A DNA stretch of 64,000 bases, from assembly GCA_903813345.2 (NCBI GenBank), contig CAIIXF020000005.1, positions 17,799,375 to 17,863,374 of the forward strand, given 5' to 3'. This DNA comes from Owenia fusiformis (Eukaryota > Annelida > Polychaeta > Sabellida > Oweniidae). The notes below the pieces were generated by a model that was given only the letters and a program-made list of their open reading frames with translations, ran no database searches and had not been told where the DNA came from. This document shows, in pieces, positions 1 through 64,000 of the stretch. The first letter of the stretch is position 1. Every line of letters begins with the position of its first letter. The position numbers and the translations under genes are program-made.

Positions 1-67
1 TGGCAACAATTAAAACCCTTGACTATAACACCTTTGACTGTGAACTGACTTATGTTTATATTTTCAG

Positions 68-3000
68 GTGGAACAACCTAGAGGGGATTTACTAGGAGTT
101 GTAGGAACAGATGTCCCCATGAAGGAAATCATTGAACTCATGCCTTACTACAAGGTAACAATACTCAACCAGAAACTATGAAGTGTCGGCACTGTTATAC
201 CATAATATTTTTTACCTGTATTCAGCATTTTGTCATCATTTATAACATCTGTGACAATAAACTTTTATTCTACTTTTAAAATTACAACCAGGATATGACA
301 TTTTGTGAAATTTTAGAGGGATGAAAGTTGCCTTATATCTAAGAAAGAGTCAAAGGCATGCTAGGCAAATCCAGAAAAAGCTGGGTTTGGGAAATCAGGG
401 TTCATTGTTTCTTTCTGTTAACCTATATGCGAAACTACATTCATAAGACATACTACAGCCAAACCCAGGTGCGCTTTTCCCTTTTTAAATTTCATTTCAT
501 GGCCCGGGGTGCATCAGGGTTCAAGGCCATTCCAAACAAACTAAGTGTTTAATGAGGCCATGGAATGTAAAACATTTGCTTGTGTATGTTATATTTTGTA
601 TTGTACGATGAACCCTTTTAATAAGAGCAAAGGCGGATTTGGATAGCGACAAACCCGGGTTATGATGGTGCAGCCTATACCAATGAGTGCTTTTGATATA
701 TCTGTTATTTTGAAAAAATATTGAAAAGTTGACTTAATTTCAAAGAAGAACATACTTTAACTAACCAACAGTTGAATATAAACTATTTCTTTACTTTCAG
801 CTCGGTGTAAATGGCTATGTATTTGCCATCACACATAATGGATATGTTATGATTCACCCCAATTATAAACCTCTGGTAAGTTAAATACTCTACAGACCAA
901 ATTATATATAGAACCCCAGTTTGCATTTCATAGCTTTACACTGACATATTTATTAGTTATATGAGACCACCTTCTTATTTGTTTCATTTGGCTTTGTTGA
1001 TTCATCAAATATTTTCTTCAAAAAACAGAATTTAGCATGTTGGTTGAGAGTATTGCAAATGGCTTTTTATCATTAAAAAGGTCAATGACATTTTGATGGT
1101 TTTCATTAAGTTTAGTTTATTGATTAATAGAAAGGTTAAGGTGTATCATAACTTGTCTCTGACATGTTACAGGATCATTTTGGTGAGACACGTCCCAAGT
1201 ACACGAGTGTCGATCTTCAAGATGTGGAATTGCAGGTCATGTACGACATGGAACAGGAACATGAAACTATTGGAGAGTTGCTCGTGAAAAAATTACGAAA
1301 TGAGATGATTGATGGGAAGAAAGGGGTCATGAATATAACAGTGACATCACATTATGATGATAAGGTACGGCTTGAAAGTGATTCAGATTTTTCTTACCTT
1401 TTTGTAATTGTATGTTATATTTTGTATTTACCAAGATGGTAAACACATGAAAAACAGTTCTTATTATGGTCTAAAATATGCAAAATCAGAAGACCCCTTG
1501 TACTCATTCTATCTCAATTTTGACCAGGATAATGGCAGAGATTGTAATCATTGGCTGTATTGTGAAGATCTTAATATTTTTAATCAATGTATAGCTCTTT
1601 ATAGTACTAAAGTATTTTTCTTTTTTATGATTAAGAAGTTAAGGATTTAAGTCTTTAACTCAGTGCAATGTGGAATGACCATTTCTTGAAGGTGTTGCTT
1701 TTCAAAATTCGCACGAGATGCTTATTTCTCAAATTAACTTGAATTCATAGTCTGTCTCCATGGTAAGCTGTAGGGCATTAATACATAAGACTACTTTAAG
1801 AAGAGTACTGGAATACCACTTTTGAGAATTCAACAATTCATAACAGTCTGCAATTTACAATATTAACAGACTTTTGTACTAAGATGCTTTCCTGAAAATA
1901 CCTGAAAATTGCTCACCAAGTAAAAGGTATGCCATGGGTGTGTTATAAGGAATGCATGCACCTCTTATCATTTCCAAAAGATAAATCATTCACCAAATTT
2001 GTGAGCAAATTTTTTAAAGCTCTATTCTTTCCAGAAAAGAAGGCTTGTATCTTTGTGTCTTAAGGTGCAAGTTGCAGATAATTTTTTAATTTTGGTGTAT
2101 TTTATGATCACAAATAGACACTGAGCCACTTTATGTACAACTTGTTGAGATATAGCATTTGTGTTTTCATATATATGTCAACGTTTTTTTTATTGCAGCC
2201 ATTTTGGAAGCGATCTTCAAGAAGGATCAATCAAACATTTTATTACACAAAAATAGACCACACACCATTCAGGTTAGTTTTTATTGCAAACTTCTTCATG
2301 TTAAACTTTATTTATTTATTTTGTATTTTTATTCTGTATTTTTGTATTCTAACTGTGCTCATTCACTCAATATCATATTTCCCTCAGTCAATATCATATT
2401 ACCCTGGAATTAAACTCATATCGAAAATAAACCAAGAAAAAACCAATATTTCTTTAATATTAGTATCTGGATGTATTTTTTTGAAAATTACACAAAAAAT
2501 TGTCATCGTGCAGATCTACCATCTTGTTTTTGTTTTTTTTAATTGTAAATGTATATCATTTATGCCAGTGACACCAGGCAGCATCTCATGTTGAAAATTG
2601 TTTCACTATATGTAACTTGATAACATCAGTAAATGTTTTTAAAAGCAATATATCAGTGTTTTTTATCTATTTTGTATTCCTTGGTACTTTTGTCAAACTG
2701 GTTTTAAACCTGAATAACTATAATGCTTTATGTAAAACCTAAAACGGATGCACTCGTTATACTAGGAGAGCCGTTGCTTCAAAACTGAAGTGTCCAAGTA
2801 AATAAATGAAATGAAATATTTGTTTTCCTTTTGTAGCCTTGGACTGTCTCTTCCTCCAGGGTATGGCCATCATGAAATAATTAGCAAGTCGAGATACATG
2901 AGTGGCTTTGGTGAGTACACATGGTGTTTAGCAAGGGTCTTTTTTCTATAAAAGGGGTCTGTATTTTAAAAATATCTAATAAATATAACATAAAATGTAG

Positions 3001-6000
3001 CAAATATATTTTGTATGTTGATTAGTTAGACATTTGATTTGTTCTGTGACTGAATGCAGTTCAGTGTATTTTTTATTTGTCCAACCACCAAAACTGTATA
3101 AATAATGTAATTATTATTCCATTGCTGAAATTAGTTATTAACCATTATATATTTCCTTTTTGCAGATCTTCAGGATTACATTTCAGATGACATTATTTTA
3201 GCCGACTGGTAAATATCACTAAATATCATTTTTCATATTTTTGAACTTTTCTTCACGAAGGAAATGGTCAAAATAGTGTATAATTCAGCCAAATCTATTT
3301 AGTTTAAAGGTAGAATCTGAAGAAGGGAGCAACTTGAAGTGTCTAGATTTTTAGAATGTTTGAGCCTATACCATTTTTGTCATGCAGCTCATTCAGTTCA
3401 AAGCAGTTTATTTGTTAAAGAGAGAAAATCCATGAAATAGACATATGAGCATATGAGAAGATTTAATGGGAAAACATATAAAATATATTGGCAATTGTAA
3501 TTTCTTCTTGCAGGCCATACTGTATTGTAGACAAGCAAAAAACGAATGTGATGAGTGAGCGGGAGAAATTAGAATATTTCCTCGACAAATCTATACCCAA
3601 GAAATGTAAGTTTTTATTCTTTGAACATTTTTCATTCATTTATATATTTTCACACAAATACAAATGCAGAAGATGGATAAATAAAAAATATTTTATGAAG
3701 TATAATGGCCCTAAAATGCCATGGATCGCGAACTTATGTTTTATTTGAGAAGAAATTGTTAATTGTTAAACCCTAAAAAAATCTATAGCATGCAATGTAG
3801 TGCAACTTTTAGTCAGTTGGCTATATGCAACTACAGTACAGAAAAAGTATTTGGGTTTAAGACTCCTTTAAGTACTCTTTAAAGTTCTGTCTGTAGTATT
3901 ATCTCTGACAAAAGTAGAAAAATCTGTTCACTTTGATCTACATTTGCTTTTTATTACGTCACTACTATGGTACAATAGTCTCCAACTTATTTGTGAATGG
4001 TGTTCGGCATCTGTAACATGGTGTCTGTAACCAATTATGGTACTATAGCTGTAACAAATGACAGGTGGTGACATTATGCATTTAATGCCTTGTATTTTTA
4101 GGTGATAGAGATATGTTGGACCAGGTGAAGTTTGACCTCAAGGTCACAGCGATTGTCTCAAAGGCATGGGCAGATATGAAACAAGGGTAATTACTATCTG
4201 GTTGAAGTGTATGCTTTATTAGTCTATGATAAATTTTGCATAGCTAGGCTCCCAGCCTCGGATCCTTTGACTACAGGGTTCTTAAACTTCTCAGTGACAT
4301 AGAGGAAAACAATGGCCATGCGTTATAATGGTCATGTTTTCAAATGCAAATTACAGTGGAAAAGAGTGGAATTAGCAAGGAATTAAATTACTAGGCATGA
4401 TGTGTACACTCTGAATTGTATAGAAATGCAATAAAATCATAGTTCAGTCAAATTTAAGAGAGAGAAATCACATGATTGGATGGCTGTTTAACAACCTTTG
4501 TTGTCGAGGGTTCGAGTCACAGTACATACTAGTGTAGAATCCCGGTGTATTAGTAATATTATGCCACCAAATGAAATTAGTTGGTGGGATATCAAAATGC
4601 AATATCCACAAAATTCACCGGGATTCCAGGCCCATCAGACACTTTTCAAGGGAAGGTGTCGTTTCACAATTGTTATGATGGAGACATTGTTATAGTTCCC
4701 AACTTTTTTGTGGATGGTGTTTGGCAGTTTGCATTCAGATTTCTGCTTACAGAATTCAGCATCTATAACAAATAGCAGGTCGTGCCATTTGTCATGTAAA
4801 TGCCTTGTTAACTGGGACTTGTCTTGTCCCCCATCTGGCGGGCCTAGATTATGAACTAAATAAGAATTGAAATCATTTTTGATCAAATATAAAAATAACA
4901 ATTTGGTGGACTTTGCCACATCCTGGCGCTTCAAACTAGTTGAGTTCCTCCGTTTGTTTTTATTGTTTCTTAAATACATTGTATAGTATTTTAGAATTAT
5001 GCACTTTGAATTTGTAAGAAATTCTCTCAGTGTCTTGAAATACATAATAGAGTAGATGGGTCTTTCAAATTTTATTGAGGAAATGTATGGCTTGGTTCTG
5101 ACCAGATTGAAGACAAGTGGAATGATTATATGGCAGATATTTTGTCAAATGTGTGCCAACAATTTGAATAATTGGAATTCTTGCTGTCTTTTTGAGAGAA
5201 TATTAGAACAATTAATTTACTAAAATAACCTGCATCATTTGTTTGGTTTCAGAGCTGAAAAGTAATGTTTAATAATTATGTATCTGCATATAAATAGTTG
5301 ACACTTATTCTGATCATTCTCCCAATTCATGCCAATTTATTTTCCTATGAATTTTGTCAGATTGATATAACCTGGAGGGCCTCTATACATAAAGGGGCAT
5401 GATATAATTCAGATATCAGTTGAAAAGCTCTTTTGGTCCAATTTTAGTCAAAATTAGTGGAATATTGTCTTTACAATATGATATTGCATGACTTTTTTTT
5501 CAAAATATTACCCTATGAAAACTTTGTATTGATAAAACATAAGGTCATTTAGGAAATTTAGTGACCCCCCACATCTTAGGTGTAAAATGTCCAGTACGTT
5601 TTTAAACACAAAGGTCAAATGGTCATCAGATCACTCTATCAATAGTATTGTTTCCATTAGAAAAAAATGAACCATAATCATTGTCAAATTTTTTCCAACC
5701 ATAATAATTGTGCTTCGATGGGCTTTAGAAATTGTCTATATGTTGTCAAAAATATTTTTAGCATAAAACATTTAGCCCATGACTTATGGGGGTTGACGTT
5801 TTGCAATTATTAAAGTGTTAAGCTTCATTTATTCACTTACCTGTGAAATTATTCTTTGGAACTGATCTCTTACCAAATGCAAAATAATTATTTTTGGCAA
5901 GTTTAATTATATGACCTTGACTTTTGTTATTTGTAACGTCTGCAGAAATTGTGATGCACGTGGTGGGCGTAAAAATAAACGTTGTAGACTGGACCGGCTA

Positions 6001-9000
6001 TTAAGGTATATAGACCCATGTATAAAACGTCATGATCATCATTATTATTAAGGTAGGCGAGGCAGCATGAATTTTGAACCTGCTATTAAATGCTCCAAAC
6101 ATGTTATAGGGAGATTACTCATGCTTCTGTGCTTACCTTGAGGAAAACAAGAGAAAAAATATCAATATTTCTGTTTTATAATAAGAAGTAAATAATAAGC
6201 TCATATATTATTCCATGGTTTGAAAACTCTTTTTGGATCGTGGTGTTCTTTGCTTTTTTGTTTTCTGAAAATTTTTTGACAGTCATGACGTTTTGTACAG
6301 GGTTGACTATTGCAAGCATCTTCAGCCTTGATTTTGTATTTCTTATTATTACAAAATATAATCTGCTAAGTACCTCTTAAATAGTCATTGTCACTCTGTG
6401 TAAAAGGATGCCTTGAAATCAATAATTTCATTTGTGATTCTTATTAAAAAAACTTTACTGTTAACTGTATTTTTTAAAAAAATATTTGTAAAATTTAGAC
6501 CATTTTTTGGATTTCTTTTGTCAAATGAAACCATGTGGATTTATAACCAAGGGCTATATTATTGAAAGAAAAGTTGTTTTCTATAGTAAAAAATAGAAAA
6601 CCTGTTGGGACAGTGACAATATTCTGTTTAAGAGGAATAGGGTGTTTCTCATCAGCATTATAATTCAACAGGATCCATCATTCAGATAATAGAGAGATTA
6701 AGTTACACCTGTATTTGAGAGAATTTGAACATGAACGCATTTGGTTTCCATTCTCCAAATGCAGGGCTCCAGACATCCACTACATTCCTTCCTTCAAGAA
6801 CAAGGTATGAGTTCTGGAGCCCTGTGTTCAGAAGATGAATTGGTCCATGCAGGGACCTACTTTCAACTGCAACTATCTACTTTATTCACATTTCAACTAC
6901 CTACTTTATCATCAATGGGTGACAGGTCCGTAGCCAGGGGGGGGGGTGATCGCAGGGTTCAGGCAACCGCCTCCCCCTCCCTCTGGCCAAAATACTTTCA
7001 AAATCATGCATTTTTTCACCATTTTGAGCACTTCTCAAGTGATGGGCTAAAATTTTTGAAAACTGAACCCCCCCCTTGGCAAATCCTGGCTACCGGCCTG
7101 GGTGAAGAAAGGCATGGGCTCTCAAGAGAAAGCCCATGGTAAAGGCTATGAAAGGAAAAAAGAGTCCCTGGGGAACCAAATTTTGCATGTTGATGTTCTT
7201 CAGAACAGTGGTAGCAATTAATATCCCTATTTCTATTTACAGATTTTTTTCCAGATTGATTTTGTTGAATTATAGATCCTTGATATGTATGAGAATTGCC
7301 TTGTCACTTTTTTTATTATTTCTTAAACTCGATGTCTTAATTAAATCTCAGTGATGTCAAAATTGTGAATCAAATAATATCTATAAATCTATAATATTTG
7401 ATATCTGCATGTTTTGAATTGTCATTCATGAATATAAAAATCAAATGAAGAAGCAAATAAGGTTCATAAGCCTTAACACATATAAATATTGAATAAATTT
7501 GATATTATTTGACAAACATATTTTGGCATCCTTCTCTGTCTCTTTAGTAGATCTTCTTCTCAGCTGCATGCTTTTTGTGTTCAAATGGAGTGGCTTGTAG
7601 TATTCAGTTATTTACTGAGTTCGAGAATTGAACATCACCTTAAAATGTAGACTTGCTTCAAGACATTGTACCCCCCCCCCCTCTATGTACTTCACCTTCC
7701 TAACATGGGGTGTGTACACAGTCTTGAGACAAGACTACTTAAAATGAATCACTTCCTTGAGCTGTGGACTTGACTGAATTTTAATTGAAGAAACTTAAAC
7801 TAAAGAAAACACACATTTTATTTTAGGAGAGAATACAATAAAGTTTCTCTCAATGTAGAATTCTCCATTTAAACATAATTGTGTGCGTGTATTATTTTTG
7901 TGAAAACTCGATGTACTTTTAGACTGTGTTATATAATGTATATAATGTTAATACACCTGCATGTTTGTTCATTGTTGGTTCATAACAGCATGTATTTAGA
8001 CTTGTGTTCATACTGTTTTGTCACTATGTATACAGGAAAATCCAATTTTTGAAGATAGAGAGTTGAATCATGTGCTTAATGTCGATGTGAAAAAGTTGGT
8101 CTACCCCAGTGGGAGTTGAACCTATAACCTTTGATTACTATCCACTTGAATTTTGGAAACATTCTACCATCAAGATGCAATGTAAAAAAGTATTGGTGTT
8201 TTACTTATAAACTAATGTATTATTTATATACTCAGTGGATATAGTTACTGCAGGTCAATTAAGACTAATTAACACTAATTAAAACACAATTAACACATTT
8301 CTGCCATTTTTCTATGATCTTATTCAGTCATCCTGTTCTACTCTTTGCACATTCTATAATTCATCATTTTGATACTAATAAGTCAGCAGTTTTGTTGAGT
8401 ATTAAAAGTTATTTGTTGAGGAAAGAGTTTTATTATTGAGTGAACAGTTTTATTGTTGAGTAAACGTTTTATTGTTGAGTAAAAGTTTTATTGTCTAGAA
8501 GCAGTTTTCTATTTGAGTAAGAATATTTTCTTTTGAGTAGTTAAGATTTTCTCTTGAGTAAGTAAATTTATTGTTGAGTAAACAGTTTTTATGTTAAGTA
8601 AGAAGATTTTTCTTGAGTAAACAGTTTTAAATATTAAAGACTGTTTGGTCGATTTAGGGATGGAGCCTTGGAACAAATGTTTGTTGCCACACCGTCTGGC
8701 TTAACACGCTTCCAGAAGTTTGAAGAGAACATTACAGAACCGTAAGTAGAGTGATTAATAGTCTATTTTGATCATGCCAATGAATATATTGTTATATATG
8801 AGTACATTTGTTTCTATGTTAGAATTTTTACAGCAAACTGTTTTAAATAATAGTTGGAATTAAAATGTGTGCACAATAAGACCTAGTCTAACTAAAATGT
8901 AACTATCTGGTTTTGAAGAAATGAACTCATTCTAATTAATAGGTCAATAAGGTCTACTGTCATACAAAATTGAAAAATTTCAATATAATTTGATTCAAAT

Positions 9001-12000
9001 GAGTTCACTAATGGAGAAAGAAATATGACATTTGTAAGATATAGTAACATGATTTGTGTATTATTTGCAGCATGTTTCTCTATGATAATAGAAACACTAT
9101 CCTAGAGGACTACTATAAACATGCTATTGAGGGAGGTCCTGGAATTATGTCTATTACTGTACCCTATCATGCAGGTAACCCATTCATTCATTTGTCTATT
9201 ACTGTACCCTATCATGCAGGTAACCCATTCATTCATTTGTCTATAACTGGACCCTATCATGCAGGTTACCCATTCATTCATTTGTCTATTACTATACCCC
9301 ATCATGTAGGTAACCCATTCATTCATTTGTCTATTACTGTACCCCATCATGCAGGTAATCCATTCATTCATTTGTCTATTACTTTACCCCATCATGTAGG
9401 TAACCCATTCATTCATTTGTCTATTACTGTACCCTATCATGCAGGTAACCCATTCATTCATTTGTCTATTACTGTACCCCATCATGCAGGTAACCCATTC
9501 ATTCATTTGCATATTACTGTAACCTGATCATGTAGGTAAACCATTCATTCATTTGTCTATTACTGTACCCCATCATGCAGGTAACCCATTCATTCATTTG
9601 TATATTACTGTAACCCCATCATGTAGGTAACCCATTCATTCATTTGTCTATTACTGTACCCTATCATGCAGGTAACCCATTCATTCATTTGTCTATTACT
9701 ATACCCCATCATGTAGGTAACCCATTCATTCATTTGTCTATTACTGTACCCTATCATGCATGTAACCCATTCATTCATTTGTCTATTACTGTAACCCTAT
9801 CATGCAGGTAACCCATTCATTCATTTGTCTATTACTATACCCCATCATGTATGTAACCCATTCATTCATTTGTCTATTACTGTACCCTATCATGCAGGTA
9901 ACCCATTCATTCATTTGTCTATTACTGTACCCTATCATGCAGGTAACCCATTCATTCATTTGTCTATCACTATACCCAATCATGTAGGTAACCCATTCAT
10001 CCATTTGTCTATTACTGTACCATATCATGCAGGTAACCCATTCATTCATTTGTCTATTTCTGTACCCCATCATGTAGGTAACCCATTCATTCATTTGTAT
10101 TACTGTATCCCATCATGTAGGTAACCCATTCATTCATTTGTCTATTACTGTATCCCATCATGTAGGTAACCCATTCATTCATTTGCTTATTACTATACCC
10201 CATCATGTAGGTAACCCATTAATTCATTTGTCTATTACTGTACCCCATCATGCAGGTAACCCATTCATTCATTTGTATATTACTGTAACCCCATCATGTA
10301 GGTAACCCATTCATTCATTTGTATATTACTGTACCCTATCATGCAGGTTACCCATTCATTCATTTGTCTATTACTATACCCCATCATGTAGGTAACCCAT
10401 TCATTCATTTGTATATTACTGTACCCTATCATGCGGGTTACTCATTCATTCATTTGTCTATTACTATACCCCATCATGTAGGTAACCCATTCATTCATTT
10501 GTATATTACTGTACCCTATCATGCATGTATTATTAAGTAAGGTCATGCAAGTAGCACATTTCTTCATTATCCACTGCACAACATCCAAAAAAGACATCCA
10601 TTCATTTGTCTTTACGTCATTCGTCCTTCTAATTCATCAAGATATTTCACAATCAACCCAGACTTTGTTTTTTCATCATACAAATGAAATCACTTATACA
10701 TGTTTCTCTCATATTTCTGGCAAGTAAAAGTTCATTCCAAAAATATCATGGGACAGATTCAACGTGGCTTACGATGGGATCAATGATCAATGGGACTACC
10801 TTTTCCTAACTACATATTACACTGGGAGAATTCCATCAAAATACTGCTTAATTTCATACTTATGTGAGAGCCGTCATTTTCAAAGCTCTTTCAGTCAGCC
10901 AACCTAAATATCCTGTAGTGAACTCTTTATTTCAATCCATTGTACCATTCAAATCTGCATTAATATATCATTTTCCTTCTATATTTCCATAATTCTTTTT
11001 GTGCTCTCTTTTTACCATTGTGCTTCCACAGACAAAGTTGCAAGATTGCCACTGTGTCCCTTGTTAGATTTTTGATGATAAAACAAAAATGTTTTTTTAA
11101 AGATATTATTGCAGTTAGGAACAATGCATTCTACTAAGCATCTCAGAATTTCTCTGAACATTAATATAGTCCTTGTATATCATGAGATCTTGACACTGAC
11201 CATAATGAAAGTCTGGGTCATACCACATAGTTCTGGTATATATAGTACGTGTAGTAGTAGAAGTAGGATATCCAGCTTTGAAATTTTCAATGGAACATGA
11301 GGCAGTCATGTATATGATTGAATTTTTAACATTACCCCTTGGCCTCACATTGTTTTTTAATTGTTCATCTGCTAACTTAAATGCTTTATTAATCATTTCT
11401 TTGTGAGTGGTTTGTGGCTTTGGACTGACAGTTCTTTTTGGGGCTTTTGTACCATTGTCTGGGTTGGGGGTTGTCTCATTATTGGTCGTGGTTGGTAGAT
11501 TTGGACCTTTCTTATCACTATCTTTTGTTCGAGTAAAATTCCTTACAGCTTCTGTAATCTTATAAATCCCAAACTCTCTTGAGATTGTAATAATGTCGTG
11601 AGCATCATCAGTTATTGCCACAATGCCAAGTTGGACTTTTGTTGGTGCAATACCCAATTGCATTATGAATGCTTCAATGGGGTATTCACTAATGTCTGCA
11701 TCAGTTGTAAGATCTGCTATGATGATTACGTTCCATTCTTTTACACAGGCTGGTCTATGACACACATTTGACCCTTTCGGGTTTGCTAAAATGAATTAGA
11801 GATTATTTTTTAATTTATTTTAAAAAACTATAGTACCCATTATTTAGGGAGAGCATTTAAAAATATTCACAGTTTGGTACAGATTGCTTTCCATTAAGCT
11901 TAAAATTAAATAACAGTTTTGAAAAAATACTTACTGGCCCCATTTTGAATTGGCCCAGTAATGCTATTTATCCATTTTAAATTATGGATAACTGAAGTAT

Positions 12001-15000
12001 ATAGTCCTGGAATGTCTCCTAGCCCACATTGTGGAGAACCAGATTTTACCAGTCCATAAACCATCCAATCACCTTGGAAATTAGACATTAATGGTCCACC
12101 AGAATCACCCTAGTAAGAAAAGATTTAAATCACTGTCCTGATATCACCTTTTAGAACGGTTCACAATGAAATCTTCTTTTACATTTTTGAGTAATCTTGA
12201 ACGCATTGAAGACCGAGCGTGCGAAGATGGTGTAAAATAGCCTATGATGATTTGTGAAAACAGTGTTTTTTGGGATTTTCTATTCCGAAAAGTTGCTTTT
12301 TTCCGATTGGCTGGTATTTTCAAGTAAAATTGCAAATATTCTGTCTATTCTAAATATTCTCATTGTATATGACATTAATAAACTTAACACAGCTTCCCTC
12401 ATGTTTTACTTTTAAAACAATAATTCATTAGATGCACCAGTGTTTGGAATTCAAAAGATGATGCTGTAAAACAATGAGACAAGTAACAATGGTTTAGTAA
12501 TGCAAATCATTATCTGCATGTCCATTATTCTGTCCCTCCACCCCTACCTACATCCTTTTGACCATCTTTCTGTATGTCTATCTTACCTTACAAGTATCGG
12601 AATTTATGCCTCCAGCACAAATTGTATCTGCTGTTACCTTAATACCCTTCAAATGAAAAAGTCGTCTCATAGTCTTGTCTGTAAAAGTAGATCTACACTG
12701 CCCCAAGGGCTGTGATCTCAGTTCAATTTCTCTCAATACATTGGATTGTCTGCCAGATAAGACTGCAAAAGTATGTCATAGATGTTTACAGTATATATAC
12801 AATTTATCTATTCACTATCTTAAAATTATTTTGAGATATGGTTGGTACACTCCTGAAAATCATGCTTCAGAAGACTCAACAACTAATTTTTTCTCACATT
12901 TGGTGATGGCTCCAAATCCAATAGCTATAAATGTCCCTTGGTTTGACAAATGATCAATCAATCCTTTTTTCAGATTTTTATCTGGCAGTTTAGCTGGTTG
13001 TATTTTTCCAGATGTGACATTGGGATTATAACCATCAAGTTTCACCAAGGCAATGTCATTTTTGTTGTGAGCCTTTATCATGCTAATGTTGTAGGCAACT
13101 TCTCCCTCTTCAATTTTTGTGAGGTCATGTTTGCCCAGAACTATTCTTAGGTCATCACTTTTTTTTCTAAAATAAAAATATAGAGTCACCAGATATGGCT
13201 GGTATTCTATGATTTCACGTGTTTTATCAATTTCGAATGTTGTATATTTACTGAAACTGAAATTTGCTCAAGCCAAATTAATTCTAGCATTAAAGGTAGT
13301 ACCTTAACAAAAAATTCTAGAATAACTCCAGTAACATCTTTCATGAGATATTATATTTGAGATAGTAAAGAACATATTGGTAGGTCAACTGTACATGTAG
13401 ATTGTAACTTCCATACCCCTTAAGATCAGATTCTGCCTCTTAAGTATTGTGAATACATCCAAACACATATTTGAAATTAAAGATACTTAAAGGAGCAACA
13501 AGGACTGTAGGGAGAAAATTCGAAAATTTTTATTTTTTCTGAGCTATCAGGTCAATATTTGGCTTAACATCTTCTTTGACATACCTAATTACCTATTTTC
13601 TTAAAATATATGGATAAACTATCAATTTCAGCATTAAGAAGTGTAAATTCCGTTCAAAGGTTCTATAAAGGGAGTCCCACTTATATATTTTTAAGTTTCA
13701 CCACGTTTCAAGAGGAACATCAGCTGAAATAATGTTCATCCAGGGGGTTTCTTTGTAGACAATAAAAATATATGTTAGCCTTGATGAAATATTCAAATAT
13801 ATATTGACACTGGTCAATGATCGCTGAATTGTTGCACCTTTAACACCTAGGACCCAAAAACTAATTACCCTCGTGTTGAGGGTCTGGTTCTTGGAATTGT
13901 TATGTTTTGTCTATATTTTGTTAAATAATGTTAGAAAATGCAAAAACGTAATAAATTGTGGGCATATCATCCATTGCATTCATCCAAACGATACATTAAT
14001 ATCATTTAAACTTTAAGCATACCTTACAAAGCAATGAGCTGCTGTAAGAACCCAACCATCATTAAGTAAACTTCCACCACAAAAGTTCAACCAGCCCATT
14101 GGATGATATTTATCTCTTTTCTGGATGGTAGCAAACCATGGCCAACAGTTAGGCCATGCTTCAAACCCAAGTAGAGCACGTTCCCAGACTTGTATATGAA
14201 GAAAAAGCATAAGATTCAAAAAGATTTTAATAAGTTTAATAATTTTTCTTTTGACCTAACTGTATGAATCTACTGAATAGTGCCATTTTCTTTTCATCAC
14301 AATCCCAGGAAAATCACTCATCCCATTTACTCAAGATATTTATACTATTTAACAAATAATAGCATTTTATCATAATTTGTGTTAAAATAATATTTAATGG
14401 TTAATAATATCAATTAACAAACATACAGCATTCATAATCATGATTTGGAGGGAAAGGCTGCTCTTTTTTAAGCTCATCTGCAATCTGAAATGCACCATCC
14501 CATTCATATGGCCAACGTCTTAGGTCATAGAAACGCTTGACTCCAAAGTTGTAGTAAGTTTCCTTCTCGTATCCAAAGATGCTGAAAGATCTCTTTGAAT
14601 CACCCTTCTTGTTATAATATCGCTGCACATTACTTATTTGAAGCTTGTCTACTATGGAAAGTAAACCTTTAACATTTCGGTTTCTTTTCCTGAAACATTT
14701 AAATATTTCATTGGGATATACTGACTAATTGTTTAGATCATAAAAAACTGAAATATATGTCATTTAAAGATAGGCAAATTAGTAAGTAGTTAATACCCTG
14801 ACTTACTTTTTAATCAGAACTGTAAATAGATCGACTCCATATAGAACCAATTCATCCAAGACATTGTCTATGCTCTCAACAGATTTTGAATCTGTCAGTC
14901 CATCTGTAAACAGGATGGCTGCCATTGCCTTTTGGTGCCTTCTATTTTCAACTCCTTCTGTAGTTTCAAATTGCATGTGATCTTCATACAGCGACCTTAA

Positions 15001-18000
15001 GGCTACATCAGTTTTTGGTTTGCATTTATTCTTTCTAGGATTTATTTCTTTGATAATTTGGCCATAAATATCAGCATTTTCATCATAGAATTCCATCTTA
15101 AAGTAAACCTTTGCATCCTTATCAAATGCTACAACACCTACTTTGAGTGCCGGTCCTGTTCTTTCTCGGCCTGACTATTCAAAAAACAAATATAAATATA
15201 CGTTTGTATTTTAAACAACCATGTAACGCATTGCAAACAATTTTGGACAGTTTTATATTTGAGTTTTGTTGACCACATGTTTCTCATTTTACATAAGAAC
15301 ATTATGTTAATGTCTATAATTGGATTATACAGAAAGATCATGGATTTGTAGCCCAAAGTTTTGGCATTAATGTTATTTTTTTAATATAATCAAGAAGCAA
15401 AACTATGTCCAACCACATTTCTTGTCTTCGGGAACCCGTATCCTATTCAATATTCTAAAATATTCAGTTATAATACAGTTCCTACTACTTATTTGTAGCG
15501 TGCATTCAGATTGGCTGATGAATTAAAAGAAATGATGATACACCAGCACCATCTTTTTTACACAGACAATAGCCTAGCCTAATATGACTTTGACTTAGGT
15601 TAGGCCAAGGACGTCAGGTTAGGCTAAGATTGCCTATCCAGGATCAAACATCAAATGCTTGAAAAATAATGCAATGTTGCTTACTTGCTCCGCATTTAGC
15701 TGGCTTATGATAAATTGAGCAATTCCAACTGCTTTATTGAGTGCCTTGGCATCCCTTTCACAAGAGACATCAAACACCAACATCAAATTAAAACAAGCTA
15801 AAATGAGAGAGTATCCTTCAATAGCGGTAGTTTATCAAATATGAATGCACAGGTGCCAAAGCAAAATCATTACAGAACCCAGCAAGAAAAAGAAAATAAA
15901 CATCTAAATGCAAACCAGTTAGCAGGAAAACAATATCACATACTATAAACCAACGTGAATAGAAACAATGTCTTCTACACTCCTCTCCCACCCCAACCTG
16001 TTTTTACCCTGTCTATGTTATCTTTATCTTTGTCATGCTACATTCTCAATTAGATTGTAATAAAAGAACAAGATCATAAAACCAATATATCGAAACACAT
16101 AGATATAATAACATTTTATTCACTCATAAAGTATTCAATTTTAAAGTATTGCATACAATTTACCATATCTTAAGACATATAATAAGTATGTAATACATAC
16201 GCTGATCTCCCTGTACCCAAGCTTCCTTTAGGGTGTAAATAGCCAGAATTAAGCACTGAGCAACTAGTTTCATGTTTGCTATATTATTTCATCTACCAAA
16301 TTATCTGTTCATTCAAGCACATTGTAATATTTTATTTTGCATTGTTTCACTTGACTGCCTAAGTATGCTCAAGTATAAATTAAAATGAATAAAATAGATA
16401 GCAATGCTTAATTGCATATTGTTGTTTTTGCCGCAAATTGTATTATTGTTTATTAATTTGTCATGTCAAGTAAAATATATGGGAAATATTCATAATGTTC
16501 TTCATGACTCCTTTTTACATACCTACCATACTTTTTAATTGTATCTGAAAATGCTATATTGCTATCCTTTGTTTTTATACAGAAACTGCAAAGGTTAATA
16601 ACACATAACCTTTTCCATATTCCCTGTACTCAAGCTGTTATTTCGTGGAAAAATCTGATTAAGAATAGAAAAGCCAGGGAAATGTCGGGAATTTCAATGT
16701 TAAAAAGTTTTCATACTTTCAGGTGACATGTTTGATCAGAATGAGACATTTGTCGCAACTGGCGTCATCCCAGTCCACGTTGCTAACAATGCAAATGTGG
16801 CTGTATTGGGAATGCAGATGAAGTATGACAGTTTGGTGGAGTTTATGATGTCTTCTACAAGTAATGGGGAAATCCCATGTGATAGAGAGGTAATATTAAT
16901 GTCATATCAGTCCATATTTTGTTTTGTTGTTTTTTGAGTCACTTTAAAGTTTCGGTCCATGTTGCTAACAATTCGTTCGACTTCGCTTCTCAAAAGAGAG
17001 CTTCAACATGTATGTCTTCATGCTTTGTTTTGTACCAGAGTTAACATGAGCAAGTGCATTGTATCCAAAACTGTCTCCAATTAGAATGTACATCTAATTT
17101 AAGATATTTCTGTATAATTAAGCACTATTTTATTTATTTATATTTTAGGAGCTTATATGTTTCCTACTGGACTCCAATGGGTTTATTGTTGCAGTAGAAC
17201 CAGACTCTGATATGATGTCTAAAGTTGGATACTCAGTTTCAGGTACACATAGTTGTCTATAAGGAGGTTAAGTTATAAATTCTTTCAAAATCATGCAGTT
17301 TTACACCATTCTGAGCACCTTTCAAGTGATTGTGGCCATTTTTGGGCCAAAGTTGTCAAAAGTGGATCCCACTGGGGTTTGTTATAAAGTGAATGTCCCT
17401 TGGCAAATCCTAGCTATGACCTCAACATGTACCTGAACATATAGAATTATGGCCCTCCATAGTATTTCCTTGCCTGCTTGAGTATAAAGGTATAGTGAAA
17501 ATTGTAATTAGTTCCCTGGAAAAACCAATTGAAAGGGCGACAGTAATCCTATGGGGTTATAATATTTCATGTTTTTGACTCAAATCATTGAAGAATATCT
17601 CAATGTATTATTTAGAGAAGTGATTATGGATTATTTTGTTTAGTACTAATGTTGTCTGATTGTTTTTTTAGAATATGATGCCTCATTGAAGAATAGCATG
17701 TTGGAAAAGATGATTTTCTTTTACCATGATCTTAGAGACAAGCAGGCAATGTGTCCCATCATGAAAAATGATGAGTCAAGTGCCAGTCCTGGCAAACTTT
17801 TTAATGTGAGTATCCCTGGGGTTCACATTGTATTGTATTGTATTATTGCATTATACATAATGCAAAGATTTGTGTGTGGTGCCCCCCCCCCACATGGGTA
17901 GGGGAGGGATTTTGTCAAAATACAAATTTGGCTGTACAATTCCCTAACCTAGGAGGAAGAGAGTAAGTCGATTTCCCCACCCAAGAAGCAATAATAGCTG

Positions 18001-21000
18001 ATAAAATATACCATAGGTGAAATTCTCCATCAAAATCACATCCTCTGTGTTTTGATATAAACTGATATTAAAAGGGAGATAGACACACCAAAAAGGAGTA
18101 GAAGGGAATTTGAGAATAATCTCAAATTTTTTTATATTTATAGTGATCTTAAAGGTCCATCAGACTTTATTTAGGGAAAACGTTCCAATTTGTAAGATTA
18201 TCTGATTAGTTTTTAAAAAAGGGGACATTCCTTTTTTAAGTCTAGCTGCATCTTCAGTTCCCTAAAATTCCTTCCTTAAAATTCTTTCTGAAGGTTGTTA
18301 CTATGTTGCTTTGTGGTCTTGAAATAAGTGTTTGACAGGGAACAGACTGTATTAATTAAGCAGTCAGTGATGGTTTGATATAGATGTGCATTATAAACAT
18401 CTGTATACAATTATTGTAAATTCTAATTGTAAGTTTTATAAAATTAATAATTAAATTAAATCACACATTGATGCCTTTTTTATTAAAATTAGATAATTAA
18501 CTTTCTTTCTTTGCTTTCAGCCAATAAAGTGGATATTCACTTCGCTTTCTTGGCTAATTCAGGAGACAGCTCTGTAAGTAGAGATAATTATACTATATAT
18601 TTGAGCCAGGCCACAGGAAAAGGGCCTTATCACAGATTTTTTCAATATCCTTATTTTTTGTTTATCTTAAAAAGCATAGAGAGACCTTTCAAATGAGCCA
18701 TGATTTATGTTTTAACAATTTTCCCTTGCAGATATAGTCCAAAATGTCGGATTTGAATTTACCACAATTCCCTCTTAATCTTGGGCACAATTTTGGCTCT
18801 GTAGAACAATTTTAATTTTTGTGATAAGACCGGTTTTCCTATGGCCAGGCTCATTTAATATGGATGTCAGATGAATATGTTCTCCCCCTTAATTTCAAGA
18901 GAATAACTTTTTGGCATAAAAATGCATCCAGTTGAGCAAGTCATCTGAAACTTCTTGTGGAGTTGTTCCATGCAGCCTAATTTTGATGTGCCAAAAACAA
19001 GTCAGATATCATGTAGAGAAAAAAGTGAACATCATGTGGATGTTAAAGCCAATGAGGGAAGAACATATTTATTTGACACCCTGTATAAATTGATATTGCT
19101 AATTTCATCACTGGTTGAAAGTCATGCTTGTAATAATATGACTTAACCATGATATAATAACTTGAATTAGGAGAATATGATTAACTATAATAAGACATAC
19201 CATATTATGATTTACTATTACATGACATAACATCATATGAGATATATAATATGACTTGCTGCATAATATGGCCAACCATAATATGACATACCATAATACA
19301 TGACTTGCCAAAATATGAAATACCATAACACTGGGATCTTCAACTTGTGTATGAGATATATGAAATTTCCAACAAATATTTTTGTCTACTTTAGGTTCAT
19401 GATGGAGTTTAACATCTACAGTTGGTGGAACAGCCTGAGACATGCTGTCCAAGGTATGTACAATGTTCCTTTACGCTTTGTGACAGTTTCTATTCATCTC
19501 CATTTAATTATAAATAAGAAACAATTCATTGATTTAGTTAATATCCTAGCAGATTGAAAATCACTTCATATTCTACCTCTGCATAGCTGGTATAATGAAA
19601 ACACAGAATTAAATCTTGTGCTAAGGGCTGATGTGAAAAGTACTTCCACCCTAGTAAGCTGGTATTTATATACTGTAAAACCTGACTAAGTGGAACACCT
19701 TTGGTATCTCTTAAAAGTGTTCCACTTGGAAGGTGTTCCACTTCTAAAGGTTTCATTAACATGAAGTCGGTTGATTTTGGGATTCTGAAAAGTGTTCCAC
19801 TAACAGAGGTGTTCCACTTTACAGATTTCAGTGTGCTTTAATACAATAACCACAGTATACAGTTTTTTCACATTTAAACTCCCATCGGGCCATGAAACAG
19901 TTTATCAGCATTCAAACTGTAATAGATTGTTTTATTCATAAAACACCTGAAATCTGAGGGATACCTCCATCAATAGTTGACAACAAAAAAGTAAGTTAAA
20001 GGTTGTACTTACACACAAAAATCACTTCAAAACATATGAGACGTAAGACAGCATTGTTTTGTCTTATGTGGGCACACATTCTTCAATACAGTACGATTGA
20101 TTGATTTATTTGATTGATATTAAATTCATATAGCTCTATTTCAGGCTCAATGTTTCATGTACAACAATCTAATGCACAACAACGAAATATTGTTTTTGTA
20201 AAACATGTAGAATTTATTTTATTTCATTATAATTAATGTAAAACAAGTTAATAATAATGATGATTAACACAGCGGACATTACATGTAAAATGTCAAAGGA
20301 ATAACAAATAAATATAGAAAAAAGTAGTATAATGGTTTGGATTGGTACATTGATTATATCCACCTGTTAAAACTTGGTAATAAATTTATGTCCTGCACTT
20401 CTTAGATATGACTTTTACATCCTGCTATTATATCCTGAAAACCTTAGTTGGGGATGAATAGAGATTATCCCATATGAGGTTCAGGATATACACGGATATC
20501 CAAGTATGGGATAAATTATTATTTTGCACTTTCTACAGGTGAAGACATTCCAGATTTACCTGAAGGTTACAAGTGCCAGGAAGAGGGTGATACTTGGACC
20601 ATTGACTTGTGTAGAAGATATTTGGATACTGGCAATACTATTGTTGGATGGAAAGAATGTACAAATCAGTCTCAGATTCCAGTCTTAAACCCCAATGCCT
20701 TCAGTTCTGGACCCGTTAAGAACACTATCAATCTAACTCAATCGTCTTGTAAAAAATTTAACATTTCCGATGGCTCCTTTTGCGAAACGTAAGTATTGCA
20801 TAGATACCGGTATAGGAACAAGTTCATGTTGCGATTAAAACCCACATCTGGTACACATGCTGTCTTTAAATCCACATCTGGTACACATGCTGTCTTTAAA
20901 TCCACATCTGGTACACATGCTGTCTTTAAATCCAATGTACATAACTCTAGAAAGGGATTTTGGTTACAATTAATAAATTGAAAAATTGTGGAGCTCAAAG

Positions 21001-24000
21001 ATGTCCAGTTTACCATGTGATCAGCTATTTGTGAATCCAAGTGATGTGGTTTTTACTTGCAGCTTATTAATTCGTAGTACTTTTTCTTTTATTTCAGAAA
21101 GGCAGTTCTGGAATATCATGCACTTTCTTCAGCTTTGAGTGAAGCTTGTTCATTTGTATGTGGGCTGTCATTTTCCTTATTTTCCATATACTGTATATTT
21201 GTTTCCCATACCCATTTACAATGGCCAACTGCTATGACAAATTCAAATCATTTTTTGATAAAATCTTATCTTTCAACAAGCATCCTCCGATCACAGGGCT
21301 TCAAAATCCAGAATATATGCTTTCTTTTTACCCCCTGCGATAAGCAATTAGCATTTCCCCGATTAAAACTCGCAATCTAATTGGCTGTCGCAACACTGCA
21401 ACAGAAATCATGTATAAGTCATTGCGCATAATTAGATCACGTGATTCAGTTAAATCAGGTGCTTCCAAATTGGTTATAGCAGGGGGGAAGAAGGAGGTAC
21501 GGATTCTGGACACCTGCTTAGGAGGATGTCAACAAGAAATAGGTTGATGACACTGGAGGTTTGATAGTCCACATACCAATGAATCAACCTGGATCGTGAT
21601 AAAACCTCAGACTAGAATCATACGCTATTATATTTTCCTATTTTCCAGCAAGTCACTCCAGATCTCATAAATTCACTTGGACTTATATTCCAAATGATAC
21701 ACACAAGGCTTGTGTGACCACTTCAGTACTTATGAATTATAATGCGTATGGTACATTGTACAATGGGCAACCCCTCCCCATGAAACCAGGTGCCCATGGT
21801 ACCCTTACAAATTGTGATGATTGTTTACCGTGAGTTGTACATTTTGTGACGTGTGAATGATAGACGTTGTATCTTTTAGATTTCTTACTTCTGCAGTGTG
21901 TGCATATTTCTATGTGTGACTATAGACATAATCTTTAATAGATATGTATGTGTACACACTCTAAATTATATGGAACTATGCAAAAAATCGAATGCTTCAT
22001 TCATTTTCGAGAAACTGGAAGGAATAAACATGACCAATAGGATATTGGCATGGATTGTTTCTCATTCCCATGGCTCTGTAACTCATTCCCACTTTATTTG
22101 GCATGATGTTCCCCAGCTAAGAATTTCAAAAAACAGACTGTGGAAATTATTATTTTCATTTTTTGTGGTGACATTGAGTATTGTTCATTAAGGAGTACTC
22201 ATTATTGTTCACTATTTGTGGAAATATGGACCTATAATACCTATATTTATATGGGCAGATAATTGTATTGGCCTTGGGATAATCCTTCTATAGTACCGTC
22301 TATTGGATAATCTATCAATCCATATCCTTGTATGTATCTATTCAGCTAATCTGGTTCACATTGTTCTGAGTTCAGAAAATGCATGTTATTTAATTGGCCA
22401 ATGAGAGAACGTCTATTTCAGCATGTGAAATGGAGTATTGTATACTATTAATGGAAATATGGAGAAATGGTCATTTTTCTTCTGTGTTATTAACATCCAT
22501 CCTCGAGAAAGAGACCTTTTTATAAAACATGTGTAACTTTTGTCAAAATAAAGAAGTCTGGGTCAATGAGCCATGTTATAAAAAGAATATTCTATCTATG
22601 TTTTTTCTACATGAAACGTGTGTCTCCTATCAACTTTGAAACACTCGGTTGCCATGGAAATCCCATGAAAAGATCGCGAGTGTAGAGCTCCATTGAAAAA
22701 CTAAAATATCAATGATAAAAGCAGGAATTTGACAATAAAAAACTTTGAAACACTCTGAATTCTTCTAAGTTACTTAACTTGAACTTCAGAAGTGTTACAT
22801 GTAATTTTTATTGTTAGATTTGGACTTGACTTAAAACATAGAAATAGATTTCAGCTCCTTCAAACTCCTTCTCATGCATTGTTCTTGCTTTGTATATTGG
22901 CACATAGAGTCGTATAGACAAATCCAGTTAAACATGTCCTACCTTTGATATTATTTGCACAGCCTTATGGCAAGAATAGGATTATCTTATCGGCAATTCT
23001 GAAAAACTGTCTTATGATTTTCTTATGTCACCACCACAAGTGGTGACATGTTGTTATTATAAGCCTCCTTTTTTGTGGACGGTGTTTGGCAGTTGACAGG
23101 TCAGGGGCGGATCCAGGAACCAACAAGGAGGGCCATATTCAAATTCTGAAAAAAAACTTCCACGCTTGCGCTGGAAAAAATTTTGGGTTCCTAAAACCAA
23201 AAAGTGTGCCCAAATGTTGAAAATGTAAGGCCTAAAATTAAATGATAAGGCCTTAGAAGGCCCATTTTTGCCAAAAAGTCCATTAAAATGACCTTTAAGA
23301 AAGTTTTGTGCCCAAACTTTTTTTCTGGTCCCACCCAATTGCTGCCTTCAAAATATGGCATCATAAATCTAGCAAATGTTCCATTTGTTTTCTTGGTTCA
23401 CTAAAAGGGGTCAGGAATAATTTATTAGAAAGAAAATTGAAATATAACGGGCTTTAAAGATTGTTGAACTAAGCGTGGCATAAATCACTGAGCACACAAA
23501 ACTTGTTTTCTATCTTTGGACACTTTTTGTTGTCATTGATTCTAGAAATCCTTAAAAGACACAGATTTGCACCTTTTACATTTTTTGTATTGCTGTCTCC
23601 TCAGTTTGATTCTACAGTATATAAAATTTTCTTGAATATATGAACAGATTTTTTCAATTTTCGCGAGTTTTGAAAAATTGGCGAACTTAATTAATTTATT
23701 CATTTTGTGCATGGATTTGGATTCTACATATCAGTAGGAATTGTGCCACACACACAGAGAATCACATAAAACTGAGGGGACAGACAGGGTTTGTTGTGTT
23801 TTTCATTTTCATGCAGTGTTGAATTACGTGTATTTTTAAAACTTACTATTTTTATCTTTAAAGTAAGCATAGATCATTTGTTAAACTAGTCATTTTGAAT
23901 CGAGAACGGTATTGATCTTATAAAATCATACAAATCTATACATAGAAATCAAACTTGTTAAAAAATAGGGTTGGATTAAGTTTTTACTGATAGGAAACAA

Positions 24001-27000
24001 AGCATTACAAAAAGTTATATAAAAATAAATGTTAAAAGATGGCATTGCTTTCTGCAGATGTTATGAGCCTAGTGGTTGTGAGCAAACTTGTTTAACCCCA
24101 GAAGATAAGTATTTTTGTGTGATGTCATAATACGTGTGATGTCACACGATTTGGTGTCCAATCACTGGTGATCATGGTGACCTCGAAAGAAATCGGCAGA
24201 AAATTCGGACACTTTGGAATTAAGTGTACTAGAATCTATTGTTTTCAAAAAGTGATTGATATCACCATGGTCAGAGTGGAATCTTTTGAATTGATGTCCA
24301 TTTTTGTCACATTACTTGGGATCATGGGAAAAACTAAACTCTATCTTCAATATTCTGTTTTCATTTACAAATTGTGTATTTTTCATATATCTTGAAAGCC
24401 AATGATTTAGTGAATGTTTAATTTTCTTACATCTGATATTATTTATTAATTAATTAATTAATTAATTATTTCTTTTGGTTTTTCCCAAGACTTTACATCC
24501 CTTGAAAGATGGCACATTTCTAGATCTGGCACAACAAAAATTACTCTAATTTGTGTATTGAGGAAAAATAGGTTTAAGGGTTCACTAGGTTAGCCTTGAG
24601 AAAATGATTTTGAAATGGAATTAAAAATATAACTTCAGAAACAGGTTTAAGAATCAAAAATTCTGTTTGCATGAAGCTGTGGAATTTTCTCCAGACGTGC
24701 AGAAAAAAGTAATGCCATTAAGGGAGATTTTTTATTCATTTAGCCTATCATATCCTCCATGGAGTTCACAATGAAATATATTTTATTGTTTGCTTGCGAC
24801 CATTGAACCATAGCACTGTATAGAAAGTGGTTTCACAACAACAATGAAAAATGAATCAGTCTAGCCACTTGCAAGCAAAGCATCACCTTTGAAAGGTCAC
24901 CCTGAGTTAATGTTAATGTGTTTTGACATGATCTCATCCTGAATTAAAATAAAAATAGTGCAACTTGAATTCCCATGTTCAGCTTACATTCTTGTCAAAT
25001 TGCAGCATGGAAAATCTTGCTGCTTTGTTACAAAGTCTTTGAGAATTTGCTCCGATTCATCAACCAGTTAAAACTGAATGATGAATCGGAGCAAATGTGA
25101 CTCAGGCATTACTAAAGTATTGTTAATAGTCTCTAAATCTTTCCCTTTCCTGTTTTGTGTGATCTTGGAACTTGTCAGTTAGCTTATCAATTAGCTAGTG
25201 GACCCTTTACCTTACTTGCCTTGTGACTTGTGTGTTCTGGTATTGTTTCTTATATGCCTTATTCATGTATATTCTCATATTGTATCTTGTGTTTGCTATA
25301 CTTCAGTCTATAATATGTTCACATATCTCTGTGTTCTCTTTTCAAATATAGGTGTAATGTATATGTATGTGTAAAAATTGACTTAAAGGGGAGAAACTGA
25401 AGTGGCAAAATGAGCATTGAAAATATTGAAATTATTTAAATGAATGAAATGGTTAAAATGATAAACTCATTGAAACAGTTGAAAAGGTTGAAATGCTATA
25501 CTCATTGAAATGGACTTAATTATACAAGCATTGAAATAAATGAAATTGTTGAAATGATAAACTATTCAAAATGGACAAGATGATACAAACATTGAAACAA
25601 TTGAAGAGATTGATAAGATAAACCTATTGAAATGGAAGAAATGATGCAAGGATCAATATAATTGAAATTCCAAGTTCATTGAAAAAATGATACAAGCATT
25701 GCAACCATTGAATTGATTGAAATGGTTGAAATAACAAACTCATTTGGAATTGTCAAAATGATACAAGCATTGAAGCAGTTGAAATGATTGAAATTCATTG
25801 AAATGGATATAATTGTACAAACATTGAAACAATTGGAATGACAAACTCATAAAAATGATACAATCATTGAAACAATCAGAATTATTGGTAAGATAAACCC
25901 ATTGAAATGGAAGAAATGATGCAAGGATCAAAATAATTGAAATTAATGAAACGACAAACTCATTGAAATTGACAAAATGATACAAGCAATTTGAATTGAT
26001 TAAAATGGTTGAAATGACAAAACCATTGGAATTGACAAAATTGAAACAGTTGAATTGATTGAAATGTCAAACTCATTGAAATGAACTTAATAATACAAGC
26101 ATTGAAATGAATGAAATTGTGGAAATGACAAACTATTTAAAATGGACAAAATGATACAATCATTGAAACAATTGAAATGATTGATAAGATAAACCCATTG
26201 AAATGGAAGAAATGATGCAAGGATCAAAACAAATTAAATGGTTGACCATTTTGCAAGGATTGGAACAATTAAAACAGTTGAAATTAAAGAAATGGTAAAC
26301 ATATGTGTAAACCAGGGCTTTATGTGTTCTCTCTCTCAAAATTGTAATTTTCTTTTGTAGATGCACACTACTGATTTGAGTGCATGAATGTCTTATGAAT
26401 TTTTCATGTACTTTGATATGTTTATTCGTGAAGGCTTTGCTGTATGCCTGTTATAATACCTATAATAGTGTTTTATTTTAAAACTTCAAAGTTTAGCAAA
26501 AATATTTTGATACAGTTGTATTTCAGAACACATTGGTCAATTAATCTGGTGATGGGAGAAAAATGTTACGTGAAATCATGGAGACTTGGAGAAAATGAAG
26601 AATCAAATTATCTGAGATAGTTAGTGACTTTAACAATGTGGTATTAGACATCTCTGCCCTTTGAACACAATATTCTGTATCTGTAAAATATACAGTATCT
26701 TCTTATTGACTAAAAATCATTACACGTGTCTTCTTGAAAAATTTAATGCATTATAGGATTTAGTTGTTGATCTTTTGGTGTGAAAAGGATCATGTCAAAG
26801 ACTGTCAAACACACTGGTCGAAAGTGACAGTTTTAGATAAATGGACATTCACACATTAACCAATAGGGAAGTTAAGCTTTATCTCATCAAAGTGTAAAGA
26901 AAATAGTACCTATTACTGTAGATCCCTGGAAAAAATATTTGAGATGTGGAAAGAAATCCCCTGGGGTCATATTATTATTACCAGATCCCCCATTCTGATA

Positions 27001-30000
27001 CTTCTAGCATTTTTGAGAAGAAATGAGTAGTCATGGTTTATCATTATGCAGATCTCCAGATAATGATGACCTTCTACAGATTTGTCTTTACACAGAGATG
27101 GGTCCATTTTAGAATTCTCGGGTATTTCCTCCCCTTTATTCAACTAATATTTGAAAAAGGTGAATATTATACAATTAAACATTTTTTCTTTTGTTATCTT
27201 ATTTAGGAACACCTTTCTTTGACACTTGTAAGAAGTATGGATACAGTGTAATTCAATTCTTAATGTCAGTGGATTATAGAATGTTTTAATGATATGTTTG
27301 AAGTTCAAAATAGAGGACAGAGAGGACACATGCGTGAAATGAGTCTCTGTGCAGAACTGGCAACTCCAATGATGACATGTCATTCTGTTCAGTGATCTCC
27401 CCAGCATTAAAGCAAGTGGGTGCAGCACCCATCTGAGATTTTGAAAATAGCCTTGCGCCCACCTGAAAATCCATTTGCCCCCACTTGAAAATGAGAAAAA
27501 TCAAGAAAAATTGGCATAGTTTGACTAATTTTTGTCTGAATTGTGAAGATGAGAATTTGGCACCCACCTGAGAAAAGATCCTGGGGTGATCACTGCTATT
27601 AGTATTGCTAATTCATTGCTTTTTGTTAAATGGATGACAGAAAATATGCAAAAGTAATGAATTTTATTGAAGATGAGAACATAGCCTAGAATTACTATAC
27701 ATGGTGTCAAAAAAACAATGACTCCACCTCTACAGCAAAAACTACTAAATGAAATATGTGTCATATATCATCTGAAAGATATTTTTAGTCTGATGTAACT
27801 ATGTAAGCCCTAGCCAGTAGTACAATATGTAGTTTGTCCTCTAGAGGGAGTACTATTTTTTGACACCCTGTATATCAGGCTTTTTTGTCATGTTGATACA
27901 TTGACATGAAGTTGACACTCTAGATTGTCTCTATAATTGATATATAAATGCAAGAAAATTAAACTGAGAAATTATGTAGAAAATCTGGATGATATATAAA
28001 ATTATGATGATGTATCAAAAGAGCTAGTTCAAGAAATCAATTGTACATTCTCAATATTTATTTCTATCTTAAAAATTAATTTTAGCCAATAAACCTAAAA
28101 AAGCTAGTTCAAGAAGTCACATAAAAAGCCATAAAAAGAACTAATCATGTCTCAATTGTACATTTTCAATATTTATATCTATCTCAAAAAATCAAACACA
28201 CATGCTTAAATTGAAAATGAAATTGTTATTATTATTCACAATATTGTCATGGTAATGCTTTGATTGATGACATGATTGATTATTTTGCCTCTTGTCTTTA
28301 CATGATTGTCACAGATCGTGGGTTGCACACCGTGTACAAAACACCAATCTGATGCTGGTAGTCTTGGATGCGACGTGTACTTGTGATGACACTAAAACTG
28401 AAAAATCAGAGCCAGTTCCAGAAGAAGATATCCTTTACTAAATACTGAAAGGGGAGCAGGGTCTGTAATTCACTCTACGCAGAGTTTGCTAAACGAAAAC
28501 AAGCGATGTGGATATCATGTGTGCACATTGTTTTTCGTATAGCACAGTCTGCATAGGGTTTAATTCTGCTCCCACTTTACCTTGGATATATTTTTTAAAA
28601 AGTGCTATATTTGTCATGTGCTGATGAAATACAAAAGTCCAATCCATATAAATGATGTATGAATGTTATATATTGATGTTAACCAAGCTGGTGTGACATA
28701 AGTATCTCTCTTTCACGATTATATAAAGTTTTAAACAGGAAACATGGTTTCAGTACCTATCTAGTACTTCCTAGGGGGTGGGACATGAATACTTCAAAAA
28801 TCATTCTTTCCCGACCCCTCCTAGAAAGCCTGGCCCCTCTGTACTAGTTTTTCTTTTTACTAAAATGAAAAGAATTATGCAATAAAAAATAATAAGCTAA
28901 TAAAAAGACAGTACATGTACTTCCTTAACATTTATCACTTGGCGATGATGAGGAAGTTTGCATGACTCTAAAAATGAAACAGGCAGAGCACAGGAAGCGA
29001 CCAGATGTCTGTAAAAACAAAGACCCTCAGGTAGGTTTAATTAAAATTCATTAAAGTCCAATAAGCCATTCTGTGCCATAATATCCTGCCCTCACTTTGC
29101 CACCTAAATGGGGAAACTAGGATATATTGGCAAGATTCATAGGTTGTACTGGTATACCCTTTGGAATTGTGCGATTTCTCTTTTTAAAGATACGAGTAGC
29201 TTCATCTATACTCTGAGTTAGCGATGATCCTTTTGATCTAGCCTACCCAATCAGAGTAAGGTCTTTGGAACAGCCTTCTGTTCCATTAAAGGCCAACTCA
29301 GCTAATTCTGAGAGGCTGTATTTAATACTAGCCTCTATATTCCTTGGTTTTCTAAGTACTGATGTTTCCAACAGAATATAATAACCTTTTCGCAAATTTT
29401 TATAAACTTCTCAGAATTTTTAGTCAACCTTGACACACACTATGACATCCGGAATCTGGCCAATGTACCCTAGGTTCTTTGGTGAAGCAAATAGATTGCA
29501 GGGTTTATTGGAAAGGCATTTTGTGCGGTTATTAAGGATTCAGTGTGAAAAACTACAGTTTGAATCTCAGTTGACTTATTTTGGATTGTATTTTTTTGCG
29601 AAAATCAGCTATCAGTAGACGACGGTGCAAATCTAAGTGGAAAATATAATTACGGAAACCAAACTTTTGCTTATCTCAAATACTCACTATAATATGTAGT
29701 AAAGCTGGCCTGTTGTAATTTTGATACCATGTGCCATGTGAATTTTGGGGCCAGGCTTTAAAAAAAGTCAGAAAAGCCTCAACATACAAAATATCGCACA
29801 TTTGTTAGCTAAGTCACAATCAGGAATATTCAAAACTCTCTGAATAAGTTTCTGAATTCTGAACAATTAGAATAAGGAGAAATAACAACAATCCAAAATA
29901 ACCTTGAGATTCTACCTGTAGGCTCAAATTAGTACATTGTAAAATATCTACACCAAAATGTAACTGATGGGTTTTGCTCAGTTTGCTTTAAATTCAGATC

Positions 30001-32286
30001 CCTTGTTTATATAACTCATAAGTGAGACAATATTTTACAATGTGTTGTATGTTGTAGCTACTGCTATTGTAAAGTGTTTCCGTAACTTAACTAACTCCTA
30101 TTGTAAACCTTTACTTATAATAACTTATTGCTATCTGTTTTCATAAACTGTTTTTATGACTTAACTTAATGCTATTGTAAACTGTTTTCCTTAACTTGTC
30201 TATATTGTCAACTGTTGAATATAGTCGTAAATGCTATTGTCTTCTTTGACTATAACTATAAGAACTTTGCAAATTGTTTTCTATTGTATGTTTATTGTAT
30301 GTTTGCTATTGTATCTAGTCAGTGGATTACTTAGAGGTGTGTCTTCACTTTAAATGACACTGTTTAACTCACAAGGACTGACATATAGATGGCAGTGAGG
30401 GAAGATATTCATATTCAAATCCCCATGGCAGTGTTTCAAAATAGACACTGTGGGGGCCAAATGAAAAATGTCCAAAATCTGGAGAAAATATTCAGAATTT
30501 GTATGTGATGACATATTGTGGGTGGTGTTCATGGTTGGTATTCAGTGTACAGTGGTCATTCTTTGGCATCTGTAACAAATGGCAAGCGGTGAAATTTAGT
30601 GTGTTAATAATGCCTTGTTTTCACTATTGACGTGTTCAATATTTGTAAAAATGTTTCAGAGATCATGAAATATTTGAAGAAATAGTTTTGAATTAAAAGT
30701 TGGATGGAAGCCTGCCACAGTGGTATGTTGAAGATGAGCACTGCCATGGAGTATGATAAATAGAAAGAACATTACAGCCATCTTTATGTCAACCTATTGC
30801 ATATGGTTACCACTTTCATAATCATGAACACCATTGCCAATTACTATTGGCCAGAAGTCATAAACGTCTTAAAAATCTTGATCAACATTTGCATGTATTT
30901 CGATCTGCAATACTTTTTTACACTGGAATTTAACACACATCTAACACATCTTTTAACTTTCGAAATATCTGCACATGTTTATTCATGAGCAAAACATTCA
31001 CATTTTGCTATGGTTTCTATTTCCACTTTATTATGACGTCACTTGTGACTTATTGTTACTGTAGATTTTTACATATTTGTAACCAATTACAATAACTTAC
31101 CAGGAGGCGACATTTTGTTAATGCCTTTTTATATGTACTTTAGATTGGCACATATCTGTATTTATATACCTCATCTGCAAACCTCTTATCTATTTGAATA
31201 TCATTTTGGATGTTTATAGGTCTCACATTTCAAGAAGTCCCTATGCACATCAAATTTAAGACAATTTTACATTTCTATTATGGTACCACAAAGAAGTGGC
31301 AACATATTTCAACAGCCAACTGTAACATTTGTAACAGATGCATTTGGCAACTGTGACAAATTGTTACCCTTTTTATTAACCATTTGCAATAACTTACCAG
31401 GAGGCGACATTTTGTTAATGCCTTTTTATATGTACTTTAGATTGGCACATATCTGTATTTATATACCTCATCTGCAAACCTCTTTACTATTTGAATATCA
31501 TTTTGGATGTTTATAGGTCTCACATTTCAAGAAGTCCCTATGCACATCAAATTTAAGACAATTTTACATTTCTATTATGGTACCACCAAGAAGTGGCAAC
31601 ATATTTCAACAGCCAACTGTAACATTTGTAACAGATGCATTTGGCAACTGTGACAAATTGTTACTCTTTTTAACCGTTTGCAATAACTAACCAGTTGGTA
31701 TTACTTTGCTTGCTTAAAAATTTTTAAATAATATAAAAATACAAATGAATTTAAAGGGGCAACAAGGACTGTAGAGACAAAATTCGATTTTTTTTATTTT
31801 TTTCTGAGCTATCAGGTCAATATTTGGCTTAACACCTTCTTTGTCATACCTATTTTCTTAAAATGTAATTTATAAACTATCAATTTCAGCATTAAGAAGT
31901 GTAAATTAAGTTCAAAGCTTCTATAAAGGAAGTCCCACTTATAGATTTTTAAGATCCACCACATTTCAAGAGGAATATCAGCTGAAATAATGTTCATCCA
32001 GGGGGTTTCTTTGTAGATAATGAAAATATATGTTAGTCTTGATGAAATATCCAAACTCAAATATATTTTGACACTGGTCGATGATCGTTGAATGGTCCTC
32101 ATGCACTAATTGTTGCACCTTTAACTAAGACTGGTGCCTCATCTAAATCTTAATATGTAACTATTTATAAACTTTTATTTTCAGGAAAAAGACAAATGTT
32201 CAGCATCTCTGTCCACATCATCTCTAGTGACTTTATTCATCTTAACAACATTAACAGTGCTTCATAATTTACCAATCAATCGGTAG
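68..32286 (+). CDS. CACNA2D: Voltage-gated calcium channel alpha2/delta subunit, C-terminal 748 residues (5' end outside window)
   Basis: This is the auxiliary extracellular subunit that promotes surface trafficking of voltage-gated calcium channels. Twenty-two exons join with continuous phase: 68-154, 801-875, 1173-1364, 2199-2272, 2837-2910, 3166-3208, 3514-3605, 4102-4186, 8658-8741, 9071-9174, 16723-16889, 17149-17242, 17672-17805, 18521-18573, 19395-19453, 20539-20788, 21098-21138, 21649-21829, 24058-24108, 28315-28427, 28939-29030, 32185-32286. Family landmarks are [12 protein letters not shown] followed by [19 protein letters not shown] (Cache-type region after the VWA domain), [19 protein letters not shown], and the delta segment [14 protein letters not shown]. 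The last exon encodes a short hydrophobic tail after a cysteine, as in GPI-anchored alpha2/delta proteins. All junctions are GT-AG except 28428-28938 (AT-AC). The signal peptide and VWA domain must lie upstream. I could not decide the paralogue: some motifs resemble alpha2/delta-1 and others alpha2/delta-3. Short exons such as 21098-21138 rest on phase and splice signals only. Confidence 0.94.
155..4101 (+). other. Short introns among the first eight exons
   Basis: Introns of roughly 0.25-0.9 kb separate the first exons. They are AT-rich and I saw no other gene in them. The only recognisable content is the repeat copy that abuts the exon at 4102. Confidence 0.6.
3985..4101 (+). repeat. Dispersed repeat copy abutting the exon at 4102
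   Basis: A copy of a dispersed repeat with the landmarks ggtgttcggcatctgtaac, aacaaatgacaggtggtgac and aatgcctt. Related copies lie near 4690-4815, 23035-23105, 30530-30620, 31088-31700 and, reversed, 37855-37960. It ends within about 12 bases of the splice acceptor at 4101/4102. Confidence 0.6.
4465..4815 (+). repeat. Decayed repeat with tRNA-like head
   Basis: The segment begins with a tRNA-like stretch (ggatggctg, then B-box-like ggttcgagtc at about 4509-4518). It continues into the same dispersed family as 3985-4101 (ggatggtgtttggcag, ctataacaaatagcagg, aaatgccttgtt). It is probably a SINE or SINE-derived composite. Confidence 0.45.
6925..7110 (+). repeat. Dispersed repeat, copy 1 (second copy 17283-17425)
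   Basis: It contains the landmark ccgtagccagggggg and then a segment (aatcatgca..ttttcaccatt..gagcac..tctcaagtgat..cttggcaaatcctggct) that recurs diverged at 17283-17425 in another intron of the same gene. It is non-coding and probably an old transposon remnant. Confidence 0.55.
8035..8160 (-). repeat. SINE-like remnant with B-box-like sequence
   Basis: On the minus strand the segment reads GGTTCAACTCCCACTGGGG, resembling a tRNA B box and T arm, followed by a tail. The tail (gtgcttaatgtcgatgtgaaaaag on the plus strand) has diverged relatives at about 19600-19665 and 56455-56525. I infer a tRNA-derived SINE family. Confidence 0.45.
8370..8640 (+). repeat. Degenerate ~20-bp tandem repeat before the exon at 8658
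   Basis: About twelve imperfect copies of a unit resembling gttttattgttgagtaaaca run up to about 17 bases before the splice acceptor region. It is non-coding and T-rich. Confidence 0.6.
9150..10540 (+). repeat. 45-bp minisatellite, ~30 copies, made from an exon-intron junction
   Basis: The unit is 45 bp. Its first 25 bases are the last 25 bases of the alpha2/delta exon 9071-9174 (tctattactgtaccctatca then tgcag). Its other 20 bases are the first intron bases (gtaacccattcattcatttg). The array continues with few indels to about 10540. Almost every unit keeps CAG|GTAACC or TAG|GTAACC, so the 5' splice site is repeated about 30 times. Because 45 is a multiple of three, the exon frame stays open through about eight units, to 9527, encoding 15-residue repeats ([15 protein letters not shown]). 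Confidence 0.93.
10926..10931 (-). promoter_or_regulatory. Candidate polyadenylation signal of the antisense protease gene
   Basis: AATAAA on the minus strand (tttatt on plus), about 185 bases downstream of the stop codon at 11115. Confidence 0.4.
11115..16273 (-). CDS. Secreted VWA-trypsin-like serine protease with C-terminal VWA-like domain (complement factor B/C2-like)
   Basis: Nine exons join in phase into 757 residues: 16201-16273, 15685-15797, 14807-15174, 14427-14689, 14023-14188, 12898-13166, 12587-12762, 11935-12109, 11115-11785. A signal peptide ([14 protein letters not shown], hydrophobic) starts the protein. A VWA domain follows at about residues 27-185, with a degenerate MIDAS (D34-V-S36-C-E38) and ILFTDG. 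An S1 protease domain then starts after R276|ALLG; its triad is H324 (TAAHC), D365 (NDIAL) and S479 (GDSGGP). D473 in the S1 pocket predicts trypsin-like specificity. The VWA-then-S1 order is that of factor B/C2, but no CCP/sushi modules are present. Residues 552-720 look like a second, degenerate VWA domain split by a Thr/Pro/Lys-rich insert. The gene lies antisense inside an alpha2/delta intron. A role in humoral immunity is inferred. Confidence 0.9.
13487..13843. mobile_element. TTAA-target MITE, copy 1
   Basis: A 349-bp element (13491-13839) flanked by TTAA on both sides, with terminal inverted repeats aggagcaacaa / ttgttgcacct. A second copy with the same ends lies at 31751-32124. The TTAA target suggests a piggyBac- or Kolobok-type non-autonomous element. 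It sits in an intron of the antisense protease gene. Confidence 0.8.
17283..17425 (+). repeat. Dispersed repeat, copy 2 of the 6925-7110 family
   Basis: It shares aatcatgcagttttacacca, ttctgagcac, ttcaagtgat and cttggcaaatcct in the same order as the copy near 7000-7095, at lower identity. Confidence 0.5.
19130..19325 (+). repeat. Degenerate AT-rich tandem repeat
   Basis: Imperfect repeats of a motif like aatatgacttaccat / atatgacataccata lie within the alpha2/delta intron just before the exon at 19395. No coding potential is supported. Confidence 0.55.
19671..19835. mobile_element. Small MITE-like element with imperfect terminal inverted repeats
   Basis: The left end (ctgtaaaacctgactaagtg, then gaacacct) pairs imperfectly with the right end (aggtgttccactttacag, then atttcag). 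It contains repeated gtgttccact motifs. Related gtgttcac sequences occur near 61990-62150 and 62550-62705. A non-autonomous DNA transposon is likely. Confidence 0.5.
20841..20932 (+). repeat. Three copies of a 30-bp tandem repeat
   Basis: Three near-identical 30-bp units (landmark ccacatctggtacacatgct) lie about 50 bases after the donor at 20789. They are in an intron and have no evident function. Confidence 0.85.
21273..21536. mobile_element. 248-bp MITE with 8-bp target duplication, copy 1
   Basis: The element at 21281-21528 begins catcctcc and ends ggaggatg (inverted), and is flanked by the 8-bp direct duplication tcaacaag. A copy of about 245 bp with high identity lies at about 33927-34175. 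An 8-bp duplication is typical of hAT-type elements. It is intronic. Confidence 0.85.
21830..24057 (+). other. 2.2-kb alpha2/delta intron
   Basis: The sequence is mostly unique and AT-rich. It contains a short perfect inverted repeat (atgtcaccac / gtggtgacat, about 23024-23048) and a dispersed repeat at about 23035-23340 with the landmark ggggcggatccagg. I saw no further exon. Confidence 0.55.
23035..23340. repeat. Dispersed repeat (ggggcggatccagg type)
   Basis: The left part shares ttttttgtggacggtgtttggcag with the copy near 4705-4725. The right part carries the ggggcggatccagg landmark and is only weakly open on the minus strand. It is probably a transposon remnant. Confidence 0.4.
25045..25096. 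repeat. 18-bp perfect inverted repeat (hairpin)
   Basis: atttgctccgattcatca at 25045-25062 is perfectly complementary to 25079-25096. The 16-base spacer itself contains complementary cagtt and aactg. The whole could fold as a 52-nt hairpin in the pre-mRNA. Confidence 0.85.
25430..26300 (+). repeat. ~0.85-kb degenerate tandem repeat based on attgaaat
   Basis: Dozens of diverged copies of short motifs (attgaaatg, gttgaaatga, caaactcattgaaatgg, aatgatacaagcattgaaac) form a higher-order repeat of roughly 60-100 bases. It is intronic and non-coding. Confidence 0.8.
27390..27595. mobile_element. 206-bp hAT-like MITE, copy 1
   Basis: The ends cagtgatctccccag and ctggggtgatcactg form a terminal inverted repeat with one mismatch. 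It is nearly the same length, with the same type of ends, as 63406-63612. No clear target duplication is visible. Confidence 0.7.
28428..28938 (+). other. U12-type (minor spliceosome) AT-AC intron
   Basis: The exon ends at 28427 and the intron begins with ATATCCTTT, the exact minor-class AT-AC 5' consensus. At 28921-28929 lies TTCCTTAAC, the exact U12 branch-site consensus. The intron ends TCAC at 28938, about 10 bases after the branch adenosine. Joining 28427 to 28939 restores the alpha2/delta frame (split valine codon) and leads into [20 protein letters not shown]. No GT donor gives a good join. Confidence 0.88.
28450..28570. repeat. Imperfect ~45-bp fold-back inside the AT-AC intron
   Basis: The left arm (ggggagcag ... 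acgcagagtttgctaaacga) is complementary, with a few mismatches and one short insertion, to the right arm (tcgtatagcacagtctgcat ... ctgctccc). About 25 bases lie between the arms. It is probably a small fold-back or MITE remnant. Confidence 0.7.
31088..31700 (+). repeat. ~295-bp tandem duplication
   Basis: The unit starting aataacttaccaggaggcga at 31091 repeats at 31388 almost unchanged, and a third copy starts and decays at about 31682. The unit belongs to the same dispersed family as 3985-4101 (aggaggcgacattttgttaatgcc). Confidence 0.85.
31751..32124. mobile_element. TTAA-target MITE, copy 2
   Basis: The 366-bp element (31755-32120) has the same ends as copy 1 (aggggcaacaa / ttgttgcacct), with TTAA at both borders. 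It lies in the last alpha2/delta intron, just upstream of the terminal exon. Confidence 0.8.
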
Positions 32287-32827
32287 CAGACCGCTTTCCC
32301 ATATTTGGTATTAACGTGATAGCGAATCGCAGTGATACAACAAGGCTTTAATTGGCTGAAGGCTGTACTTCAGGAGATGGCCTGAGAGGGTTCTCCTGAA
32401 GGAAACCTTGGGAGAACATACAGATAGTAACTCCTATTCTCACTACAAGGAGAGTATGCCACTTTGCTACAAAGGTTTGGATTTGGAATTTGGAAAGTCC
32501 AAAGCTCTTTTGGAGCCCTATATGTGCAAATGGACTGACAGTGACTGTTCCTATTGTTTCATCATAGAAAGAACTTTGTGTTGCCCTGGTTATTAAAATC
32601 CATAAACTGGTTCTTAAAATCCATAAACTGGTTATTAAAATGCACAATAGCGATATATGATTAAAATTCCACAAAACCCACTGGAAGCAGAATCAAAAAG
32701 AAGAAACAACTCACGTCACTTGATACGAGTAGTACATATGTCTTGGAGATCAAACATTTCTAAAGCGATTTTATTGGAATATTTTCCAAAATATAAGTGT
32801 CCATTGCAAGGCAGTAAAGGCTTGTGG

Positions 32828-32833
32828 AATAAA
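32828..32833 (+). promoter_or_regulatory. Candidate polyadenylation signal of the alpha2/delta gene
   Basis: AATAAA about 540 bases after the stop codon at 32284-32286. Later sites are possible. Confidence 0.35.
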
Positions 32834-33926
32834 TTTATTGATAACAAGTGCCTGATGTTCTGATATTACAATTTTGGAGTCAGTCAGGTAGTAGATACAG
32901 TTATGTGTAATGTGTGTATATTTTGAGAAATATGTAAATATTTAACATATTACTGTAATTCTCATTTCTTTATACTTATGATGAATATGCTGGCTTATAC
33001 TTACATGATTTATACTTAAGCTTTGTTCTGTTATAAAGTTGTTTTTTGGTGCATAGAAGTGAATAATCAGCGAATGTAGCATCACACCTAAGATACTTAG
33101 CCATGAGAGCGAATGGATGTGACCTTGTATTACAAAAGAATTCTTAAAATGAGCAAATGAAACAAGCTCAATTTACAGTATTTTTTCTTGCAACACAAAA
33201 CTTAAAAAGTGGAGCATATTTAGTATTCACTTGTCCTATATGCATTTTGTGCAATACTTTCTTAATTATCAACTTCTACTTGAATTAGTGCAATACACGC
33301 TGTTTTATACAATTTAGTATTATTAGTTAAATTATAAGCAATACTTAATTATTCCATTAAAAGATTTTTTGCAATGTAAGTTATATTGTGAATCTTAGAT
33401 TTAGAGTAGAATATAACACACGATGGTGAAACTTCTCAATACTTGCTTTTAAATATTTGTACAATATACATCCTGTGAATTGGGATAGAAGGTAATTGAT
33501 ATTTCATAAACCAAAAATTAAAGAGGACATCAGAAATTAAATTATATCCATTTCAAAAGTAGGTATTGAGATTTTGTTCCTTTTGGAACCATCATGTAAT
33601 TAAGGTTGATGCTAGTCATATAGTACTCTGTATATAATCTATATATTTAGCATAGGCAAAGGTCGATAGAAAAGATAATACTGGATTCTTTTTGTGCTGC
33701 CATCTTTATATCGGCCCAGAACCTATGATATTTAGTGTGTCATTATTTTCAGAATGACACTAAAAATAAGTTATACCATTATTATCTTTTTATTAAAGCA
33801 ATTAGAAGGGATAGAGAATTTAAAATATTGGAAGCAGTTTTAGGATGCAGAAATGAATGTTCTTATAGCTAATGATTATCCGTTTACGATCAGAATTGTT
33901 GGAAAAAGCATGATATGGAATGATGT

Positions 33927-34183
33927 CAACCTCCGATCACAGGGCTTCAAAATCCAGAATATATTCTTTCTTTTTACCCCCTGCGATAAGCAGTTAGCAG
34001 TTCCCCGATTAAGAACTCGCAATCTGATTGGCTGTCACAACACTGCGACAGAAATCATGTATAAGTCATTGCGCATAATAAGATCACGTGATTCAGTTTA
34101 ATCGGGCGCTTCCAAATTGGTTATAGCAGGGGGGAAGAAGGAAGTACGGATTCTGGACACCTGCTTAGGAGGATGGAATGATG
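33927..34183. mobile_element. ~245-bp MITE, copy 2 of the 21281 family
   Basis: The sequence from ctccgatcacagggcttcaa to acctgcttaggaggat matches 21284-21528 with scattered substitutions. The flanks share ggaatgatg on both sides, consistent with a target duplication. The left tip differs slightly from copy 1. Confidence 0.8.
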
Positions 34184-36654
34184 TGTGCGCAAAAAATATA
34201 GCAATATCCTGACAATTTTTTCAAAATGTAGTGTCAATTCATCTCTATCCCATCTACTCACTTTAATTGAGAAGATAATGAGGCACGTTGTAAATAGATG
34301 TATGTGTACACATATTACATACTTATGAATGTATTTGAAGGCAGAATATGCGCTGCCAGTTTTAAATTTCATTCCATTGTTTTTTATATATGGTTGTATA
34401 TAATATATATATAAAATACATGATTATTAATGTATATTTGGATTACAGTATCTTTATGGCGTGCTATTATATTTAAGGATATTTGTTATGGGTTATTTAA
34501 TTAGAAGCTAATGTCATGGAGATCGTGTTTTCAATTGCAAATTTTAGTAAAATAGAGGGGAATCAGCAAGAAATAAAGTATACAGGCATGTAGTGCAATT
34601 TCTAAATTATATAGAAATGCTATAACAACAGATGCTTAATTCAAAATTTAGAGGAAATGTGTGGAGAAGTAGATGTGTGATTAATATCACCAGCCATTTT
34701 CATATGGGTCAGGCTGGAGCCAAGGCAGTCTGGATAATGTGCAGTTTGGTGCAGATGAATTGAAACTGGAGAATTTCAATAGAAATAAACAATGGATGTT
34801 TACCTTGGTGGTTTTGAAAACCGCTTTTGCTGAATGTAGTTTTCATGGCTATGTCCATGAGGCTCTGTATATTTGTTTGTGTGATTGTTATAGGAGTATA
34901 TACTGTGTTTAAAGTACGTTATGTATGTTACATTGGATTTTTATTTTCATATATGTTGTAGAATTAATTTCAACATTTTACTATTGTCTGATGGTGAAGT
35001 AATATATTCATATATGTTAATATATATATCAGTATACATTGCAGTCTAGAACACAGCTCTGAGAAAATTAAGTCAATTTGATATATGAGTCTGAAGTGAA
35101 AATAAATTGAGTATAGTACAGTTTTTTGAGGCTGTGACCAGACTGTATATAATGTATAGGGTGAGCCATTGATCATTTTATGTACACAGGCAAATTCAAG
35201 AGTATTCTGTTTATTCAGAGTTCCAAAGTTAGTGTTACATTTTTTTGTCAACCTGTATAACCCTTTAGGTTCTGACTTCTGTACATTTACTCTATAAATA
35301 TGAAATAATGAACTTACATGTATTATGAATCAATCAATTTACTACTTGATTATGAAGAAACATTTCGTAGATTGCATCAAGATATATGATATTTATTTCC
35401 AAGACCACTTGATATTAAAACTTTGCATAAAGTAACAAAAGAATCATGAAAAGGACATTGGTACTTTAATTAATTTGGAAAGTTTTATTCGAGCAATATT
35501 TACACACAAACTAATTATACAGGAAGTGAATTACAATCCACAACTGATTTGCCATCTCTGTGAGTCTTTGTCCCCATTGGAATGTTTATGAAATTCTAGT
35601 GTGTAAAATTCATTCCTTTAAAGGCCCCGTGTATAGTTTGAAAACATAGTCTAATCATTCAAACAACACTTTTTATGATGTGAAAGACATTTTTGAAAAG
35701 ATGTAACTTTTTAAAAAAAGTTATTCATCTTAGAATTGTTGAATTTCCTACCATTTTAGAAACAGATCATGAAACACAACACTTCACACCTATCTAGATT
35801 GAAAATTAGTTTTTATCATGTTTTAAATTTTACCATTAGATTCAATAAGAACTAACATTTTTAAATGCTCTTCTCTAAACCACTTTTCTGCGCTCATGAG
35901 ATAATTTCTTGCTAATTTTTCAACCAATTTTCTAATTATTGCTTGAACAAAATAAGTCCTTCAAAATCTACTTTTTGAAATTAAATTGAAAAGTTCCACA
36001 TAACACATTTTGATGACATTAGGCAATAGTATAAAATAAGGCAAAATGGTTTAAACTTTATATAGGGCCTTTTATTGTAATGTACAATGTTTCATTACTT
36101 TGAAACAATCATTATATTTGGTTAGGGGTCGGCTCAACAAATCATCATCCATCAAAAAACATATTTTGTCTTGATTTACTGTTGATTTGCATTTGAAAAT
36201 TATCTTCAAAAAAACATTCCAAAAACTTGTACAATTATGTTTTTTGATGGAAGTTGATGTTTTGACCTGATCCCTTCAGTTGCAGAGCAACATAGATAAT
36301 GTTAAAATTACATGCTCAATAAATAAAATATATATTAAGAATATGAATCTTCTGTTTTTGTTCCATAAAAGTTCATATATAAACACCAGGCCAACTTAAG
36401 GCAGGTATCATAAAACTCATGTCTGTACCTCAATTTTTTCATATACCCTGATCAATATAGCAAGAACCTCATTTCAAAGGGCAACATAGTGAAATCTTGG
36501 CCCACTATGGTGCCCTCTGATATGAGGTTATTACCTTTTTTGTACTTTTATAACCTATCGAAAACTAAGTACAAACTCTGATAATTACTACTATGGCCCT
36601 ACTACATGGAACCCAAAACTTTCTTAACCATTGTAAAGTTTTGGATCTACATGA

Positions 36655-36840
36655 TTAAAACTGACACATCAAAATATGAGAGGTTGAAATTGACGCATCA
36701 AAATATGAGACACTGAAAGTAACATCTCAAAATATAAGAGGTTTAAACTGAAAATTCAAGAGATGAGGACTTGAACAGACACCTCAAAATATGAGAGGTT
36801 GAAACTGACATCTCAAAATATGAGAGGTTGAACTTTCGAC
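36655..36840 (+). repeat. ~30-bp degenerate tandem repeat
   Basis: About six copies of a motif like catcaaaatatgagaggttg followed by aaactga lie just downstream of the ASB stop, probably within its 3' UTR. Confidence 0.7.
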
Positions 36841-36879
36841 AGAAAATTCATGGAAGAATACATGTGAATAATAATTGGT

Positions 36880-39800
36880 TCAAGAATCGAAAGCAATGCC
36901 TTTTTGATTCTCTCTAAAGGTAATGAAGTCTTGTAAAAGTCTAGGCAATGGCAATCTATCGACTAATTTTTCTAAGGAGCTGTTGGGTGATGACTTGCTG
37001 CGGTAATTTATTAATGTCCTCCGTACAGTTATACGGCAGCAACTACGTAACGACTTTGGGGTCTGGAGAAGTTCTTTAGTTGAATTGACCACACTATTGA
37101 GTTGAGATAATGGCGTGATTGAGCCATGTGCTCCTACGTAAACGCCATCTATCATCCTCGCGATCCATGACTCATAGGAAACGTAACAGCATTCAAGAAG
37201 CACTTTAATGTTATCAAAGTCACCCTTTGCAAGTAGGGAATACAGAAGGTGGTTACAATAATGATCCTTATAGTAATTATAACCACTGTCTTTATCAATA
37301 CGACAGCCTGCGATGAGTAACAGTGGTACAATATCAAGCTGCTGATACGTCACTGCGTAATCTAACGGAGTTAAGAGCTCTTCATTTACACAATCGAGAC
37401 TGCAGCCAGCTGAAAAACACACAGAAATACAAAGTTATTCAAATCATCATTACAGGTTTGAAATGATTTATGGCAGTCATTTAGCTACTGATTCAGCCTG
37501 GTAAATACATTGACTGATGATTAACACGCAGACATATCAATTTTTTGTACCTTCTTTGCATGGACATAATTGGTTCCCACCCTCAATCACTACATACTTT
37601 GGAGTTCCGAAGCTTGGTGAAGTAAACATCGATGATTGTAAGCACTTATTAGAATATCACAATTATGTTTAACCTTTACCTTTAATGAGAAGCTGCACTG
37701 CCGCAGGACAACCTGCAAATACTGCTTCAAATAATGGGGTTGCTTCTTCACAGTCTTTGTGATCCACCTCAGCCCCAGCTTCAAGTAAACAGTCCACTAC
37801 ATCTGAATAACAAAGAAAATTATTTTTTAGATAAGCAATTAATACAAGGCATTAACACACAAAATGTCACCACCTGCCATTTGTTACAGACACTGAATGC
37901 CAAACACCAACTGCTGAACACTGCATAAAAATATGTAACCTTTTGGTAGTGACATAACAATATGCCTCCTTCAATATAAGTGGGTTTCTGTGACTTCAAA
38001 TATAGATCCATTGCTAGATGAAAAAATTATCTTATAGTAAACCAGTATATTGAGTAAAACACATAAAAAAATATATTTTAAGGATGTATGGAACCTATGT
38101 ATCACATCACCCCATAGTTCTACCCCTAAAGATAGATTATACTAGTATACTAAATACCCCCTCTCCCCACCAGTGAGCTTACCAGACTGTTTCGTCCTAC
38201 ATGCAAGATGAAGTGCAGTCTTTCCATACTCATTAGTGCTGTTAACGTCCACCCCATGGCTTATCAACAACCTTATTTTGGCCAACGAATCCTGAAATAT
38301 ATTCATGTTTCATATAGAGTACATACACATATATTTGTATCGCCTACTTTGATGTGTTGTAGAAAAATATCGCCTACTTTGATGTGTTGTAGAAAAATAT
38401 CAGCTACTGTAAATTACCTTTCCTTTAAAGGTTTTGTGTAGTTTGTTCTGATAACCATGAAGTTCTTTTGGAACTTTTTTGAGAATAAACTGTCTGCCTA
38501 TTGTTAATATTGTGTTAAGAAAAAAAGAGACACAATGGTTAGACACAAAACTGATCTATCAATTGAGATAAGAAAACCAATTATAAATCTGATTTGTGTT
38601 TTGTGTTACCGAACTATTACTGTTGAATAAATTTTAAAAATTAAAAACTTCTTACATGTTTTGATCTGACTGCACAATGCAATGGAGTAGATTCATTGTC
38701 TGTTCCATTATGCAGATTCACCTCCTGCCCAGCCTCAATCAGCAACAACCCTATAGCTGTACAGTTAGGGTGCTCTGGCCCTGGAAAGATAAAGTTATGG
38801 AAAGTGAATACGCATGATGAGAATTTAAATGTGAATTTCATTATTACAATTCCCAATTCTTAATTAATTAAATGAAATGGGTAATTCATTTTCCGATAAA
38901 TTATTAAATGAAACACAGAATAAATTGCCTTGTGAGAGTATTTTCTTTTCTGCCCTTTTCCAAATACTTTGTGAATTTATTTAAAACTAACTTTTAGAGG
39001 TCACACATATCTTTTATTAGCCACAATTCATACCAATGCATAGCATTCATCCTCGCATGTTTTTTGCCAAAAAATTAAGAAAATCGTTTCATAAATAAGC
39101 GAGAAATAAACTCATCAGTGCATTAAAATGGTTCCGAGAAAAATGCATTTCAAAATTTTAGTTCTCATAGAAACAAATGGTACAATCATATCTAAAACAT
39201 AATATATTCTTCCTTTTAACCTGGTTAGACAATCAACATTGGTTTATTATTGAAGTCTAGCATATTTAGAAAAGATTGACATCGAAAAAAAAATTTCAAT
39301 TTTGTTCAAAAAGTTTTTGCCACCTTAGTCAGTGTAGTGACATCACTAATGTTGCAAAATATTTTTGATATGCTAAAACATTGAAATGGCCCATTAAATA
39401 TGGCATTTTATTATTGAAATAGTGTGTCCTTTGTTCAAATCTTTGCATTGGTGTTAAAAAGATAATCTTTATTGAAATGCATTAAGAAATATTTGATGAT
39501 TAAAAAAATTCAACTTTTTTTGAAAAATGGTGGGAAATTCAAATATTTGAGAAATGAAATGCTCACAACGTTTTTTTCAAAAATCTCTAAAATAACTTTT
39601 TAAGTCATGACAAAAAGTAAATGAATGATATAAAAATATTTTCAAACTTAAGACAGGGACTTTAATGCAATTTTTCAGTTTTAGAATCAATTCAAAGTTA
39701 GCTGAAGGGATAAAGAAGAGTTGAGTAACTTTGGAAAATAAAAATGTAATATGTTATTTTTGTTCTCATCATTTCATTCATCAAAAACAGAATATAGAAT

Positions 39801-42800
39801 CTGAAATCAATTGGTGTGAATAAAAAGGTTCAAAAAGAAGGTTTTCAAGCTAAGGAAGACCTCGATAGATATCCCTCCTATCATTATGTAGCAGAAAATT
39901 TTGATTACTGTATTCATGTATTTACATAGAACTTCTTCAGATTCAAGGTATTGTATCGTTTCCTCATATTCCTTACCAAACCAAAACAAACCTTACCAAA
40001 ATGCACAACTTAAAGTTCCCCTGGATAAAAAATGGTTTTATAGTTACACAAAGAGGGTTTTTGATCTTGTCTTTATAATATAATAAAGAAGTTCATAATA
40101 GAGCTTTACGCACTCTTTAGAAATTATGAATAAAGAAAAAGGTCTATATAACCCAATGCTGATCGAAGGAAGTTGCCTCAATATCAAATGCAAGTACCAG
40201 GATGTAATATTACTATGAGGGATTCCCCTTTATTGCAATCTACAGTATTCAGTTTCATTTTGGAAAAAACTTGGATGTTTCATACCAGTGGCAGAATCTG
40301 ATTAAAGTTTAGCCAGGCAAAACACTTTTGACAAATAGTTTGTGTATCATAAAACTGTTTGACAGTAGATTCGAGTCTGAGAGCTGTATTATAAACATAA
40401 CTACTAATGGCAGTAAATGTTTTGCCCATTCTAACTGGTCCATTTCCTCCAGATAATAGAACAAAACTATCCTCAGAGGATGTTAGACGCTTAGGAAATT
40501 TTGTACATTTCATCTCAGAACAAGTTGATGTGAAGAACAGATACACGCCAGAAGAACTCAATGAACATACATCATTCATTGAAGACAATATGCAAACTCT
40601 AGTAGGAAAAGTTGGTGAATACGACCCTATGTTAACTTCCAAGGAACTTCTCAGACGTGGAAGTTCATACAGTAGAGCAAAAATTCTGTGGCCAGATGAG
40701 TATGATTTCATTCCAATCCTGGCGAAATTTAACAAAAATACAATAGAGGTGGAGGAGGTGAAAGAAAGATGTTATAATGGTGGCAAGGGGGATGGCTATA
40801 TCAAAGTGAAGCCTGGAACTTTACCAATACAACAGATCCAAAAATACACAGGAAATTGTCCATCAAGTGGCATCTTTAACAATCTAGGATTAACCACACA
40901 ACAGAAGTGTCTATGTAGCAGGAAAATCTGTGATGAACTAAGGAAAGCCGTATTATGGTCGCTAGAGCACATGGATACCAACTTAACATTTATTGGAGAA
41001 AAGGACCATAAAGATCCTAGTGATAGTTCTTCCTACAAGAGAGGAGACATTAGTATTCACAAGAAGTTACATGGCCCAAGTTTCTGGTTGAGGGTTGGTG
41101 GGCCTCTGTGCACAACTGATATAGACCTCTGTTTCGCTATAGAGGGCACACCACATAAGCAACTTGGGTGATGTATCATGGTGGATAATGTTTTTTTCCG
41201 TAACATGTGCAGTTGTGGCTACAACTTTTCAGAACACTGGAAGAAATTTCTGATTAGTCCACCCGTTAACACGAAATATGTGTTATCTGAATCTCATCGA
41301 GAAATATTCCTATCGCTAAAGTATATCTCGCATCTTGCAGCAGAAATGTCAGGGCAGACATTCCCATATTCTCCTGACATTCTCTCCAGCTACGATATTA
41401 ACATGGTGTTGCTCCAACACCAACAGACATGCCTTGCGCTCAATGTGGGAGAATGTTTTGTTGATACTGTACGGCGGATCGTCAAACCTGATCAGAAATC
41501 TGATGATAACGATGATGATATGAATCATTTAGAAATATCCTTTAACCCATCACACTACAACATACAACGCCATGATGCATTCTTCCCAAAGAGACATATA
41601 CATCTAAAGAAACTCCACAGTATTGTGGCAATTGCATGGTTTACGCTTGAAGTTCGTCAAACAGAAGATGCTACATGGATACACCGACTACTCAGTCTTA
41701 CCCAGGAGCCCCACAATCATACCTGGTGGGACCGGAAGACACAAGTTAACGATACATTGGTACTCAGACTGTTAACTAAGAGTGACAGTGGTCAGTTGAG
41801 AGGTTTACTGAAGGCAATCAGGAAGGTTGACAGTTGGTTCAAAAAGGCTGATGGGTGTAGAGGTCCATTTACATTGAAATGGCACCACAAAGATGACAGT
41901 ACAAAGGCCTCGTTAACTTTGAAGTATCACTGAATTTTCTCATTTTTATAAATCAAACATATTTATTCATGGGCAACTAATTATCTAGGTATATTTATGC
42001 ACCATTTAAATTCTAATGTAATGTAGAATTGAAATGTACTTATATTGTTTATTGTTTTTGGTATTAATGATACAACAATGTACACTATAATATGTTGTAT
42101 TTGTGTCGAAAGCATGAGATTCAATTCAATCAAGCTTCTTCAATGTATTACAAGAATATTACAATGCTAAGAGATATTGTGCAAAACATGCACACTTTTC
42201 AAATTGAATTTGATACATACTTTGTTACCATGGTAATATAGTTATTATCTAAAATCTGAACACATATATAAGTGCTAACTTTGTAAAGGACAAGGTGCAA
42301 TTATTGGCAAATATCGATTCAGGTCATACTTAAAATTAAAAGATTGTACATTTTTTCATCAATTTTTCCCTACAAAATGGCTATAGAAAAATGCTCCAAA
42401 AACAACTTTTACACTTATCAAATATCATACAAGTTTGTAAAACCAAAGATTATACTATTATATTTCATGATGTAGTAACATATTTGGATAAGATGCAGGG
42501 ATGCGTAGGATGTAAATGGATTTTGACAGACACAAAAATACTTCCTGGTTTGGAATCTATGCCTCTACACAGCAGGAGATCCAAGCCGCAATGTGCTTCG
42601 GTTAGGCAGATTTATACTCCCGCCGGGACGTCATAAAGTCCGATATTTCGATTTCGTCGGGAGAGCCCAAAATCACCCAGCCATTTTTGATTGTTCCTAA
42701 CTTTGTGAATTTCTGATGAAATTGAATTCTGTTTTCAGTTTTGAGTTATATAACTGTAGAACTTAGTTCATTAGAGTGGATATGACTCAAAGCTCGTGAA

Positions 42801-45800
42801 AATGCAGCTGAAATGCTTTCGAAACAATTCGAATTTTTTTCAAGCGATTTTTTAAGAAATTAAAACTTTTTCGAAAAAACTGGCAGAAAACCATCTCCCC
42901 CTGCTCTGAGTTTCAAAGTGGTATTTAAATGATACAAGACGATATGGGAAACCTTTTTATCGACTTACCTTTTGTGAAGAATACGTGCAACTCGCTGAAA
43001 ATTACTTTCAAACCTAGATCATTATTTTCGATTTTCTCGTTTCACTATTGAAGAGCGATCGTCAGTTTCCGGTTCCGCCGTGAGTTAGGGCAAACTTTTT
43101 GCTTTTGAACATTTAAACCTCTTTAGGTTGAATATAATAGTGCTAATGCAGAGTTACTATGTTTTATATGTATGCTGTATATCTGACTACCCATGGACCT
43201 CATAATGAGTAAGTACAAACGCTTAATTGAGCCTAGGATCGACGAAACATGTCAGTTAATTGACCTAGATTTTTCAAAATGGATGCCATATTTTCGATTC
43301 CAAATCGGTAAAAACTATGTTTTGATATCTACAATAACATATTTTCAGGGTAATAAATTGAGCTATTACAATACACCTGGACTTCTAACGACATATTGTG
43401 GACATCAGAAGGTACAGATCGTTTAGAATTGCAGCATTAACACATTGAACAGGTTGGTTATTTCCTTGTATTTCATTGGTTCTGGAAGCTTCAACATTTT
43501 GATACATTCTCTCTGACTGCAATTTTGAACCAGGGTAAACGGTTTTAGAATCTGTCTTTCTATTTTCAAGTCAATTTATAATTTTTGACTCAAATTGCTG
43601 TAGATATTGACTCAACATTTACTTGAGATACTGTTCTAGCTTCTAATCATTTTCTATTAATATCATAACTCCCCTAGATCTAGCTTTTATAGGCATAAAT
43701 CTATTTCAGCTCTCTGATTTTTTTCTCTGTCAGACTCTGCTCAGACTGAACTTCTAGGCTCTAGGCTTATTCACTGTATTCTATTGTTACTCTGACAATG
43801 GCTGCCTTACGACTGTCTCAAAATGAGATTACCAAATTTGAAGTTTCAAAGAAATTCATGTCAAGCTTATCCAACAATCATCTCATCAATATCATAGGGG
43901 ACAGCATGGTCAAACTTTTACCTGGGCATCACGGTTCATCTCCATTTTCATTTCCTGGGCAAACTATCAATCAAATTAGATGTACACCTCATTTTTCTAG
44001 ATTAGCAAGGGAATCAGACATCCTCATCTTTCATTTTGGGGCTAACAACATTTCTACAGGGCAGCGTTTTGACACGTCATCTTCATCTCCATCCTATTCA
44101 TCCTCTCTCTGTGGAGAAATGGAAGAAGCGATTGACAATGCTCTCTTGCTTAATCCATCTCTTCTCATTCTTTTATCTGGCCAACTTCCGAGAGGGTCCG
44201 ATAAATTTGGAAATATATCTGATTCTGTCATTAATCGTCAAAATAGAACTTCCAGTAAATTCAATTACTGGTGCGATGTTGGTTCAGAGCGCTGGTCGCA
44301 AGTCTCTTTTGTCAATCAATGGGACTCTTTCATCACTCCTGAAAATCATATAAACTCCAAAGGTCTAGCCCATGATGGTCATCATGTTAATGCTACTGGT
44401 GCTGCTCTCATGTATACTAACATAGCATCTGCATTAATGAACAATCTACACTCCTCTCTACCTCTTTCACCTCCTGTACCCCCAACTCCTCCTACTCCAT
44501 CCCCCTCTTTGCCAGAAGATGATCCTGAGGCATGGCCTGTCCTGTCTTCTATTTTTACTTCAATGCAATTTATTAACATTTTATCTTTCATTGAAAGAAA
44601 AACCCCAATTTTCCCTACCCCTCCCATACCACCCACTCCCAAAACTTCCCACCATAGACATTCTTTCAAAACAAGTTCCAGGCCACGTCAAAATAAGTAC
44701 AAGAAAAATAACAAGAAACATGAACGTCATCCTCCAAATATCACTGACCAAGCATGCCCATCCCGAAAAATCACTTCTTACTGCAACCCAAAATATAACA
44801 GCTCTCCAAAATTTCAGCCCAAAAAATCAACTTTACTCATTTTTCCAGATGACCAGAAAAAAGCTTCTGCATTAATTGAAAAAATAAGCTCTCAGATTCT
44901 CATTCCACCTTTTGAAGCAGTAACTTACAACCCCAACAAACTGACTGATTTTTCAGAATTTGAAATGCCATCCAAGTTTTCTGCTTTAGATTTAGATGAA
45001 CAGGATACTTCAACTGAAATAACATTTCAAAAGTACTGCTCACCCAGACATACTAAAAACAAAACAAAAAAGCATTTAAAGGCATGGAAGTCTAAAAACA
45101 GAAAACGTAGATGTAGAGGATCTGGTTTCACTCTCAAAAAGTCACCTTCTTGTAGCTCCAAAACATTGTGCTCCCTATATGATAGCACATCTGGCACTCA
45201 ATCTGACACCACCACATTTCATTCTGGCACTCAATCTGACACAACCACATATCATTCTGGCACTCAATCTGACACCACCACATCTCATTCTGGCACTCAA
45301 TCTGACACCACCACATTTCATTCTGGCACTCAATCTGACACAACCACATCTCATTCTGGCACTCAATCTGACACCACCACTTCTCATTCTGGCACTCAAT
45401 CTGACACCACCACATCTCATTCTGGCACTCAATCTGACACCACCACATCTCATTCTGGCACTCAATCTGACACCACCACATCTCATTCTGGCACTCAATC
45501 TGACACCACCACATCTCATTCTGGCACTCAATCTGACACCACCAAATCTCATTCTGGCACTCAATCTGACACCACCACATCTCATTCTGGCACCCAATCT
45601 GACACCACCACATCTCATTCTGGCACCCAATCTGACACCACCACATCTCATTCTGGCACTCAATCTGACACCACCACATCTCATTCTGGCACTCAATCTG
45701 ACACCACCACATCTCATTCTGGCACCCAATCTGACACCACCACATCTCATTCTGGCACCCAATCTGACACCACCACATCTCATTCTGGCACTCAATCTGA

Positions 45801-48800
45801 CACCACCACATCTCATTCTGGCACTCAATCTGACACCACCACATCTCATTCTGGCACCCAATCTGACACCACCACATCTCATTCTGGCACTCAATCTGAT
45901 ATCACCATATCAGATATCACTGAACCTACTGTTTCTTCAACATTCACTTGTATTCTTTCCACTGCAAGTAAATCGTTAACATATTGTTCATCTATAAAAA
46001 TATTCCACGTTGGTAAATTAATTGATTTTACAGCAATGTACATAAAATGCCAATTTAGACTAAGACTTGTTTCAGGAAAATTTTTGGAATGTAATGACAT
46101 TATTGATATTTCAAAAAATCCAACTGTTAATATATTTATATGCGGTCTTGGTGGAATGAAAAGACTCTTCGTTTCTCCATCTTCTCCTGGCTCATCATCT
46201 TCTCCAGAAGGTCAGGTCACCCCAAACAAATTGTTATCATCTCCTCAGACACCAAAATCTTCAACTCCTAAATCTACACGCAAATCTAAAATTCCTGGTC
46301 ATGGTAAAGACTGTGCTGAGATCTGTCCTATATGTTCTCGAAGAATTTTAAGATCTTTCCATTTGATAAATAAACCAGATGATGTAATAAAAATTGCCCT
46401 CAGTAAATTCCCTTCTTTAACTGTATATAGTTGTATATGTCGTGCTTGTGAGCCCAAAGTTTGTAGTTTTGATCATTTAATTCCCATGAAAAAGAACAAA
46501 TCTGAAACAGTGTGCCTTTTCAATACCTCTGATAACGTTTGTGAGCCTGGAAATTTGACTTGTTCTCAGAAATTCTCTTTAGAAGATATAAAGTTATACT
46601 GCGATGCAAATGATATTTCCATTGATATATCTATTTTTAATGAGCATAGCCTTTGCAAAAAACATTACATGAATCTCTATCATTTTCTTAGTTCAATGAA
46701 ATGTAAGTTATGCTCCAGCTTATTTACATCACATCATGGGTTGAATAAATCAAAACGTTTTAGTCCGTACTATTGTATTTTGAAAAGTTTCGTTCATGAT
46801 AAACAATTGAATGTTGAAATTGATTTAGATAATCAACAGAATTTGCTTTGTCAAAAGTGTTTTTCAAGTTTATCTGTCTATATAAATGAGAACTACAACA
46901 TTTCAAACATTGGCTCTATTTCTGACAAGTTTCTTCATAATATAACCGAGGAATTTAAACATGAAGTATCTGAGAACAAGGACCATGATTTTTGTCTTTA
47001 CAAAACTTTTGTTTACATCGCAACTCGTTTACTTAAAGATCATGCTATATTGTTTGTAGAAATTTCAACTTTTTATTATAACCTTGTATCCTCTTACAGT
47101 CTTGATGAAGCCCAATCTCTAAATCGTGTCATGCTGTTAAATTCTATAAAAGAAAAATTTGGTAATATTTTAGTTGTTAAATCTAATTCATCTTCGCAAA
47201 GGGGTGGGGCTCTTCTTTGTCGACTTGGGTTTGACCCTCTTCATACTTTGCATGTGTCTTTGTGCGATATGTATTTCTCCAAAAGTGAAAATCAGAATGC
47301 TAAAAAATCAGACCCATTATTTGAAACAGCCTGTCTACTAAATAAGAAAATAAAGGATCAAATTAAAAAAATACTACTTTTACAGAAAACAGGGCAAATT
47401 AACTTAGAAAAAATCCAACTGCTTGAATTTGCTGAAGAATATTTTGACCCTCTATTGTGGAATTTTTTATTTACAATGCTACATGGATGTAAAACCAATC
47501 ATATTGATGAAAATGTTCTGATGCTACAATGTTCTGATTCTAGTTCTCCTGGTTCTCCCAATAATCATTTAGTACGCAATGACTTGCAATTGTTCAATAC
47601 ATTTAGTTCATTACTATTTGCTCAAAATCCTCAATGTAAAAACCCATTGCCTATGATCTTATCTGATTTCTTAAGTAAATTTACAGAAGATTCATCTTTA
47701 TGTCATTCAGTTTTTAATTCATTCGGTGCTTCAACAAGTAAAATTACTTTCAAACGGTTTCAATCTAGTATAGCCAAAAAAATTGATGAGGAAGGACCAG
47801 AACTTTGTGGTGACTCGGCATATTTTATAAGTGTGGACAATGTGGGAAAAGATAAAAAAAACTGTAGGGGTAGGGCAGACAACACTTCTAAAAGAAATGA
47901 AATGACTACTGTGCAATTAGGTATTCCTCAACCATTTAAAATCATTTTAAGTTCAGATGAAAAAACATCATTTTCAAGAGAATGCATTTTTACAACTCAT
48001 GGTAACTTTTTTAAAATACTAGACATAGTTTGTGATAATTTTACTTTGCCTCGATGCCTTGTTATTATCTTGTTAGACTCTCTTATAAAGTGTGAACGAT
48101 TAAATGGCTCACCTCTCCTGGACTCTTTAATTTCCTTAGAAAATAACCTAACAACTTTAATGCATTCCACTATAGAGGCTACTCTGTTAAAGGAACAAAT
48201 ATTTTTTGACCAAATCAATGACAAATTTCCTTTTGTCAAAGAACTTTTAGCTTCAGTTTTTTTAACAGGTATGCCTTTAAATATATATGAACGCAGCAGT
48301 GAATCTATTCTTGTAAAAAAAGCATCTATCATGCCTAACATTTTAAAGAATAATGTTCCCATTAATCTGTTGTTTGATAAAAAACATTCTCTCTTTTTAC
48401 CTCTCATAGATTTCACTTGCTTACATTCAGGCAATTCTTTCTTAAACATTTCATATCTAGATAGTAAAACTTTTGATCCTTTGCAAGTGTTTAGACCTGA
48501 TTTATCCATTCAAAAACTTTTTAATGTAGAATCTCCTTTACATGACTTTTTACCAGAACCTAGAAGAACTTCTATGGAATTAATCCCTTCTGTTTCTAGT
48601 ACCCTGATTGATTCAAAACGAGAACTACTTGATCATACCCTTTTATCAAATTCTGTTAGTTTGCAGTATTTCTTTCCTACTTCAGTTGAAAAAGAAATTG
48701 GTTCTTTGTTTTCCACGCATTTCTTCAATTATTGTTTAACAAAGTTCTCCTACTTTGATAACAATAGTGAAGAATCCTCTATAGAAAAATCCCCAGATGT

Positions 48801-51800
48801 TTTGAAACCATTTTTAGCTAAATTTTCTCCAAAAAATACAATTACAAGCAAAATTATTTATCTCTCTGTTCTTGACAAGCATGCAGATAAAGAAGAAACA
48901 ATAAAATATATACTAGACTTGTATCATGAATCTTTAGAAATTGGCATAAGGCAGAAATATTTAATAGTGGTTGGGGATGGTAAAACTTATGACCATTTAG
49001 TTAAAATAAAGAACAAATACACAAAAGATTATGATTTTGTACTTCCATGGCCTGGCGATTGGCATATACTCAAAAATTTTGGATCATCTTTAATGAAAAT
49101 ATATTCCAGTGCTGGTTTGACTGAATTAGCTCATCTCTTTTACAAAGGAAATTCTGCTATTGTTGTTACCAGTGCATTAAGTTTTGCCAAAACACACAAT
49201 TTCATAATGCAGGTATGGGAAGCTATGTATCGCCTTTTGATTGAAATATTTTTAACTCAAAGATCCATTGAAAATACCAAGTGCCAGCTCAGTTCTGATA
49301 GTATTAAAGACATTGTTTTAGAATCTCTATCTCTATCTTCCAATGATGAAAGTTACATTCCAAATTTTGTTGCTCTATTTGACAAATTATCTGGTCTTGA
49401 AGATGATTTTCATAACTTTTGTGATAAAATGGGAGAACTTGATGAAAATTGGCTTTTTTGGTGCCGATTTGTTTTCAAAGATGCATTTACATATATTGGT
49501 TTCTACTTTGCTATGAGAAGTGGAAATTTTGACCTAAGAAATTATTTTTTGAAAAGTATGGCCCCTTATTTTCATATCACCAATTCAACATTTTATTATA
49601 GACTTATTCCCTTACATCTATCAGACTTACAGAGCTTCCCAACTTCTATTATTGATCATTTCAGAATAAGTTGTTCAGTTAGTATTTCTGGTACTTTTTA
49701 TAATCAGTTAGCATTTGATGAGGCTCATGAATCGTGCATAAACAAAGACATTAAACGCGTAATTGGTCTTTCAATGGAAAACACTGTTCAAAATATTAAG
49801 TACATGCATTTTAGATCTCTTGTCCACAAAAATTTATTATCACAACTCCCTCGGTCTGATGAGACATCAAATATATATAGTGAGCAAGATACATCATTTA
49901 AAAAAATACAGGAAGGTAATATCCAGGCAATTTTGACCAAACTATCAGAATCAGAGCTTTTTTTAACTAGGCCTTATCAAAGTGATATTATTATTTCACC
50001 CCTACGCCACATATTTTCAAAGTATGAGGCAGATCTTGACCAAAAAACTTCTCTTTTAAATTTTCATCAAAAATCACATGAGTTATACACAGCCTTTATC
50101 AAATGTCATATTTTAAAGGACCAGTCTGCTAAATCTGTTCCTAGAACTAAATACACTTTGAAAACATTTGAAATCAAAAAACCATCATCACATTCTCTAA
50201 AAAAACAATTAAATGATCAATCAAAAGTGGTGAAATGTTTAAAAAAACAAATTGAAATATCCCAATCCTCCTTCAAACCTTGTGAAAATATTCACACTGT
50301 TTCCCCCTATCCTTTGTCTATTTGTAATACCATTTGTGATAAAAAAGGGAAAATTACACAAGTTACTGCCTTTAAAAATTCAAAATCTGTCACAAAATCC
50401 TTTTTTGAAAAGCGTTATAAAGATTGCTGTCCACCCATCTTCCATTATGGTGCACTGCCTCTTAGTTTTGAGCCCAAGGTTTATATTATTGATGGAATGA
50501 GCTTCTTATACTCTTCCAGGCCATATAAGGACTTTCATGTTAATTTCCTCACTTATGTTAACAAAATTTATTCAAAACTTATTTCTATGAAAATTCAAAT
50601 TCATATTGTTTTTGATATTCAGGAAAGTGAACTTATTACTCCTAAAATAATAGAAAGGAATTTGAGAGATTCTGGTGCTGTAGATATAACAAGAGAAAAC
50701 ATAACAGAAACAGATATTTTACCCAGTAATTTTGACACATTTTTAAAAAATAGAAGAAATAAAAGACTTTTTGTGAATTTCTTTGGTGAAACCATTCTAA
50801 AATTACACTCAAATAATCCTTCCTCTCCAATTTCAATGTTTGTTTCAGGTTGTTTTTCAGACCCCACTGAATGTTTTTCTTGTTTTAAAGGTAATGTTTC
50901 AAAAAATGATTTATTTTCGTGTAATATAGATGAAGGGGACTCAAGGATTTGGTTTCACGTTTCATTGTGTGAGGAGAAAGATATCCTCATTTTTTCAAAA
51001 GATACTGACTCTTTCATGATTGGCTTGCCTCATATTTCTAATTTAAACAAAAACATTTTTATCAACATAGGAGGGTCAAAAGCAATAAGTGAGGTTTTTA
51101 TACATATGAATATTTTATTTCAGAACATTTCAAATGATTATTCTCTACAGTCTATGGATGCATCAGGTATTGGGAGAACAATCCAAACAGTTTTTATATC
51201 CAGTGGTTGTGATTATGTGAGTTCTTTCAAGGGTTTTTCAAAATCATTTGTTTTTGAAACTTTTTTCAAAAATTGTGATTTTATTTGTGGCAAGGATTCA
51301 GTTAAAGCCAACCTTGGGTCACTATGTAATACTTCATGTGAAGATTCTGATTTAGGATTCTTGGCATTTATGCGTTTAATTGTCTTTTTTTTACTAGATG
51401 TAAATCAGCATTTTACGATTTAATTTCAGATGAAAATCCAGTATCTCTGTTTAATCACCTTTGTAAACCCCATAATCCTCCTTTTGATAATCACACCACT
51501 TGGCTTAGTTTAATTAGAGAAAAAAATGCAATGCGTGACTACAGGGAAAGATGGCTGCCTACGGCAGATGCTTTAGCTTTTCATTGGAAGCGGTCTTGTT
51601 GGGTTTCCCAAGTTTGGTTTCAGTGTTTAAATTCAGTAGTTTATTATCCTAGCTTAAATGATTGGGGTTGGTTAGTTGTGGATGGAGAAGTTTCTATTAC
51701 TTGGGACTCTGCTGAAAATATGAATAAGGTCAATGAAACTGTTCTATTTCTTTAGTGAAAGGTTGCTCTTGCAAAAAAGACCCATTTTGTTCTGGTAATT

Positions 51801-54800
51801 GTGGTTGCAAGAACAGACCTGGTGGATGTGGACCTACTTGCCTCTGCAAGGGTGGGGTTAATTGCAAAAATCCAGTTAATTTGACAAAAATAAAGGAAGA
51901 TACAAATGATAAATCACTATTAGAAGATGAAGATAATTCAGACTGTGAAAATAATAATGAAATGAATGGACTCCTTTTTCAAGATGATATTTTATTTAAC
52001 ACAGATGATTCATCTTCTGATGATGACAGTGATTTTAGTGCTTAACATGATTTATTTCATATTATGGGCAAAATATGCATTATGCTATTTACAGGGAAAG
52101 TATAGGATTCAATCTGTCTTATCCATCTCCATTAAGTGGAGGTTGGATATTTTTTTCTATTTTTTTTTCATTCCTGTGAAATTCCCTCTTTTATCCATCT
52201 TCACTTTGTGATGATTGGATATGATATGCAATAAAATATTATATATTTGTACTCAAATATTCCTTGTCACTAATCCACTATGTGTATGATGCTTACATGT
52301 ATGTCCTCACTTCAACTTGTAGGTTTTCTCATCTTAATACATAGATATGCCCTCGCTATTTTCTACTAAACCTGTTATGGTGTTGTGTAAGATACTAATG
52401 TCCTCACTTCAACTTGTAGGTTTTGCCATCTTTTACTTAAATATGCCCTCATATTCATCTTCTAAACCTGTTATGGTGTTGTGTAAGATGCTAATGTCCT
52501 CACTTCAACATGTAGGTTTTCTCATCTCATTACTTAAATATGCCCTCTTACATCTACTAAACCTGTTATGTTGTTGTGTAAGATACTAATGTCCTCACTT
52601 CAACTTGTAGGTTTTGCCATCTTTTACTTAAATATGCCCTCATATTCATCTTCTAAACCTGTTATGTTGTTGTGTAAGATGCTAATGTCCTCACATCAAC
52701 TTGTAGGTTTTGCCATCTTTTCACTTAAATATGCCCTCATATTCATCTTCTAAACCTGTTATGTTGTTGTGTAAGATGCTAATGTCCTCACTTCAACTTG
52801 TAGGTTTTGCCATCTTTTACTTAAATATGCCCTCATATTCATCTTCTAAACCTGTTATGTTGTTGTGTAAGATGCTAATGTCCTCACATCAACTTGTAGG
52901 TCTTGCCATCTTTTACTTAAATATGCCCTCATATTCATCTTCTAAACCTGTTAGTTGTTGTGTAAGATGCTAATGTCCTCACTTCAACTTGTAGGTTTTG
53001 CCATCTTTTACTTAAATATGCCCTCATATTCATCTTCTAAACCTGTTATGTTGTTGTGTAAGATGCTAATGTCCTCACATCAACTTGTAGGTCTTGCCAT
53101 CTTTTTACTTAAATATGCCCTCATATTCATCTTCTAAACCTGTTATGTTGTTGTGTAAGATGCTAATGTCCTCACATCAACTTGTAGGTTTTGCCATCTT
53201 CTTACTAAAATATGTCCTCTCATTCATCTATTAACTTACTTGTGTAAGATGCTTATGCAATGTCCTCACTACAACTTGTATGTTTTCTCATCTCAGTGCG
53301 AGTACTAATCTTGTCTTATCTTTCCATATTCTTTCATAGCTCATGTCTTCTCTTAGCTTTTTAACCTCTCTCATCAATTATCTTCCTACCTCCTCTTTTA
53401 GCTCTCTTGTATTTTCTTAGCTTCCAATTTTCTCTATATTGTCCCCAATACTTAACCCTTGTAAAGGTAGAGTGAATACGTACAGCAATTTAGTCTCAAT
53501 TTGATTATGTTTATATGGGCAGGGATTAAATTAGTTGGGAAAATGCAGTCAGAGAGCCTGCTTATATTAACTCAAAAATGGTAAGTTTATATGTATATTA
53601 AAGTAACTGATAACTACATTTGTAGCTGGAGACAAACATATGTCAGACATGCCAATCCCCATTCATAATATGGAAATTTCAGATTCCACAAATCTCTCTT
53701 TTATACATGTATGTAGAACAAGTAGTAAATAAGAGATAACCTCTTACCTTAAGCTTTGTGGTAAACTTGTAACATGATATAATGAACTTTGAATATCCTT
53801 ATAATCAAAAATTATGTTCTTCTCCAGGCCAAGTTTGGGACACTCTTCCCACTATGGTGGTAGAATGGAATGAAATGAGTTGGATTATCTTCTCTAATTG
53901 GTGCAGATAACATAGATTGAGGACATACCAGATGAATCCCAGAATGCACTAGCTGTAATGATCACATCTAGTATTGAGGAGCAATGTACTACTCAACATA
54001 CCAGATTACTGGGACCCCATGCTTCAAACACAAAAGGTGGAGCATTTTAATATTCCCTCATGATGATGATACAAAGATGATTGGTTTCTGTTTGGTAGTG
54101 GGTTGTGACTCTGCGAAAAGCAACATCAATTTTTTAGTCACATACACTGTCCTTATTGAAGGCAATTTTGAGTTTAGAGTAAGAAAAACTAAAAAACATT
54201 AAACTCTAAACTTAATCTTTTAACAGTTTAAAGGTTCATTCTCAATATTTCACAATTCAATATGACTCAAATTATAATCAAATTGATTCCATCACTTTTG
54301 TATACATGTACTGTATGTAGTAAAATGAAAATATCTTCAGCTTTGACTTCCATTTTGAATAAGCCATCAATATTGTTAATATCCTATGTGTTCATTTTCT
54401 AAATGCATTATAGTTGTTTCATTTTTGTAGGATCATGTGCTTCTAATGTGGAGTGAGGATGCCTCAAATATGAGCAGCTGGCTTTGAACTCTTATGCAAC
54501 TGGCTTTTACAGACATCTCTCTGAAATGTTTACAAAACCACATGACAGGAAGTTCTTATCAGTGTAAGTCAGCTTCTCATATGGTTCATAATATGTTTTA
54601 TTTTACCTGCTGTCAAGGTTGGAATTGTCATTTTGGAGATAACTCTGGAAGGCCTAAGGGAGGTACATGTACAAAAAGTACAACCTCTCCTGGAGTTTCG
54701 TTTTTTCTTCGAAAAATTTTGTCGGTTTTGGGTAGTGTCTTCAAATAGGTGGGGCTACAGGTACATCAAATGTATTCTTAAAAAATCAGTGGAATTGTAC

Positions 54801-57800
54801 ATAGGGTAATTAATTTAATATGCTTATGCCCTTTGTACCCCCTCCCTCTCTTGGGACTTTGTGTGAAATTCATACCTAAGGCTTCAAGGGTTAATATAGA
54901 AAAACAATCTACAGTGTTTCATGTTTCAAGATGTACTTTGCCAATGATTTGATACACAATATATTTTTATAATGAGTAATATTTCTGTAGATCTAACCTA
55001 TGGTCAATAATTAAAAATGGATTGGAAACAATGTTTTCAATGTCAAAGAAATCATAGATTTCCTTTTGTTGGATTAAGTGTAAAACTTGTGAAATTTATG
55101 ATTGACATTGATCAAATATTGTATTTGTTTTTATTATCATTTATTGCAGCAAAGTTAAGATAGAACAAACCAATGGGAAAGAATCTAGCATGGATTGTAT
55201 GTTGTTTCATGCAGCACAACAGATGATCTGATTGGTCCAATATGTTAGACAAACTTGACTGGAGGGTATGCAGATCATAAGATAAAAATGATAAAAGTAA
55301 GCTGATACATGTATGTCTCATTATTTATTCACATGTAGGCCATGTAGGCAGGCATGGCATAAAAAAATCCAGTAAATCAGAACACACCATTCAAACTTAT
55401 ACAGTTATATGCATTCTATATTTTACAACAGATTAAATATTAACAATTTACCTAATTACCTTCCTCAATTTTGTAAGCAGTTGAGTGAAAAACTGTTAAT
55501 AGTATCAATTTGAATAAATATTAATCAATAACAAGGTAGGTACTTCTGCTGGTCAAAATGTTCAAAGATTGAACCCTTTTGAACAGGGAAACCACTATCG
55601 TGCAAAGTATTGAGCTTTCTTTTACATCAAATGTATACATGTATATTTGCAGGATTCTTAAGCAGGAGAGATTCCAAATACTCAAATCTTAATACTTTGG
55701 CTGTCAGGAGGTCATCTTCCAACTAACAAACATTGAACAATGGGAATACAGGAGGATGATCTGGGCTTATTCCAATAACATTCAAATAACTGCTAAAAGT
55801 AATCCAGGTCCCAAATACAATTTCCATATACATCAGATATATCGAATGTTCATGTTATCCCACATGGAATATCCAAATATATGTGACTATTTGAAAAATA
55901 TCAAATGTTTTTAATGTACACTGTAGGCATAATGGTCAAAATAAAACTGTTATTGTAAACCTTGAAGGAAATGTTGATCAATGTGAAAAAACTCAACATT
56001 TATATATTTTTTATGTTGAACTCTACCTGTATATGATAGTACATTTAATTATGCTTTGGGTTAAAACATATTTTTACTGTATACATATTTTTAGTTCTTG
56101 GCAAGTGTGCACAGTCGCACAGTATGATGTTTCAATTTTATATCTATCCTTATCAATTAGGCCTGTATGTATTGAATAAGATATGTCCAGTGCTGCCATA
56201 TTTGAATTGGATAAATAAATATTTGTACTTTCGCTCTACATAGATTTTTATTTGTCAATTCACATGATCCATACCCAGGGATCCATAATAATTCCGGAAT
56301 CTTTTTTATTTCATTTAACTGTCACATTATTATTAGAATAGTACTGGCAAATGGATGGACATGCAATGTATGTGTATCATTTACCAATTTATCCAATCGG
56401 TTTTGAAAGACAGGAATCATTGATTTATCCATTTAATTAGTTAATGAAAACATGGAATGAAATTCTGCACTAAGGGCTAATGTGGAAAATACAGTCCAAC
56501 CTAGTGGGGATCCGAGCTTCATTGATCTTAAAACAATTATCGCTGAAGCTAACTGACGAAAGCCGTGAACATCTCCATGACTTATCGCACATTCAATGGT
56601 GGCGAAAATAAAAAATAAAATTTTGACATACGCTAAAAAGGTTGATCATCACTTTCACCAGTCCATGCCATTTTAGAAGAAATCACATTTTTGCGTGTTC
56701 TTTTTGTTTCTGTCGTTTTTCTTATTCACGCGACATTTAATAAACAATGAAAAATAAGATTAACTTACTTCAATTCAACTACTTATTTCATGAAATACAA
56801 TTCGGATACCGGCTATATATCATGTATAAAACATGGGCATGTAAACACAATAATTATAAACAATCATTTTGAAATCCGATCGTCAAAGATGTGTCCACAA
56901 GGCTTGAAAGGTTAGCAAGATATCATACATCGTGTAAAACGGCTGCATATCCATTCATATTTCTTTATGATTTAATGAAAGTTGACGGCGAGGACGTAAA
57001 TTTATGAAAGAAATGGAAGTGAACTTGAATTAGAATTGGTCGCACTAAAATGGCAGAATCTCGTTTACCCCAGGGTAGGTAAAATGAATAACGATCATTG
57101 AAATCCTCTCATTTTGATCTACAAGTGGTGAAATAATTTTAGATAAAACCGGTTGTTAGCGATGCGTCCGCTATTAGGCTTGAAAACAATATCGTTGTTG
57201 GATTTTCTTAAATACCCGGATGCGATTTTAAATATGGCGGAGACTCTACCTTCAATATAATGTGTATATTAGATAAGATAATGAGAATAACATTCTGAAA
57301 TTTCTTAATATAAGCTTTGCAAATCAGTTTACTTTGTGGGAAACCGATAAAAGACGAGTGATCTAATATCATGTAAAAATGGGTGCATCTCCCAGGAAGT
57401 TCAGTCACGCGACAATCTGGTATTATGTGACGTTAAATGATGAAATAAATGGCTAAAAGACACTTGCACTAAAAATTGGCAGAAACCCATCTCCCCCAGG
57501 GTTGGTAAAAAAGAATAACACCATTGAAATCGTCTAGATTTGAGCTAAATAGTGCTGAATTAATTATTTGTGAAGGCCGCCGTTAACGATTTATCCGTAA
57601 GGCTTGAAAACAGTACACATTTTTGCGTTTTCTATAAAAATATCACAATTGCGATTTTGATTATTGAGACCAGACCTTGAATATGATTAAAAAATGAGAA
57701 AGACCGTCTGAAACTACTTGATATACGTTTTTCAAAACTGTTTACCTTGTGGGAAACCGATAAAAGACGAGCGCGATATCATCGTGTAAAGATGGGTACA

Positions 57801-60800
57801 TCCGTCCAATAAAGTTCAGTCACGCTACAACCCGTAATATGTGACGTTAAATGATGGAATAAATGGCCCTAAAAAACACTTGGTCGCACTAAAAATTGGC
57901 AGAAACCCATCTCCCCCAGGGTTGGTAAAAAAGAATAACACCATTGAAATCATCTAGATTTGAGCTAAATAGTGCTGAATTAATTATTTGTGAAGGCCGC
58001 CGTTAACGATTTATCCGTAAGGCTTGAAAACAGTACACATTTTTGCGTTTTCTATAAAAATATCACAATTGCGATTTTGATTATTGAGACCAGACCTTGA
58101 ATGTAATTAAAAAATGAGAAAGACTGTCTGAAACTACTTGATATAGGCTTTTCAAAACCGTTTATTTTGTGGGAAACCGATGGAAAACGAGGGAGATATC
58201 ATCGTGTAAAAATGGGTGCATCAACCATGACGTTCATTCATGCGAAAATCGCGCGGGCTAATCACCGTAGATTACTACGCGAAATATGCAGAGAACAATG
58301 GAAATGACGTCTTGGATCTCCTGCTGTACACTTCATGATTGAATTATGACCCTAATAAGCGGCCTATACATCAATACAATGCTGAATATAGGTCAACAAG
58401 ATACTAGTGTGCATATAAATGTAATAATTGAAGCAGAATACTCATTTTGAAAAATCAGATGAATTATTTTTTTCCCATGGGGAGATCCCAATGGAGGGTG
58501 TATAAGGTCCAAAGTCAATATGACCAAACTACTTGTTTTTTGTTCAGTTAGCTATTAAAAATACAGTATGCCAGGTTTCTCTCCCGGACAATACATGATG
58601 TCCCATTATATTCAATCAGGGAAACCCCTGTCAAGTGACAAGAGCACACAAACATCAGCAAACTGTGCCTTGAGCCAGACAGCCAATTAGATTCAAAGCC
58701 GGTTTTAAATTTTCAGAACTGTCATTTATAGAGTTCCTTTGGTCATGTGACCATACTGATAATTAAATATAATAACAAATTAGATAAAATATGGATTTCC
58801 CTGATTTATTCAAGTTTAGCACATGAAGCTGTAAAGATGGGACATCTTCCTTGGTAAGTAGATAAGTGAATATGTGGTATGGAATAATTTATTTGTCAAA
58901 CAAATATGTTACAAAAAATTTACTTGACAATACTGCCAAACATATTCAAGATCCCTTCTTCGAACAACTGAATAAATTAAATAACCCCTTCGGTTGAAAT
59001 AATAAGAACATTTCCTACATATAAATTACATCTACATATTTAGCATCATACCTTGGTCCATAGCATAGCAGAGGCTGCAAGCATATCTACAATCCAAGCA
59101 TGTCCCTGTATTATGGTCCGACAGATCCCATTGCTTTGACAGTTCTTCTATTCCAGCCAAATCATCCAAAATCAGCATTGGCCAAACACCCAAGAATGGA
59201 CATGTCTTCCTAGCATTTGAAAGGAAAAACTCTGAAAGTAAAAGTTCATATCTTGTATTTATGTACTGCAGTAAAAGCGATGGTATGATCATAGCAGTAA
59301 ATGCGATGGTATGATCATAGCAGTAAATGCGATGGTATGATCACAGCAGTAATAGCGATGGTATGATCACAGCAGTAAATGCGATGGTATGATCACAGCA
59401 GTAAAAGCGATGGTATGATCACAGTAGTAAGAGCGATGGTATGATCACAGCAGTAAAAGCAATGGTATGATCACAGTAGTAAAAGTGATGGTATGATAAC
59501 AGTAGTTAAAGCGATGGTATGATCACACAAAGTCAGCACTATCAATGGTATACTCTACCTTAAGTAACTTGATTGAATGGAAAAGATGCTGTCCCCTTTC
59601 AAAATGATGTTCCGCCATTTTGAAATCTGTCACAAGTAAATAAGGTTAACTGATGTTGCATTCTGGGAGTCAATCATCCTTGGATCACAAACATGGCGAT
59701 TCATGAAAACATTTGTTCGATTTGGTAGAGATTTATCCATCATTTGCAGGTATGAAGCTTTGGATTCATTTATTGTGCTACTTAAAGTGAACAGGAATTA
59801 TTTTTCTACCGCTTGAGAGAGTTTGAGACACAACACTTAGAGTCTACCTCATTGTGACAACTTTTGAGGGTTGAGGTTTATTTTTCAATTTTTGTCCCCC
59901 ACTTTATTGACTTTTTGTCAATCCAGAATGCCCAAGAGTCTCCCCAGAATGTAACATTGTCTGAGTCTGTTATAGTGCACCTTGTACTTGTCGAGCGTGA
60001 TATCAATCCTTCGAAAATCAGCAAACGTTACTATGACTTAGTTATAGAGTCAAAAAACATTTAAAAAAATCACTCTAAAAGTTTTTACCTTCCATTTTTA
60101 AAATATTGCCGGATTACGCACAGAGTCAAATGTGATTGGCTCAATTTATAGTTTTGATTCCGTTGCTGTTCCATGCAGAGAACATTCTCCTTCAAAATGT
60201 AAACTATCTTTGTAATATATAGTACATTAATGCTTGTAAGAATATGCAAAATTATTCATCAACTTTTTTTTATCTTATTTAGTATTGATGTATTTTCTTT
60301 TTATATTCAATAGGCTCCATCATTGAGAAAAACACGAAGTAATATACAGTTTGATCGACGCAGTTTACAAAACGTATCAGCCAATCAGGGCGAGGAAGTG
60401 AAAACCCAAAAATATTTGCTATTTTGTTTACCTCTTATTTATGGAATTTCAACGATCTGAATAAGAATATTACAAGGTAAGTTTACATGTACTCAAATTA
60501 GTATACATTTATAGCTACCAGTGAGCTGTTTCAATCAGAAAACAGAGTTTTTATAGTAAATTTAGTTTGAAATGTTGACCTACTTTTCAGTTCCTCAAAT
60601 AGTTTCACTCTTCAGTTCAAATATGTAAATGCCTATACATTAGTCACTCTAGTCATAACATTGGCATCTGCTTTGTGGTAAAGAACAATATCCTTCATGC
60701 TTTTGTCTCTTTTGTCCCTCAGTGCTGATCGACAACTTTTTGAAATGGTTAGAGATTTGACATTTACAATAATGGATAAAATATATATGGTTGAAGTATA

Positions 60801-60881
60801 CTCATTGCTACATATACCCTGAATGGCAGAAATTAATGCAGCGTCAAATGGATCTTGAGCCAGTTCGAATGGAGTTACCAT
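36880..60881 (-). CDS. ASB: Ankyrin repeat and SOCS box (ASB) protein, six exons
   Basis: ASB proteins are substrate adaptors of elongin B/C-cullin-5 ubiquitin ligases. The exons (minus strand) are 60818-60881, 59052-59231, 38656-38780, 38183-38291, 37680-37802 and 36880-37409. All joins keep phase and give 376 residues. The first two exons encode a start methionine, PFELAQDPFDAAL and an N-terminal region ending YACSLCYAMDQG. The following exons encode ankyrin repeats (NESTPLHCAVRSKH, YGKTALHLACRTKQS, ATPLFEAVFAGCPAAVQLL, LTPLDYAV). Residues 318-376 form a SOCS box, with BC box SLRSCCRITVRRTL and cullin-5 box LPLPRLL. The four 3' exons are secure. The two 5' exons rest on phase, splice signals and ankyrin-like continuity across a 20.3-kb intron, so they are less certain. 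That intron holds two plus-strand units. Confidence 0.82.
37855..37960 (-). repeat. Reverse-oriented copy of the 3985-4101 repeat family
   Basis: On the minus strand the landmarks ggtgtttggcattcagtgtc and aacaaatggcaggtggtgac are clear. It lies in the ASB intron between 37802 and 38183. Confidence 0.6.
40407..41933 (+). CDS. cGLR: cGAS-like receptor / Mab-21 nucleotidyltransferase, split by one in-frame TGA
   Basis: cGAS-like enzymes make cyclic or linear nucleotide second messengers, usually feeding STING signalling. The ORF is intronless up to a TGA at 41169-41171 and continues in the same frame to 41933. The N-terminal part has the nucleotidyltransferase signature RRGSSYSRAKILWPDEYDFI (G85-S-S, E98, D100). 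The third acidic residue is D240, in TDIDLCFAIEG. The second part (SEHWKKF, SSYDINMVLLQHQQTC) fits the helical half of Mab-21 proteins. No zinc-ribbon cluster like that of vertebrate cGAS is seen. An in-frame TAA just upstream of the ATG supports the start. The TGA may be a nonsense mutation, an assembly error, or lie in a 45-nt intron (41168-41212) whose removal gives an uninterrupted protein of about 493 residues. The gene lies antisense in the ASB intron. Confidence 0.85.
41168..41212 (+). other. Candidate 45-nt mini-intron removing the in-frame stop
   Basis: The sequence starts GTGATG, has a T-rich tract and cgtaac, and ends TGTGCAG. Splicing joins GG to T (glycine) and keeps the reading frame while removing the TGA. 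Forty-five bases is near or below the usual lower size limit for animal introns. Confidence 0.35.
41934..43797 (+). other. Non-coding stretch between the cGAS-like gene and the giant ORF
   Basis: AT-rich 3' flank is followed by a GC-richer patch near 42610-42670 containing cgccgggacgtcataaagtc. A fragment (tggcagaaaaccatctcccc, about 42881-42900) closely resembles part of the 420-bp tandem unit near 57477. The 5' end of the element carrying the giant ORF may lie here, but I could not define a terminal repeat. Confidence 0.45.
43798..51423 (+). CDS. Giant composite ORF (2541 aa): SGNH-like, repeats, zinc clusters, DDE-like and FEN1/XPG-like domains
   Basis: One uninterrupted ORF starting at a good Kozak ATG (gacaATGG). 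Residues 1-220 look like an SGNH/GDSL hydrolase: GDS 34-36, GAN 81-83, D193-x-x-H196. A Pro-rich linker follows, then 22 copies of an 11-residue repeat (SGTQSDTTTSH, about 465-706). Two Cys clusters follow (CPICSRR..CICRACEPKVC near 840-885; CKLC..CQKC near 970-1030). A central region carries SVDNVGKD (~1343), VVGDGKTYDH (~1722), PWPGDWHILKNFG (~1750) and AFDEAHESC (~1971). This pattern recalls DUF6589/DDE-type transposase-like proteins, so D, D and E there may be catalytic. The C-terminal part resembles FEN1/XPG/PIN-like nucleases: YIIDGMSFLY (~2227), EGDSRIWFHV (~2379), KDTDSFMIGLP (~2401), SSGCDYVSSFKGFSK (~2471). The domain calls are inferred from motifs only. A mobile element protein is most likely. 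Confidence 0.8.
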   Translation: MAALRLSQNEITKFEVSKKFMSSLSNNHLINIIGDSMVKLLPGHHGSSPFSFPGQTINQIRCTPHFSRLARESDILIFHFGANNISTGQRFDTSSSSPSYSSSLCGEMEEAIDNALLLNPSLLILLSGQLPRGSDKFGNISDSVINRQNRTSSKFNYWCDVGSERWSQVSFVNQWDSFITPENHINSKGLAHDGHHVNATGAALMYTNIASALMNNLHSSLPLSPPVPPTPPTPSPSLPEDDPEAWPVLSSIFTSMQFINILSFIERKTPIFPTPPIPPTPKTSHHRHSFKTSSRPRQNKYKKNNKKHERHPPNITDQACPSRKITSYCNPKYNSSPKFQPKKSTLLIFPDDQKKASALIEKISSQILIPPFEAVTYNPNKLTDFSEFEMPSKFSALDLDEQDTSTEITFQKYCSPRHTKNKTKKHLKAWKSKNRKRRCRGSGFTLKKSPSCSSKTLCSLYDSTSGTQSDTTTFHSGTQSDTTTYHSGTQSDTTTSHSGTQSDTTTFHSGTQSDTTTSHSGTQSDTTTSHSGTQSDTTTSHSGTQSDTTTSHSGTQSDTTTSHSGTQSDTTTSHSGTQSDTTKSHSGTQSDTTTSHSGTQSDTTTSHSGTQSDTTTSHSGTQSDTTTSHSGTQSDTTTSHSGTQSDTTTSHSGTQSDTTTSHSGTQSDTTTSHSGTQSDTTTSHSGTQSDTTTSHSGTQSDITISDITEPTVSSTFTCILSTASKSLTYCSSIKIFHVGKLIDFTAMYIKCQFRLRLVSGKFLECNDIIDISKNPTVNIFICGLGGMKRLFVSPSSPGSSSSPEGQVTPNKLLSSPQTPKSSTPKSTRKSKIPGHGKDCAEICPICSRRILRSFHLINKPDDVIKIALSKFPSLTVYSCICRACEPKVCSFDHLIPMKKNKSETVCLFNTSDNVCEPGNLTCSQKFSLEDIKLYCDANDISIDISIFNEHSLCKKHYMNLYHFLSSMKCKLCSSLFTSHHGLNKSKRFSPYYCILKSFVHDKQLNVEIDLDNQQNLLCQKCFSSLSVYINENYNISNIGSISDKFLHNITEEFKHEVSENKDHDFCLYKTFVYIATRLLKDHAILFVEISTFYYNLVSSYSLDEAQSLNRVMLLNSIKEKFGNILVVKSNSSSQRGGALLCRLGFDPLHTLHVSLCDMYFSKSENQNAKKSDPLFETACLLNKKIKDQIKKILLLQKTGQINLEKIQLLEFAEEYFDPLLWNFLFTMLHGCKTNHIDENVLMLQCSDSSSPGSPNNHLVRNDLQLFNTFSSLLFAQNPQCKNPLPMILSDFLSKFTEDSSLCHSVFNSFGASTSKITFKRFQSSIAKKIDEEGPELCGDSAYFISVDNVGKDKKNCRGRADNTSKRNEMTTVQLGIPQPFKIILSSDEKTSFSRECIFTTHGNFFKILDIVCDNFTLPRCLVIILLDSLIKCERLNGSPLLDSLISLENNLTTLMHSTIEATLLKEQIFFDQINDKFPFVKELLASVFLTGMPLNIYERSSESILVKKASIMPNILKNNVPINLLFDKKHSLFLPLIDFTCLHSGNSFLNISYLDSKTFDPLQVFRPDLSIQKLFNVESPLHDFLPEPRRTSMELIPSVSSTLIDSKRELLDHTLLSNSVSLQYFFPTSVEKEIGSLFSTHFFNYCLTKFSYFDNNSEESSIEKSPDVLKPFLAKFSPKNTITSKIIYLSVLDKHADKEETIKYILDLYHESLEIGIRQKYLIVVGDGKTYDHLVKIKNKYTKDYDFVLPWPGDWHILKNFGSSLMKIYSSAGLTELAHLFYKGNSAIVVTSALSFAKTHNFIMQVWEAMYRLLIEIFLTQRSIENTKCQLSSDSIKDIVLESLSLSSNDESYIPNFVALFDKLSGLEDDFHNFCDKMGELDENWLFWCRFVFKDAFTYIGFYFAMRSGNFDLRNYFLKSMAPYFHITNSTFYYRLIPLHLSDLQSFPTSIIDHFRISCSVSISGTFYNQLAFDEAHESCINKDIKRVIGLSMENTVQNIKYMHFRSLVHKNLLSQLPRSDETSNIYSEQDTSFKKIQEGNIQAILTKLSESELFLTRPYQSDIIISPLRHIFSKYEADLDQKTSLLNFHQKSHELYTAFIKCHILKDQSAKSVPRTKYTLKTFEIKKPSSHSLKKQLNDQSKVVKCLKKQIEISQSSFKPCENIHTVSPYPLSICNTICDKKGKITQVTAFKNSKSVTKSFFEKRYKDCCPPIFHYGALPLSFEPKVYIIDGMSFLYSSRPYKDFHVNFLTYVNKIYSKLISMKIQIHIVFDIQESELITPKIIERNLRDSGAVDITRENITETDILPSNFDTFLKNRRNKRLFVNFFGETILKLHSNNPSSPISMFVSGCFSDPTECFSCFKGNVSKNDLFSCNIDEGDSRIWFHVSLCEEKDILIFSKDTDSFMIGLPHISNLNKNIFINIGGSKAISEVFIHMNILFQNISNDYSLQSMDASGIGRTIQTVFISSGCDYVSSFKGFSKSFVFETFFKNCDFICGKDSVKANLGSLCNTSCEDSDLGFLAFMRLIVFFLLDVNQHFTI
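45190..45915 (+). repeat. 33-bp coding minisatellite, 22 copies
   Basis: Twenty-two in-frame 33-bp units encode SGTQSDTTTSH with few changes (first Ser to Phe or Tyr in early copies, one Thr to Lys). The last unit is diverged. The unit length keeps other frames open on both strands, which creates long spurious antisense ORFs. Confidence 0.95.
51387..51393 (+). promoter_or_regulatory. UUUUUUA slippery heptamer in -1 frameshift register
   Basis: T8A at 51385-51393 is read as TTT TTT TTA in the giant ORF, giving the canonical X XXY YYZ site T TTT TTA. The -1 frame directly downstream continues the conserved protein (ACT AGA TGT AAA ...), while the zero frame stops 30 bases later. Loss of one T from a T9 run would look identical, and only a weak stem (gtaaa/tttac) follows. 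Confidence 0.5.
51393..51755 (+). CDS. -1 frame continuation of the giant ORF (conserved WLPTADAL region)
   Basis: This frame is open from the slippery site to a stop at 51753-51755. It reads RCKSAFYDLISDENP, then RERWLPTADALAFHW, then LNDWGWLVVDG and ITWDSAEN. The order resembles the segment that follows FEN1/PIN-like domains in uncharacterised invertebrate element proteins (LPPT-x-DAL, then GW and DG motifs). It is therefore probably the continuation of the ORF, separated by a -1 shift. Confidence 0.65.
   Translation, partial: TRCKSAFYDLISDENPVSLFNHLCKPHNPPFDNHTTWLSLIREKNAMRDYRERWLPTADALAFHWKRSCWVSQVWFQCLNSVVYYPSLNDWGWLVVDGEVSITWDSAENMNKVNETVLFL
51746..52045 (+). CDS. Second-shift continuation: CXC-like cysteine-rich tail with acidic C-terminus
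   Basis: A further -1 shift near 51746-51755 leads into VKGCSCKKDPFCSGNCGCKN and CGPTCLCKGGVNCKNP, a tesmin/TSO1-like CXC arrangement that probably binds zinc and DNA. A Ser/Asp-rich acidic end (NTDDSSSDDDSDFSA) follows. The shift is not on a recognisable slippery site, so decay or sequence error is likely. Confidence 0.6.
   Translation: MSLVKGCSCKKDPFCSGNCGCKNRPGGCGPTCLCKGGVNCKNPVNLTKIKEDTNDKSLLEDEDNSDCENNNEMNGLLFQDDILFNTDDSSSDDDSDFSA
52230..52235 (+). promoter_or_regulatory. Candidate polyadenylation signal of the giant ORF
   Basis: AATAAA about 185 bases after the end of the cysteine-rich tail. Confidence 0.4.
52265..53290 (+). repeat. ~96-bp minisatellite, about ten copies
   Basis: A unit of 95-97 bp carries the landmarks atgtcctcacttcaacttgt, gccatcttttacttaaatat and ttctaaacctgttatg. 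It repeats at 52301, 52398, 52494, 52589 and onward to about 53200, and the array decays at both edges. It follows the 3' end of the giant ORF directly. Confidence 0.92.
53291..56450. other. Largely featureless intronic sequence
   Basis: AT-rich sequence without a supported gene. Short open frames here show no family resemblance. Confidence 0.5.
56860..58260 (+). repeat. ~420-bp tandem array, about 3.3 copies
   Basis: A unit with tggcagaaacccatctcccc, tatccgtaaggcttgaaaac and gtgggaaaccgat repeats at 57051, 57477 and 57897 (spacing 426 and 420). A partial, more diverged copy starts near 56870. The last two units are nearly identical, which implies recent duplication. Confidence 0.88.
59268..59526 (+). 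repeat. 26-bp minisatellite, about ten copies
   Basis: The unit gcagtaaatgcgatggtatg plus atcaca is repeated with single-base variants. It lies in the ASB first intron, about 37 bases from the exon at 59052-59231. Confidence 0.92.
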
Positions 60882-61062
60882 TTAATGAGGTAGCCTAAGT
60901 TAGCAGTATCGCGGCAGTATCAATAGTATAATAACGTCATTTGAAAGGGCAATAAAGTTAATTTGAACATAACTGTATTCACACTCTATTAATTCTGAAC
61001 AAAGTCAACATTTCACCTGTGGTATACTTGTCAACACTACCCCTGGTAATAGAAGTAATGTG

Positions 61063-61070
61063 TGACGTCA
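61063..61070. promoter_or_regulatory. Palindromic CRE (TGACGTCA)
   Basis: A full CREB/ATF-type site sits in a locally GC-rich patch (acggcgggtcgtagc) about 180 bases upstream of the ASB start codon. It also lies upstream of the candidate plus-strand gene at 62829. A divergent promoter is inferred. Confidence 0.45.
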
Positions 61071-61371
61071 TAACGGCGGGTCGTAGCAATGGCGGATCAT
61101 TAAATGAATAATCGAAAAATCTTGGTTAGTTTTCATGTTTGAATCTAAATAGAGCCCTCAGAGCAGGACAATATCGACAAATACACCCTTTAGGGCTAGG
61201 CACAAAAACTTTTGAACCATATTTCAACTGATTACTTATAATCTGATTATATATCTAGTATATGTAACATTAAAAAGGCCTTAAAACTCCATTGTGTGAT
61301 TATTATTATTATTATATCTTGGTTACCGCCATATTTGGCGAGCAATACCTCATTGGTATATTCCGTATTTT

Positions 61372-61617
61372 ACGTATTTTACACTCGAAGATAGAGCCAG
61401 AAACCCCTCCTTGGAGGAGCCCTGTGTTCTTTTATGTGCACAGGTACACAGACATACAGGTACACACCACAGCCTTTTATACGAGTCGTGAACCACTCAG
61501 TCAAACACCCAGAATTACATAACGCACAAACAAACTTGTCTGAACCGGGAATTGAACCCGGGGCCAAGCGATATTGGTAACCTTGACTCTCTCTGCCACT
61601 GAGCCATAGCGGGTGGG
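61372..61617 (-). mobile_element. tRNA-derived SINE
   Basis: On the minus strand the head carries a perfect A box (TGGCTCAGTGG) and a B-box-like GGTTCAATTCC within a T arm CCGGGTTCAATTCCCGG. A non-tRNA body follows, ending in a gtaaaatac repeat. The acceptor arms do not pair, so it is not a functional tRNA gene. Confidence 0.8.
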
Positions 61618-62828
61618 TGATACATATTAGAAAATGTGTAAGCTAAGTTAGTCTGAAAAGGAAGATATATAATGACATATGAAACAGAAAAAGATAGGAT
61701 GAGCAACTTTTGAAGTTTTTGTATTTTAGAGATATGTTTAAACTAAGATAATGCTCTCCATACTCTATAATGTAGTCTATTATATCATTTTAAAAATAAA
61801 GTAAAACGATACATGTACAAGTACATGTAATTTTAAAGGACTGTGGATACTCTATTATAAGGCTCTACTATCAAGCAATTAGTTTCCAAAAATAAATAGA
61901 CTTAGCCTCAGGCATTATCAATACATGTCCTGTATTGGCAAATGTCAAGTTACTTTTTTCAACAACACTTTCACATAGTAAAACCATCCACCCTGTACAG
62001 TATTGAACACCCTTCAAAAAATGAACACTTTTTAAGAGCCTCGTTTTCCTCTAATAATGACACCCATCATTCATCTGAAATGAACACTCTGGTTCAAACT
62101 ATCTGTTAGATCTCAAAGGTGTTCACCGTATAGAGGTGTTGCTGTACATATTCTGTATTGTATTTAAACACATGTTCATTCTTCTTATAAAAATATGGAA
62201 ACAATTAGAAAATATAAATTCTTACTATGAAATGTTTAGGAAGAATAATTCAAATTAATAGGCAATTACTTGAGTTAATTACTCAAGTTATTTCTGTTAT
62301 CTCATCTGTATTTAAAGCTTAAGGAAATGTTCAGAGATAAATGGTAGCAGTTGCCAAGGTGACTCAGATCCTGAACTATTCCAAACTGATAGAATGATTC
62401 TTCTTTTGATAATTGTGAATTCCCCATGCATGAAATGCTATAATGAGATTGCTAAATGCTAATTTCATACAGATCATCTGATGTGCATATTATAGAATAG
62501 TCTAGATATTCTTTTAGCTTACTGTATAATGACATCCATATGTGTACAGTAAAACCTATGCATTTTGAACATTTTTTCCCAAGAAAAAACATTCAGTATT
62601 TGTAGGTGTTCATTACAGTGAGGGTAAATTATACAGAAGTCAATAGAATATGTGCAGAGGAAGGGTGTCTACTAGAGACAGGTGTTCACTAAGACAGGTT
62701 TACGAGAGTATGAGAAAATAATAAATTTTGGGTATAAATTATACTTTTGATCAGTGTTTTTATCAATGTAGTTTTCTCACCAGTTTTTCTTTAAGTTCTT
62801 TGTATGTATATTTTTCATCACAGTTATA

Positions 62829-64000
62829 ATGAAGTATACTTTAAAGAAAATAGTAGCATCAGAAGGTAAGCTCACGTTTTACATCAGGGTCAAATATCAA
62901 TTAAGGGATCTAAAATATTTCAGTTTGGCTTACTCGTTAAATATCAAATAAAACATTAACTTGATTAATATTTAGTTCATTTGAGATTTCTCAAGTATAA
63001 TATACTATAGGCTGGGTGAGCTTATTTGAATGGGAGGTCTCTAATTTGTCTCATAAATTCAACATCATTCATGAATTTGTTAATCATTTATCTTGATTAT
63101 TCAAAAGTAAAATTTGATTTTTGCCCAAGGCTAACATTCAACCTTTCATCTGTATGCTCATATATGTTCTGTATTCAGCGTCAGGATATAAAAATTATCA
63201 AGGTTTCTATTATTATTCACAAATACACTGTACATGTTTTAGATGTGTATTTGCTCTGCTAGAGCATGCATTTTACTGATACATTTTCTCTCACTGCCAA
63301 GTTTTATTATTCCAAAAGTAGATTTTCGTTTAATGTATTATGGTCAACCATAATAGAATTGAAATCATCTTTCAACAAAATTTGATAGATATCATGTAGA
63401 AAGAGCAGTGGTCTCCCCATGTCACTTTTATCAGGTGGCCCCAGCCCCCTACTTGAAACCAAATGCTACCCAGTTGGCACCCTGCACTTCAACTGATTTG
63501 AAAAATGTGTGAAGTAAGCAGTCACCTGGAGAGCACCGATTTTTGTGAGCACTGATTTTTTTAGACTTGAAAAATTGCACCCAGTTAAAAAAAATTTGGG
63601 GGGAGACCACTGAAGAGTGTTCAGCTTTTGGCTGTATAAATTCTATGATTGGTTTAAATTAATTGATACCAGTAAAACATTTCTATCTCATTTAGCTACA
63701 TGAAATAGGAGATAAAAACATACAAATCTGTGTTTTCGAAGAGGAATTACAAAAAACTAAGTTGTTGAGCTCTTAATCTCTTACTTGCCTGTACCTCACA
63801 AAAGGGATCAAAATATTTTTGGCGATATAAATAAATAACGAATTTTGCCTGATTACAAACCATATTGTTGTAAGGAACCTTATAAAATGTTAAGTCCTTT
63901 TTATATGAGATAATATTCAAGCTGACAGGTGCATTATAAAAATATCAGTTGGTATACTATATGATATTATGTATTCTTTTCAGCTGGCTGGGACAAAATG
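62829..64000 (+). CDS. Probable first coding exons of an unidentified gene (continues beyond window)
   Basis: A start-containing exon (acceptor tttttcatcacag, ATG at 62829, donor after 62865, GTAAGC) joins in phase 1 to a sequence beginning at 63984 after gtattcttttcag. The product so far is MKYTLKKIVASE then AGWDKM, cut by the window edge. Eighteen residues are too few to name a family. The evidence is two good splice sites, matching phase and a start codon. A non-coding first exon near the CRE at 61063 is likely. Confidence 0.42.
63406..63612. mobile_element. 207-bp hAT-like MITE, copy 2
   Basis: Perfect terminal inverted repeat cagtggtctcccc / ggggagaccactg. It shares end type and length with 27390-27595. 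A partial aagag duplication flanks it. Confidence 0.75.

Follow-up and report, generated by a model that had tools for sequence, protein, structure and literature searches.

A stretch of 64,000 nucleotides from the annelid Owenia fusiformis (contig CAIIXF020000005.1; hereafter the window) contains an open reading frame of 2541 residues, which raises the question of whether it encodes a host protein or the protein of a mobile element and, if the latter, of which kind. The initial annotation, made from the DNA letters, had read this frame and two continuations in shifted frames as one mobile-element protein that combines an SGNH hydrolase, a region of probable transposase, a FEN1/XPG-like nuclease and a CXC tail.

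The main frame runs from stop to stop at 43765-51423, with its first ATG at 43798, and two overlapping shifted frames reach 52045 (Table 1). The domains are ordered as SGNH, 33-bp-repeat linker, possible SUMO-like domain, zinc clusters, DUF6589 (probably RNase-H-type) region, 5'-nuclease and probable CXC tail, and an OTU fold is inserted inside the transposase region. A protein search returned 60 proteins, query included; the relatives P0001-P0004, as well as a second genomic copy of the element (copy A), have the same domain order and read through to the tail. The tail therefore belongs to the protein, as had been proposed, and the two frame shifts are private to the window copy or to the assembly. 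The idea of an intron there was rejected for the first shift: the interval available to it measures about 30 nt, and its removal would leave the reading frame unchanged. Neither Pfam, searched with the full window protein, nor Rfam gave a match, and none of 70 pattern matches in viral contigs was a relative. Helicase was absent from the Pfam matches of the window protein (there were none at all) and of the relatives scanned.

Table 1. Features of the element, in window coordinates.
Feature	Position	Strand	Remark
Target-site duplication TACA, left copy	42566..42569		
Left terminal inverted repeat, CAGCAGGAGATCCAAG	42570..42585	+	left boundary of 15,757-bp element
Main ORF, 2541 aa, predicted composite transposase	43798..51420	+	
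SGNH/GDSL hydrolase domain, residues ~25-225	43870..44472	+	catalytic residues kept
33-bp tandem array, SGTQSDTTTSH linker	45190..45911	+	coding
Possible SUMO-like domain with terminal Gly-Gly, residues ~716-793	45943..46176	+	
Paired Cys/His zinc clusters, residues ~838-1060	46309..46977	+	conserved Cys/His columns
Probable strands 1 and 2 of RNase-H-like region, including first Asp (D1347)	47821..47982	+	
OTU protease fold insert, residues 1396-1539	47983..48414	+	catalytic Cys motif lost
Rest of DUF6589/probable RNase-H-like region (D1727, D1754, H1756, E1978)	48775..49827	+	
FEN1/EXO1/XRN-type 5'-nuclease domain, residues 2195-2536	50380..51405	+	
Shifted-frame continuation with end of nuclease region, then the stretch after it	51351..51755	+	
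Shifted-frame continuation with probable CXC (Tesmin/TSO1/LIN54-like) tail	51737..52045	+	
96-bp tandem array	52301..53229	+	non-coding 3' part of element
Right terminal inverted repeat	58311..58326	-	right boundary of element
Target-site duplication TACA, right copy	58327..58330		

The ends of the element were located by comparing copies, which gave a length of 15,757 bp (42570-58326) and terminal inverted repeats (TIRs) of 16 bp; the left end recurs in copy A and in a 9-kb derivative, L075. Three exact 16-mer inverted pairs are present in the window, one with matching 4-bp flanks, while 30 Markov resamples contained 33 such pairs and none with matching flanks. Inner inverted repeats at 43587-43622/53461-53495 and 43509-43526/53540-53556 had been the first candidates for the TIRs; they were dropped because no adjacent duplication was seen and the ends common to other copies lie further out. 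A gapped alignment of the inner-repeat region was matched or beaten by 43 of 935 random window pairs and by 3 of 500 shuffles. Copy A likewise carries its own inner inverted repeats.

Searching the 498-Mb genome with the TIR at ≤1 mismatch gave 103 matches (52 forward, 51 reverse), and the reversed pattern, used as a control, gave one forward and no reverse match. Pairing of these matches by eye (opposite ends ≤17 kb apart) recovered the window element and copy A, together with 20 more long pairs and three short ones. Among the 20 long pairs, an exact 4-bp target duplication was found in 15, a 5-bp duplication in four and none in one, and the flanks of mismatched control pairs agreed in 14 of 380 cases. 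The short pairs span 132 bp (with AACA), 472 bp (with ATTT) and 60 bp (without a duplication). Thus inverted repeats common to dispersed copies are found at both ends, together with short target duplications of near-fixed length, as expected of cut-and-paste transposition.

Several copies were informative. Copy A, on another contig, has the same TIR ends as the window element, is flanked by TATT and encodes its protein in a single frame of 2641 codons from stop to stop. Copy B is 99.5% identical to copy A across 9.8 kb at a different genomic site; the shared stretch stops within 2 bases of the TIR end, and the left part of the element is missing. L075, the one pair of the 20 read at full length (the others were read at their ends), has no stop-to-stop stretch of more than 140 codons and a protein remnant of only 25 residues, and its four longest matching pieces are 90-95% identical to the window element; by its sequence it is a deleted derivative of that element. 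The short element of 472 bp traces to the copy-A type, to which its two longest pieces are 94-99% identical. No convincing pair of TIRs and duplications was found within the flanks examined of copies C-F, of which C retains a degenerate right end, and a TIR scan of loci L025-L028 found none.

Pfam recognised DUF6589 in 15 of 19 relatives. In an alignment of the window protein with 60 relatives (A3; P0058 is absent from it, and hence from the residue counts and the tree), 54 of the 55 rows that are not gapped at D1347 have aspartate there, and D1727, H1756, E1808, D1974 and E1978 are kept in all 61. A structure model of residues 1342-2541 (pLDDT 83.9, pTM 0.73) placed D1347 in strand 1, D1727 directly after the strand numbered 4, and E1975/E1978 in a late helix beyond a long helical stretch. 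The resulting order is strand 1 (D1347), strand 2, OTU insert, strand 3, helix, strand 4 (D1727), helix, strand 5, helices and the helix with E1975/E1978; DDE transposases with a helical insert have the same order of strands and helices. On this model, the DUF6589 region probably has an RNase-H/DDE transposase fold. Two PDB fold searches with the model listed no RNase-H structure, in lists that one domain can fill. Structure search identified the insert as an OTU fold; the GDGxC catalytic Cys motif of an active protease is absent from it in the window and intact in 10 of the 60 relatives scanned, plus copies D and E. Both the OTU insert and the ends of the element had escaped the initial annotation.

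The nuclease, encoded together with the transposase, has the fold and the seven catalytic acidic residues of the FEN1/XPG/EXO1/XRN superfamily, the positions being those that are catalytic in FEN1. The window's own tail segment had no Pfam match, and the tails of the relatives do match CXC.

The SGNH domain has the Ser, Gly, Asn and Asp/His blocks and a flavodoxin-like fold, identified at a Pfam score below the curated cut-off and from a structure model of low confidence. In both the window and copy A the SGNH domain is part of a single ORF, and it is also found in the frame-broken copy F and in P0045 and P0049; the catalytic residues are kept in all five carriers. P0045 and P0049 surfaced through the search with the core and are the sole relatives in which the domain was found, many models starting late. 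At E ≤0.001, no other long protein was retrieved with the SGNH region.

At the position of the window's 33-bp array, copy A has a different repeat. For the segment that follows, a profile of seven sequences returned SUMO in 15 of 19 PDB rows with the Gly-Gly aligned, the scores of single domains being weak: the best row (E 0.0016) was a tandem SUMO-2, in which two weak domains, scoring 6.7 and 11 singly, were summed, and the next row had E 0.21. Pfam found nothing in this segment, its structure model reached pLDDT 64-83 at residues 731-780 and was lower on either side, and its HMM matched only its own seeds among 70 sequences, in which many relatives start late.

The relatives (P0001-P0061; DUF6589/CXC proteins of echinoderms, Mytilus and others) share a core of zinc clusters, DUF6589, 5'-nuclease and CXC. 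Their tree has 67 rows (61 + 6; the length filter removed none), with the SUMO-like label assigned by hand and, for copy F, by eye. The joining of SGNH with a decayed OTU looks new, in contrast to a sister clade with an intact OTU and without SGNH. Between the window element and copy A, pN/pS was 0.18 in the DDE region, 0.24 in the nuclease, 0.31 in SGNH, 0.34 in the OTU-like insert, 0.39 in the SUMO-like and zinc segments, 0.48 in the linker and 0.66 in the repeat, values of which only the contrast between regions is meaningful, as synonymous sites are near saturation. The SGNH domain and the dead OTU appear to be held rather than drifting.

The TIRs, target duplications, coding copies and deleted derivative identify the element as a cut-and-paste DNA transposon rather than a host gene, with high confidence. 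A domesticated or ordinary host gene descended from an old transposon would account for long ORFs with apparent purifying constraint and for the small number of coding copies; it is nevertheless very improbable given exact TIRs with 103 genomic matches, target duplications, a copy B nearly identical to A elsewhere, the deletion derivative L075, and the window copy's own TIRs and TACA duplication. The same evidence, obtained from the genome-wide search for copies that had been proposed, also disposes of the single-copy, syntenic gene that the initial annotation had set against its reading of a mobile element. An origin of the SGNH domain by chance read-through from a neighbouring gene, or as an artefact of gene models, is likewise scarcely credible. 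A profile built from its five carriers did match those five only among 70 sequences (in which many relatives start late), as an artefact might, but the domain shares a single ORF with the core in the window and copy A, recurs in copy F, P0045 and P0049, and combines intact catalytic residues in every carrier with a pN/pS of 0.31.

The other alternatives concern the kind of nuclease and the kind of transposon. That the nuclease is XRN-like, working on RNA or on 5' ends as a 5'-3' exonuclease, and not a flap endonuclease, is somewhat doubtful: differences of less than 1 in Z are ties, EXO1, Rad2, GEN1 and XPG match too, and the CXC tail suggests binding of DNA, as the CXC of LIN54 binds it. A transposon outside Academ, forming a separate superfamily with DUF6589, 5'-nuclease and CXC, is rather unlikely. 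Duplications of 4-5 bp occur in other superfamilies too, and the literature searched contained no paper with DUF6589 and none joining Academ with XPG, so that one passage provides the link to Academ, the AcademX nuclease being presumably XPG. Against this, a nuclease with a short duplication is AcademX as that passage describes it (PMC10045372).

The best explanation for these observations, and one that we hold to be probable, is that the element is a cut-and-paste transposon with one giant, nuclease-coupled transposase, most likely belonging to AcademX or to a close sister of it. The absence of RNase-H structures from the fold searches and the two frame shifts of the window copy were counted against it, as were four 5-bp duplications, exceeding the 3-4 bp given for AcademX in the passage cited, and one pair without a duplication. 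In such a transposon the zinc clusters and CXC tail would bind or hold the CAGCAGG ends, and strand cutting and joining would fall to D1347, D1727 and an acidic residue late in the region, E1978 or one near it, the RNase-H part cutting at CAGCAGG and inserting across a 4-5-bp stagger. The 5'-nuclease may then remove flaps, or tidy gaps or broken ends left by excision or insertion; fair confidence is placed in this nuclease-coupled mechanism. By analogy, and with low confidence, the possible SUMO-like domain and dead OTU might engage host ubiquitin/SUMO repair signalling, and SGNH might anchor the protein to lipids, a role proposed for the esterases of LINEs. A distinctly unlikely extension is a family with its own ubiquitin/SUMO toolkit in which strategies were swapped, one clade having an active OTU and the other a dead OTU with a SUMO-like modifier; cleavage at the Gly-Gly could then free the SGNH-SUMO half from the transposase-nuclease half, making a self-tagging or polyprotein-like transposase.

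For a transposase linked covalently to a 5'-nuclease there are now defined ends and target duplications, as well as coding copies and deletion derivatives, and the question of whether such transposons carry their own DNA-end processing is now testable. OTU folds that sit inside transposases, one clade having them live and another dead, bear on the older proposal, in the passage cited, that ubiquitin/SUMO signalling takes part in transposition (PMC2836005). An SGNH esterase, known from LINEs, is now found in a DNA transposase.

Among known systems, the cited passages describe AcademX as encoding a nuclease with 3-4-bp duplications and AcademH as having a helicase with 9-10-bp duplications (PMC10045372); 100 Academ elements have been curated in bivalves, according to the part of the source cited (PMC10294476). 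Membership of AcademX, or a position as its close sister, is most likely for the element, judged by described traits (nuclease and duplication length). It resembles AcademX, as described in that passage, in encoding a nuclease with the transposase and mostly in duplication length (4 bp in 15 of 20 pairs), and differs in its SGNH, possible SUMO-like domain, dead OTU and 5-bp duplications in four of 20 pairs; its 4-5-bp duplications do not fit AcademH. Since AcademX has been described with a nuclease and 3-4-bp duplications, the transposase-nuclease core is probably of an already known kind, and the initial claim that no described transposon class has this set is not right for that core, which AcademX as described largely matches. 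Beyond that match, the element adds SGNH, a possible SUMO-like domain and an insert with a decayed OTU, and the combination seems undescribed within the literature searched. Ginger1 likewise joins a transposase to a domain of the ubiquitin/SUMO pathway, with either OTU or Ulp1, but not both, in a given element; its transposase is Gypsy-integrase-like, its protease is C-terminal, and the passage cited mentions no 5'-nuclease or SGNH (PMC2836005). SGNH esterases lie within the proteins of CR1/L2, RTEX and Penelope-type elements, and for that of ZfL2-1 lipid binding and weak hydrolysis have been demonstrated, as the cited passage reports (PMC3905857). Those elements, however, are retroelements with a reverse transcriptase, whereas here SGNH forms one protein with a DNA transposon's transposase.

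Two further copies in the same genome, D (L018-L019) and E (L020-L021), encode sister proteins in long open frames of 1990 and 2087 codons. The OTU motif was intact in both of these proteins, and an SGNH profile search of the two copies did not find the SGNH domain. In the related proteins P0036 and P0038, long tandem-repeat stretches, with units resembling HTELSLPQTSG and GEPTHRHLASAAPL, occupy the place where the OTU insert sits; the stretch in P0036 may account for a Pfam Toastrack hit.

The ORF lay between inner inverted repeats in the window element and likewise in copy A, a further coding copy. Among the 20 long inverted end pairs that were checked for target duplications, one (L032/L033, C1:19975229-19990243) had no matching duplication, and its 16-bp ends were perfect.

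Coordinates of repeats and neighbouring frames
Feature	Location	Strand	Remarks
Tandem array, 45 bp, 30.7 copies, 91% matches	window 9148-10529		distant from element
Two neighbouring open frames	window 40401-41933	+	upstream of the insertion
Inner inverted repeats flanking ORF	window 43587-43622 / 53461-53495		inside true ends
Tandem repeat, 420 bp	window 57280-58250		extends nearly to right end of element
Inner inverted repeats flanking ORF, copy A	L009-L011 joined, 9753-9819 / 19468-19532		inside true ends

The first of the two neighbouring frames resembled a Mab-21 nucleotidyltransferase (Pfam PF03281, E = 0.0021, under the family cut-off). Mab-21 nucleotidyltransferases are kin of the cGAS-like sensors.
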